Assembly (NCBI GenBank): GCA_025526995.1
Contig: JAHLKG010000015.1
Span: 496,001 to 560,000 of the forward strand
DNA: 64,000 bases
DNA from: Powellomyces hirtus
Taxonomy: Eukaryota; Chytridiomycota; Chytridiomycetes; Spizellomycetales; Powellomycetaceae
Direction of reading: 5' to 3'
The translations under genes and the position numbers were made by a program. The notes beneath the pieces are model-generated. The model searched no databases, was not told the origin of the DNA, and saw only the letters and a program-made list of their open reading frames with translations. Every line of letters starts with the position of its first letter. Positions within the stretch are counted from its first letter, which is position 1. Shown here one piece after another: positions 1 to 64,000 of this stretch.

Positions 1-329
1 TCACCAACACCTACGTGACCAACGTCGACTACGTCGCCATCGCTGCCTCCTTTGCCCCCAAGTTTGCCGCCGCCGGTCTCTCCCAGCAAGGTGTTGCCAC
101 CAAGGACTCTCTCGCCACCGACACTGCACTTGTCGCCGGTATGAAGAAGAACAACCTGAAGCAGGCCGCCAACCTCGCCGCTCTGCCCGCCTCATACCTC
201 AAGGCCCTCGGCCCCATCTCCCAGAGAATGCTCGCTCGCCGCGCCGCTGGTGTGGAAGACGAGGAGGACGCCCTCTTTGACGACGGTGAGGGTCAGGCTA
301 ACCCCGACGACGAGGGCAACGAGGAGTAA
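1..329 (+). CDS. 3' end of an unrecognised protein gene (5' partial)
   Basis: The open frame runs in from the left edge and ends at a TAA (327-329). The last ~108 residues are Ala/Leu-rich (repeated AA, LAALPASYLKALG) and finish in a strongly acidic tail (VEDEEDALFDDGEG...DDEGNEE). Codons are strongly G/C-ending, as in HSP90 at the other end of the window, which suggests a well expressed gene. I do not recognise the family. No catalytic motif, signal peptide or membrane span is visible in this fragment. The upstream part is needed to name it. Confidence 0.6.
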   Translation, partial: TNTYVTNVDYVAIAASFAPKFAAAGLSQQGVATKDSLATDTALVAGMKKNNLKQAANLAALPASYLKALGPISQRMLARRAAGVEDEEDALFDDGEGQANPDDEGNEE

Positions 330-757
330 AACAAATAGCTCGTGCTTCTCTTACACCCCCCCCCCCCCCCTCCGCTCTGCGTTTCATCTCTTGTAAATAG
401 TGCTTCTCCTTGTACATATGATCTGAAGCTTGTAGCGGCTTGTATATAGTGTGTAGCTTCTTTTCCGATCTTGAATGAAAATGATATGGAGCAAACAAAA
501 TAACCTATTCTTCCCTGTTTGTTTCTTGCCTTACTCGTTCGTGGTGCACTGAGCCGGACACAGCAGGCAAGAGAAGTTCTCTCGTTCGCTACCCAGGGTA
601 GAGGAAAGTCCACCTTACATACAAAGGACTCCTCGTATCGACAAGACTCTTGTGCAAACTTCAGTGTTCCACCTTGCGCAAATTGCTTCCATGTTCTAAC
701 CTCCGAGCGCTCCGAGTCCGGGGGTAAATTGTGACGCGTTACTCAAAAAACCAAAAC
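330..757. other. intergenic: 3' flank of the first gene and 5' flank of HIRIP3
   Basis: No convincing gene. It holds a 17-base poly-C run (356-372) just after the upstream stop and T-rich sequence consistent with a 3' UTR. The remainder would contain the HIRIP3 promoter. Short open frames here lack ATG/splice context and resemble nothing I know. Confidence 0.5.
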
Positions 758-2035
758 ATGGGTGCCCACGTTCCAACCCAAAAAATGGTCGACGAAACAA
801 CCCTCCAAAGAACTACTCTCTCCGTCCTACGTGCAGGAGACCTCGACACCCTGACCGAACGCAGTGTGCGCCGGTCAGTAGAAACTCTGCTCAAGCTGCC
901 AGACAAAGAATTAGACGCACCCGGCCCTAAGGCGACAGTCAAACAACTCGTCAATGCATTCCTCGAAAACCCCGCGGCCTACAAGGAAGCTACGGAAGAT
1001 GTAGACCCGGAACCTAAAGAGGGTCAGTCGAAGGGGGAGAAAGTGCGAGAAAGCACTATAACAGCAAATAGGCCAAAGGATACTGATCTTGACACGGATG
1101 ATGACAAGAAACCTGCTGCGGTGGGAAAGCGGAAACCCCGGGCAAAACGAAGCGTCATAAGTGATGAAGAAGATGAGAAAGGACAGTCTGGCACTGCAGA
1201 GGAACTTTCAAACCCGAGTCCAAACATCAATCCACCATCCCCTCCCGGATCCGCGAAACGAAAGATCACCGTCGTGGGTGAGCAAGTCTCGCCATCACCA
1301 ACAAAAGCCAAGAAACGCAAATCCAGCATCGGGGCCACACAATCCCCAGAACCCAATCCAACCCATCAGACCACTCCCCAGAACCCTAATGATACTGCCT
1401 CGGATGACGAGCAGGATACAACAACAAAGAGCAAAGCTCGAGCCAGACGGCGCATCATTGATAGCGATGAAGACGACGACGATAACTCCGAGAACGTGGA
1501 CGCAGAGGAGAATCCAAACACCACAAAAGCATCAGCAGGACCGAAATCGATGCGAAACCCCTCGTCGAAAGCGACCGATACGGTCAAGATTAGTGAAAAG
1601 GATGAAGCAGCGATAGAAGGTCTAAAGAAATACGTCAAACTGGTGTGTACACTCATCAGGAACGTTTCGATCGTCAAATGATGAGATCATGCCAGCGTTG
1701 AAAATGACACTCCTTCTTCCCATTGCCAGTGTGGAGTCACCAAACGCTGGGCCAAAGAGTTTGAGGGACTTTCAGGGAAAGCTCGCATACATCACCTGAA
1801 GCAAATTCTAGCAAGCCTGGGGATTCGCGACCGACCAACAATTGAAAAGTGCAAGAAGATTAAAGCAAAACGCGAGTTCCAAGCAGAAGTCCAAGGTACG
1901 TTATAGCATCTCGGAATCTGGCGTGCGTGGGCGCATTGCTCCGGCTAGACTTTCGAGTCTCTGACAACCTTCCTACTTGCAGATCTCGATCTCTCAAATA
2001 TTATGTCTGATGGTCCACGAAGGGCACGCAGATAA
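758..2035 (+). CDS. HIRIP3: HIRIP3-like histone chaperone (DEK-C plus CHZ domain)
   Basis: Three exons, 758-1642, 1730-1895 and 1983-2035, join in frame (GT..AG introns of 87 and 87 nt). The N-terminal ~70 residues form a DEK-C-like helical domain (LTERSVRRSVETLLKL...). A long Lys/Ser/Glu-rich low-complexity middle follows, with acidic serine clusters that look like CK2 sites (SDEEDE, DSDEDDDD) and basic NLS-like runs. The last ~75 residues match the HIRIP3 C-terminus: LKKYVKLCGVTKRW, then LGIRDRPTIEKCKKIK, then DLSNIM. In animals HIRIP3 binds the HIRA complex and H2A-H2B through its CHZ motif, so a nuclear role in histone handling is inferred. The ATG at 758 is chosen over an upstream GTG in the same frame. 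An ATG at 785 is an alternative. Confidence 0.85.
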
Positions 2036-2383
2036 CAACCACAGATTGCAACTTTATCCTACGTTTCCATCGTTCCCGACCTGGGAAAAGTAAACGCTTT
2101 GCAGAAGGACTCCCATGTCCAAGCCGGTGGTGCGCAATCCTTGATGATCATCAAAAGCCGCGCAATGGTGACCTATCCGTACCAAAGCGCTTGAGGCTTG
2201 TAAACAGTGATGTCTGTATGCTAGATATCCTCCGCCGATCTGTTGGGGAGTAATCATCTTTTCAAGACTGCAGCGTGTAGTAACGACTTCAGCGTGTAGT
2301 ATACATAGATCACAAAGGATAAACGAGGTTTTTAACAATACCGCAATAAACCAAAATCTAATGATGTGTGCCTATGTAACTAT
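2036..2383. other. convergent 3' flanks, no gene seen
   Basis: This lies between the HIRIP3 stop and the stop of the minus-strand membrane protein gene. It is A/T-rich, consistent with two facing 3' UTRs. I see no ORF with homology. Confidence 0.5.
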
Positions 2384-3619
2384 TTACTGCAGCTTCTCAT
2401 GTGAGGAGCTAGGTCTGATGTACTTCTCCCGCCAAGCCAAAAACGTCGGGAACACGACAGATATACCGACTGCCGGGGTGGCGACCAATGCCAATGCGCC
2501 GACGGTCAACGCCTTGTAGATGGGAATAATGGAGCGCTTGGATAACGAGACCAGGGAGCTGACGATGAAAACGTGAGCAATGACCGTGCAGAAGACAAGA
2601 TCCGCGGTGATGCTCTTCTGGCAGTTGTTGAGGAACATCGCGTTGAAGAGGTCGAGCAGAACACTTCGATTAAAGTCGAGGCGGGAAGTCGCTGCCAAGT
2701 AGGAGAAGAGGTTCCCAAGAGCCAACAACTTGTACAGCCATCTCATGCTGAAGCGAGATTCAGCCGCCGAGTTGGATGGCTTATCCTTGGGATGATAGAC
2801 CAAGCCGAAGCCCGCGGCACCCACCACGGGGAGAGCAAGGGCAATGTGAAGCAGCAAAAGGTTGATACCAAACATTGCCGAATCTGCTGGAATGTACGGG
2901 GTATATGTGACGGCGGCGCAATAGAAGACAAAAAGGAGGACAACCGTGATGGTGACGTTCGGTACCGATCGGAAAGCGTAGGCTCCTAAGGCAGAAAATC
3001 ACATGAGCTTTGAAACACAACGGGTATCGCATCACAAAGTGTTCTTACGATCGAGTGCTTGTCTCTGAGCGAGGAAAAGCGCAAAAGAAGTGCTCATCGC
3101 TCCAAGGAATCCGACAAGTACAAAGGCCACAGCGCTTGCCATGCCAGCCATCCAGAACGTAGGACCCCCCCTTCGATCACCCCGTCGATACCAGTGGTGG
3201 GCTCCTTCACTCCAAAACAGCGCCACAATGACAGCTGCCATGTTCAGCAGCTGCGAGCTCCACCACCATCCAAACTTGTCGTATGTCACAGCGACATAAG
3301 CAGCGTCGAACCAGTCGCTCGTTTTCAGATACTCGTCGAGCAGACCATCTTCCAGTGGGGAGTTGGTCGCGAAGCCAGAAATAAAGTCCTTGTAGTCTCC
3401 GTACAGAAACGCTACTATTTCCGTCCAGGTCACGTAAAACGATCCAACGGCCAACGGGGTATAAACCCAAGCGGAGGCCGAGTATGGCAGGGCCTTGAGC
3501 GCCCGAGACAAGCAGATGGTGAGACACACCGTGAGCGCCGAGAAGTAGAGAAGAATGGATACTATGGGCTTGAGTTCCACATCCCTGAGAACGCTGGGTA
3601 TAAGGTTGAGCAGGTCCAT
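2384..3619 (-). CDS. multi-pass membrane protein of unknown function
   Basis: Two exons, 3619-3049 and 2985-2384, are joined over a 63-nt intron and give 390 residues. Eight or more hydrophobic segments can be seen, for example FSALTVCLTICLS, VYTPLAVGSFYVTW, MAAVIVALFW, AVAFVLVGFLGAM, ITVVLLFVFYCAAV, INLLLLHIALALPVVG and ALTVGALALVATPAVGI. A charged loop (WSEGAHHWYRRGDRRGG) sits between them. There is no obvious cleavable signal peptide, so it is probably an integral endomembrane or plasma-membrane protein. I cannot place it in a named family. A transporter or lipid-modifying enzyme cannot be excluded. The ATG at 3619 is preferred to an upstream one (3709) because the 30 intervening residues are not hydrophobic or conserved-looking. 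Confidence 0.75.
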
Positions 3620-4083
3620 GGCGGGCACCCTCGAGAAACACAGGAACGGTGGGAAGATGAAAGAGAAAGTGTGGAGATCAGTGTGACAAAAGTTTTCGGA
3701 TCTTGCCACCCGTGCTGGTGATCTGTGTAAGAAACACTATAGTAGAGTTGAGTAAACTATAGTGCTTCTCCAATGACCTGATGCACCGTCAATATGGCTG
3801 AGAAGAGATTTGGATCATAGTTACAGAGAAGATTTGATTATAGAGATGTACCACATGTGAGCGCCATGTGCACGAGTGCATTATGGCTTCTTTTTCTTTT
3901 TTTGAGGAAGGCGGATGAAAAGAGAAGCGATCGGTCAGAATTGACTCCATCATCCGTATCTGGGAGAGTCATGTGGGCGGACTCTGTTCCCCCAGCCGCT
4001 GGAAAAAGGCTTCATCTTCAACAAACAGCGGGTGAACGCAAGCGTAAGTCAGAAACCACTGCATACACAGCAGATTCTCACAA
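3620..4083. other. intergenic between two minus-strand genes
   Basis: This holds the 5' flank of the membrane protein gene and the 3' flank of the RasGAP gene. No gene is supported. Confidence 0.45.
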
Positions 4084-7000
4084 TTATAGACCGCCCAGGT
4101 ATCCCGTTGTGGGCTGTGACATGGGCACCGCTTTTGATTCGTTGTCGGGATCATCTTCCTCGGTCGTTGCAAATAACCCTTTCTTTCTGACAGAACCAAA
4201 TTGAATTCTAGGGTGAGAACGTTTTGTTTCAGGATCAGACCCCCGAGATCGTGCCTTGGGGCTTTTCTCTGGATCCGCCGCCAGATCCGGGTTGGATTTT
4301 GATAAGGAGACTTTCTTGGCTGGTATCGGTTTGGATGCGATCGATGTTTGCCCGCCGGCTAGCATATTTTTTAGGGTAGTGCCGACTTTAGCACCTTTGG
4401 AAAAGAATGTGTGCGATGTTTTGATCGATTTCTGTTGCGAAGATCCTGAACCCGATGTGAGTTTTCGGGACAGGTTTGGTGACGATTTGGGCGAGGCAGG
4501 TGAGTAGTCCAATGCTGTGTTTGATTTTTGTTTTGGTGGTAGAGCTGATGTCATAGGGGGAGTGCCCTCAACTGTGCCAATGTCTCTTCGGTCCGCCGCA
4601 ACATCACGCTCCTTCTTCCGCCCAATACTGAGAGACAGAGACTGCCGATGTTTCCAGCTGTTTGCATTAGGGGTATCAGTTGGTCCAGCAGGGCTCATCG
4701 GGGCCAAGTAGAATTCGTCTCCGTCTTCGTCATCCATAGCTGCAATAGCATTTGACAAGATTCCTTCTTGCATACTATGCGGCGCAAAGGGCTCTGACTG
4801 AGCTCGCAGATTCAGGTTGTTCCGAATGCTTGTTGGACGAGATTTGAGGGTGACAGTCTCTGACGGTGTTGTCGACAAGGTTTCCTGATCGGATGTTGGT
4901 GATTGGGGCCTCGCGTCTGCATATTCTACAACAATGTCGAACAGTTGTCAGCGACAATTTATGTCCTGTCAGTTTCGTCAGTAGACATACGTACGGTGCA
5001 AGGTGAAGAACTGGTCGTCATTACGGTCAATTCCTCCGCTGGCGTTCGGCGGATCATCGTGATTATCATAATTGCGTGACAGCAGATGACTTAATGGAGA
5101 TGACGGGCCCTCATCCACAGTTAATTCCAGTTGCGATCCCAAACCATCTGTTTGCTCCTGCTCCTCGGTCGCCGCGTTAAGTCTCTCCATTACCGGAATG
5201 AGACGCATCAGCGGGGAATCAGCCGTGATGGCGTTGCTGCCCTCCGCCGACGCCACTTGTATCGCGCTATGCAAGTCGCTCCATATTGCGTTGATACAAT
5301 AATGGAGAGCGGCGCTTTCGCGACGTAAATCAATGCGAGGCTTTCGTGTTGCAGTTTGCCCATCAGTCAGTGTGGAAACCTGCTGGATATACAGCCTCAT
5401 CCCAGGGAGATTACCGGCTATCCAAGAATTGGCAGGGGCCATGTATGGCTCTTTCGCTTCGAACTCTGATAAATTTGCCAGATTTTGCAAAATTTTGGCC
5501 AGCAAAGTCAGTGTCCGAGCGGTGATGTCCGGTGGATGTTCATTCATGATACCAAACAGCTTTGGCGAGAGGATGGCCGGACAAAAGAATCGCAAAAATA
5601 TGAACCCGCTTACAGCTGCATACTTGACTTGCGTGTCAAATCGCGCTTCTGCTGTGCGAATCATATCTGCGAAAACGGCCACAAGTTCTGGGGGACACTT
5701 ATCGGCAGAACGCTGAATTGCTTCCCAGAAAATTGTAGCGTGGTTCAAGAGCCTCTTCCAATTTCGTTTGAGCATCTCAGTTTCTTTACCCTGAGGAAGT
5801 CGTGCCGGGTCGACTTCACAGCTGTCCTTCGAAGTGTACACCCCACGAATAAGTGATTGGAGCGTCCCGTGGAGATACCCCTCGCCCACCATCTTCATGT
5901 ATTGATCAAGAACCTTCGTAGCAATCGAATTGCCGCGAAACATGATGTTCGGATTGACTATTACACGGGTGAGAAGTAATGTGAGCAACCAGATATGTGG
6001 AGAGCACCAACGCAGAATGCAGACGTTACTTGTTTTTGCGATCTCGGCGCGGGCAAGGACCTGAACTCCAGCAACATCTCGATCAAACGCGACCAAAATG
6101 TTGAGGATTGTCCTGGCAAACTCTTCTCGAGGCTGAGGCTTCACTAAGCGTTCTCCAATGAATTGAACGCAAGTTAAAGGCTGTTCTGTGACGGTTTCCA
6201 GCAGTTCCGAGTAGAGTGGCATTGGCAGAGAGCGCTCGTTGGACAGTTGATACGCTATTCGGACGGAACCTACAGCGGCCGCCCCAGCTCCAGAATCACC
6301 TCGATGGAATGGTCGGATTTGGTGCCATTCTTCAAACCTTGTACTGTCTTTGACTTTAGAGAGATTCATGCTGACGTATCCTAATAGTGGATGAAAGTGA
6401 AGATAGACATGATGCCCAGAATAAGTGAACTTTTGGTATTATGATGCACAACCATCAACATGCAGAATACGTACCAACCTCTTGATCCTTTTGCAATCGT
6501 GTAGAAGCCCCACTAAAAAAGAGGAGACGCAGGCGTTTTTGACACGGTGGTATGTCATTAAACCGGAACTCCTCTCCCCAGAATGGTGCTTCATCGCTCT
6601 TGATGCTTGTCCGTGCTTGTTTGACATCGTTGAACAGAAGAACGCAATACGGATTCAAGGATCGAGAGGAAGCGTGCGAACCGGGCAGTTTAAGATCCTT
6701 TGCTTCCATTACCCAAAGCACGAGTGATCGTGTGGAGGGCCGCTCTGTTTCATCCGTTGGTGCATCGCCATACATTCCCGCACACTCCCGGCAACAGTAG
6801 CCAAACTGGCGAAGGCATTTGATCCACTCGTGTTTGTCGTTGGCGGATTCCGCAATAAAGTTGTAAGTGATCTTGGAACCTGGTGCTGCTGGGCTGGTCG
6901 CAGGTTTTGCACCCGGTCCATACGAGATCACATCCGTATCCAGAATCAGTTGAAAACAATGGGCCCGCCCATAATAACTGTCATCAAGTGAGTACACCTG

Positions 7001-8193
7001 AGATGATGCGAGAGTGATGATCTCTCTGGGCTGTTCAGAATCTTCTCCGTCGAAGCAATAGAGAAGCATATCTTCCGCCATCAGAACCAGATAGTTACTA
7101 CTCCAACCAGAGGCCGTGTCTCCGCGCTTGACTGAGGCTCGGCTCGCCTTCATAGCCCCTACCAACCCTCGCACCGACACCTGATTGGCATCCTTATTCT
7201 CTCGATCCAAATGGTACTGCTCGAACAGCGTACTATCTTTGCGAAGATCAATGCTGTTGATCATGTCCTGGATCCCACTCAGCACTGCGACTCGCGAGTT
7301 CACGTCTACACAGTCGATGGAAGCGACGTCATTTAGTCCTTTGCGTATGAGGGAAAGTCGCTTGTCTTCATACGTGTGGACATCCTAAAACTCAACCGTA
7401 GACTAATTAGAGGCAGTAAAATGACAACCCGTGTCCCAGTATGCACTCACCTCGAAGAATGCCGGTATTTTCGTCTCAAAATAATCTTGCTGAGCAGCCG
7501 CGCGCTTTTCCTCACATTTTCTCAAGACTTCTTCCGCAATTGTGACGCGCTCAATGGCCGCGGTTGCCTTTGCCTGCAACCTCTCCAGATCCTTCTTCTT
7601 GTCTGCACGGAGTTGTGATTTTGACAAACTGTCGACACACTCGCTTGCCAAAAGCTGAGCTTTGTCATATTCCTGCTTTGCCAGTCGCGTCTCAGTATAA
7701 ACATTCTGGAGCTGTCGAGTGATCTCTCGTCCGTGATCTTGATGCGCGTGTCGCATGATTTTCATCTCGCGCAGATGGCCCCGCATGGGATCAATCACCG
7801 TTCGCTGCAATTGCATGGCTGCTTGAATGTGCGCATCAGCCAACGTGCTCAACTGGCTCGCTGCATCGAAAGCGGCAGCCCATAATGATGTTCTGAGAAG
7901 CTGAGCACGGACAGAATCAGCTGTTGCGGAACCCGATGTATTCAGTACTGATAGAAATTGATGAGGCCTCATTCCTTCCCACGCATTTCTGTGATATCCT
8001 TGACAGAGAGCCGCTACAGGATTTGTGCGAGTCAGTCTGACGAGTTCGCGCTCGGTGTTTTTGGCAGTTTCCTCTCACCCAAGGCAGTTCCATATTCCAT
8101 TTCTATCTCCTGCCGCTTCTGCCAAAATGACACCAATTCCCGACATTGGCGAGTAGACTCTTCGGCATAGCCCCCAATGGTTGACAACGGCAT
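4084..8193 (-). CDS. F-BAR / PH / C2 / RasGAP protein
   Basis: Exons 8193-8079, 8013-7451, 7384-6475, 6380-6030, 5957-4995 and 4925-4084 join without a break into 1,247 residues. Order of domains: F-BAR/FCH (~1-230, with STRQCRELVSFWQKRQEIEMEY and a long coiled coil); PH (~290-415, SSNYLVLMAEDMLLYCF...HEWIKCLRQFGYCC); C2 (~430-540, LVLWVMEAKDLKLPG...NPYCVLLFNDV); RasGAP (~560-880). The RasGAP part contains the FRGNS-ATK-LDQYMK block and the FLRFFCPAI motif typical of active GAPs. A Ser/Pro-rich, basic, probably disordered tail of ~370 residues follows. It should turn off Ras-type GTPases at curved, phosphoinositide-bearing membrane such as endocytic sites or the cortex. The 72-nt intron inside the GAP domain is in frame and stop-free, so a naive ORF call would insert 24 residues. 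The start is the least certain point, because an upstream coding exon could extend the F-BAR N-terminus. Confidence 0.85.
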
Positions 8194-11100
8194 GTTCTTG
8201 GTTGCAGATTGCTGCCGATACCGTTGTGAAAATAGAAGCACACAAAGGTATATTCCCTTTAGACACAGCGCACAGAACGCATGCGCCACGCCTTGCAAGC
8301 CCTCTACACACACTCATCACGCGTCGGTAACGCATTGTTCTCACCGATAGTTTCCAAACATCTCTGCTTCGTCAGCAACGCGAATGAAGCTTTCAACCTA
8401 ACCCCAAACTTTTAGAACCGTATGGATCAATGTAGGACACGTTTTGCAGGACAGGCATGGGAGTTCGGACGTTTGCTGGCGAGCAAAAGTGACATACATG
8501 CTTCATCTCCCTTCTCGTACCAAAGTTTGCAGAAGTGACAATGTGTGATTCCGGAACATACTGCCCTTATTCATTACATTGTCAGGAAACTGCTGTGCTT
8601 CTCATGCTTGCGTTCATTCCAAAGAAGAGAGATGATTGCAGTGGGAAGTTACGTGGCTGGGTATCCTTCCATCTTGGCTGGAGGGGTGCACATCCTCAGT
8701 TTCCCACACCAGAATGTATCTGAATGCCTTATCCAACCTGACGATCTTGTGTCTCTAAAAAGCCCTGCCTGTCTAAGCGTCACTTAGGCCCAACGTCTCA
8801 AATATCCGTCCTCCGATGCCCTCATGCAACTTTCATATACTCGAGCACTTAGAATGAACACAGCTGTGTCGGACATCTACTGCGCGTTTGAAGAGCGGAG
8901 TTTCCTCACGCGTTCTGCGACGCGTCTCGCCAAAAATCAACACAAGCGGACGCCACATTTTACTCTGCGTGTAAACGAGGGAAACGACGACCTTCGACCG
9001 AACCACCAAACCATCTAACGAAAGACCCGTAATGCCACGAGTAAAGCAACCACCACGAGGTCCGATTCCCACAGATGGTGTTGTCCTAACAATCAGCACA
9101 GGCCACTATGACAACGAGATCAGAGGCCTTCCAGCTGGTCGTCGGCCAGCCGTTGCCGTGCTGCGTGTCGAGGGAGAAGTCTCAATAAAATGTACGGGGT
9201 CCATTATCTGAACTCCACACAAGAAGGCCCTGATATTTAGATCCGCCTTCTTGGAACATTACAGCGGAACTTCGATTCGCAAAATTAATTGGCGCTGCTC
9301 GGGCACCGCTACCACCATGTATGTGCTTCTGGAGGATTTTATCTATACGCCGTACTAAAATAAAACACTGCGTGCCCTCCCTGCCCTAAAAGCTTTGACC
9401 GCAACGAAACCATACGAAGTTCCAAAGGCAAATTCCCCTGCTCCGCCAGCAAACGAACCGACGACCGCAACACGCAGTACTGGTGAAACAGCGCCTTTGA
9501 TTTCACGCGCCGCAGAAGTACCGCTAGGATGGCAGCCACAAACTCCGCGTAAACGCCGAGTTTTGGAAGCCAGATGTCCTTCTCCCGTGGGTGCTCAACG
9601 TTGTTCGTGGAAGATTGTAGCAGATATTCACCGTCTTGTTCAGAGCATAAACGTGACCAGTGCTTCCCCATACAAGGGCCGAAGTCCGTCTCGAACTTCA
9701 CGGGTAAGGGTACTGTTCTTCCGACTAGTCAAAGCTATTGTGTTCACACTCTCATCCAGAATGGATCTCCGTTGCCTCCGCATTTGAAAGCACGTCCGGG
9801 ATCACGTCATCAATCACCTTCTGGATTGAGGCACGCAGCAAGGGAAGTGAGTTCCGCTGGGGAGGAATGAAAAAACGTTTTTCGTACTCGAAGGCGATGT
9901 TTCCGGTATTTAAAGCTTTAATTTGTAAACCAAATACTGGACTGCGTTTTCCTGCATACGCTTGTGCTCGTGAGCTGCTGGAAGTCTAGATCCTTCCATC
10001 TTTTGCGGTGATTAACGTTGTATGCCCACCATGACAAATTCTCTATCTATTCCTGCGGACTTCGCCTCTTTCCACATTCTCCGGTCTGACTGGTGGTTAA
10101 ACGGTTCTTTCAGCTGATGCAGGTACAAATGTCCAATGCCACTTCACGCTTAATGTCGACCCGTGTCATTGTCCTTCAAGATGACTATCCGGTCTTGTTT
10201 GATGAAGATCTACTCGGACTCTGCAAAGAGCGGCGAGCATTCGGAACGAGGACAATCGAGTGACGCCTTCTTGATCGGCTGGGAGGGAAAGGGATTTGAT
10301 AAATCTTGTAAATTTTAACCCTACCCGTTGTATTGTTTGTTGGAGATTTGGTGACGTTAGGCGGGAAGACCAAAGAAATGCAGCCCCACTCTTCGGGGGA
10401 AAGATTGTTACTATTTTACAAGTGTCTATCTAACAAGACGAATGTACAGTTTGCAACCTCCGCACGCTTGTTCTTTCGCGCGAACGACGGGCAGCTGGGA
10501 CCACGTCCTGCTGACCAAAGCAAGCGGAACGCGAAACATTCCACCGCTCTCTTGTTAATTCTTTGAATAGGCCCTCTTTTTTGGACAAGCGCATGAGGCA
10601 GCGGAGAAGAAACGAATACTGTCATCCTGGTTATAAATTTAATAATGCCCAAAGAGAAACTCCGCCACAAACGTGTATGGAAGCGTGTGGGTTTATTCAT
10701 AACGCTTGGCAGAGAGTGGCTCCTATTGTTCTATTCATACCACGGACTGGGGTCTCATAGAGAAGGTTTGCAAACGCGTGAGATGAATAGGCCAGAATGT
10801 TATCCACAGACGCAAAAATTGCAAAAGCGTCGCCCGCGGCCCGCGGGGTCTCCTGACCCATATGGGCCAGCGCCCATGGTAAGAAGAGAAAAATCACTAG
10901 GGCGGGTTAAGCTTCATATGGCTTGGAGCTTTAACCGTGCTACACCTTGCCCACATTTCCCAACCCGATTTTTAATAAAGCCTGTCGGAGGCTCGCCAGC
11001 GCTCTGTCGCGCTAGATATTTCCTGTTCCCCGTTTTATCAGCTGCCCCTGCAATCTTTCCAAGCAACATTGCCGCCCGACGAGCACAAAAATCCTCCTTT

Positions 11101-11226
11101 GCCCTATATTTTATTTTCCAACTCTTTTGATTTGTTTGCGGGAAAACTCGTTGAAACTGCTTGAAAGATCAAAAGCGGAAGCGCAGTATATTGGACAACG
11201 AGTTCTACTACACGCGAAATCCCACT
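8194..11226. other. ~3 kb region without a convincing gene; upstream region of the WOPR gene
   Basis: No ORF in any frame has recognisable domains, and I could not chain short frames over plausible introns into a protein. The stretch lies between the divergent starts of the RasGAP gene and the WOPR regulator. It holds A/T-rich patches, including a palindrome-like TTTAAAGCTTTAA near 9,910. Candidate content is an unusually long WOPR promoter/5' UTR, a non-coding RNA, or a degenerate element. Nothing in the sequence decides between these. Confidence 0.4.
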
Positions 11227-12689
11227 ATGCACACATTCACCGGATTGGTGGAAACGCTGCAGGATGCCATTTTCCTGTTTGAGGCATGCCGACACGGTTA
11301 CCTGAAGCGCGTACAGCGAAGGCTGAATGAATCTGAAAAGGTGTGTATCTCGTATACCAATCGACTTATCACGACTTCGGTCTCGATACAGACGGCTCAT
11401 TACTAATGCCTCTATCATGACCTCCGTCCATCATCTAGCGAGCGTTCATCCAGCCCGGTCGTGTGTTTGTCTGGGATGAAGAAGAAGCACAAGTTCGTCG
11501 CTGGACGGACAGCCGAGTCTGGTCGCCGTCGCGCCGGTTCCTCGAGAGATTTCTGACCTACTTTGAGATTGATGCGAAATCAAGCAATCTCATTGGTGCC
11601 AATTGCGACACGACTGCCTCGGTTCCATGTTGTCCAGGTCCTGTAGTCAAGAAGAAAGGCGGCTTGTCGAAACGCTGTCTCTCCGTTCATACACTCGATG
11701 GGCGACATCTCCATCTTGTCGCGTACTACCGAGGCAAGGATTTGGATACCGACGAAAAGGGTGCACCGCTGCTCCGCCCCGCAGCGCACCCGCTCCTGGC
11801 GCCCGTCGCCTCACAGATACTCACATATGAAGGCTTTCGTCAGTATCCGGATCTTTGGCAGGCTTGGCCTGCACAAGTCGCGCCTCCTTCCAAACTCTCG
11901 CCGTATGACGATGCACCACACGGGACACCCGACGTGTCGTACCGACCAAGGATTCACAATGGACTACAAAACAATGGTGTTCAGGACTTGCAAGCTCAGC
12001 AGCATAAACAACAGGTTGCTTCGTTCAAAGCGCACCCTTATGATTATCGGAACCCGCTGACAGGACCAGGCAATTACGCGCCACACCAGCACCCTGACCC
12101 AAGATATCATGTGTACTCCACGCCTTACCCACATCCACAGCAGCAACCGTCGCCCGCGCCGTCAGCATACGGGCGTCATCCTGATCCGTCTTACCATATA
12201 TACGTGCAGTATGCGCGGCCACTACAGCCCCAGCCTACCATGGATCTGGATCCGCGTTACGCGCTTCCAGCGCATGCGGATGGAGGTGGTGTGAATACTT
12301 CCCCTGCCGCGCTCGAGTCCGCCCAAGACATTGTTCGAGTTGCTCCGGCTTATACTGCGATTCCCAACAGCCATCCGATCAATGTAAATGGCTCCCGAAA
12401 TCTTTATGGTCAGCCGCGAGGTGATAAGACCCTTCGAACTGAGTGGGAGAGAAATCCTCCTCCGTTTCTTCTGCCGGCCGACCCAGAGCAAGTGTCGCCT
12501 TCCGACGCGCAACGCGTCCCACGTAATCTGGGCTCCATCTCGGTAGACGAGCTATTGGGGAGAAGGTATCAGTACTCGTCACCACAACCTCCTCAAACGC
12601 GTAGCATGGAAGATGCGGACACCGTGTCGCCAGTGCAAGGGAAGACTTTCAAGACAGGACGCTCCGCCTCTACTGCTATGGTCGGGTGA
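11227..12689 (+). CDS. WOPR (Gti1/Pac2) family transcription regulator
   Basis: Two exons, 11227-11340 and 11439-12689, join in phase to give 454 residues. The WOPR fold is split over the intron. WOPRa has TGLVETLQDAIFLFEACRHG and VQRRLNESEK, then FIQPGRVFVWDEEE and RRWTDSRVWSPSR. WOPRb continues with GLSKRCLSVHTLDGRHLHLVAYY. The remaining ~280 residues are Pro/Gln/His/Tyr-rich and low in complexity, as in Wor1/Ryp1/Sge1-type activators. The family binds DNA and controls morphology or developmental switches in ascomycete and basidiomycete fungi. Targets in this organism are unknown. It is preceded by ~3 kb of gene-free DNA. The assigned ATG starts directly at the domain; a longer N-terminus is possible but not supported. 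Confidence 0.9.
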
Positions 12690-13788
12690 TGGTGGCCCTC
12701 AATTACATCTGTTAGACCTCGGAAGTTCTTTGTATCTCCCGTTTCTTCCCCTGGCTTCCCTTTTCGCTAGCAACTTTGTTGTTAGTTCATGTTCGAGATA
12801 GATCGAGCACAATATATCACTTCGTCTCTTCAACTGCTGACTTCCAAATGCAATTCAATGCCTCTTTTACCCTACATTAAGGGTATCTCAGGGGGTGGTA
12901 AAGTTGCACAGAAAGTCGGACAACCTCGTATCACCATGCAGCCGAGTCTTCGGGCCCAACTCAAAACAGGAATTCTGGGCGTGTGTCTCTTCTTGAAATG
13001 TTCTGTTGACACGCAAAATATGTGGAGACTACGGAGCTGCGGGGCTCACAGAGCGTTGATCTCGCCCGAAGGCAGCTCCTTCGCTCCGCCTTCGTGAATA
13101 CGGCGAATAACACTGGTATTACCTCATCGCTTGATTGCCAATCCGGGGAAACCAAACCGTCTACTACAGGGTTGATCGATTGTGCACAGTGTTCTTTCGC
13201 GTGCACCGAGGCATGTCCTTCTGGAACTGTTGTTACGTTGCGGATGTCGTATCACGTCCCATATTGTACGCAGAAAGAAGGAAGACGGGATATGGATTCA
13301 AATCCATCAATGTGATCGCCAAAGTTGCTGTCTCATATGTGATGGAAGCCTCGGATCAGTTCCTGAAGTGATGGCCCGACGGCAGAAAAAGGACATTGCC
13401 AGAAGATATGAAGGCCGAGATAGAGTTAATGATAGGACATCCCACCTTGGTCGAAAGTGAAAGCTAGACAATCGGGGCTTCTTTGGGGTTTGGGCTTGTT
13501 GACGCGTAACATTGAACACCAGGCCAACATGATTAAAGAATAACAGGACCATCTGCTGGACAGCTCTGAAACCCTAACAAAGGACTTCCGTTGACAATCA
13601 TATCAAGACCCATATCGTTGCAAATTCTTATTGACAGATGGCACAACCTTTTTGACATACCAACTTCAATCAGAAGCGCCAACAAGCTCACAGCTCAGAC
13701 AATTGATGCTAATAGTACAAAGCGAGGGTGTGATTTCCGCGTTTCCTCTCTGCTGATATTCCCACGTTTCCCAAATCGAGCACCGTGC
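12690..13788. other. intergenic, ~1.1 kb, no gene seen
   Basis: This is the 3' flank of the WOPR gene and the upstream region of the TPR gene, both on the plus strand. Short overlapping frames around 13,020-13,460 have no recognisable motifs and no consistent codon bias. The TTC33-like frame is open 66 codons upstream of its ATG but looks unlike coding sequence. Confidence 0.4.
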
Positions 13789-14556
13789 ATGTCGGAAGGA
13801 AAAGCTTTGTCTTCCTCGCACACGCCAACGGATTCCGCCATACCGACAGCGCTGACCGGTTCCGACACTTCTTCGAAGGTCCCGGCCAAGCGTGGAGTTG
13901 CGTTTGCATTCAAATCGTCAGCAAAATATTCAAAAATCACCGCGCCATCGCGTTCTGGAAAACCGTTAGCGCTGGAGAATGATCACGAGGACGACAGCAA
14001 TTACGGAACCGCCGGGGATTCAACAGCGCTGATCGATGATCCTACTTATTCGCAACAACAAAAGAAAGGCGTGCGGCTTCTGCTTGACCCTACGGCTCAG
14101 TTTAGGACTTTGAGAAGAGAAGGAGAATTCCTTGCATCCGCGGGACGGTTCGCTGAAGCTCTAAGCCGATGGACGCAGGCGCTGTCTATCGATCCTACTG
14201 CAGCGCAAACAGCTAGTGCTAGTTCCGACTCATCACCCTTCGATGCCGCAAGGGAGATTGGCACATTGCGTGAATCACGTGCACAAGCTTTCATGGAGCG
14301 GGACGAATGGTTTTTGGCCGTGAAGGAAGCCGAGCATGCGCTGGAAGTCCTGCCCACCTGGGCCATTGGCTGGCAGACACTTGGTCGCGCACAGTTGGGC
14401 TTTGGAGAGCCTACTCTGTCTCTCGAAAGTTTTGACAAAGCCCTCGAGTTGAACCCTGCTTTTGACGAGGTTCGCGACCTCGATTTGCCAAACGCGAGAA
14501 AAGCCTTGGAATTGCTCCAGAAGGAGGGCTTGACGCATGCTCGATTGGATGCGTAA
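13789..14556 (+). CDS. TTC33-like tetratricopeptide repeat protein
   Basis: A single exon of 255 residues. The first ~95 residues are Ser/Thr-rich and unstructured, with a short VAFAFKSSAKYSK segment where animal TTC33 has its FGWK-type motif. The C-terminal ~150 residues are three TPR-like helix pairs: FLASAGRFAEALSRWTQALS, then a pair with ERDEWFLAVKEAEHALEV, then WQTLGRAQLGFGEPTLSLE. A helical cap ends LPNARKALELL. The spacing and the WQTLGRAQLGLGE-type signature match TTC33. TPRs mediate protein contacts; the partner is unknown. ATG 13789 is the first in frame followed by protein-like sequence. Confidence 0.7.
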   Translation: MSEGKALSSSHTPTDSAIPTALTGSDTSSKVPAKRGVAFAFKSSAKYSKITAPSRSGKPLALENDHEDDSNYGTAGDSTALIDDPTYSQQQKKGVRLLLDPTAQFRTLRREGEFLASAGRFAEALSRWTQALSIDPTAAQTASASSDSSPFDAAREIGTLRESRAQAFMERDEWFLAVKEAEHALEVLPTWAIGWQTLGRAQLGFGEPTLSLESFDKALELNPAFDEVRDLDLPNARKALELLQKEGLTHARLDA

Positions 14557-14855
14557 CAACGTGTGACATATCGCACGGTAAAACGGTAAAAGTTATGTGA
14601 TACTTCCATTCTCCCCGCCGACGTCGCGGGTCCGACGATACAGGGCAGCGAACATGGGCACTTTCCGCAAAAGTGATGTTGTGAGAGCCAGCAAGTCATA
14701 GGAAGCTTGAGAGACTGCGGTGTTTTGTGATCTTGCGCTCCGTTGGCTGTGAGTCGTAGATACAACGTCATTGCTGATTGGTTTAGAGCTATCGAAATGG
14801 ATATGTACATCGACTGTCATACAAGTTGCAGAGATTACATGAGGAGCAGTGTGCT

Positions 14856-16706
14856 TCATTGAAACAGCATACTTGCGGCAACATCCGCATCACCTCCAGC
14901 GGCATCTAACGCTTGGAGAGCCTGGGCTCTGGGAATTCCAAGATCCATTAGCATCTTGATCTTGTCCTCTGAATATCCCCGAGCTTGTGCTGGTGGCGGT
15001 GTTGGTTTCGCTGTCGGAGCGGGAGCCGGCGTTGATGCCGCAGATGAGGCACTTCCTGGCACTGCTGCCGAGATACCAGCAGGTGGTACGCCTGGATGAA
15101 GTCCTCCCGGAGGATGTACTGCACCTTTTTTTCCAGAAGGTCGATTAGAAACGTGTTAACCTTGTAGCATGCAATCGTATTCTTATTACCAAGCGCCGCT
15201 GACCCCCCTTCAAGTGGTGATGTTGCGTCGTTCTCGCCTTCCCAACGTGCTTTCTCAGGAAGTTCGTGCTCAGATAGGAAGCGAACCTCTTCGCCGTGTA
15301 TTCGAAGCGCGTTCTTCTCCAGGTCAATAATCGCCTGTGGGCCGGATCGACACAAATTGTTAAGCCTACAATTGCGAGCACACAATGGGGCTGTGGGGCG
15401 TACCTGATGTCTCTTCAACATATCCAAGCCGAACAACAGATCCACACCTTTGCCCTATGCGCATGTTTCTATTGAGTGGAAGTTCCATGGTATGCCTCGA
15501 ATTCAAGGCTTCCCTTACCTCCATAATGGTGAAACTGCACGGCAAGTACTGAGAGCCCAATTTCATCTGAGCTGAATGAATACGTCCCAGAATCTTGGCG
15601 GTCCCCACACCTTGCGCAATACCCGCAAATCTCACGTCGAGCAGGTGCATGATGTTGCATTTCTCAGCAAGCTCTGGGGTCATGATGGTCGCTTGCGCGC
15701 CCGAATCAACGAAAGCTTTTACGTGATGCCCATTCACTTCAGCGTCAATGTACAACATCACTACGCGGCCAAATGACTCTGGGTGATACTCCATCGCGTT
15801 CTGTGGCGGAGAAGTTAGCCTTAGGGTACAGTCTCACCTCCTTACACAAGAGCAGCATGTTTACCTCCATATTCTGTGAGATATTTTCTTGCCGGATAGC
15901 TTCTTCAATGCGCCTCTGCGCATTTTCATCAAACGGATCGGCATTACGCAGAGCCTCCTACAGGAAACCCACAGACCGACATTGAACGTCAGGCCAAACC
16001 AGCATTTCGACCAAAGTAAACATGATCTACCTCTTGCTGTCTCTGTCTCTCTTCTAGCTCCCGTCTTCTTGTCTCTAGCTCCAAATACATCCGCTGAAAC
16101 TCCGCAGGTGAATTCATCGCGGCTTCTGCTAGTGCCGGGTTTTGCTGTCATAAATGAGATTCAATGAAGACGTGGCCAGCGCCGTGACGCGTGCACTATT
16201 GTTCATACCGATGTCAGCTGTCTCAGCATGTAAGGATCAGCAAGAATCTGCTGCCGAACAGTCTCGGCAACGTTTTGAGGCGTTTGCTCTGAGCCGGAAG
16301 CGCTGTATTTCCAAAAGGACAGAGAACCATTTTGAGGACTCCGTCTTGTGAGACATCGAATCAACCTCTTACTACAAACCCTCCACGCGGCACCTGACGG
16401 CGCTGCACAAGCAGCATGTCATCCTGTCGTATTCCGGCAGCAAGTAGTGTAGTTTTTGGGTCCATCAGCGCCTTCCCATTATGCGAGAGCACTTGCTGGT
16501 CAAAGGGGGTCGACATTTCGGCTTCAATGAGTGCTCTAAGGTTTTCCAGCTATAGCAGGCAGACAATAAGTATATGACCTGGCACCAGATGCCCTTGCTC
16601 TCCCACCCCCACGTCTTCTATTCGTGAATGGTAGGCGTACCTCCATATTTCCGTCAACGTCCAGACTGTGAACCAGGCCATCTTCGTCTGAAATATGAAT
16701 CCTCAT
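14856..16706 (-). CDS. DDI1: DDI1 ubiquitin-directed aspartic protease (UBL, HDD, retropepsin, UBA)
   Basis: Nine short exons (16706-16641, 16549-16380, 16302-16209, 16144-16031, 15957-15865, 15800-15519, 15454-15404, 15334-15190, 15118-14856) give 425 residues. The UBL spans ~1-78. The helical DDI region has [19 protein letters not shown] and a Glu/Arg coiled coil. The retropepsin-like domain has the catalytic [12 protein letters not shown] (D-S-G-A) and ends with [15 protein letters not shown] Pro/Ala linker leads to a UBA ([19 protein letters not shown]). DDI1 is a ubiquitin shuttle/protease of the proteasome pathway that cleaves heavily ubiquitinated substrates. All catalytic elements look intact. 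Two junctions are less sure: the donor after RRQVPRG (weak GTTTGT) and the acceptor before the proline-rich linker. Confidence 0.9.
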
Positions 16707-16969
16707 TGGTGAGCGCGTTTGATAGCAATGCGGAGAAACACAAGTAAGGAGGCTGTCCTCGCGTGAGAGCGAATAGATGCAAATGCGGTTTCGTTGCTTC
16801 GCTGCTGATGCAGATGGAACAACAAACAATCGTCAGAAAGTGGTGGAAAGCAGTCCTAAGTACAGTTGGTAAGGATGGCCAACGCGTCTCAACCCATTCT
16901 ATATCTATCTCGTCGCATCCCCTCAACAACTTTCGCACTGGACTTCCTGCTAGGTTCCATTGCTGCACA

Positions 16970-19624
16970 ATGCTTTCCGCGGGCAGACTTAGAAGCACCA
17001 CACGGTTGAGGCCGGCCGCTGCCGTTCGAAGGTGCTGTAGGGCCGTGCACTCCGGCAGAGCTACGCCCGAAGCCACTCGGCTGTACGCGGACCGCTTCCC
17101 GAACCTCGCAACTGCGACGGTTCCCAAAAAAGGTATTGCTGGCCGGATTGATGGGTCCTTTTAACTTGGGTATGACCTAACCGCTAATTCTATTTAATTA
17201 GGATGGACCGTCTCGCAGGCTGGGTTTGGAGGTAGGAGCAAACTGGAAAAGAAGGAAAGGAGAGGGTGGATATCCAATATGTACTCACCGCGCGAACATA
17301 CATAGGTTACCGAGTGAAACAGGGCGTCGCGATGCATGGCGAGGCATTGTCTAGTGCATTGTCGGCTGGTATAAACGTTATGGACACGAGCTCTCACTTT
17401 GAAAACGGTGCCCAACAACTTCTGTCCATGAGAACGCTCGTGTACCGACAAATTAAATATTACTGTCTGTAGGAGATTCCGAGCGTCTCATTGGAACCGT
17501 TCTCTCTGAGAAGGTTAAGCAAGGTGAACTCGCGCGTGAGGTATGGTTTCTCTCCGTTGAATGCTGGGACAGACTGGATGAAGCTAGGACAATCAAGACC
17601 ACCTCAACCTTTGGAGCAGCGAAAGGGTCGGCATGATCCCAAACGCACAAGTCACACGAGCTTGGCCGTGTTCAAGCATTGTTGTGCGTTCTTTTGTTGT
17701 TCATTGCGGCTTCCAGTTGTGAGGTTGTCTTGATTGTCCGACCCGAGCAATCGAGTCAGTTTCGATGAATGTGAAGAAGTCGAAGCGAATAGCTTGCTCA
17801 AAGATCAGCTGCGATCTCCGCAGTCAATAGAGATACTTAGAACGAGCCGAAGAAACTGGTCAACGGGCGTTGGCATATGTTAAACGCTGTCTAGCCATGC
17901 GTGCTCATACTGAACCAGCGCAGTCGGTAGTGATCATCACCAAGGCCGGGTACCTCATGTCTCCGAAAAATGCGGCCCCACGCTATCCATTTGAACACGC
18001 CGTAGTGGCTGATCGAGTGGCTCATTCCATTGCCCCCGAGTTTCTGGAGCGGGAAATCACGGCGTCCTTGCAACGATTGGGACTTGAAACGATTGATGTG
18101 TTCATGCTGAACAACCCTGAGCGATTGTTGATTGATAAGGTAAGCTTATATTGACGTGTTGTCAAGAGAATTCACCAGGAGTTCTATGGTTTTCTCTGGG
18201 GCGCGCTTACCTGGAGTCGGCAGCGTTTTGAGCTTCCGCAAGTATATGAATGCATTGCACGCGCAGCGCAGCATTTAGACAAAGAAGTGGAACGCGGTAA
18301 GTACCCGATCAATATGGAAAAACTTGTATGGCCCTCTTCCTAACAACTAAGACCCAACCTAGGACGAATAGCAAGCTATGGTTTATGCTCGAACTCTTTG
18401 CCAAATCGCAGCGCGCACGACCATCTCTCCCTCCCCCAAATCTTGGCGAGCATGCATGACCTGCAAGCAAACCATTCCCAAAACTTCGTGGCTATAGAGT
18501 ATCCATTCAACATTTTCGAGCACGATGCCTATGATAGATGGTTCGATGGTGCTGAATCACTCATGGAATGCGCCTCAATCAATCGCCTCTTCCAATTCTG
18601 TCATCGTCCGATAATGGCAATCGCCAACGGAAGCATAAGGGTCCTGTCAACCAATCTGGGAATTTCTGTGGATGGTGAGGGATATCTCATGATAAGCAAT
18701 TGGTGTCTCGAACCTTCCGTGCTCACGAACAAGGCACGCTACTGCAATCTTCTCCTTCTTAGAAGAACCAACTGTTGTTCAAACTCTGTCGGAAGCGTTT
18801 GAAACCGTCTCGCAATTGGAACTTGCCCTTCCCGAGCTACGTAAGCGATGGCCATTGTTATTCATACTCACTCCTCGCATACTGGCTGATCATTTTTGCG
18901 AACACTCCGACATGTCCAGTTGGCGGCACGTCAGATGACACCGCCTTAGTTGCGAAATTCGTGTGGGGCCAGGTAAGTCATCGCTCCGCTCCTCCGTTTA
19001 GTTGCCATCGCTCAGACATCCTGTTCTCATCATTAATACTTTACTTGCAGGTCCTCTCAGACAATCTCACACGTCTCTCACAAAACATGTTTGCCGCTAA
19101 GCACTACCTACAACGTCAGGTATTTCCCGCTTTGGAGCGCGACATTCAAATTCTTCTTGAGGAATCCCAAGGAGCTCAGAACGAGGCGGACATTGTGCGA
19201 TGGGCTGGACTCTATCAAAAGGTTCTTCTTTAATGGTGCTTGAAGTGAATCTCATCTCTGATCAATAATCCATACACAGCACTACCGCGAGCTCGAGGCC
19301 GCCTTCTTGAACTTATCCGCGGTCTCGCTCGTCCGCGCAAACACCGACCTCGCCCGGATCCTCGGTGCAACCGCACAGCCGGACAGTATCCTCAGCGAAT
19401 CAGATCCGCTCGCCGCTACTGCCATACGAATGACTCGCTCAGCGCTCGCAGCCAGTGCAGCGCTTCCAGAGGATCAGGCGGATAGCGATCGTAGTCAGGA
19501 AGGATGTGTTTTAGTCGGCATGAGAAATCCTAAATATGTTCCAGATGTCATCAAGGCTCTCTCCGATCCTGTCCTGAAGCCCGATGCGGTTGATCGTATT
19601 TTGCAATCATCCGCTCTAGCATAA
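16970..19624 (+). CDS. aldo/keto reductase, probably mitochondrial
   Basis: Twelve exons (16970-17132, 17202-17231, 17306-17407, 17473-17540, 17724-17754, 17841-18139, 18224-18296, 18363-18674, 18763-18840, 18920-18972, 19051-19221, 19280-19624) keep frame and give 574 residues. The first ~40 residues are Arg/Ala/Ser-rich without acidic residues (LRSTTRLRPAAAVRR), a likely mitochondrial presequence. The AKR barrel follows: GINVMDTSSHFENGDSERLIG (catalytic Asp region), VVIITKAGYL (catalytic Lys), LGLETIDVFMLNNPE, and near the end VLVGMRNPKYVPD (cofactor-binding strand). Family members reduce carbonyls or oxidise sugar lactols with NAD(P)H. The protein is longer than a usual AKR (~320-350) because of a helical C-terminal insert. 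Substrate unknown. It is divergent from DDI1, with 263 bp between the starts. The small exon 17724-17754 is the weakest. Confidence 0.8.
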
Positions 19625-19829
19625 CATAGATAGAACTTATATAGCACTCTCCCAAACATATCGCGCCCACGGCCATAACTGTATTCAGCTTGTTTTTGAT
19701 ACAGTGACCCTGACAGTTAAGCTCATATCAATCTGAATGGACACTACCGGCATTGAAAGGTTGTCAATGAAAACAATCATAGCTTCCGAAACAATTATTG
19801 TAACAGTCATCCTATTTCTAGCTCGTAGG

Positions 19830-19838
19830 ATGACTCAT
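19830..19838. promoter_or_regulatory. candidate Gcn4/AP-1 type bZIP site
   Basis: ATGACTCAT, the perfect palindromic 9-mer bound by Gcn4/AP-1 family bZIP factors, lies 82 bp upstream of the VPS16 ATG. One exact 9-mer can occur by chance at about this window size, so function is only suggested by position. Confidence 0.3.
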
Positions 19839-19919
19839 GAGTAGGACTTGAGAGACGCTTTCGTCTCTAAATTCTTTATTAGCACGAAACTATACTACCA
19901 TACAGCTCGCCTCGCTACC

Positions 19920-22900
19920 ATGTTGTCCGCAGCTCCTGCTTCTCCAACGGCGAACTGGAACCTTCTTGGTGATCGTTTCTATTGGTTAGTCTCCGTTCAA
20001 TCATCATACAATTTTTGTCTTTAACCTGAACCCAATTTGCAGCAAGTATGAGACGTATGTCATGTCATGGAAGAATATGAACTTGTCGAAGTATCGGATA
20101 GCTGTTGCACCATTTGGCGGCCCCATAGGTATCAGCCTTCGTACTCCTTCTCGGAGTGTGGACACGCAGTTAAACTCTCCGTGCATAGCCATGATACGCG
20201 ACGACAAGCAAGTCTTGGCTTTGAGCAGTCAGAGTACGAAACCAGATATGCACATCTACACCTCTGCGGGTGCGCTGATCAGCCAGTTCCAGGTAAGGCA
20301 AAGCTGACAGTCACTAGCCGAACGTGTTAACTTACACCCGCAATATAGTGGGAAAAGGGCCGGATAATGGGGATGGGTTGGACAGATAGCGAACAGCTGA
20401 TATGTGTCCTGGAGACTGGTGCCGCGAGATTGTACAACATTCATGGAGAGTTCATCCAATTCTCGCTTGGGGAGGTAAGGGGGCTAGTGCAATGGCGTTT
20501 CACTGGATCACGAAGCGATTGAGATTGACGCTGGAACCCTCTACAAGGAAGCTAAAGAATATGGGGTGTTGGAATGCCGGCTATGGTCCTCCGGATTGGT
20601 GGTCCTGACCCAGAATTATAGACTGATAGCAATCACAAACTTGGATGAGCCACGACCCCAGGCGCTCGCAGATCCGGGTAGAGTTATAATGTGCATGTCT
20701 TCTTGCCTCTGCAACTACGGTTTGACTAACAAGTAATGAAACGGAATAGGACTATCCCAGTTGCCATTCTCCTGGGCAATCATACCGCCGCAATATACCC
20801 TAAGCCGTCACTTGGAGGTCATCATCGCCGTGGATGCAAGCGTGATGGTTGTCGATGCCGTCACTAAACAAGATCAGGTGATCATCGAACTCTCCAATTG
20901 CAAACCAAAGTTTCGAGAATCTAAATGGGAGGGTTTCTGCCAGGCCTTGACGCAAGGACCGTTCACGCGCATGTCAGTCTCACCAAATGGAAAGTTCCTG
21001 GCGCTGTTTACTGCCGATGGTCGTTTATGGGTCCTATCAACCGACTTCCAGAACAAGCTGGCAGAGTTTTCCACAAGCTCTGACTCACCCCCGATACAGA
21101 TGACATGGTAAACACATGGGAGTTTGCTGGGTTTACTCAGAGTTTATTGACTAAATCATCGAGGTGATATTGATCAGGTGTGGCATAGACTCTGTCGTTC
21201 TGCACTGGCCTGATACCGTTCTGATGGTGGGCCCGTTTGGTGATTGGATAAAGTGCGTTCACCTTACGTCTGTTGATCGTATCAAATGCAAATGCTCATC
21301 TCTACCCTTCACAGATACTCGTTTGATGGTACCGTGCACTTGGTATCGGAGCTCGATGGTGTTCGTATCATAAGTACTGACAAGTGCGAGTTTTTGCAAC
21401 GAGTTCCAAGTATGTGCGATGGCCTTCTTGTTCGCCCTTTAACTAGCTTGGTCGAACTTACCTGGTATGCTATTAGGTGCAACGGAGGCTATCTTCAAGA
21501 TTGGCTCTACCTCTCCTGGCGCAGTACTCTACGATGCTTTCGAGCACTTTGAGGTATGCCTCCATAAACTTCCCGCTACGCCAAAGAGTCTCCCTGACTG
21601 AGCCCCATCGTTTTCTTCTTTAGAAAAAAAGCCCTCGGGCTGATGAGAACATTCGAAATATCAGAGCAGAGCTTGCAGACGCGGTGGACACCTGTTTGGA
21701 GGGCGCAGCGAACGAACTGAACCCAGGTCGGCAACGGACCCTGTTGAAGGTACGCAATAACTGCTCCTCCCTTTGCTAAGAAATATACAACCGGGTAACT
21801 CAACCTGCATCATCTTTCAGGCGGCCGCATTTGGAAAGTGCTTCTTGAGCTCCTATAACGCAAATCGTTTTGTTTCCATGTGTCAAACCTTACGCATCCT
21901 CAATGCTGTCCGGCATTTTGAAATTGGCATTCCATTGACCTATAATCAGTACGTTCAAGGATAGGCGTAGTCTGAAAGCGTGAAGTTCACTCATCCGCTT
22001 CAATTTGAAGATACGAGCGGCTAACTCCGCAAGTTCTGAGTGATCGGCTGGTAAATCGCCACCATCATCTTCTTGCTCTTCGCCTGTGTGAATACCTGAA
22101 TTTGCCACGCGATCGGGTTTGGATCCATTGGGCTTGCGCAAAGGTATGTTCATTCACTGAAGTATCTGTGTACTGATTCTAAATGCTATCACCGTTGATA
22201 GATCAAGACATCCGTGGACGATGAGGAGACTCTTTGCCGCCTCATCGTTGACAAGCTGGGAGGAAGGGAGTTTGGGGTATCGTTTACTGAGGTAGCGAAA
22301 ACAGCGCATGAGAGCGGACAAACAAAGCTTGCAACCAAGGTAAAGATGCGTAGGTTAAGACGGCAACTTTGCCTTTCTAACTTGACACCTGCGACGAATG
22401 AATAAGCTTCTCGACTATGAACCGCAAGCTGCAAATCAAGTGCCGTTACTGATGAGTATGGAAGAAGATGAGCTGGCTCTGAACAAGGCGATTGAAAGCG
22501 GAGACACGGACCTGGGTATGCGGTGTGCAAAGGACAATTTGGCCGTTTCCCATTCTAACACATACCTACTTCAGTCCATTTGGTAATATTGCACATGAAG
22601 CGGAAGCTATCACCCGCAGAATTCTTCCGAATCATCAGCTCCAAGCCCTTGGCGAGCAGTTTACTGGAAAGCTACTGCAAAGAGCAAGATCCCCAGCTTC
22701 TACGTGACTTCTACTATCAAGATGATCGTAACGTCGACACAGCGAATGTTCTGATCATCGAGGGTCATGATTGCGAAGTGCTGGCCGACCGCATCAACAA
22801 GTTCAAAATAGCAAACAAGCTCTACCAAGACGATAAAGAACATGCGTTTGAAATTAGTGCAACCGAGGACGCAATCAAGCTCCTAACACATCAGGAAACT

Positions 22901-23266
22901 CTCACGCGGGAGCTGAGTCAAGATTTCCTGGGATTGTCTGCTGTGGAGACAATCATGAAATTGATTGAACTCAACCAGTCGAACAAAGCCGCCAAGATCA
23001 AGTCGGACCTCAAAATCTCGGACAAAAAGTTTTGGTGGATCAGAATAAAATCTCTGATTCAGATGCATGATTGGGAAGGCTTGGAGAAGTTTGCCAAGGC
23101 AAATTCCAAACAAGGTTACGGGGGCATAGTCGACGGACTGATTCGGCTGAAGACCCCAACAGCTGTGATTCAGGCTCAGAAGTATGTGGAGCTGATGAAG
23201 AAAGCCGGTGGACAACAGGCCAAGGATGCAGTGCAGCTCTCAGAATACTTGTCCCGCCTGACATAG
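19920..23266 (+). CDS. VPS16: VPS16, core subunit of HOPS/CORVET tethering complexes
   Basis: Many exons; the first (19920-19984) reads [20 protein letters not shown] and joins exon 20043 onward. The N-terminal beta-propeller has recognisable blocks: [38 protein letters not shown], and [20 protein letters not shown]. The alpha-solenoid shows [35 protein letters not shown], and [20 protein letters not shown]. The C-terminal part (ORF from ~22,580) ends [18 protein letters not shown]16 binds VPS33 and is needed for fusion at vacuoles/late endosomes. I did not fix every splice site. The order and continuity of VPS16 blocks argue for an intact gene. Predicted size is close to the usual ~800-840 residues. 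Confidence 0.88.
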
Positions 23267-23609
23267 AATGTGGAGAGATTCTGCATATATTTCTCGTAAA
23301 ATTTTGAAAAACAACTTGTAGCTACTTTTTAGCGGTCAAGTATGCAACGCATCTCGCTGAAATAATCGCTTACTCCTCCGCAAAGAAGGTTTCATGGAAT
23401 TTCCGTAATCCCCGAAAGCGCGAACGCGCGTAGCGTGGCTTGGCCGTGGCGGGGCTCTGTTCGCGTCGTGCTGACAGTGTGCTGACAAGGGTCTCGAGCG
23501 CGATCTATACAAAAGCCTCCGCTCCATCGGCCCTCCGGATGTCCTTCAGCACCCACCCACACCGCAAACCGATACCCTCCCCACCCAAATCACCATTTGT
23601 ATAACCATA
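23267..23609. other. intergenic between VPS16 and the secreted-protein gene
   Basis: G/C-rich centre, a CTATACAAAAG TATA-like string at about 23,505-23,515, and a C-rich leader before the next ATG. This would suit a core promoter for the secreted protein. No gene is seen. Confidence 0.4.
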
Positions 23610-24218
23610 ATGCAATTTAGCATTTCCGCATTGTTTGTATTCCTCCTTGTTCTATGTCAATCTTTTTTCATAACGGAAACAACAGCATGCGGCTGTTATG
23701 GCCCCACAAGTTGCTCGCCGCGCGGTATTCAGTGCAAGAAGGGGCTTTTCACGTATATGAATGAAAAGGACCCTTGTATTTGTGATTGTTGCCTCGCATG
23801 CAATACAGTATGTTCCCCAATCATCTCTCTGTTGATTGGTCTTGTTACCGAGTCCGGATTTTCTTGCTGATCCAACTGTGTTGTTCATTTACAGTGTGAC
23901 CAACTCTTGGCAGGTTGCGCCAGAGAACCCAACAATGACATCGAATTCTCACCTGGTCTCAAATCCCTCAGGCTCAACAGACCCATCGAGCCTCGCACTC
24001 TCGTCCCCAAATCGAACTCGGGCACATTGGGCCTGTGGGGCGAACCCTGCATTGAAGGCGACATACCTGCAGGCCTCAATCTGACGTACGATGGCGATGC
24101 AGCTACATTTGTCTTGACGGGTACACCTACAGAGAGGGGCAAGACCAAGCTGGCGATTGTGGCGCGCGGCGGCGGGGGTGTCGTGCATCGCGTTGACGTG
24201 AAAATCAACGTCAAGTGA
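23610..24218 (+). CDS. small secreted Cys-rich protein with an Ig-like (He_PIG-type) domain
   Basis: Exons 23610-23807 and 23895-24218 give 173 residues. A clear signal peptide (FSISALFVFLLVLCQSFFI...TETTA) is followed by ~45 residues with 12 cysteines (CGCYGP, CICDCCLACNTVC-type spacing, some across the splice). A second part ends in a putative Ig-like fold: IPAGLNLTYDGDAATFVLTG then TPTERGKTKLAIVARGG. This resembles the LPAGLSLD..TGTISGTPT pattern of He_PIG domains found in surface and adhesion proteins. No transmembrane or GPI signal is visible at the C-terminus, so it is probably released or wall-bound. Function unknown; an adhesin or matrix role is inference. Confidence 0.75.
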
Positions 24219-24562
24219 TATATTTGAACACGACGGGAGCAATGCACGCGGTCGGCCGGCCCTCACAGTTCTCTTTCCTACATATATTGTTTTGTTGCCT
24301 CTGTTGTTGATAGTAAGTAATGTGAGTTCTATCTCAATCATTTGAATATTGTGCTCCAGAGCTATATATGAAAGAGTCTGTTGGTGAAGGTAGTTTGAAA
24401 AAGGGAAAATGTCATTGATGCCATTAAAAACATGGTGGGAGAGGAAAGAAAGTCCAAAAAAGTACAAATGTGAAGATAAAATAGTGTCCTTCAAGCGAGT
24501 CCTGCTCTGGGTGAGGGATGAATTGATGTCGGTTGTGTGCAGATGAGAGATTGAGTTGGCGG
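24219..24562. other. convergent 3' flanks
   Basis: A/T-rich sequence between the secreted-protein gene (+) and the RasGEF gene (-). I see no gene. Confidence 0.45.
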
Positions 24563-27500
24563 TTACGAAGCCTTGGGCTCACAGAGCAGCGAGGCATTGT
24601 AAGCCTGATCATCATCGAGGAGCTGATATGAACGGATGTATTCCTGTATCTCAGGAACCGGCTCCAGAGGGTATGAGACTTGCTGATAGGCTTCAAGCTC
24701 CATCAAAGACCGTGCGATGCTTTCAAGCTTGTGATAGTTGATAAGAGATCCGCCTTCTAGTTTATTCTTCTGACATGTGTCCAAGAATACCTGTCAAAAC
24801 ACCAGAACAGTGTCCTTGTTCGTTAATTAATATGCTAAAGAGACACAAAGAAAGGCAGACCCGTACCAGATCACCCTGATACAGCCCCGGGAACGGAATG
24901 AGGGGTGGATCGGCGTCCCGGATCTTTGCGCGCATGTTTTTGTAGTTGAGCTCGCTCGATACCAGACGAACAAGTTCGTCGTATGTTCGCATGTATTTAC
25001 TGCTTATAGCCTAGGAAGAGGATTGCAGCATTTCAGTACTCCGTTGATGTCATCATTCGTCGCTTCCAACATACTTCTTTAGTCTTCTTCAGGCGATAAA
25101 CGGACGCAGTCTGCAATGCTGCCACAATCTCCTTAACGCCGTTGAAGTTGCGCAGTTTGGACAAGGCCTAGACGAGCAAGGGGAAATCAGGCCACATTCC
25201 GCTTAGGCTTTCCATTTCCGACACCAAAATGATCGGGCGTACCTGACCAAGCATTACGACACGCTCGAACGCCGCAGCACGCGATTTCACAGTGTCCTTC
25301 ACGGACACAATCTCTGTAACAATCCATTGGACGACGTGATTTGACCAGCGGGTCATACGAAGGATATTGGGAGCTTCAGTCTCCTTGGTCTCTTTCATCC
25401 ATGCAAGATCAAGATATTCTCGAGACTATTCAGGTGAGAGCTTAGAGCAGGCGGGACGAAGAAGTGCCAAGGGCGAGAGCAGTCAAACGGGCGCACGTAC
25501 CCTTATAGCTTTGAAGAGCTCAAATTCCATCAAGGTCAATTGGCGAGCCAGTTCAAGTGGCTCGAAATCGAGAAGCTTCAATTTAATCTCCTCTGACCCC
25601 TCCGACACCTTGGATTTTCCACCAAACGGGGTCCATGGATTTGGGCGCTCCATAGGTATTATGTTCATGCCCATAAGCAGGGTGGTGCGATTTGACATCG
25701 TAGAAGACGATCCAGAGTCCATCGAGTAGCGTTTTGCCAGAGCTTTAGGCAAGATTGGTTTGGGTGCCGTTGAGGGAGCCATATCCAACGCAGACTCCTT
25801 GACGACCTTTTCATCGAGTTTAGCCATGTAAGCCAGGTTTGCTGGTAGCAGACGCTTTGCATACCTTCTCGGCGAACGCTATCCGAAGTCCAGATCCCAT
25901 CTTGCCATCTTCGAATGATTCTTTAATGAATGATTCCAGCGTATCTTTTAATGCTGGATCATCAGCAAAATCCGCCCAATGGTGTTCAATCCAGAACTTC
26001 AACAGGTTTATTATCCTGAGAATGAGAGGTTCCAATTCAGTCTGAAAACGTGTGAAAATAGATAAATAGACCCCATACCTCAACAAGATAGGCGATTCCA
26101 ACCTCATTTCATCTGATTTGTCCGCTGCGACCTCTCTATACTTCGCAACAATGCTGTCTAGCAGCTGCTTTGTACTTATGAACATTGTGTGCGTCAGAAG
26201 GATGGTTTGCTGGTAATGGTGGTCTGACGAGCAATAGGGTTCAGTACATATTGAGTACCTTCTGCGCCACGAATTCTCATACCATGAACAGTGGGATCCA
26301 TCAGTCTTTCCAGTAGCTTCTCTGGCGCCCCACCCTTCAGTCGTTTCTGACCGCCTTCTCCTCGATTAAACAATATGTTACCACTGGACTCATCCATTTC
26401 GTCTTGTTCTTCCCGAGCGGCATGCATTTGCTTGACAACCTGTATATGACATATATGTCAGCGTTCGCTCAACCTGAGAGATTTTCACATTACGATGCCA
26501 CTTGATCTCACCTCTTCCTGCATTAACTTCCGCAACTTGCCCATGTCATCTCTGAGAGTGACGTTCTCCGCTTCGCTCATAGCTTTCAATTTCTCGTTCA
26601 GCTTCAAACGCTCCTCGAGAGTGAGCTTTTCGGCAACCAGCGTAGCCATATCTTTTCTCATGGTCTGAACCTCTGCCTGCAGCGCAGTCTGTCGCGTGCG
26701 GCAAGTTTAGGCCAAAATCCTGACATTCAAGCTTTGGCCGTTACAAACCTCCAGCGATCCGGCTGCACCCTTGGCAGTTCCAGATTTACTTTTAGTACCG
26801 GACTCGACCTCGATCCGCAGTCTTGCCAGCTCAGCCAGATCTTCGGAGTGGGCTGTTTGATACGCCTACCCACACCGAATGAGCAAGACCGCAGTGAAAC
26901 ATAAGAGCAAGCAGCCCCAAACCCTACCAAGAAAGCCTTCTCAGTTTCCGCGTTCCTTCGGAAAATTGCTTGCAGCTGTTCGTTGTGCTGTTTGGTCAAG
27001 TCCGTCATGTTTTTCCGATAATACTCATCCTGTTGAGCTGCAGCGTACTCAAACAGCTGAATACTGGTCTTCTCTTTCGGCAAGAATACGCTCATCAATC
27101 AGGCGATTTCCTGGCCCATTGCAAGCGGAAACCATGATGAGCATACCTCCAGATATGCGATGGTGTTTGCTTGCTTTTCGTTCTGATCCTGAAAGTAGTG
27201 CAGCTGATCTATAAACCTCTCACTCGTCTCTTTGTCTTGTATCCCTGCCGCTTGCTAATAAGATTGGTAAGGGGCCATGGAGGACAATCTTGCAGCGACC
27301 CGACGGCCCGTACCTCCAAGAGCCTGTTTTTATGAAGCGCGACATGTTTTTCTTCTATGAGCTGCCTGATGGTCTCCTGCATCGGCCTGTATAAGTAGCA
27401 ACAATTCACACTGTAAAGCAACATAGCATCATCAAACCTTGCATCGAGCTTGGAAGACGCTTTGACTGACAATGAGATCGATGCATAGTGCACGCAGTGA

Positions 27501-28207
27501 CTCGATTTCTTGTGGTAACTCCGCTTCGAGTTCTATCAAGTGTGAGCTCTTTCTCTAAAGGCCATGGAGCATTAGATGAGACAGGTCCAACTATTTTTGT
27601 AGTCCCAGAGCTTAGGTACCTGCGGCGGAACTGGGGTAGCGGCCATCTGTTCTAAATGCCAGACAAGGGGTTATCAGCGCAAGACATTAAAATCAATCCC
27701 AGCAATCACGTCTTACCCGTGAGATATGCGTGGACTTCGGTACTCTTCGCGTAGTCGATTGGCCTGGATTTGACCTGTCAATCCCGCAACTGTTGCATGC
27801 AGAGGTTCACTCCGTGCCAACCAACCGATTTCCATGCACATTCACCGCGCGAACGTTTCCTCCTGCTTCAATGAGCCGTTTCACAATGCCCAGTTCCGAA
27901 GCAGCTGCGGCAAGGTGTAGCGGAGTAGACCCGGTCGAGTCTTGAGAGTCCACTTTGATACTGGGCTGGGAAGAAGCAGGCGGGCATGAGACCAGGAAAT
28001 GAGGAGCCTCTGGCTAGATGCCCCGCAAGCTACCTGAGCCAAGAGCACCTCAACGCATTCCAGACTAGTGCTAGCTGCCACATGCAGCGGGGTTTTGCCA
28101 TCACTGGTGCTTTGCTGGTTGAGAGTTGCTTCGTCTTGCGCGTTTTCAGCGAGGAATGCTCGCAGAGCGTCCGCATTGCCTTCTGCAACAAGAGCACCAA
28201 TTGGCAT
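24563..28207 (-). CDS. Ras guanine-nucleotide exchange factor with ankyrin repeats and coiled coil
   Basis: Multi-exon. Exon 1 (28207-28034) and the next carry two ankyrin repeats (GKTPLHVAASTSLECVEVLL; GSTPLHLAAAASELGIVKRL). A long coiled-coil region follows (26,500-27,500; many Glu/Lys/Gln heptads). Then comes a RasGEF-N domain (LLDSIVAKYREV...LRYGVYLSIFTRF...LLKFWIEHHW). The Cdc25 catalytic domain is spread over several exons: DFEPLELARQLTLMEFELFKAI, ILRMTRWSNHVVQWI, LSKLRNFNGVKEI, and DPPLIPFPGLYQGDL near the end. The frame ends at 24563. It should load GTP on a Ras-family GTPase. Ankyrin repeats suggest recruitment by a partner. Splice joins in the coiled-coil part were not all resolved. 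An in-frame ATG at about 28,276 could lengthen the N-terminus. Confidence 0.85.
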
Positions 28208-28639
28208 TGTATGCACGACGATAACACTGGTGAAGTCGTGGGAACAAATAAGCTTTCCAGCTGAAAAAACATACACAATTGGGGTGGTGAAATTTCACAA
28301 CGGCGGAGGTGGTCCGTCAGAGCCGCGCATTGGCTAAGCAATCGAGTAAGCTTACGCTTATTCTACATTTAGTGTTTATTGTCATTCGTTGTTCTTTCTG
28401 ACAGTTCGGTTTCAAGGACTTTCATTTCCTCACGGGAATTCCACTCACCGCTAGGCAGCACAATTACGAACATGGAAGCACAGCTACTTGAGGTAAGGGC
28501 ACTGTCTTCCTTAAGTCACCTGGCAGCTACGCTGGTCGCTCGCTTCTTACACACACGGTACAGCTCTTCTCGTTTCTAACTGACGGCAGGCCAGACGTAA
28601 GTGGAATGAGGGAGCACGAGAAGAGACTAAAAGCACCAT
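28208..28639. other. divergent promoter region, RasGEF / HGH1
   Basis: Lies between two divergent starts. A short ATG-initiated frame with a donor (28472-28492, GAG|GTAAGG) could be an additional HGH1 first exon. I could not join it to the next exon in the correct frame. Confidence 0.4.
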
Positions 28640-30005
28640 ATGTACCCGCCTGACCTCTTATCTATCCAGGTCAGGCAACTTGCGGCGAAGAACACCGCGG
28701 GCCTGACGACTACAACGGAGTTCCTGCCGTTCTTCAAGCTCAACGACTGCCAGGTCGTCAAAGATCTTATGAAGTTGATCAAGGGAGAACCGGTATGCGA
28801 ACAGACGATGTCGGCATATGGCCGGATGATTTTGGGCTTACGCCGCTTTTCTTTAGATGGCTGCGCATGATGCGCTAAGCTCCTTGATTAACCTTTGTGT
28901 TGATCCCGACTTCGTTGCTGTTATGGACAACGAGGATTTCCTTTACGACTTGATCCTTCTGATCGTTGTGAGTGTGATGAATAGTCTGAGGGTATCATCT
29001 GCCTGTTCCTCATAATTCGATCCCTCCGCAGCTTCCGCGAAACGTAGTTGCGGATCTGTGCTGCATGCTGTTGAACAACTTGTCGGAATCAAGTTCAGTG
29101 GCCCGAAAGCTGGTCGCTGATATTTCTCACACCGCTACTCGCGCAGCCTCCCCCTCTACGCCATCTGCAGCGTCCGAGACGCCAAAAGAAAACTCACAAA
29201 CAAAACTGAAGACACACTACCTGGATAACCTTCTGGAAGTCTTTGTCCGTGGCGAGGGTAAGCGATACAACCCAAGTGCCGAATACGACTTTCTTGGCGG
29301 AGTCCTCGCCAATGTGGCTATGACGAATGCTGGTTCACAATGGTTCCGCGGACGAACTGGAGTCGATGGCGCCATGAGATTGAGCAAGATGGTTGTTTTC
29401 TGCGAACACAAGAACAGAATCCGGAGAAGCGCCGCAATTTCTACGTTGAAAAACACAGCATTTGACCCAGAAGGCCACGAACTGTTGTTGACAGACTCCG
29501 AGCTCAATCTTCTTCCATACATTCTTCTTCCACTATCTGGGCCGGAAGAGTACACGGACGAGGTTGGTGTTGAGCTTTGAGATCGTCGTTGAAGTCCTTT
29601 ACGTTGACCACGTACATGGCTGTTCCACAGGAAATGGATGGCATGCCGGACGAGCTACAGCTGCTGGAAGACGACAAGACCCGTGAACCCGACGCAAAGC
29701 TTCGAGCAAACCTGGTCGAAACGCTGCTGCTCTTCACCACCACTCGGAAAGGTCGCGAGATTCTGCGGGCGAAGAAAGTGTACCCTGTTGTGCAGAAGCT
29801 TCACTTGCAGGAGAAAGATGACAATGTTCAAGACGTCATTGAGCGCCTTGTTCAAATGCTGATGAGGGACGAAGAGGCTGATGGTACCGATGGTACCGTC
29901 GCCCTTCCTCCATCTAAACGGCTGAAGCAGGTTGACCCTAAAGATTTCACAATAGAAGAGGTCGTGGATTCCGATGAGGAGATGGAGATAGAAGGCCTGA
30001 TATAA
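28640..30005 (+). CDS. HGH1: HGH1 / FAM203 family, eEF2 folding factor
   Basis: Exons 28640-28792, 28857-28967, 29032-29562 and 29631-30005 give 389 residues in one frame. It is an armadillo-like helical protein: VRQLAAKNTAGLTT, LSSLINLCVDPDFVAVM, DLCCMLLNNLSESS, YDFLGGVLANVAMTN, FRGRTGVDGAMRL and RRSAAISTLKNTAFD are characteristic HGH1 blocks. A Ser/Thr/Lys-rich loop (~residues 105-130) and an acidic tail (EEVVDSDEEMEIEGLI) are present. In yeast Hgh1 works with TRiC/CCT in eEF2 folding, so a cytosolic role is expected. The ATG at 28640 immediately precedes the conserved VRQLAA block. The true start may lie upstream in a short exon, because HGH1 proteins normally have a few more N-terminal residues. 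Confidence 0.85.
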
Positions 30006-30099
30006 TGTAGCTAGATTTTAGCACTTGTATGTAGATTGTGTTCAATGCACTAAACGCAAACTAGGTAATCAATAGTAAACACAGCTCGTTATTGTAGCA

Positions 30100-33000
30100 T
30101 CAGTGGTCGTACACCTTTGCGAGGTGGATCTGGCGTCGGAACTTGACTCCGATGTGGTCCAAGACTTCCGGAGTGACGCGCAGGCTCGCACTTTCACAGT
30201 CGCTGACACACGCCTTGACAGCGCCCATGAGGTTATTGGCGCTATACAAACTCTGATTAGCTGGAGGAACGGCGACTGAAAAGGCGCTCAATCAAACTAT
30301 ACAATACCATTGGACCAAGATTGCATCCTGATCCCTGTCAGTCGGCGCGCTGGCTTTCACGGCAGCGACGATCTTCAATTGCTGACCTAGAGTCTCGATC
30401 CTGTTGACGGTTGTCGAGAGCTGTGCCTTCAATCTCTTATCTTTGCAGACATCGACGAGCAAGTTGGCAGACTTGCAGACGTTGACTGATTCGGATGTGA
30501 TCCGTTGCGCGGCTGAAATAAAGACTTTCTTGATCCCTGGCGTGGAACTTGAGCGTAGATCAAAGTGCGAAGACCCTAGGTCGTGCAGATTCTGTGACAT
30601 ATTCGACACGGCCTGCACGATAGGGTTTTCTCGGGCCGACCAGTTGGAGGCCACCACTTTGAGCTCCTGTGCAGCCGCCTGAAGAAAAAGATTATACAGA
30701 GTGTGTCAATGGGTGGTCTCTAGAAGCACTTGGGACGGACAGTCATTACCTTGATCGGCGACGCTATTGCTTCCTCCTCGCTGAGCAGAACCGGCTTCTC
30801 CTCTTCAACCAATACCACATCTCCCATCTGTTCTGTCAGCACTTCCATGTTGATCTTCGGTACGCCAAACCGGGCCGATGCCGTACTACTCCGTTTCTCA
30901 TTCGAGAACCCTGGTGCATTACTGTGGTCAACCGAGTTCCGAACCGATGCTCCCAGTTCTGGAAGTTCGACTTTTCCAATTGACGGTCGGTGCGAGCCGC
31001 TCTGGTCCACCGACGCACGGGAAGAAGGGACGAATTCGGACATGTCGGGTAAAGCGGAGCCGACTACCTGCTTGCCAGATGATGATTGAGCGGAGTTGAC
31101 ACTGTCTAGGCTTTCCGCCTTCGGTGGTAGCTGCTCCATGAGATTGTCAGCTTCACCACCCTTGTATGACCTGATGACATTGCCAAGGTCGGAAAGTTTG
31201 GATGTGAGACCCTTGACAACGGACGACAGCTCGAAAGCAGCATCGATTGATGAAGATGTGAAGGAATCCAGAACGAACTGCGCACTGGTCAAGAAGTCCG
31301 GTATTCCTGATCATCTCAGAGATGAGAAAACGCACAAGCCGTCCCATCTCTTATCAGAAGCAGACAGGAAACATACCTGATTGCACCTCGTGGATTTTGA
31401 GCTCCAGCTGAAGTTTGTAGTCTGCATCCTCTGTGTTCTCCGCCTCTTTTTGTGCGACAGCGATGAACTGGTTGGCTGAAGTGATCAACAGAGCAGCGTG
31501 CTCGTGAGCTGCAGCAATGTTGCCCTCCGCTGCGACGCCAGCAAGGCTGCGAGCGTGGTGCTCGAATCCACTCTCTGATCAAATATCATCCATTAGATTC
31601 ACTTGACTCTTCTCGCATCATGTGAGCCATGACTTACTCGTCCCAGACATTAGCTCCTCGGCTTTGAACACGCCTTCCTGTCCAATCATCATTTTCTGGA
31701 TGTCCTTGACAGAGTCCTCCCATGCACCAGAGACCGCCCTGTAATGCTCCCGCGCGGCTGGATCTTGTGGGCTCGCGGCCAAGAGTTTCGCGGCACCTGC
31801 GTATGCCACACTGAGTCCCTTGTTACGGTCGCGCGCGATTCGCAGTTCCTGTGCTGTCTGAGGGTTCGAAACCATTACTGTATCGATAGCCGCGGACACG
31901 ACCGCTTCGAGGCGGCCGGACTCTGATCCAAATGCTTCCAAATCATCCGCCAGCGCAGATTTCTTTCCTCCATGGGCTGCAAGATGCACACGGTTGATAA
32001 CTGTGCCAGTCGCGTTGGGGTCCGAAAGGTTTCCAATCACACTTCCTGCGTCGCTGATGACCGCCCGACTCATGGCCGTTTGCAGTGCTTTGGCTCGGGC
32101 ATTAAGTCTGTCTATGTCTTCACGCAAGCGAGCATATCTTTCAGCTGCACTTCCGTCTCCCGTATAAGCTCCAGATTCAATCCATTCAGCACTCTCATTC
32201 AGCCTTTGTTGCGTGGATGCAAGTTCCTCGCAGATATCCTCAATTTGTGCTCTTTGTACCGAGTCACGGACTGCATGGCCATATTCTGACAAAGGAGGAG
32301 AGTGTTTAGTAGCAATACACTGGGCAATCTACGCTTCACCAGATCACACCTGCTGCATGCTGGACCAACGCCGATGTAGCCTTCGATTGATTATCCATAG
32401 CCTTTTGTATTTCTTGAGGTTTTTCGGACCCGAGTGCTCGCAGAACCTTGGGAAATAGTTCCTCCGCTAGCGCTTTGCGTATTTTGCCGACGTCACTCGT
32501 TCCCTGAGCACAAGGGGGTTTCAGCTTGAGACCGAAGATGATATCTCAAATCAAGCAAATAGGTCACCTCAATTGCAAGACCCTCGTCCTCTGTGTGGAA
32601 CTGCACCACAATCTCAATTTCTGTGACTGCATCTTTCAAACGATCGCAGGTGTCTGTTCGGGACGCCTTGGCGGCCTCGTTCTGCGGTTGAGTGAGACTG
32701 AGCTTACACGCTCCGATCAGAACGGGGCTCTCCTTGGTGAGCAGTGCGATTGCCGCCTTCAACCGAGTCTGCAACACTAGAAATAAAAGTTCGGCAACTC
32801 GCTTGTTCGTGAGCTGGGCCAGCACTACAATGGTCTGAGATGCTTGTGCGATGACTTGCACAAATTGCTGTGCTTCGGCCGGTGAAGATGGTCCTCTCGA
32901 GATGGTGTCCAGATGCGCCCGCAGAATAGCGCAGGCACTGATGATTTTTCTCACTTCCGCGTCATCGAACACATTGAGGACGGCAGTGGTTCCGGACAGA

Positions 33001-33404
33001 ATTCCTTTCACAGCTTGCAAAAGATCCTGGCGTCCTTTTGCTGAGTAAGGATCTGTCACGAGGTCACCCGTTGAAGATACCAACAACTCGGCCGATTTCG
33101 TCACTATGCCCGAGGGTCAGCGTATCTGCCTCGTTGAGAGAAAGTGCCGGCCACGGATGAGATGCTCACCGTCCCCACATGCCACGGGCATGTCCCTCTT
33201 CAACTGTGCGTCAGCATTTGGTTGTCCCTCAATTCTTTTCCCCACATTGACGAGATTGGCAATCTGTGCCTCCACACCCTTGGCCAGAGGGTTTAGATTT
33301 GGCATCGCTGTGCCATCCGTCTCAGCGTCGGAAACGATAACAATAAGCGATGACACCGCATCCGCCAGGGGCGTCAACACGGCTTTGCTGGTCGTAGTGT
33401 GCAT
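30100..33404 (-). CDS. VCL: vinculin
   Basis: Eight exons (33404-33170, 33103-32568, 32503-32350, 32285-31638, 31574-31377, 31306-30750, 30678-30308, 30241-30100) give 946 residues. The N-terminus matches the vinculin head: LTPLADAVSSLIVIVSDAE, IANLVNVGKRIEG, LKRDMP, then GILSGTTAVLNVFDDAEVRKI. Helical bundles continue to an acidic, Pro-containing linker (VLVEEEKPVLLSEEEAIASP). The tail keeps the vinculin pattern: AAAQELKVVASNWSARENPI, VNRIETLGQQLKIVAAVKAS, and NNLMGAVKACVSDCESAS. In animals vinculin links talin/alpha-catenin adhesions to F-actin. It is shorter than human vinculin (1,066) and the proline-rich linker is reduced. No stop or frameshift is present, so it looks functional. The C-terminal lipid-binding arm of animal vinculin differs. 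Confidence 0.92.
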
Positions 33405-33993
33405 GCTTCTGAACGTTCTCTAGCAGGAAGTACACAATTTGTGGATGAGTTTGGCGGTGCGACGAGCCGTGAGGATGTATACCTGGTGAATATCGTGCTA
33501 ATCGTCAGACCCAGACAGACGCGTGAACGCCACGTTTGCTTACATCATTCAAGGGGACGAGATGGAAGTGTGAAATATCACTAACACTAACACGCGTTTG
33601 TGGAAGAATCCGCGAGAGAAAAAGAACAAGGAGAAAGAAGGGAGGGGCGTCCCTGGAAACCTTGCATTTAACCCAGCCATTTATTCATGTTTTAGTGAAT
33701 GCATACATAAGACATAGCAAAGAAAAAGTATCACTCCCAAAAACCTCAAACGGAATAGAAACCTCATACGCACCTCATCAACGTTCAAAATACACAAGGC
33801 TGTGCAAGGAACCTACTCGGTCGCTCGCTCGTCTGCTGACTTTCCCGCGCGTGAATTTTCCCACGCACTTCTCTCCCTCCTGTCGAAAGTTAAACTCTTC
33901 AGATCAGTTTGACACGTCCTCTCGCCACCTATCGATTCTAGCAGCATAAAGTCAACTTGGAAACGCAAGTTACACATCTTCGCTGGCGCAAGG
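33405..33993. other. divergent promoter region, vinculin / YOP1
   Basis: About 590 bp between two divergent starts. It is A/T-rich in the middle (33,690-33,740) and has pyrimidine-rich stretches near the YOP1 ATG. No gene is supported. Confidence 0.45.
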
Positions 33994-34807
33994 ATGTTGA
34001 TCCCCATCCTCAACGTCAAGTCCATGACAAAGGACGAACTCCGGAAGGGAATCGATGAGGTGACTTATTGCCGTAGGCTGTCATATTCCGCACCACTTGT
34101 CCCTCGGACTCTGATATCCAAACATAGCTCGACAAAAGTCTCTCATCGGTGCCCTTCATCATCGCACTGGAGAAGCAACTGGGCATCCAGAAGGTCCACT
34201 TAGCCGGAATTGCGACCGTTGGCATGATCCTGTTCGTTCTGGTCTTCAACAACCTGCATGCTTCTCTTCTCACGGACCTTGTTGGGTACATCTATCCCGC
34301 CTATATGAGTTTGAAAGCGGTTGGAGCGACGACCGCAGTTCAAGGGCAATGGCTTGGCTACTGGTATGCCTTGGTTCCCACTCCTTGCTCGCTCTTCTGA
34401 CTGACGAGCTGCCATCCTCCAATAGGACTATCTTCGGTCTCTTCAATCTCATGGAATACGCTCGAGAGACGCTCCTCCACGTCTTCCCCTACTACTACAC
34501 ATTCAAGTTGCTTATAGTGATCTGGCTGATTTCCCCAAGCGCGAGGGGCGCCGCCACTGTCTACGAATTACTTTTGAAACCACTTCTGCCGGTCATTGAC
34601 GCATTCATCGAAGCGCCCAGGAAGGCAACACCGGTGTCTGAAGGAACCCCAGCTGCCGAGAAGGGTGCTGCCAGGGCAGCGCCAGCTGCGGAGGAGGTCA
34701 AGTTGATTGAGACAGAAGTGGTTCTTGACAAAGCTGATGGAAAGAAGCCTGATAAAGCAAAGACGGATAAAGGAAGAGTCAGATGGGGATATGTGAAGCT
34801 GAGCTAG
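33994..34807 (+). CDS. YOP1: Yop1/REEP5 (TB2/DP1/HVA22) ER-shaping protein
   Basis: Exons 33994-34059, 34128-34363 and 34426-34807 give 227 residues. The family core is clear: GIATVGMILFVLVFNN (hairpin), VGYIYPAYMSLKAV, WLGYWTIFGLFNLMEY (across the second splice), FPYYYTFKLLIVIWLI, and SARGAATVYELLLKPLL. Two reticulon-like hairpins insert in the ER membrane and bend it into tubules. The C-terminal ~75 residues are Ala/Lys/Glu-rich and longer than in yeast Yop1 (180 aa), ending in a basic stretch. One intron falls within WT of the core, at a typical position for an early-branching fungal gene. Confidence 0.9.
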
Positions 34808-35011
34808 GACTATTGCAAGATGGCTCGTTGTGTGTATGTATATGTGGTTTGGTGTCTGTAGCTCAAGTCCCGTGCAATAAAAGTTGGTAAGCTGGCAGCC
34901 TCGCTGTTCCTACTTTGGAGAAACCCGACACGTCCAGCTCCCCGGAGAAGATTCCTGGCTCCCTATAAATTATGAAAGTGCTCGTTTCTTCTACTTCCCA
35001 AAATATGGATT

Positions 35012-35798
35012 CTACTTGCTAGTCTGCAACGCCTTGATCATGTCTACAAAGTATCTATGGAATCTATCATCATCCGTAAGCTCCGGGTGGAACGCTGTCG
35101 CCAGAATATGGCCTTGCTTCACTGCTACAATGCTTTCCTCCGATTGACCATCCTTCTGCACTTTGGCAATCACCTCCACGTTGTCCGCATCTACGGACTC
35201 GATGATGGGCGCACGAATGAACACCCCAGGGAAAACCACCTCGGGTGAGGCTATGCATGGCACGTTGAGGTCGGCCACAAACGAGTCCACCTGAGCGCCG
35301 AAAGCGTTGCGCTTCACGGTCACGTCCAGACCGCCGATAAGCGCCTGGCCTCCGATCTTTGTCCTGTGAGCGGTATTCGACAACAGAATCATCCCCGCGC
35401 AGGTTCCCTATAGAAATCAATCAAGATTGGACTCCATCCTAGAAGAATAATCTGAACATTCTCGTACTAACCCACACAGGCTTGCCCTTCTGCACCCAGT
35501 TGCGCAGTGGTTCCATGACCCCGGACCTCTCTGCTATCAGAGCCATGGTGGTACTCTCTCCCCCGGGCAGAATCAAAGCGTCCAGCGTATCATCCTCGAA
35601 AGCTTCCTCGGTCTTGACCTGCACGGTGGACCCTACTCCCGGTATACGGTTCAAGACATGCTGGTGTTCGGTAAAGGCTCCCTGAAGAGCTGAAGACGTG
35701 CGTGAGTAACCCAGTCAGAATGCGTTTCACAGAACCGTTGAGAGCATACCCAAGACGCCGATACGCAAAGGCTTGGCTTGGTTTTCTTGGTCTGACAT
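35012..35798 (-). CDS. SNO1: PdxT/SNO/PDX2 glutaminase subunit of PLP synthase
   Basis: Exons 35798-35750, 35689-35472 and 35407-35012 give 220 residues. Motifs of the class-I glutaminase are in place: [32 protein letters not shown] (oxyanion strand), [10 protein letters not shown] (catalytic Cys), [11 protein letters not shown], and [18 protein letters not shown] (catalytic His and Glu). It hydrolyses glutamine and passes ammonia to the PdxS/SNZ partner, which makes pyridoxal 5'-phosphate from ribose 5-phosphate and glyceraldehyde 3-phosphate. The partner is not in the window. The next gene in the same direction is a PLP enzyme, but the two are separated by 219 bp and need not be linked. Confidence 0.93.
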
Positions 35799-36017
35799 TG
35801 CGAGCGAAGCCGATCGAAGTCAATGGGAACATTTCAGCTCCGCAACGAACATGGTCTATTTCTGCTTACGTAATTGCGTAGCCCAAGAGCTCCAAATGTT
35901 TTCCCGCTTTTACATTTGCAAGGCGTTCAGCGTGATCTTATGATATTAAGTCTATGTACATTAATTTACATCAGTTAGCATGCTCTGAAGCTTACACTCT
36001 GTGTCCCACGAAAGTCA

Positions 36018-38116
36018 TTATAGATCGTAGGGCCATCCAATCCATGGTTTGTCGCCGAGTTCTGGTACCACTAGCGACGACCACTCGTCAGCGGCTTCGT
36101 CGATGAGCGGATATGGAGCTACGATGGATTCTCTACGTCCCAGTGGCAGACCCTTCTCCTTAGCCAGCTCGTTTTCCACCTTCACACCAAGATCCACCAT
36201 GTGCCTTATTACATCTTCAACGTCATCCCAGCTTGTTAAAGGATTCGCAATGACGACTCGGAACGCATCCACATCCCTGCCTTTGAACAGGACGCGTGTT
36301 CGCGAAACAAAACCGGTGAACTCTTGAGCGCCCTCAGGATCTGCTTCGGTTCCGACTGATGCCAAAGTTGTTTGCAAACGCTTGGTACATTCACCGATGA
36401 ATTCGTCTTCACCAACAGTGAGGATTTGGCTGTCGCGAACTTTGTTCCGGAGGCTCTTTGGCAGGTATCGGAAAAGAAAAATATTGGTCTCAGGAACATG
36501 CAAAGCTTGGAAGGCCCCGCTGGGATGAGTTGCTACGCGAACGCTCATTTGACGAGCCAGGGTAGCGCTGCGGGTCACCAGGCACTCCAGTCCATCTCGA
36601 CCGAGCAGGTACAAGCTCGCATGCAGGTGTAGGGATGTTGCAGGACGAGACCCTTCCAGAGTGAACTTTCCCAAGTCTGGAGAGTCATGTCGGATGACGT
36701 AGTTAGCGGTTTTCCGTATCGCGTGCGCGGTGGTAGGCTCTTTGAATAGCAAAAGGCCTAATCCCATGGGTGTGTAAAGTTGCTTGTGCCCATCAACGGT
36801 TATACTATCAGCGCGCTCTACGCCTGCAAGCTTACGGCGATGTTCGGAAGAGAAAATCAATGGACCTCCCCAGGCTCCATCGACATGGAAGTGTATGGCA
36901 CGGGATTGGCACGCGGCTGCAATGCGCTCTAAGGGATCAATAGACCCCGTCTCCGTCGTTCCCGCTATTCCGATCACAGCAACTACAAGGAGCTTCTGCG
37001 CTCGCAGCTCGTCAAGACGCGCTTCTAACAGATCAACGCGCATCCGAAATGCGTCATCGGCGTCGATAGTCACGAGTCCGTTATCGCCAAGTCCGAGCAG
37101 ATCAGCGGCTTTCTTGAAGGAATAATGCATCAGTCTGCTCCCAACGATGACAGCACCGCTGTAACCATAGTGCAGCAATGCTTTGAAAAGTCCTTCTTTT
37201 TCAATGCCATTGAATCCAGCCGCAGTGTCCGCTTTGAGGGCTCTGTTCCGTGCGGCCCACATGGCCGTGATGTTAGCGATCGTTCCGCCTGAACAGAACA
37301 CTCCCAAAGAATGCTCCGCGCTGTGCATGTATGCCTTATAAAATGATGAGCTATTATCATAGAACTCCCGATGCAGCATGCCGATGGTTTGTCGTTCCAA
37401 GTATGTCATAGTCGAAGCGGTCTCGAGCTTTACAACGTTCTGATTCATGGCCGCTAGCAGTCGTGCAAGCGGCCTATGAAAGTAGGGAAGAGCAGTCGTC
37501 ATATGACCAATCATCTTTGGTGACGACACTCTTGTTGCTCGATCAATAACATTCGCTTTGACTGTGCGAAGATACTCCTCGGCCGATGACGTGCCGCCCA
37601 AGCTGATAGATGACTTTCGGCGTAATGGCACCTCAGACTGACTGAAACGAGCATTCATGGTGTCGGTCGTCTCTGTTTGAGTGGCGTATATTGGGGCCGG
37701 CTCCGTCAAGAAAGCATCAATGATACCACTGAGATAGTGGTCAAGCTTCTCTTCGCTGTGCGTGGTAGCGATGAAGTAGTGGAGGACAGAGTCGTGGTCA
37801 TGATAGGATGCCCGACGCCCTGTCGGATGCTTTGACGGCTCGGCGGGAACCTCTTCAGTCGCAGCGGGCATTCTTTGGACGCCACTCGGGCAACCATACC
37901 AGAATGGCAGGTCGTCAGGAAAAACTGCATCATAACCCTCATCACCTTCGCTCTCTGGTGTCAGAGGCCGGGGATCTATGCTACGGGGGAATGCTAGTTT
38001 TTGGCGCTTCATTAGTAACGCTGCATTGAACATGTCACATTCAAATGGCGAGTAAGTTACTTACTAACAGCTGCCCCAGCTGCAGGTACAGGGGGCAGTG
38101 CAGCAGCAATTGACAT
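36018..38116 (-). CDS. group II PLP-dependent decarboxylase, PanP/glutamate-decarboxylase-like
   Basis: Exon 1 (38116-38065) and one 2-kb exon (38020-36018) give 684 residues. Conserved blocks: MTTALPYFHRPLARLLAAMN, ETASTMTYLERQTIGMLHRE, GVFCSGGTIANITAMWAARN, VVAVIGIAGTTETGSIDPL, FHVDGAWGGPLIFS, and SITVDGHKQLYTPMG, where the Lys should carry PLP. The pattern is nearest to the bacterial putative aspartate 1-decarboxylase (PanP) / glutamate decarboxylase group, so the substrate could be aspartate, glutamate or a related acid. Most neighbours have an intron every 100-500 bp, whereas the 2-kb catalytic exon here has none. The N-terminal ~75 residues (RSIDPRPLTPESEGDE...) are an extra, probably regulatory or targeting, segment. 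Starts divergently from DHPS with 193 bp between. Confidence 0.82.
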
Positions 38117-38309
38117 AGTGAAACTTCTGTACGGGCTGCTTTCACGTTCGATGAGCGTCTGGAATGGGAAGCGTCCTTTTGCGGTTCCAAATGTAAACCG
38201 CTTAAGGAGACCGCGCGTAGTCACATGTGAGCTGATGAGAGTTTGCAAGTCGCGCTTTTGGTTGAACGATTTTTTTAATTGTGGTTTGTTCGATACTTCC
38301 TTCGGCACA

Positions 38310-39657
38310 ATGGGTCCTTCTACTTCTGAGCCGACCACCACACCGGCGTCAGCCGTACAGGCGGTTTTGGTGCAGTCGACGCCCATGCCCACCGACTCGG
38401 TGCAAGTCAAAGGCTACGACTTCAACAACGGGGTTGACTATGCAGCCATTATGGCCTCTTACATTCGCACGGGGTACCAGGCGACTAGTATTGGCCAGGC
38501 TATCGAGGAAATCAACCGTATGGTATGTAGCCTGCGACAGTATGTCCGTACCTCAGCATGGTGGCTAAAGACTTGCAAACTTGGTAGATTCACTGGCGAC
38601 TTTCTGACGAGCCAGTCGCGGAAGACGAGCAGGATGAATACCGCGACCCTGAAGTCCGACAAAACGTAAAATGCAAGATATTCCTCGGCTATACGTCCAA
38701 CCTCGTCTCATCTGGCTTGCGTGAGGTTATCCGGTACCTTGTGGAACACCGTATGGTATGAAGAGCACTACAAACATGGTGTTTGTGAGACATGATTTCT
38801 AACCCAATGTTTAACAGGTTGACTGCATAGTTGCTTCAGCTGGTGGAGTGGAGGAGGACTTTATCAAATGCTTGGGCTCCACATATGTTGGAGCCTTCTC
38901 TTTGCCTGGCGTGGAATTGCGAAGGAAGGGTTTGAATCGAATTGGAAATCTCTTGGTTCCAAACGACAATTACTGCAAATTTGAGGACTGGGTCATGCCC
39001 GTATTAGATCAGATGCTGGAGGAGCAGAAGAATGATGGAATCGTCTGGACACCTTCCAAAATGATACATCGACTTGGCAAAGCCATCGATAATCCCGAGA
39101 GCATCTACTACTGGGCGTACAAGGTAGGCTGGAGAGCGGGAATGAAGGCATGTTCCTGAACTTACGGACAAGACATTATTATCCTTAGAATGACATCCCT
39201 GTATACTGCCCTGCCTTGACAGATGGCTCACTGGGTGATATGATCTACTTCCACTCTTACAAGAGCCCTGGGCTCATTATCGACATCGCGGGAGACATCC
39301 GAGCGGTAAATAACGAAGCTGTGTTTGCGAAGAAAACTGGCATGATCATCTTGGGTGGTGGAGTGGTGAAGCATCATATTTGCAACGCGAACCTCATGGT
39401 ACGTAGCACCGGACGCTATCCCTTAGATGCGCAATGTTGACACAATGTTACAGAGGAACGGCGCGGATTACTCGGTATACATCAACACCGGTCAAGAGTT
39501 CGATGGCAGTGATGCTGGGGCGAGACCGGACGAAGCAGTGTCGTGGGGAAAAATCAAAATGACAGCTGATCCTGTGAAAGTTTACGCTGATGCCACCACA
39601 GTCTTCCCACTGATCGTTGCAGAGACGTTTGCCAAGTACGCGGCAAAGAAGGCATGA
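38310..39657 (+). CDS. DYS1: deoxyhypusine synthase
   Basis: Exons 38310-38522, 38588-38755, 38818-39123, 39189-39398 and 39454-39657 give 366 residues. Diagnostic segments: [98 protein letters not shown] (active-site Lys), and [20 protein letters not shown]. The enzyme transfers the butylamine group of spermidine (NAD-dependent) to one lysine of eIF5A, the first step of hypusine formation. Length is usual for the family and all motifs are present, so it should be active as a cytosolic tetramer. Confidence 0.96.
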
Positions 39658-39955
39658 GGTTGGCATATCGCCCATTTTGTATATATTAGCGAAGCTGCCA
39701 TGAAGCAGCCTTATCTATGCTATAGATCGCACTAGACCTATGTAGAAACTTTCTTCCTGCACGTAATAAGTTATTCTAGTTTACCATTTGCATCTTCGAA
39801 TAACATGCAGATCTCAACGCCAGCGGCGGAGATGCAATCTGATCCTTTAAAACGGTTGCCTCCGATTTGACAGTTGCTTCCTATCCGAGAGATCGAACAT
39901 GATGACGATACGCCTTCGCGATCCTCGATCCGTAGTCTGAGGGGAACGTAGAACA

Positions 39956-41496
39956 CTATGAACTTGGCTTTCCTAATTGTATCAGCGCCGATTCCATGAA
40001 CCTGACGATCGATTGTTAAAATATCTTAGACTAGATATTGAGAAGGGAAAGGTAGACCAATTCTTCACTTACGAATTGAGATCTCCGTCCAGAACTCTGT
40101 CAACATCTCCTCGCTCGGCACCTGTTCGCAGATCTTTGATCATTTTGTAGGGATGCATCACGTAAGAGCGGATCTGGGAACCCCAGGCATTATCCGCGAG
40201 CTCGGCATGCTGACTAGCCTTCTCCTGTGCTCTGCAGAAAAGCATGTCAGTTCCTAGGAAGCTGGAAGAATCTGCATTCATGCACATACTTTGCTCGCAG
40301 CTCTATGTCATACAGCTTTGACTGTAGCATTTGCATTGCGACTGCTCTGTTTTGATGTTGCGACCTTTGCGATTGGCACTACAAGAAGCTCAAGGATTAA
40401 GGCACTGAGTTATGAACTCCGGAATGGGAGCGACGTTTCCTACCGCCACGGAGATTCCCGTTGGGAGATGTGTTATTCGTATAGCGCTTTCCGTTGTATT
40501 GACGTGTTGACCTCCAGCTCCTTGAGCTTTCATGGTATCCATTCTGATGTCGCCCGCTGGGATGTCAATGTATTTGGCTCCCTCAGGACCACTATTAGCT
40601 TCAAAAGCTGGCGTTGCTTGCACCGAAATGAAGGACGTGTGTCGGCGATTTGATGAGTCGAAAGGAGACTGCCTCACAAACCGGTGGACCCCAGATTCAT
40701 GCTTGCACCACCCATAGGCATAATCGCCTACAATTTGGATTGTAGCACTCTTCAGTCCCGCAATCTCGCCTCGGACCTCATCGATCATTCGGACCTCAAA
40801 CCCTTGTGACGGCGCGGTCGCCCATTTTTCATACATTCGACGGATTATGGCAACCCAATCGCATGCCTCCGCTCCACCAGCGCCAGCTCGGAACTCCAAG
40901 AAACAGCCGTTCTTATCAGCTTCCTCAGACATCATCAATCTGAGCGAGTATCTATCCAGCTTTCCTCTTAGTTCGTTCAGTTCGTTGCCCAGCTCTTCCA
41001 GAAGATCCAAATCCTTCTCTTCCTGAGCCAAGGCCAAAACATCAAGGATCTCGGCGTTCTTCTCGAAGTATCCATTGTGTTCATTCAACATGTGCTCAAG
41101 ATGCGAAAACCGTTTCTGATATTCGATCGCTTTGTTGGCGTCCTCCGCCCATAGTGTATCAGACGACACCTTGCCACGAAGGTCTGTCCTCTCGTTTTCC
41201 AACTCCGACCAATTGTTTCGACCTGCAACAAGTGCCAACAGTCTTGACACTTCCCGTTTATCGTGCGCAATAGAATCAAGCATATCAGAGCTCTCCTTCG
41301 ACGTTGTCGACATTGGCCGTGCGCACGCTCTGTTCAGGGACCGAGTGGCTGTCAAATTTGCCGCCGATTTCGCAACATTCGGCCGCCTGAGAGAGCAGAA
41401 CGGCCGAGCATTACAGCTCAATGTCGCGGGTTGGGCCGCTGTGACAAAGAACCAAGGAAGAGTGCTTAATCGTGGGACTGTCTTCGGGCGGGGCAT
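39956..41496 (-). CDS. peptide chain release factor 2, mitochondrial
   Basis: Exons 41496-40444, 40378-40290, 40231-40073 and 40001-39956 give 448 residues. The first ~75 residues are basic and hydroxylated ([12 protein letters not shown]..., [20 protein letters not shown]), a mitochondrial presequence. The RF2-type coiled domain ([20 protein letters not shown]) is followed by [18 protein letters not shown], the [12 protein letters not shown] block, and [20 protein letters not shown] with the peptidyl-hydrolase GGQ. It ends [19 protein letters not shown], like bacterial RF2. There is no programmed frameshift, which is a feature of bacterial prfB only. The last exon is 46 nt and was located by matching this C-terminal motif. 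It starts 138 bp from the divergent delta-tubulin ATG. Confidence 0.92.
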
Positions 41497-41634
41497 TTCG
41501 GCGTTCGTGGTTGGCAAACGGAAGCCTTGAGCAACACAAACACGGAAGTCGCGAGCGCGATCTCGGATTTCACAAGAAAGTCAGGTTCAGGAGCTAGTTG
41601 TCGAAACGTGCGACCTGTGGTTTAGTCTCGACCT

Positions 41635-43727
41635 ATGATTGTGTTGCAGATTGGCCAGGTCTTGTTAAACGTCGTCGTTTCCTCAATGCTCATGCGTCCG
41701 TGGGTCTCAAACGTGGTTTCTGGCCATATATAGTGCGGCATACAAGTTGGTCAACAGCTCTTCGGCGTTCTTGAGCAGGAGTAGGTGAACGTCGGGCTGA
41801 CCAATCGAGGATACCCTCTTAATTGATGATATGAAACGCATAGAAGCAAGCAAAAAGAAAAGTTAGAATATCCGCTTTCCACCTTTCGTCAGACTATCAT
41901 TGATACAGAGAGAAAGGTGGGGTGTGCACTGACGTGGAGGTCCTCAAATTCGAACAGAACATTCATAGCGGACGATCTCTATTTCGTCCTGCACAGACGT
42001 GGCGAAAACACCAGAAGGCGCTACAAAAGCCTAAGTTTCCTACCACCTACATTGATAACGGAACATCTGGTCGTGGAAACAACTGGGCACATGGATACTG
42101 GGATATCTCTCATCTCGACAATATCCTGAGTACGTTTCGGAAGGAAACAGAAGCTTCGGACAAGTACGATGGGTGTATGCTCCTTCACAGGTACGCTACA
42201 GCTCTTCCCGACAATTTGATTGCACAGACAGCGGAGCTGAAAAATTGTCATCCACCACTAGCGTGGCAGGCGGGACAGGCTCCGGCCTTGGATCAAGGTT
42301 GGCGTGCTTAAAGATCTTCGGCTTTCTTTTCTATCACTAAATGAATGAGTTCAGAATGGCGGAAGAGCTGCGAGATGCCTATCCAAAGAACTACCTCATG
42401 ACCTACGCGTAAGACGCTCGACACGCCTTTGTCCTTCTCGTCGATCAGCTCGACTGATTTCTGTTTATGCAGAGTAACGCCATTTCTGGCTGGGGACACA
42501 GCGCTACAACACTACAACTCGCTCCTCTCCTTGGGATGGATGCAACGGTACCTAGCTCGGCCCTCATAATCCAATTCTACCGTGTCATACTGACTTTGCC
42601 ATGTTTTTCAAGTTATTCGGATATGATTGGCATCTTCTCCAACGATTCGGTTATGAACATTGTGACACGACAACACGGATTGACGGGTACGGAGACTTGG
42701 ACTTGTGCGCCCACCGGGCTGAAGAGCACTTATCAGATCGACTTGCGACAGGTGCCAAAGCGACTCCGGTTACGTTGGACAACCTCAACGAGTACATTGC
42801 CAACTGTATTGCTGGTCTTGTCCTTCCGGTCACACCAGTGCGATCCGCAAACGGGAAACTCGAATATAAGGCGTAGGTTACGGCATTGGACGCTCAATCT
42901 GCACGTCAAAGGTTCATTAAACTCACATGTCTCCTCCGATCACCCTCAACCAGGACACCTGCCCCATGTGATATCTGGAGCATGATTTCCGACATGACTC
43001 CGATGCCTAGCTGTAAATTGACAAGCTTCTCGTCATCAACAGTTGTATCAGGCGTTGCAGCTTCCAAGCGGTAGGTGCATCGTAGCTATTCACCATGCAT
43101 ACGATGCAGCACCCTCATGGCCTCAATCAGAACTGCTGCTGTGATCGGGTGGGATGACTTGCGAACCAACATGACACGCAATATGCCATCCTTATTGAGT
43201 GGAATTAAACGAAGGTACAAGAGTGAGGTGGCAGCCATTTCGTTGGCACTCGAGCGCTGAACTGTCCTACTAGGAGCATTTCCGCGCGGATACAAGCACG
43301 AGGGGTCATCGGTGGAGAGTACTGGAAGAAAGCAAATAGCTTTGAAACCCAGTTAGTGTCCCGGCTAGGATTGGTGCACGGCGTTGATTGCTTGAACGTG
43401 CAGCTTTCGTCCATATATGGTAATCATTCCGCCTTCAATCCACGGTCGACCTGCATAAGTACAATGGTATCACTCACAGATGCGCAAACAGGAACGGATC
43501 TCAAATCTTCGATGCGCTCACTAGACCTATGCTACAATGGCTCAGACTCTATTCATATGCTCGACTCGCTGACCACCAAGGCACAAGCCATGTTTGACGA
43601 GAAGGCGTATCTCCACTGGTACGAGCGTTACGGTGGGCCAGAGGTGATGGATACATTTGATGAGTGTTTTGAAACACTCCATTCCGCAAAGGATGCATAC
43701 GAAGCATTTCTGGAACCACCTTTGTGA
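41635..43727 (+). CDS. TUBD1: delta-tubulin
   Basis: Many short exons. The N-terminus splices MIVLQIGQ to CGIQVGQQLFGVLEQE. Then comes GRGNNWAHGYWD, and the GTP-binding loop SVAGGTGSGLGSR, which is assembled across two introns. AEELRDAYPKNYLMTYAVTP, AGDTALQHYNSLLSLGWMQR, SDMIGIFSNDSVMNIVTRQH and LDNLNEYIANCIAGLVLPVT follow. The C-terminal part has KAQAMFDEKAYLHWYERYGG and a terminal acidic helix. GNNWAHGY, the TALQHYNS block and the C-terminus fit delta- rather than alpha/beta/gamma-tubulin. Delta-tubulin is needed for triplet microtubules of basal bodies and is kept only in lineages with flagella. The segment encoded near 41,940-42,050 is unclear and exon 3 may be mis-set. Confidence 0.85.
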
Positions 43728-43991
43728 ACCGATGCATTTATTTTTGGTCGCTTTCTGTGTTATATATATGTACAAAGTTCGGATTCGCGGCTTTTCATGA
43801 TATTCTTGTGAACACAGGCGGGGCCTTTCCCGATCGGCGGGTACGCGACGTTGCTGACTCACCAATTGACGGCCTGTCAATTGCTGACATACGCCAGCAT
43901 TTGACTGGTAAAATTTCATTCGATCGATGCAGATAGGATAGACTGAGAAGAAAACAAAAACATGAATAGAAAAGGAACGACGATAGACGCA

Positions 43992-44855
43992 ATGTCATTC
44001 AACGCAGCCGCCTTCGTCGCCCGCGGTCCATCCACCGTACCTGTCCCAGCGACCAGCACGTCCCGCTACCCCCGCACCAATGTCCTCCAACTGCCTCAAA
44101 TCCACAAGGAGCTCGCCTCTCTCCAGCAAGCCCTCGACAAGACCCGTGCGAGCATCCAAAAGGAAGATAAATGCCTCATTGAAGCGCAGCGGGCGGCAAT
44201 ACACGAAATGGAACAGACTGCAGTTGAGGAAGTCCAGGTCCTGGAGGGGGTGGAGCTGGACAAAGCAGAAGAGGAGCAGGTGGTCCTCCTGAAGGGCGCG
44301 AGATATGATTTGGAGCGGTTTGAGCATGTGGCTCACAATGAACAGCCTTATGACCAGCAACAACAGCAACAGCCAGAACAGCAGCAATTCGGTCAGCAGG
44401 AACAGGTTCGAAGGCCGCCGCGGATCGCGGGGCGTGCAGCGGAGCAAACGGACGACCCCATTTTGCAGCAGACATCGGACATGTACCGTACCTCGGGACA
44501 CATGCCGCATCGATTCAACAAGCCGGGTAAGCCAACATACATGTCACATACCCAGTCTGCATCCCCGGGTTCTTATCATTCTTTCAATCTTTCAGCGCTC
44601 TGGCGTTACGAGATTCAGCGAGAACATCCATTGTACAGCACAACGTCTAATGACTATGGAAAGATCCATCCATCCGTACATGAAATGCCAACCGGTTTTC
44701 ACGGGCAATCTTCTAAATTTACAAAGGTATGATATTGCAGCTCGGGAGGCACCAGGTGCTAAATAGTAGGACTTTCCTAATCGCAGTCCTCGCTACATCT
44801 ACAGCATACGAATCAAGCGGGTCCATATCGGAACTTTTCACTAAATACGGCTTGA
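43992..44855 (+). CDS. PIERCE-like (C9orf116/C15orf65 family) flagellar microtubule inner protein
   Basis: Exons 43992-44526, 44596-44726 and 44805-44855 give 238 residues. The N-terminal ~150 residues are a coiled coil (QIHKELASLQQALDKTRASI...EEVQVLEGVELDKAEEEQVV) and a Gln-rich stretch. The C-terminal ~80 residues match the PIERCE1/2 signature: TSDMYRTSGHMPHRFNKPG, then HPLYSTTSNDYGKIHPSVHE, MPTGFHGQSSKFTK, and the end GPYRNFSLNTA. This last piece is a separate 51-nt exon, missed if the frame is read to the first stop at 44,732. PIERCE proteins bridge protofilaments inside axonemal doublets. The fused N-terminal coiled coil is not part of the small animal proteins. It lies directly downstream of delta-tubulin, same strand, 264 bp away. 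Confidence 0.8.
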
Positions 44856-44966
44856 GTCTGCATATCACCTCGTTGTTGAATCACATTCAATAGACTACTA
44901 CATTGCTTAGACTCGAATAAAAGTCTATGTGCCGCTCCCGAAAAGGGGAGGGAAGGGGTAGTACAA

Positions 44967-47880
44967 CTAGTCTGTTTTGAATCGCCTTTCAGAGTACATT
45001 TTCAGTCCCACTGTCGCGCATATTGTCAGCAAGGTGACGGCAAGGCCAATCCCCAATTGCATGCCCTCGTATCGGCGGGACACGACTTGAAAAAGTCGCA
45101 TACGTACCCCTCGGTCGGAGGTTCTGTAAAGGGAGACACAGATATCGTTAAGATCCGGCTATTTCCGACGGTTGGGAATGAGCAAATGAGCTTGCGTTCC
45201 AGTACATACTTGTAGTTACGATATTTGCTTTGCGTCCATGTTCCCTTTGTGGAATCGAGGACTTCGAACATCCGTTTCCCGTAATTCATTTGGATGCCAG
45301 TCCCGTAAGCCCAGTGGAAGCGCACAAAGCCTTTCACACACTGGCCGACAATGGTTCCATTGGTCAGAGTTTCGAAAGTGAGACATGCGTAATTGGTCTG
45401 TCAAAGTAAACAAGTTCAATCGTCTCACTCGTTCAAAGGAATAAATGCCTGATCACTCACTTGACAGTCTGTATCAACCGAGCAAACGCCGCCTCGATCC
45501 GTTGCAGTCATGTTCGTCATCATTCTGCTGACTAGATACGACAAAATTCCAACATTCCAGTTGAAATGGCCAGCAAGTGTTGTGTCCTGCCTAACTTTCA
45601 GCTGCGAAACTAAGGAGCATGAAACCTCGGTTAAGCGTTCGCAACGCGCTCCTTTTGATCAAAGAGTACAGCCTTACGGGTCGGATAAAAGTTCGCAAGC
45701 AGTTGGCAAGACAGGCTCCTGGTGAAACAACGCATCAAGAGCGAAATCTGGAATCCAAGTGATCAGCGACTTGCCTGCATGTAAAAAGTTATGCGTCATC
45801 GTCACGAACCTGATGACAGTCAGCGGCTATGGAGGCGGGGACCTTCTGATTTCCACTAGCTCTCTGATATACTGCTTGGGCGGTCTTGTTGGCTAATGCG
45901 CACATTCTCGAGATGGTGGAAGTGTCCCAGGTGGTCTCATCATCAAACTCCGAGTTGTAGTATCTGACGTTGTCACCAATCAGCCATCAATAGTAATACA
46001 AAAGCCACTTCCACTGGGTCTTTTACCGATTTGAGAATTCATTTTGGTAGTCGCTGATAACAACAGCGGGGATGCTGCGTTTCGCCAAAAACGCCATGGC
46101 GCTAGATGGCGGCAAGCGTGCATTCACTCCTGTCTGAAACGCCGGCACAAGATCCAATGATTCTGCAGTGCTCCCATTGATCACTGGAGCCACAACGGTG
46201 CCGTTCAGCAGATTTACTAGCGCATCCGTTTCGGCATTCTTCGCATCGACATGCATGTAAAAGGCAGGTCTCGTCGTTCCAATTCCGCCCACAGTGTCAA
46301 ACTCGAAGATCGAGTCAATGTTCTCGAGCTTGATGGCCTGAAAATCGAGGTCGTAGAAGCAAGGATTGGAGCATCCCGCGTCTGAAGTTGGACACGACGT
46401 AGTGGGTGCTTCCCGTTCTTTGCATGTCATCGGCGTGCTGATGTCATTCACAAATCTCTGGGATCCTGCGAAAGCCCATGACTCTGCGTCGAAGAACGTG
46501 AAGAGAATGTCTTTTGCCAGTGGAACAGCACCTGGTTCTCTAAAATACTGAGATTACCCTTCAGCGAACAATCCAAATCTCAGCTAAGGGATGTATGGAT
46601 CTTACCTTGCTCAGCGCTTCTGCTACCGCCAAAGCCGTTACGAGGCCCGTTTTTGGGCTGTGAGCACCAACCGAGTATATCGGTGAGGATGACAGAGGTC
46701 CCCAGTCATGTATGAATGCCCGACCGTCTAATTTGGAAGACACAACGACGACAGGCTTTTTGGCATCCACATTATTTTCCAGATAGTTATGCGAGAAGGT
46801 CGACCAGACCGAAAGTCCGCCTACGGGTTCGCATTCGCCTACGGTGATGAGATAAACTCTCATCAACAAGAGCTCCTGTTGTAGAGGCAAAATGCTACTT
46901 TTTACCGCGACGTAGGCAAGTCTCGGAATCTACTGCAGCATACATGAATGCGTCGAACTCCACCGCATACAGAGGATATGACGAGTAGTCACGTAGCTTG
47001 TTAGCATTTACCGCCTGGCACGAGAATCAGAGTGGTGCCTTGAGTATAGAGTAATACGAAGGGAGAGTCATACCGATACGAGAGGATCTATACGCTGTGG
47101 ATTTGTGGAATCGGTCGACACGCCAAATATCGGGAACTCGTATTTACCGAAAAATAACGAGTTGCCCTGTGGAGAGACAACTTTGGCGTAAATCAAGGTG
47201 CCAATGGGCATTCCAGCTCAAGTCAAAAGACAAACTCGTACGTTTGGATTCCACAGGTGCCATGTCTCCTCCGATTGATTTCCATATAGCCCGTATTGAC
47301 AGTTCGGGCAGGTGCTGTCGGGCGACCATTGATCTGGACGATCAAAGTTTAAGCCGTTCTTCACAAGGATGATCGCCGCCAATTTGCCAGACTTCTGCAG
47401 AGCTTCGATGTTGTCCCTATGACGAGGAACTTCAGATGCCCGTCACACTGGAAACACATTTCAACATATGGGATTTTGAGACGGACGGCAAGAACAGGCC
47501 ATACGGCATCACCACGGCATATCCAGCAGTCGGTGCAGTGCTGGCAAATCGCGCTACGTCGGATTGGTCGCTCACGAGGTATAGTATGCCGGTCGTGGAC
47601 GGCTTAGCTGTAGATTTGGCTGTTCAGGAACCATAGTCATATTCACAAACCCCACGTGGAGCTGGAACGTACCCTGACACCCAACGCCTCCGCCGGATCG
47701 GAGGTATCGTATGCAGGCAGCAGCAGGCATGCCCTGGTATAATGTGGACTCCAGATATAGCGATTGCCCATTCACGCAGAATAGATTTACTATTCAAGTT
47801 GTTCATTATAGCGTGCACTATTCCTGCGGAATCGGCGGGAACGTACCGACAAGACATAGCACCACAATGAGCGTTATATT
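44967..47880 (-). CDS. nicastrin, gamma-secretase subunit
   Basis: Many exons. Near the N-terminus a hydrophobic signal (ITLIVVLCLV) splices to YLESTLYQGMPAAACIRYLR and GGGVGCQG, the nicastrin pattern of Cys-containing leader. FPIFGVSTDSTNP follows. The aminopeptidase-like fold shows KKPVVVVSSKLDGRAFIHDW, TGLVTALAVAEALSKV, and DILFTFFDAESWAFAGSQRF (the DYIGS-region helix). DFQAIKLENIDSIFEFDTVG, MAFLAKRSIPAVVISDY and several Cys pairs come next. The C-terminus is a membrane anchor (EGMQLGIGLAVTLLTICATV) with a short basic cytosolic tail ending FKTD. It is the substrate receptor of gamma-secretase with presenilin, Aph-1 and Pen-2. The start codon was not found in frame with the signal exon; a short upstream exon is likely. 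Confidence 0.82.
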
Positions 47881-49038
47881 GAACCATGAAGCGTGATGCT
47901 TCCTATATACAGCTTTTAGGGTATCTCCTTGCCTTGCAAGTGGGAACTGCTCAGGGTAGACACTAACTATAATACCGTGAATGAGGCCGGAGTTCCGCCA
48001 AGATCATGTGGAAAAATACACAAGCCTACCATTGTGCCTTCGGAAGGCAGGTTCCCTCGTTACGCCCTGCAAACAGCAAATTCTCTGTCGTCGGTCCATC
48101 TTCCAAGCTTGGTCTTGACAATCACGCAATGCAAGATCGACTGAATGTTAGTTCAAGTTCAACGCGACATCTGTTGGGTTGCCTATACCCTAGATTTACG
48201 CATTCATTGGAGTCACTCACGTGCAGGACCGTATGCAAATCACACAAGTCGTTACCGAGAAGCACCGTGGCAAAGATCTCAAGATGCCAGAGAGAGAGAG
48301 GGGGAGAGAGCGGCGGGGGCGGGACATAAAAACCCATGCTATAAAATGTCAATGATGCAGTTGCAGTTGCAGGTTTTTGTGGCAGTTCGTCGGATGCGCC
48401 CAAAAAGCAATGTATTGTTATTCCCGTCTCTAACACCACGTAGGCTCTAAGAGATCAATGAGCGAGCCATTTTCTCCTCTTCAACATCCTTCGTTTCAGC
48501 ATTTTCCGCCCGTTGAGCGTTCGGAGGCGTTTCGGGAAGCCGTGCCGTCTATTGGAATATTGAGGACTTGGCCCTCAACGCGAGTCCGCACAACTTACCC
48601 TAGCTTTAGGATCTCATATGTTAGTCGGCATCTTGGACAACATATATTCTTAATGATTATCTCAAGTATGAACTTATTATCTATATGACATTTATTCCTA
48701 CTTTATTTCCACTTAGCGCGCTGTTGTGAACTCCATGGTTAAGTTGAATCGACGAATGTGAACGACGAAGACAAAATTGTCAAAGTTGCTTCGCGCTTTG
48801 CAAAGCATAGCTGTCATGACACTCTCGACGAAGATGCATAGCCACCACTGCAAATGTGGCCTTGAGGCAACGCAAAACCTACGTTCTTTGAACTGGTTTA
48901 ATTAGAAGATTGCGATCAATACATGCGATAAAATATTAACAGGCCCGCAGTAACATATACAAAAGTGTAAGAAGAACAGCATCAACGCCCCCATCCAGGT
49001 GATCTCACGGCAAAGGTACCATGTCACATATGTATAGC
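47881..49038. other. intergenic between nicastrin (5' side) and HSP90 (3' side)
   Basis: About 1.1 kb. The left part should hold the nicastrin first exon/promoter. A purine tract (GAGA-rich, 48,290-48,312) lies here. Short frames (for example around 48,458-48,688) are not recognisable. The right part is A/T-rich HSP90 3' UTR-like sequence. Confidence 0.4.
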
Positions 49039-51331
49039 TCAATCGACTTCCTCCATCTTGCTTTCGGCGGTAGCCTCCTCCAATGGTGGAAGACCTTCGT
49101 CCTCGTCGGCCGGGGCAGAATCCTCCTCGTCAATGGACAGGCCGAGCTTCACCATACGGTGGATACGGCTGGCGAAGCCAGACGGGTCCTCGAGGGAGAA
49201 TCCGGAAGCGAGAAGAGCCGTCTCGAACAGAAGGAAAGTGAGATCCTTCACTGTCTTGTCATTCTTGTCCTCGTCGACCTTTGTCTTCAAAGCCTTGACG
49301 ATCGAGTGCTCGGGGTTGAGCTCCAGGGTCTTCTTGCTGGCCATATACGCGGACATGCTCGAGTCGCGGAGGGCTTGTGCCTTCATGATACGTTCCATGT
49401 TGGCAGACCAGCCGTACTGTCCAGTGACCAGCACACAGGGAGAGTTGACGATACGGTTGGAGATGACGACCTTCTCAACCTTGTCGCCAAGAATCTCCTT
49501 CAATTGCTTGGTGAGGGGTTCGAACTCGGCTTTCTGCTCCTCGATCTTCTTCTTTTCGTCCTCGTCCTCCTCAAGTTCAAGACCTTCCTTAGTAGCCGAC
49601 ATAAGCTTCTTGCCGTCGAATTCCTTGAGCTGCTGGACGCAGTACTCGTCAATGGGGTCAACCATGTACAGGACCTCAAAGCCCTTCTTCTTGAGTACTT
49701 CCAGGAAGGGGCTGTTTTCGACGCCGGCGCGCGACTCGCCAGTGATGTAGTAGATGTTCTTCTGCTTCTCAGGCATGCGAGTAACATAGTCCTTGAGGGA
49801 AGTCATCTCGTCGCCAGACTTGGTGGAATGGTAACGCAGCAGCTCGGCAAGCTTGTTGCGGTTCGTGGCGTCCTCATGGATGCCAAGTTTAAGGTTCTTT
49901 CCGAAAGCCTCGTAGAACTTGGTGAAGTTCTCCTTGTCCTCGCTGATTTCAGTGAACATTTCAATGCACTTCTTGACGAGGTTCTTGCGAATGACCTTCA
50001 AGATCTTGTTCTGTTGAAGCATCTCTCGAGAAATGTTGAGGGGCAGGTCCTCGGAGTCGACGATACCCTTGACGAAGTTGAGCCACTCGGGGATCAGCTC
50101 GTCGCAGTCATCCATGATGAAGACACGGCGGACATACAACTTGATGTTGTTGCGCTTCTTCTTGGTCTCGAAGAGGTCAAAGGGAGCGCGCTTGGGAACG
50201 AAGAGGATGGCACGGAACTCGAGCTGACCTTCTACTGAGAAGTGCTTAACGGAAAGGTGCTCCTCCCAGTCGTTGGTGAGAGACTTGTAAAACGCGGCGT
50301 ACTCCTCGTTGGTGATGTCATCCGGGTTGCGGGTCCAGAGAGGCTTGGTCTTGTTGAGCTCTTCAGTTTCCTTTGTCTTCTCTTTGATGGTCTTCTTCTT
50401 CTTCTCAGTCTTGCTCTCCTCCTCATCCTCAACCTCCTCAATCTTAGGCTTCTCCTCGTCGTCCTCCTTCTTCTCTTCGATGGCCTCCTCATCCTCAACT
50501 TCCTTCTCGACCTCCTTCTCAACGACGAGCTGGATGGGGTATCCGATGAATTCGGAGTGCTTCTTCACGATGTCCTTGATGGTCTTCTCCTCAAGGTACT
50601 CAAGCTGGTCTTCCTTCATGTGAAGGCGGATGATGGAACCGCGGCCGATTGGTTCGTTGACAGTGTCGCGAGTAATGGTAAACGAGCCACCAGCGGCGGA
50701 CTCCCAGATATACTGCTCATCGTCGTTGTGCTTGGTGATGACCTCAACCTTGTCGGCAACGAGGTACGCGGCGTAGAAACCGACACCGAACTGACCAATC
50801 ATGGAAATGTCGGCCCCGGAGGAAAGCGCTTCCATAAAGGCCTTCGTTCCGGACTTAGCGATGGTACCGAGGTTGTTGACCAGGTCGGCCTTGGTCATAC
50901 CGATACCGGTGTCGCGGATTTCAAGAATCTTGTTCTCCCGATCAGGGGTGATGCGAATGTACAACTCCTTTTCGGACTCCAGGACAGATGGGTCGGTAAG
51001 GGATTGGTATCGGACCTTGTCGAGAGCATCAGACGCGTTCGAGATCAACTCTCGCAGGAAAACTTCCTTGTTGCTGTAAAATGTGTTGATGATCAACGAC
51101 ATCAGCTAACGACAGTAACAAGAACAACACGGGCGTTAGTGATGAAATCATAGGCAAGTGCGCAAGGGACCCGCTCAGTGACAGTGCATAGACACGCCCT
51201 CGGACCACGCCAGAGTCGACACGCAGATGAGGATGCTCTAGGCGAAAGATCCAAAGTGTAGAACAACGGTGACCGGGGCATACCTGAGAGATCTCAGCCT
51301 GGAAGGCGAATGTTTCAGCTCCTTCAGCCAT
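49039..51331 (-). CDS. HSP90: HSP90, cytosolic
   Basis: Exons 51331-51284 ([16 protein letters not shown]) and 51105-49039 give 704 residues. The ATPase domain has [40 protein letters not shown] and [17 protein letters not shown]. The charged linker is very Lys/Glu-rich (~residues 210-270). The middle domain has [20 protein letters not shown] (catalytic Arg region). The C-terminus ends in MEEVD for TPR co-chaperones. All family positions inspected look normal. Codon use is strongly C/G-ending, which creates long open frames on the opposite strand. The single 178-nt intron after codon 16 is longer than most introns in the window. Confidence 0.98.
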
Positions 51332-51722
51332 TGTGAGTTCGGAAGTGTGTGGTGGGTTTGTGTGTATGGGTACAGGTGGGAAATGTGCGAACGATGGAAG
51401 AAATCACTAAAGATCCGGTGTTCGAGCGGAAGTGAATTGGGGGTTTTGGTTATGTGTGCGTGGGACTTGCGAAGGGCGCAAACGGACGAGAGCGACGTTT
51501 TATGTTACGAGGGCAACGCGCTTTGTTCGGCTGCCTTCGATGAGCTTCTTTGAAAGAACTCGAACTGCTGGCAAGTTCTCGACTCTTCGCTGCTTTTCTA
51601 TTGAGTTCCTATTCCTAGCATCGTTCCCTCAACACGCGTCTGTCCGAATGGTTCGAGCCGCGTCCACATTTTTGCGCAGCAATCCATGCGGGCGACTGCG
51701 AGTCCAGACGTTTCAGATACAA
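51332..51722. other. HSP90 upstream region
   Basis: About 390 bp between the HSP90 ATG and the inverted-repeat element, presumably the promoter and 5' UTR. No ORF is recognised. Confidence 0.5.
51576..51588 (-). promoter_or_regulatory. candidate heat-shock element upstream of HSP90
   Basis: TTC-nn-GAC-nn-TTC, three units at 5-bp spacing with one mismatch in the middle unit, about 245 bp upstream of the HSP90 ATG. Heat-shock factor binds alternating nGAAn/nTTCn units. The match is imperfect and rests partly on location. Confidence 0.3.
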
Positions 51723-52181
51723 TAGGGAGTTTCAAACATAAATCGAATATTCGCCCTTAACGTCCACACCCTGAATATTACACAAAATGCTGCGCTCTTG
51801 TGTTCGCTTGTGGCCAGCCAATGAGCGAGCTAGCATGCCGTTGCACAAATGATGAATGGCGGTTGAGGTTTGAACGGCCGGATTTGTTTCAACGTTGGAA
51901 AGCTTGTTGAAAAGAATGACGAAACCAGCGAGTTGCAACGTTGCACAGGGTTGCTAGACCGCGTTTCGACGTTGAAATGGAGCAAAAAGCACCTCTGGAG
52001 TCGCAGGTTGCGAAAGTTGAATTGAGACACTGAAAGATGCCCGATTTTGCGGAAGCCTATCAGAGCTCTCCGATGTAGCTACAAATACCCTCTACCCGGT
52101 ATTCGTCATTTCATCGGCGACGAAAAATCCTTTCGTTTGTGGGGAAAAAATCGCGTTTCATCTGATGTTTGAAACTCCCTA
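51723..52181. mobile_element. TA-flanked inverted-repeat element (Tc1/mariner-type MITE)
   Basis: Perfect 15-bp terminal inverted repeats GGGAGTTTCAAACAT (51725-51739) and its reverse complement (52165-52179), each flanked by TA, as expected for a Tc1/mariner target duplication. The 455-bp interior has no transposase-like ORF, so it would be non-autonomous. It sits upstream of HSP90, on the border of the retrotransposon nest. Confidence is limited by having only one copy to look at. Confidence 0.65.
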
Positions 52182-52909
52182 ATAGGGGGTTTTAAAGCTG
52201 AGTTGTATCGCTAAAATAGCAATGGTTGTTTTCGTTTTAGTCAAAAAATGTTTTTTGGGCGTTTTAGCTGATGTAAGCAACTTCAGCTTTGAAAGGAAAG
52301 TTGCAGGTTGACCTTACAACAAATTAACCAACCAACCTTGCTCCCCATGCCGCAGCCCGACCAGAAATGCCAAATCCTTGCCGAACTCGCAGCATTCATT
52401 TAAGCCGAAGCCATCCTCTTTGATTCGTCTAGAGAATCTGATTTGATGGTGATCCACCTGATCCACTTTGAGATGCACCTGATCCATTCTGTAATCTACT
52501 CTGTGAGAACATCAGCAATAGTAGAAATGACGACCGTTTGGATTTACTTCAAACTTGCGCTTTGCTATATTGTCATACGCCCCACGTCCAAGCATTTGCT
52601 ATCATAAGCAATGAGGACTATCTCCCTAAGCCACTGGTTCGATTCTCAGTAAACGCAGGTCGAAGTTAGCTAAGGAGTGGCTGAAGAAAGCCTTATTTTA
52701 TGCTGCCTATGCTTAGGATCTTCTATCCAGCCAAATTGCCGCTGTATCCGCAATAAAGAAAAGCGGCTTGATAGTTGTTGCGATAAGTAGAATAGGCGCG
52801 AAGTATAAATAGTAGAGTACTTCTTGCTCCCGCCAAAAAATGATATACATCAAGACACCCGACTAGTACATCGCTTCATATCATCCTAGATTCATTCAAC
52901 CATATTACA
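52182..52909 (+). repeat. probable 5' LTR/leader of element A (left end unresolved)
   Basis: No gene. A TATA-like TATAAATA lies at about 52,805. The stretch ends in CA immediately before a tRNA-type primer-binding site. The matching 3' LTR is absent because element A is truncated, so the left boundary cannot be set. The short phrase CTGATCCAC/CTGATCCAT is repeated near 52,455-52,490. Confidence 0.4.
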
Positions 52910-52921
52910 TGGTAGCACCAC
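52910..52921 (+). other. primer-binding site of element A
   Basis: TGGTAGCACCAC begins with the TGG that pairs with a tRNA CCA end, directly after a CA that would close the LTR, and 36 bp upstream of gag. The sequence resembles the complement of an initiator-methionine-type acceptor end, but the tRNA identity is not certain. Confidence 0.5.
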
Positions 52922-52956
52922 TACAGATCTCAGCTATCCTCACTACCAACTAGATT

Positions 52957-54168
52957 ATGTCAACTTCACTTATTCAAGCCGCTATCAACGCACAAGTAGC
53001 AGCCGCTGCAGTAGCTGCCGCTGCTGCTCCTCCTGGAGCTCCACCTGCACCAGCATTATGGGTAGCTCCAGTACCTGCTCCAGGCGCTGGATGGTCCAGA
53101 ACGGTTGAAACCTATACCGCCCGTAATGCTATGGAATCCGGACAAACCGAGGCCTCTCAGTATAAGGCCCAACAAGATTTGGAAGTGATAGATCGTTTTG
53201 TCACTTACCATCGAAATACCTACCCAATCCTGAATCGAATTAATCCTTGTGTCAACGAATTGACGTACCTTGTCGAACAAGTGCCTCCTACTCTTTCAGC
53301 GGAAGTCGACTCATGGCACGCCACCTTCATGGTGGCGATGGTTGCTGCTCCTGCTGCCCCATTGGCAGGACCTTTGGAAGACTGGATTGATTGTCTTTTG
53401 TTTCGATTCGCGCCTAAGAATGTTACTGCGCGACTTTATACAGAAATTTGTTCGGCCTACTTGAAGACGTCTCTTGAAGAATATATCCGCTATATCGAAC
53501 GAAGGCGCCACCTAGAAGGACTCGCCGTACGCGCTAATGGCATGGCAATGGAACGACGGCTGACTGATCACGAGCTAATTGACATCTTTAAAACGGGTCT
53601 ATCACGTCATCCTCATTACGGCCAATATCTTGTCCAAGCGTTGGAAAACTATGCCACTACTGCTTTGACCAACTTGCAAGGACCGGTAACCTTTAATGTT
53701 GCTGTTAATGTTGTCCGAAACGCATTCAATGCCAAAGGTCTTACGAATCAAGACCTAACTATTCAACGACGAGCATGGTCTACACCCAAAACCTCTTACG
53801 ACAATCGATCCAACCCTTATCCACAACGTGGTCGTAATACTCCCCCTTCTACTCCAAATCGTCAACGAGGACCGCCTCAGACACCTACACGTAGACAGAC
53901 AATGGAATCCGCCGTACCTCACACGCCTCAAACTCCACAAAATCAAAGATCAGGCAACCAGAACCAACGACGACAAACAAATACGGGAAGATCCTCCGGC
54001 TCCAATCGAATGCCTTGTAGTCGATGTGGTCGAAACAATCATCGTGCAGAAGAATGTTTTGCTCGACGACATGTGGATGGAACACCTCTGGATGATACCA
54101 TTGCAGTTTATGGTCCATCAGTGAAAAGGGAATCGGTGACGGATTTTCTAAACGGTTGGGACCAATAG
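52957..54168 (+). CDS. Gag of element A (Ty3/gypsy-like)
   Basis: 403 residues. The N-terminus is a striking Ala/Pro run (residues ~10-50). A helical capsid-like domain follows (WHATFMVAMVAAPAAPLAGP, TEICSAYLKTSLEEYIRYIE, ELIDIFKTGLSRHPHYGQYL), then a basic Thr/Pro/Gln/Arg-rich stretch and one zinc knuckle CSRCGRNNHRAEEC (C-x2-C-x4-H-x4-C). This is the structure of a retrotransposon nucleocapsid precursor. The frame is open from ATG to stop. Codon use is A/T-richer than that of host genes nearby. Confidence 0.85.
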   Translation: MSTSLIQAAINAQVAAAAVAAAAAPPGAPPAPALWVAPVPAPGAGWSRTVETYTARNAMESGQTEASQYKAQQDLEVIDRFVTYHRNTYPILNRINPCVNELTYLVEQVPPTLSAEVDSWHATFMVAMVAAPAAPLAGPLEDWIDCLLFRFAPKNVTARLYTEICSAYLKTSLEEYIRYIERRRHLEGLAVRANGMAMERRLTDHELIDIFKTGLSRHPHYGQYLVQALENYATTALTNLQGPVTFNVAVNVVRNAFNAKGLTNQDLTIQRRAWSTPKTSYDNRSNPYPQRGRNTPPSTPNRQRGPPQTPTRRQTMESAVPHTPQTPQNQRSGNQNQRRQTNTGRSSGSNRMPCSRCGRNNHRAEECFARRHVDGTPLDDTIAVYGPSVKRESVTDFLNGWDQ

Positions 54169-54293
54169 AGGACTCCGAGTTCCAACCACATCAAATTTCC
54201 TCTGTATCCGATCGTCCGTTCCCTCCTCGTCCCTTGTCTGTTATCCATGAAAAATCTCCAAGCTGAGCTTCGACTTCCTCGGCTCCTTCATGG

Positions 54294-54524
54294 ATGATTA
54301 CTGTGAAGATTGCAGGCAAAATTATTCCTGCCTTACTCGATTCTGGTTGTAATACTATGGTGATGCAACCACGATTCGCCCATCGCCTGAATCTTCCTAC
54401 TTCTCCGCTGCCTGAGCCTTATCAAGTTCACACTGCCGCGGAAGAACATATGCTCATGATTGACAAGATTACCGAACAATCTGTAACGTCAAAGGAAGCT
54501 TTGATAGTTGGTAGTAATAAATAG
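54294..54524 (+). pseudogene. truncated protease start of element A pol
   Basis: An open frame in a different phase from gag. It encodes a retropepsin start (IPALLDSGCNTMVMQPRFAH, active-site D-S-G) and stops after 76 residues at the junction with the left LTR-like end of element B (TG at 54525). The rest of pol is missing on this side, as expected if B was inserted into A. Confidence 0.7.
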
Positions 54525-55223
54525 TGTGTATTATCGTGTGTTGTCAGGTGTAGAGCGGAGAAGGCGACCAGCGGCTGACAGCTTTATATAATGCGTGTCA
54601 GGGTGGCGCACACATAATTTATCCGTGAGGCGCTTTATTGCCTATGAGTCAGGAGTCATGTGTATCACCGATGAACGGGTGGCCAGCCCGAACAAAGGAT
54701 CGTGTATAACGTAATCAGAAAGTCACGAAAAAGTATAAGAATATGAGGTTTCCCCGACACCTCCCTCAGACCCTGAGGAAGCATCATAGATGAATGTGAA
54801 GGGGATGAATAGAAAGGGAGAGCTCATGTTCATTTTAGACTGTTGACGCAGTGCTCAGTCCTTGCGTTGGCGCGCGATGTTTGTGTATGCGACAGAGGCG
54901 TCCCTCGTGTCGAAGTGTTTGTATGTGTATGTAGGTCGGTTATTGCGTCGCCGCGCGTGATGTGTTTGTAGGTCGGTTATTGCGTCGCCGCACGTGATGT
55001 GTTTGTAGGTCGGTTATTGCGTCACCGCGCGTGATGTGTTTGTAGGTCGGTTATTGCGTCGCCGCGCGTGATGTGAAGAGAGACGAGGCGAAGCCAATCC
55101 GTCTCTGTTGAGTAGTGATGAAGTTTATCTTTTCTTCGTACGTGGCTGTATTGCCAGAGAGTGAGGATGGGCTGTTCGCCATTGTTGATAGGCAGGTATT
55201 TGTCGGAGTTCAGACTCAGGTTC
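54525..55223 (-). mobile_element. left portion of element B (3' LTR/UTR and end of pol)
   Basis: B is a minus-strand Ty3/gypsy chromovirus split by element C. Here lie the last ~31 codons of its polyprotein (minus, stop at 55125-55127), continuing the chromodomain right across the C insertion (WEP|ESELRQIPAY). To the left is LTR-like non-coding DNA starting TGTGTATTATCG at 54525 and containing a 37-bp tandem repeat. The inner LTR boundary could not be set. Confidence 0.7.
54931..55078. repeat. tandem repeat, 37 bp x 4
   Basis: Four consecutive copies starting GTAGGTCGGTTATTGCGTCG at 54931, 54968, 55005 and 55042, with single-base differences (copy 2 CGCACG, copy 3 GTCACC, copy 4 diverging at its end). 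It lies in the 3' non-coding part of element B. G/C-rich with repeated CGCGCGTGA/CACGTGA cores. Confidence 0.95.
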
Positions 55224-55462
55224 TGTTAGCACGTACAGACTTTGTCATCGAGTCATAACTGCGCCATCGCAGGGCGTATCACGCGATCACGTGAGCCCAC
55301 GTGATCAACTCCGATATAAGTAGTTTTCCTTCCATACTTAATATATCGGTGGGACTTTTCTCTTTTTCTCCAGTAGAGCGGGATTAAGATACTTTGTTGT
55401 TCTGCTCAGTCAACTACTCTAAAGCTTCCTCAACTATCTACTCAGATACTCTCAGACCAACA
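55224..55462 (+). repeat. 5' LTR of element C
   Basis: 239 bp, TG...CA ends. It includes a GATATAAG TATA-like box (55313-55320) and a palindromic pair of CACGTG motifs. It differs from the 3' LTR at three positions, all T here versus C there. Confidence 0.95.
55285..55306. promoter_or_regulatory. inverted pair of CACGTG (E-box) sites in the LTR
   Basis: GATCACGTG-AGCC-CACGTGATC: a 9-bp inverted repeat with 4-bp spacer; each arm contains CACGTG, the core bound by bHLH factors. It sits ~8 bp upstream of the TATA-like box, in the U3 region where enhancers are expected. An identical copy is in the 3' LTR at 61222-61243. Confidence 0.5.
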
Positions 55463-55476
55463 GGTTATGAGCCCTG
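55463..55476 (+). other. primer-binding site, half initiator tRNA-Met type
   Basis: GGTTATGAGCCCTG abuts the LTR without the usual TGG. It is complementary to the anticodon stem-loop strand of initiator tRNA-Met (CAGGGCUCAUAACC in yeast). Drosophila copia uses the same strategy, with a tRNA-iMet fragment cleaved in the anticodon loop. Confidence 0.75.
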
Positions 55477-55955
55477 AAATGGTAGGCAACGAAACGAGCC
55501 CCCGGTACACTCGTAGTATGTTAAGACGCCTAACGGGTTGGCAGACCCCAGGGTCCAATACGCTACAACGAGCCGTAGAACGTGCCGCTAAGAAGAGCGC
55601 ACGAGTGCCTGGTGAATGGACATCACCAGACAATGGAGGGAAATCTGCCGGTAACGATACACCGGCAGAGCCAACGCCTTTGAGCGTCAACGCCAACGAG
55701 GGCGACGACGCATTGGAAGGGCATACCCGAAACATCGACCGACGCAATGGCAAGGTTGATACCCGTCCCCTATCAAGCAGTACAGATGATCACAGAACGA
55801 TCAACTACAGTACTCCAGCAGCATTCCCAAGTGGGGAATCAGCGAACACCGTGCATGTCCGCCCGTGTGAGGCGGACGTGGATAGGATAGATAGGCTTGA
55901 GAACTCTCTAGCCCAACTAACGGAAATGCTCCAAATGAAATGGTGCATGGATTAG
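55467..55955 (+). pseudogene. N-terminal part of element C Gag, closed by an in-frame TAG
   Basis: 162 residues from an ATG that overlaps the primer-binding site (the second Met is also possible) to TAG at 55953-55955. The following long ORF continues in exactly the same reading frame, so the two form one reading frame interrupted by one stop. The segment is Ser/Thr/Asp/Asn-rich and has a C-terminal helix (ADVDRIDRLENSLAQLTEML) likely to form a coiled coil. Readthrough or a mutation are both possible. Confidence 0.7.
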
Positions 55956-58232
55956 GATTTGAACGTCCCGATTAACCCTCAGGTACGTACGGCGCAACGG
56001 CGCGTACGCACACCATCACCCACTCGCAACGATGGGTTCGCTGCACCGTGGACAGAGTACAATCAGGAGATTGGAGCTCAACAGGAATACCAATGTTCTC
56101 CATTCGAACGCCACCCTACATCACCGACATCGAGCATACACAGCGTGACGACCAAAATCGTCGACAGTCGAGGTGCGAAGGCCTTCGTGGATGGAACGCT
56201 GAAAGATATTGGATCTTACAACAGGGAAGCCAATATGGTCAAACTTCGAACGTTCATCGACAAGATTGAGACAGTTGTGAAGTACGAAATGGTTCCGCCC
56301 GAGTTTCTCGTAGATTTTGTGGCTACGAAACTCACAGGATGGGCATACACTTGGTGGCAGTCGCTCTCACCAAGTAAAAGGAACGAAATTACGACGTGGC
56401 ATGACTTTGAAGACGTTGATTCAGGAAGAACCAACACTGGTCTTAGGTCCGCCCTTCTGGCGCGCTTCGCGCCACGAAACCACACTAGGGATTCGCTGCA
56501 GAAATTACGGGAATTGCGTCCCAAAGGCCGCATGGATGAGTACATCACTCAGTTCAACATGCTGGCATTTTCTCTGCCGAAGACACCGGATTACGTCCTT
56601 CAGGATTACTTCATCAACGCGCTAACACCAGACCTTGCGGCCTTGGTTCAGGCTAATGAAGAAAACATAACTGATTTGAGCAGTTTACAGGCTGCTGCAT
56701 CCAGGATTGCCGCCAACATGGCTAAGAAACCTAGCGGGACCTCAACGGATACGCGACCAGGTGCCGCACACACTGACGCCTCTAAGAAACAAAAGGGTGG
56801 CAAGAACCACGGGGAGAAGTCAACAAACGGCAAGAAGGACAAGGAATCCACTCCATCAAACAAAGGCCAACCATCCAAGTCGGGTTGTTGGGCCTGTGGA
56901 GACCCTAAACACCGAACACAGGAGTGCGAAGTGTTAAAGAAGTTCAAATCCGAGATGGAGAAGAACAAGACAAAGCAGTCGTCTGATGGTGCTGTTAGCA
57001 CAAATGCTGTGGAAGCATTACACGTCTGGGTCCGCCAAGAACAACCGTATGAAGCCCTCATCGACTCTGGCGCTACGGACCACATGACACCTTACAAAGC
57101 GACCTTAGATCACTCAACCGTGTACAGTGATGTCAGAGCTGTTATGCTTGCTGACAAAACATCACTACCCTCTACAGTTCGAGGTACGGTACGAGTAGAA
57201 GTTAACGACTATCCGAATCCGCTCGAGTTGGGCGGAGTCTTGCATGTGCCAGGATTACGACGAGATCTCGTATCGGTAGCGAAATGCAACGATCAAGGCG
57301 TTGACGTGCTCTTCAAGTCGAATGGAGCCGTCATTTTCACGCGAGACGGCAAAGAAATCGCCAAAGGCGTACGCCACAACAACGCGTATTACCTGCAAGG
57401 TACGCTGCTGTCTGAAAGTCTGTGCTCAGATTCAGAAGCATGCACTGTCGAAGTCTCTCCTACACTCGCTCATGCTCGTCTTGGACACGTTGGCAAACAC
57501 GTCCTGGAGAAGATGGCATCGGTTATGGACGGTTGGTCCGTAGTGGGGGATCTAAGTGACTTCAAAGATTGTGAAGCCTGCGTGTTAGGAAAAGCCGCTC
57601 GTCTTCCATTCTCCCCTGGTAACGTTGAAACCAGGGAGATCTGTGAGCTGATTCATTCAGACCTACAAGGACCATTTCGCATCCCTGGTTACGAAGGATC
57701 ACGCTATTCGCTGGAGTTCATTGAACACACATCCAGATACGTGACTGTTTTCCCTATTCCTTCAAAGGACTCAGCAGTCATACTCGACAAGTTTCTCATC
57801 TACAAGGCTTGGATTGAGAAACAGACTGACCGACAAATCAAGATCCTACGTACGGATCGAGGCACCGAATACTTTGGCGAGGTTCTAGAGTACCTATTCA
57901 AAAATGGTATCACCCATCAAAAGTCCGCGGCCTATTCGAGTCAGCAAAACGGGATTGCCGAACGATGGCATTGCACGGCGCTGGACAGGGTCCGCGCCAC
58001 CTTCGCGGATACAAAACTACCTCGAAGATTCTGGCCTGCTTTACTGGTAGCGGCTGGATACATCTATTCCCTTACGTACAACCGCATCAACAAGAAGACG
58101 CCGCATGAAATACTGTTTGGCCGGCGTCCTGATGTCGCCCATCTCCGGCGTATCGGTTGCGTGGCGTATTCCGTCCTAACGAGCAAAGGACGCGATAAAA
58201 TGGGGAATCGAGCAAAGAAGCTTACTTGGTAG
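55956..58232 (+). pseudogene. element C Gag-protease-integrase segment
   Basis: About 758 residues, same frame as the preceding segment. Capsid (Retrotrans_gag/UBN2-like: VDFVATKLTGWAYTWWQSLS, LRELRPKGRMDEYITQFNML), zinc knuckle CWACGDPKHRTQEC, protease YEALIDSGATDHMTPYKA, and GAG-preintegrase zinc finger (HARLGHVGKHVLEKM...CEACVLGKAARLPF). The integrase core has Asp in IHSDLQGPF, Asp in RTDRGTEYFG and Glu in QQNGIAERWH. It ends prematurely at 58,232 where a one-base shift moves the frame into the RT segment. Confidence 0.9.
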
Positions 58233-60250
58233 GCTATGCTCAACCCTCAGGTACCAAGGGGTATCTGGTTTGGGATCCTATCACTGACAAGGTTGAAGTG
58301 TCACGAGACGTGATCTTCAAAGAAGACTTGGGGCTCGAACCCAAATATCAGCAGGATCCAGCACATCTTGACCTTCTAGATGAGGAGAGTCAGGAGGATG
58401 ACGTCGAATACACCGTGGAGGCGATTATCGACGAGCGCCGCAGTAAGGCGCACACAAAAGAGTACTTGGTTAAGTGGGAGGGATATCAAGAACCTACGTG
58501 GGAGTCCCGACTTTCACTACTCGATACTACCGCATTGGATGACTGGGAGAATCGAGTCGCCGCGTACGATGTCGGCACACAACGAAATGACCCCATCGCT
58601 GCATACGCCGCCCGCGCGCGGACTCAAGCAACGATCAACGAAGACGCCATGACATGGAAGCAAGCGATGAAAACCCCTCAGAAGGAGGAATTTCTCAAGG
58701 CTGCACGCATTGAGTACCAATCCCTAGTCGACAACGGTACATGGGAACTCACCAAGCGTCCACGTAACAAGCGCGTGATCGGCACAACATGGGTCTTTCG
58801 AACGAAGGTCAATCCCGATGGCACCTTTAACAAGTTCAAAGCCAGAGCAGTGGCTCAAGGCTTCTCTCAACAACCCGGTCACGACTTTGGTGATACATAC
58901 TCACCGACGCTACCATTCACAGCGCTACGCCTCTTCTTGGCGTATTGTGTTCAGCACGGGCTGGACATCCACAGTATGGATGCTGTTACCGCCTTCCTTA
59001 ACAGTGATATTGATAAGGATATCTATATCGAGCAGTTTGAGGGATTCGAAGACCCGGATCACCCCAAAGGCGATTGGGTCCTGAAGCTACTGAAAGCTCT
59101 CTACGGCCTGAAGCAATCACCTCTTCTTTGGTATGAGACCTTGAAGACTGCACTGTTAAAGCTCGGCTACAAAGCGGTTTCTGTATGCCCGTGTATCTTT
59201 TTCAAATACGCGACAGACAACCGTACACCTCCGTCAAACGACAACTTGATCCTTATTATGGTCTTCGTCGACGACCTGCTGATTGCAGCGAAGGATCAGG
59301 AGATTCTGGCAAACAGCAAAATGGAGCTACATTCGAAGTTCAAGTTTACGGAACAAGGTCACGTAACCAGTCACCTTGGTCTCGTCTACAAATATGACTT
59401 TGACTCTCCTGTTCGTACCCTCAAAATCTCAAATGTCAAGTACATCGACGACGCTCTTGAACAATTCGGCATGAGCGACTGCCATCCTGTCTCCACTCCG
59501 TACACCGTGTCAGCGCGTAACCAACAACCGGAGGATTCGACCCCATTCACGAATCTGAAAATGTATCAGGAAGCAGTGGGGGTCCTCACTTGGGCCTCCA
59601 TCACATGGCGATGGGATATCGCCACTGCAGTCGGTTACGTTGCGCGCCGCGTTGCCGCACCTACCAACTCCGACTGGAACAATGTTAAGCGCATTTTCCG
59701 CTATTTAAAGGGTACCCGCGATTATGCCCTCAAGTTTACATCCGAACGAAATGATCCACGTGGTCTACGCGTATTCACGGATGCGGATTATGCCGGAGAA
59801 CTCACCGACCGGACGTCCACTACAGGTATTTTGGCCCTTTACAATGGGTTTCCTGTTCTGTGGAAAAGCAGCAAGCAGAAGTGCTCCGCCCAAAGTACAA
59901 CCGAAGCGGAGTATATAGCTGCAAGTACCGGTCACAACGAAGCCAAATGGCTACGCCAACTCTTGGCGGAAGTTTTGGGACCTCAACCGGATTACAAATC
60001 TCGACCGGTCCCTCTCCATGTCGATAATCAGAGCGCCGGGGCCTTGATTCAGTCTAAGGCTATCAACCAACGCACCAAACACATCGACGTTTGGTACCAC
60101 GCTATACGCGATTCGTTCGCGAAGCAGATTATCGAAATCATCGACACCATTACGGAAGATCAATTGGCCGACATCTTTACGAAGCCTTTCCCAGCCGTGA
60201 AACATAAGGACACTGTCCTGAGGATTACGAATGGGACTCATTATATTTGA
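58226..60250 (+). pseudogene. element C chromodomain-RT-RNase H segment
   Basis: 674 residues in the -1 frame relative to the integrase segment. It starts with the end of the integrase region (VGYAQPSGTKGYLVWDPITD). It then carries a chromodomain at ~58,405-58,560 (VEYTVEAIIDERRSK, EYLVKWEGYQEPTWESRLSL). RT follows: VIGTTWVFRTKVNPDGTFNK, HSMDAVTAFLNSDIDKDIYI, YGLKQSPLLWYETLKTALLK, and catalytic FVDDLLIAAKD. RNase H has FTDADYAGELTDRTSTTG, AQSTTEAEYIAASTGHNEAK and ADIFTKPFP. Catalytic residues look intact. Confidence 0.92.
58405..58560 (+). other. chromodomain coding region inside the copia polyprotein
   Basis: About 50 residues with the chromodomain fold pattern: an EYTVEAIIDERR strand, an EYLVKWEGYQEPTWE core and an ALDDWENR helix. 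The three aromatic-cage positions that bind methyl-lysine in HP1 are all aromatic here (Y of EYTVE, W and Y of KWEGY). It lies after the integrase, as in Ty3/gypsy chromoviruses, but in a Ty1/copia gene order. Confidence 0.85.
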
Positions 60251-60354
60251 TGAACGCATACGCAATGAGGGCGCGCCTACGGAAGCACACCGAGCTCAAG
60301 TGTTACTTGCTGCACGTCAGGAGAATTACTCACAACACTGGCTTACCTTGGCAT

Positions 60355-60978
60355 CTACACCGCAATTGCGGAACCCGCAGCAATGCCCCCCACGGAGGAT
60401 GGGCCTGCCCCTCCTCCACCATCCTCATCGCTTGAGGGTGAGCGTCGGCTTGAAGAACCCGATGGTCCCTCCAACTCCTCGGCTGCCCCCTCCTCCTCCT
60501 CCTCTTCCTCATCATTATATGGAGCTTCCCGCTCCAGGATGTCCCACATCCTCTTCACCTCCGCTACAGACTTCTTGTCCGCAGCCCTCTTCTTCGCCTG
60601 GGCCGTATCCTTGCCCTTCCCAACCGCCAGCTTCCGGCTCCGCCGGTCCTCTAGTATGGACCTCAGTCCATCAAGCGTCCCGGTCGCCCGTGCGCGACCC
60701 AGAGGCGTACCAGACCTCGCCCGGTCTTTCACCCGGTCTTTCGCCTGCTTGCTGTGACGTTCAAGGACCCCTTGACGGTCCTTGCGGTGGAACTGTCGGG
60801 CATGCGCCGCCGACATCGTTCGAATCTCCGCTCGGGACAACCCCGCAGCGGGTGCACCTCCCTGTGGGGCAGAGGGCACCACTGACGACGGCACAGCAGG
60901 AGCTGTGGTCATCGCAGGAGCGGTTACCGGCGGTCCCGTCTTTCTCGCCGTCTGCTTCGCTTTGCCTGAACCTGACAA
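60355..60978 (-). CDS. antisense ORF between RNase H and 3' LTR of element C
   Basis: A minus-strand frame of up to 207 codons. The first in-frame ATG is about 22 codons in (MTTAPAV). The protein is Ala/Pro-rich at the N-terminus and then very basic and helical (LSRAEIRTMSAAHARQFHRK, DRQGVLERHSKQAKDRVKDR, KKRAADKKSVAEVKRMWDIL). It ends in an acidic Glu run plus Ser/Gly. The charged, patterned composition looks like protein rather than chance, while the plus-strand reading is Pro/Ser/Arg noise. No family recognised. It could be a captured host fragment, an element-encoded accessory protein, or a G/C-rich shadow ORF. Confidence 0.4.
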   Translation of the reverse strand: MSGSGKAKQTARKTGPPVTAPAMTTAPAVPSSVVPSAPQGGAPAAGLSRAEIRTMSAAHARQFHRKDRQGVLERHSKQAKDRVKDRARSGTPLGRARATGTLDGLRSILEDRRSRKLAVGKGKDTAQAKKRAADKKSVAEVKRMWDILEREAPYNDEEEEEEEGAAEELEGPSGSSSRRSPSSDEDGGGGAGPSSVGGIAAGSAIAV

Positions 60979-61151
60979 CTACACCGGCACATTGTTAGAG
61001 CTTACGCCTCATTTGCGCGGATCTCATAGACGTACCCTAGCCATTCCTCGTCTTCTTAAATTGTAATAAATGGGGGTATGTGGGGTGTGTGCGCGGGGCT
61101 GTGTAGTAAAAGTAGATAGAGCAACTCTCTCACTGCCAGACTGACAGGTCT

Positions 61152-61160
61152 GAGTGGGGG
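61152..61160 (+). other. polypurine tract of element C
   Basis: GAGTGGGGG (one interrupting T) immediately before the TGTTAG start of the 3' LTR, in the position where the plus-strand primer of reverse transcription is required. Confidence 0.65.
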
Positions 61161-61399
61161 TGTTAGCACGTACAGACTCTGTCATCGAGTCATAACTGCG
61201 CCATCGCAGGGCGTATCACGCGATCACGTGAGCCCACGTGATCAACTCCGATATAAGTAGTTTTCCTTCCATACTTAATATATCGGTGGGACTTTTCTCT
61301 TTTTCTCCAGTAGAGCGGGATTAAGATACTTCGTTGTTCTGCTCAGTCAACTACCCTAAAGCTTCCTCAACTATCTACTCAGATACTCTCAGACCAACA
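61161..61399 (+). repeat. 3' LTR of element C
   Basis: 239 bp, same ends and length as the 5' LTR. Three differences (C here for T in the 5' LTR): ACAGACT(C/T)TGTC, ACTT(C/T)GTTG and AACTAC(C/T)CTAAAG. It is followed by the target duplication GGTTC. Confidence 0.95.
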
Positions 61400-64000
61400 G
61401 GTTCCCATGTAGGGTCGGCCCATCCTGCCCATTTGACCAAGAGGTTTCGCTTATGGCGCCGTTCATCAATGATGTCTTCAACAACCCATTCTTGTTCTCC
61501 TCGAACTTCGATTGGTTTGGGTGGTTGTTCGACTTCGCGTTGTGGATACTGGTCTATTGCGTGAGGGCGTAGGATATCAACGTGGAAGACAGGCCAAATG
61601 CCACTAATCTTTGAAGGCGAAAGGTCGAGTTCATAGGTATCAGGGTGATCACCTTTGGCAATGACTTTGTAGGGTCCAATCCATATGGTAGAGAATCGGG
61701 GACCTCTTCTTATGTCAACCTCGAGGTCTATACCCTTGCGATTGAGATCAACGAGATCTCCAATATTGTAAGCGATAGAAGTGCGGCCTTTGTCATGTTG
61801 TCGGGCGTATTCATCTTGTGCTCGACGTAGATTTTCGCGTACGATTCGGGCTATCTCTTCTTGTCCCTTATGGTATCTTTCGAGCTCGGCCTTGTCGACT
61901 CCGCGTAGACAAAGTTCTTGTCCTTCTAGGAGTGGATTCCATCCAGGTAAGATGACTGTACGGCCAAGGTCTACTTCGAATGGTGTCAGGCCTTCATTTT
62001 CGCTTCTAGGGGCAGTGTTGAAGGCGAATTCCACAAGTGGGAGTAACTTCTTCCAATTGCTCTTATTGTAGTTGAGATACTGCTTAAAGATTCTCTTCAG
62101 TGTTTGAATGGCTCGTTCAACTTTCCCATCAGTTTGCTGGTGTCGAGCTGTGGCGAATTCGTGTTTAACGCCGAGTAAGATATCAAAAGCGAGGAAAAAA
62201 TCTGAAAGTGCTCGAGGTTCGCGGTCCGTAACAAAGACTTTTGGAGTCCCGACATATTTCCATACTCGATCCAGAAAAACGGCAGCAAGTTCTTTACCGC
62301 CAATGTTCTTGTTGACTGCTGAAAGGATAGCACGTCCTGATAGATAGTCAATACAGGCGAGACATGCTTCATCTCCGATATAGAAGATATCGAATCCAAT
62401 GGTATGCCATCTTCCCAATGGCACAGGAAGTGGTCGTAGAAATCAGTAACGACGATGACCAGGTTTGAATTGTCGGCAGGATTTACATGTTCCGACATAC
62501 TTCATGACGTCTTGTCGAACGTTGGGCCAATAGTAATCGACAAGGATTCGAGCGAGTGTTTTCTTAACGCCCAGGTGACCTCCAGTGGCTAAATCATCGT
62601 GAAATTGTCGTAAGACTTTTGGGCGTAGGCTTTCAGGTACATAAAGACGTCCTTCGTGGCGAGCGATTCCATCTTGGAAAGTATACCGTCGTTCTTTTGC
62701 GGTCTTTTCGTGATTGGGTTTCTTACAAATCTCTTCGAGATATTCCGAGTAGGGATCAATGGCTAAAGCTTGTTTCCATTCTTGGATAGAATACGTTGGT
62801 GTCGTGCGAAGATCAATTGTTGTTCCGGCTATAGGAGGAATGCCATCCATCATGTTGTTGACCTGAGTATGCATATCGATACGTCTTTGACATTCAACAC
62901 AATGTGGAGCGTAAATAGCACTTTGGGAGAGAATGTCCGCAATATGATTCCACCTCCCTGGAATGTACTGAATCGTAAAATCGTATTCTTGTAGAATCTC
63001 GACCCATCGAGCTTGTCTTTGGCTAAGGTGAGGTTGTGTTTGGATAAATTCTAAGCCTTTGTGATCGCTGAAGCACCGAAATGGACGTCCAACCAGGTAT
63101 GGTCTATTGGCTACAAGCATCTTGACTAATGTGAGTAGTTCTTGTTCGTGTGTCGGATACCGATTCTCAGCGCCCTTCATCTTGCGAGAATAGAAAACGA
63201 CAGGTCGGAGGCGAGGTAATTGTTTCCATTCGCCGACGAGACGAGGAAGATTCGTTGGTATGGTCTCGTCATCATATGGTTGTCCGATCCATCCAGCAAT
63301 AGCGTAGCCAGACGAATCTGTGTAGACGTAGATAGGTTTACTTTCATCGATAGTTGCTAGAGCTGGCGCGTTGATAAGTGCTTCCTTCAGTTTCTGGAAT
63401 GCTTGCTCTTGATCGGCTTCCCATTGGAACTTGACTTTCGCTGATTGAATGTTGGATAATGGAAGAGCAATATTCGAATAATCTTTGACAAAGTCAAGGA
63501 AATAGTTGGCGAGGCCAAGGAATGATTGAACTCCTTTTGTCGTCGTAGGTCTAGGCCAGTCCTTAATCACTTGGATCTTTGAAGGGGCGATGCGAATTCC
63601 ATTTCGACCCAAGACGTGTCCACACCATTCAACTTCAGGCACGGTCCAGACACATTTAGACGGTTTGACGTAAAGTTGATGTTCTTCGAGCTTCTTGAGG
63701 ACTAGGTCTACGTGTTTCTGATGTTCCTCCAATGTCTTTGAGAAGATGAGGATATCGTCGAGATATGAGTTAACGAAATCGTTGTAGTCTTTGTGAAAAA
63801 CTTTGTTCATTAATCGTTGGAATGCGGCAGGAGCATTGGTTAAGCCGAAAGGCATGACGAGGTATTCGAAATGACCAAATCTTGTGCGTATGGCGGTCTT
63901 TTCCCGATCTTGTTTTCGAATGAGCAAACGATGATAGGCTTCCTTAATATCGATAAGACTGAAGTATTCGCATCCTTGAATTCGGTCACGCATTTCGCGG
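61400..64000 (-). pseudogene. element B pol (RT-RNase H-integrase-chromodomain), right portion, 5' partial
   Basis: Ty3/gypsy order, minus strand, running in from beyond the window. RT: FSLIDIKEAYHRLLIRKQDR, YLVMPFGLTNAPAAFQRLMN and catalytic NSYLDDILIFSK. RNase H: PIYVYTDSSGYAIAGWIGQP, RWVEILQEYDFTIQYIPGRW. Integrase: zinc finger (HDDLATGGHLGVKKTL...CKSCRQF), then GFDIFYIGDE, FVTDREP and QQTDGKVERAIQTLKR for D, D and E. The chromodomain (EWVVEDIIDERRHKRNLLVK, WAGWADPTWEP) is cut by element C. One in-frame TGA at 62443-62445, after KPGHRRY, interrupts the frame between the zinc finger and the integrase core. The frame resumes without a shift. Confidence 0.9.

Follow-up and report, generated by a model that had tools for sequence, protein, structure and literature searches.

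Targeting of integration by a chromodomain is a textbook trait of the gypsy chromoviruses. The locus analysed here lies in a stretch of 64,000 nucleotides of the chytrid Powellomyces hirtus (contig JAHLKG010000015.1, positions 496,001 to 560,000), hereafter the window. A protein whose closest counterparts are yeast New1 and eEF3, of a family typical of fungi, agrees with a fungal host. It raises the question of how an element built like a Ty1/copia retrotransposon came to carry a chromodomain, whether this domain belongs to a lineage or to a single aberrant copy, and what it does for the element.

Structure of the element and of its insertion site

The element has the order, the polymerase and the ends of a Ty1/copia retrotransposon. 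In the Pfam scan, the integrase core precedes a copia-type reverse transcriptase (RT), in agreement with the earlier note on this DNA (Table 1), and both lie within single open frames in other copies of the same family (hereafter the window family). The RT matches RVT_2, with no RVT_1 match listed, and is placed among RVT_2 proteins in RT trees. The LTRs have TG...CA ends and an exact 5-bp target-site duplication flanks 10 of 17 copies, the window copy included. A Ty3/gypsy chromovirus would have an RVT_1-type RT followed by integrase; the order found here is integrase, chromodomain, RT, with RVT_2. The Gag is of another type than is usual, though not defining, for copia elements, since PF19259 and PF03732 are found in place of PF14223.

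Table 1. Features of the copia element and of the gypsy element that it interrupts (positions in the window).
Feature	Position	Strand	Evidence or remark
Gypsy chromodomain, remainder to its stop	55125..55217	-	left flank alone reads ESELRQIPAYQQWRTAHPHSLAIQPRTKKR, then stop
Left target-site duplication GGTTC	55219..55223	.	identical 5-mer flanking both sides
5' LTR, 239 bp, TG...CA	55224..55462	+	3 transitions relative to the 3' LTR, K 0.0127
Primer-binding site GGTTATGAGCCC	55463..55474	+	immediately 3' of the 5' LTR
Frame 1: Gag, protease, integrase	55956..58232	+	begins after a stop in the N-terminal part of Gag
Ty3-type capsid	56202..56660	+	PF19259 37.4 bits; PF03732 39.8 bits
Integrase core (rve)	57648..57938	+	Pfam scan
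Frame 2: integrase SH3 end, chromodomain, RT, RNase H (by position)	58199..60250	+	
Chromodomain; cage Y71, W93, Y96 of the frame	58409..58555	+	Pfam, 30/30 copies, predicted fold
Copia-type reverse transcriptase (RVT_2)	58733..59503	+	194.8 bits
3' LTR, 239 bp	61161..61399	+	pairs with the 5' LTR
Right target-site duplication GGTTC	61400..61404	.	same 5-mer as on the left side
Gypsy chromodomain, first part (element interrupted by copia)	61402..61497	-	reads EQEWVVEDIIDERRHKRNLLVKWAGWADPTWE

According to the Pfam scan, the first frame contains Gag, Pol_BBD, gag_pre-integrs, rve and the start of the SH3 domain, and the second frame contains the end of this integrase domain (SH3_retrovirus, residues 4-43), Chromo (71-119) and RVT_2 (179-435). 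The window copy is defective: a stop interrupts the N-terminal part of Gag, and the reading frame changes within the C-terminal integrase module. For other copies, frames that stay open for as many as 1873-1874 codons are reported. LTR divergence (K) ranges from 0.004 to 0.062 across 17 copies, namely the window copy and 16 of 20 copies whose five-prime regions were fetched, L081, L083, L084 and L092 being dropped as they had no LTR. The primer-binding site GGTTATGAGCCC, which we take to be of the half-tRNA iMet type, matching the anticodon arm of the initiator tRNA-Met, is common to all five copia families of the genome that were checked; the window itself contains no tRNA or Rfam match.

The earlier note also described a gypsy chromovirus with its own chromodomain lying next to the copia element. 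This chromovirus is present but is not merely adjacent, since the copia element sits inside its chromodomain codons. The translation of the right flank (...LLVKWAGWADPTWE) runs to the copia/gypsy junction, and the left flank translated alone continues with ESELRQIPAYQQWRTAHPHS... up to a stop. The target of the insertion is a minus-strand gypsy chromovirus, interrupted within its chromodomain codons. Downstream of the interrupted chromodomain on the gypsy strand, a 37-bp tandem repeat occupies window positions 54923-55107 (four overlapping 74-nt copies reported). A 404-aa open frame with a gag-type zinc finger (zf-CCHC_5; 52954-54168) is probably the gag of another retroelement.

Some other copies of the window family show rearrangements. 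In L011 and L012 (contig C28), for instance, an LTR precedes the matched frame by about 100 bp, which suggests internally deleted, non-autonomous derivatives. The copy L002 (C15:583852-588897) shares its 12-base 5' flank with copy L003 and its 12-base 3' flank with the window copy (related loci L073 and L074), which points to recombination or duplication among copies that lie about 15-47 kb from one another.

The chromodomain in the window family and in other copia elements

A chromodomain with an intact aromatic cage had been proposed at 58405-58560. The Pfam Chromo match falls inside this interval (E 1.3e-8; 35.1 bits for a cut-off of 25.1) and all three cage aromatics are present. A PDB sequence search with the domain gave 27 distinct sequences at E<=0.001, which by name are chromodomain proteins (HP1/CBX, CDY, Polycomb, Chp1, Swi6, cpSRP43). 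The predicted fold is beta-beta-beta-alpha, with H3K9me readers as best structural matches, and the loop past the third cage residue is 2 residues shorter than in HP1. The domain is the C-terminal module of the integrase, located between its SH3-like domain and the RT.

All 65 scored genomic matches, the window copy among them, cover query residues 71-119. Since these were scored out of 949 first-look candidates in this 29.3-Mb, 60-contig genome, 65 is a lower bound on the copy number. Furthermore, the 30 copies that were read (window copy counted) all contain the chromodomain, with invariant Y71, W93 and Y96. Full-length copies without the domain, on which the proposal of the earlier note could have foundered, were sought and none was found among the 65 scored matches and the 30 read copies. 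Across the 30 copies, pN/pS is 0.179 for the chromodomain, 0.203 for the linker and 0.206 for the RT; bootstrap ranges, drawn from 15 of these copies with 60 resamples, are 0.098-0.400 for the chromodomain and 0.114-0.501 for the linker. The chromodomain is under purifying selection in the window family.

Three further copia families of the genome, found through Pfam searches (150 of 455 candidates scored for Chromo and 150 of 630 for RVT_2), carry a chromodomain between SH3 and RT (L031, 44.7 bits; L041, 38.8 bits; L072, 62.5 bits). The window frame is 34-35% identical to L041 and L031, the second and third families share 40-41% identity, and the RTs of L072 and L041 are 46% identical. The cage aromatics are kept in the other families read, as Y/W/F or Y/W/Y. 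The copia elements of the same genome that have no chromodomain (L039, L040, L042) have at that site a linker without the motif. Other chromodomain proteins were met in the genome. Four loci (L049, L053, L060, L061) represent another element family with a terminal chromodomain reading VEKIVNHRDT..REFLVKWKYWPAKHNTW, and a host protein on contig C31 combines a chromodomain with SNF2/RING; it was considered as DNMT5 and left unnamed.

Relatives also occur in other datasets. Among the matches listed (best 120 of 928 with the whole frame as query and best 120 of 1052 with an alignment), 4 of 206 distinct database proteins have a chromodomain at the same place (P0003, P0004, P0121, P0150), the 206 including truncated rows unable to show the domain, such as the close relatives P0001 and P0002. 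Chromo is above the Pfam cut-off in P0004, P0121 and P0150; P0003 reaches 19.4 bits with Pfam and 41.8 bits with a local HMM built without it. The full local HMM contained P0003 and P0004, and each was still detected when left out. A protein search with frame residues 1-180 only gave no match, and no relative was confirmed in the viral contigs searched. Bacterial genome contigs contain 41 copia-like loci, probably eukaryotic contamination, of which one, L117 (contig JADMKJ010000036.1, from a bacterial bin), has a chromodomain (35.6 bits) at the end of an integrase frame overlapping the RT frame. Recurrence of the domain in three further families and in database relatives settles the choice between lineage and local accident: chromodomain copia elements form an established lineage, or a small set of lineages, and not a one-off accident.

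Origin of the chromodomain and of the Gag protein

RT-only trees recover three starred groups: the window family with P0001-P0004, L031 with P0121 and P0150, and L041 with L072. They leave these groups unjoined, which requires 2 to 3 changes counted on chromodomain-less rows; these counts (2 and 3) were used because those made by chromodomain label (4 and 5) are inflated by two rows without that region. The starred branches alone force only one change, and a single chromodomain clade is not rejected (p-AU 0.512, 0.32 and 0.206). Moreover, in the tree of integrase plus RT without the linker columns, 8 of 8 chromodomain rows stand on one side and 31 rows without the domain on the other (70/84, unstarred). 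A tree that included the linker columns also brought the chromodomain rows together (73/94); it was set aside because the domain itself could drive this grouping.

Since the starred branches of the RT-only trees force only one change, a single clade is not rejected and the tree of integrase plus RT has the 70/84 branch, one old capture of the chromodomain in copia is weakly favoured. Several independent captures are a credible, if doubtful, alternative. In its favour, the best RT-only trees call for the domain to be gained or lost 2 to 3 times, and both the diatom element CoDi-A (see below) and the different Gag type of L117 would be understood as separate events. The evidence for a single clade given above speaks against this, as does the fact that in all four families of the genome the domain sits at the same place and Gag is of the Ty3 type.

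This Gag is found above cut-off in all four chromodomain copia families (PF19259/PF03732 bits: 37.4/39.8 in the window family, 63.6/51.6 in L093, 34.1/55.3 in L095 and 36.0/33.0 in L096), and Gag and pol lie in one open frame in the window family and in the second family. The chromodomain-less copia of the same genome has a copia-type Gag (PF14223, 147 bits). Because L117 has a match to the copia-type PF14223, weak and below cut-off at 23.4 bits, the Ty3-type Gag is a trait of the four families of this genome rather than of every chromodomain copia.

The earlier note read the likeness of the copia and gypsy chromodomains as a transfer between element families. The highest identity of the window chromodomain in a 19-row set is indeed to the interrupted gypsy (58% over 33 columns), whose domain has the same two-residue shortening. 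In the chromodomain tree (19 rows, 54 columns), the window domain, its gypsy target and P0003/P0004 branch together, the gypsy domain standing with the copia-A chromodomains; however, this branch is unstarred (87/87) and the tree is poorly resolved, with 2 of 16 inner branches starred. These similarities hint at an exchange of chromodomains between copia and gypsy, in which a gypsy element may possibly have been the donor. No donor is named here because of the poor resolution of this tree.

A more specific scenario, which we regard as unlikely, is that template switching brought the domain into copia out of a gypsy chromovirus, perhaps one related to the interrupted element, possibly together with the Ty3-type Gag. 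The presence of a Ty3-type capsid in all four families would agree with it, in addition to the identity, the shortening and the grouping just described. However, the chromodomain of the fourth family falls in a group (85/86) with L059, an HP1-type domain of the host, and with a further gypsy element, and the direction could have been from copia to gypsy. Furthermore, L117 combines a chromodomain with a weak copia-type Gag match; hence the two modules need not travel together.

Genomic distribution, targeting and known systems

Positions of elements along the genome were sorted by hand and give minimum numbers, each element search yielding 65-67 scored matches and one search 127 matches. The chromodomain-less copia (135 merged positions, of which L039, L040 and L042 were read) forms dense arrays, a single main one per contig on 16 contigs according to the clustering rule (for instance C8:380321-445854 and C28:3025-63475). 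Its array copies (L094) are nearly identical, at 98-100% over the searched piece in 67 scored matches. These arrays look like centromeres, which would make this element a candidate centromeric retrotransposon.

The copies of the window family are divided between contigs with an array (30/65) and contigs without a recognised one (35/65). Two of the former 30 are inside the array, 18 within 100 kb outside it and 10 farther. As for kinase genes (101 after merging of the matches listed out of 156), 51 are on array contigs, with 0 inside, 7 within 100 kb and 44 farther. For the 15 of these contigs whose length is known, the flanks contain 16 of 28 window-family copies (P 6.9e-6 relative to a uniform distribution) and 6 of 50 kinase genes (P 0.93). 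Of 29 copies of the second family, which is less sharply placed, 5 are inside and 12 near (P 0.004); of 17 copies of the third, 11 are near and 0 inside (P 4e-5). Chromoviral matches, as which 73 other chromodomain matches were treated, some of them having been read, are distributed alike (0 inside and 15 near of 30; P 1.1e-4). Avoidance of the arrays has exceptions, namely the two window-family and five second-family copies inside them. The median distance to the nearest other listed LTR element is 9.3 kb for window-family copies and 149 kb for kinase genes.

RIP is a CpA effect of ascomycetes. Among 22 copies, transitions at CpG are 2.3-3.2 times those at other C contexts, which is consistent with methylated DNA; RIP was rejected as the cause of the C-to-T changes, the enrichment being at CpG and not at CpA.

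The reading that we prefer, with a probability of roughly 0.72 for the explanation as a whole, is that of one or more established chromodomain copia lineages whose cage binds H3 methyl marks and which integrate into silent chromatin; targeting of integration by the chromodomain is likely. The cage would bind methylated H3 tails, most likely H3K9me, so that the integration complex, its integrase tethered via the chromodomain, would dock on nucleosomes of silent chromatin. New copies would then come to lie between older retrotransposons, in many cases in the surroundings of the dense arrays of chromodomain-less copia, and their clustering would reflect targeting rather than survival. Such heterochromatin-directed integration would fit the predicted fold, the cage, its conservation and the clustering. 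Several observations weigh against it. Since chromodomain-less copia elements are clustered too, in arrays, clustering cannot separate targeting from survival, and selection against genic insertions or purging from gene-rich DNA would yield a similar pattern. More than half of the copies (35/65) are on contigs without an array, and 10 of the other 30 are more than 100 kb from it. In addition, the loop is two residues shorter than that of HP1, and RT-only trees do not unite all chromodomain rows.

It is quite improbable that the domain does other work, either serving nuclear retention through contact with HP1 or host chromatin or only supporting the integrase C-terminus structurally, and that clustering results from loss from gene-rich DNA. 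The clustering of chromodomain-less copia in the same genome would be expected in that case, and a fold match proves no function. However, none of the three cage aromatics varies among the 30 copies, and these residues are aromatic in the other families read; a purely structural role is disfavoured because it would not need them. Finally, a local insertion, chimeric assembly or nested-element artefact would suit the nested position and the defects of the window copy, but is ruled out for practical purposes: all 65 scored matches, spread over many contigs, span the domain, other copies have open frames across it, and relatives occur in other datasets.

As a tentative and, taken whole, unlikely synthesis, these elements might form a mosaic lineage across superfamilies. 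A copia polymerase and integrase would be combined with a Ty3-type capsid and an integrase chromodomain from gypsy-like elements in at least four families of one fungal genome, with chromodomain-less copia in the centromere-like array cores and chromodomain families in the surrounding silent chromatin. The Ty3-type Gag on a copia pol is informative about the ease with which LTR elements swap modules between superfamilies. Moreover, copia elements with and without a chromatin reader in one genome form a natural matched pair for asking if retrotransposon distribution is set by the domain or by selection.

Like Ty3/gypsy chromoviruses, for instance the interrupted one, the window element has an integrase C-terminal chromodomain with an aromatic cage and a capsid of the Ty3-type family; unlike them, it has an RVT_2 RT and its integrase precedes the RT. 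A copia-like element with a gypsy-like integrase has reportedly been found in the red alga Porphyra yezoensis. Judging from its title, this is likewise a copia/gypsy mosaic, in which the exchanged part is the integrase and the host a red alga. ECR-1 and other brown-algal elements are described as having an integrase-fused chromodomain outside the chromovirus clade, which for ECR-1 is proposed to target centromeres (PMC11541908, PMC12477816); unlike the window element, they are Gypsy and not copia. By its description, GlCEN427 of Ganoderma leucocontextum, a fungal Copia concentrated in putative centromeres (PMC10817607), resembles the chromodomain-less copia arrays found here (1361-1368 aa), the likeness being one of description and not of sequence. 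Unlike the window family, it is listed with GAG, INT, RT and RH, no chromodomain being named there (PMC10817607).

In the open-access literature, titles and abstract starts, no report of a chromodomain copia in fungi was found, and the word start 'chromo' is absent from the searched text of a survey of fungal Copia (PMC5445492); reports may exist elsewhere, including Repbase. The earlier note had called chromodomains the hallmark of Ty3/gypsy chromoviruses and suggested that this element may define a copia lineage. A copia pol with an intact chromodomain is indeed present, but it has a precedent: Llorens et al. 2009 described the diatom copia CoDi-A, whose integrase bears a putative chromodomain at its C-terminus, as the only copia with this domain to that date (PMC2774666), and a paper of 2024 cites it as the copia case (PMC11541908). 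Being at the integrase C-terminus, the putative CoDi-A chromodomain lies between integrase and RT. As far as its description allows a comparison, the window element is, like CoDi-A, a copia whose integrase ends in a chromodomain. Unlike CoDi-A, likened here from its description and not from its sequences, it lives in a fungal host and not in diatoms.
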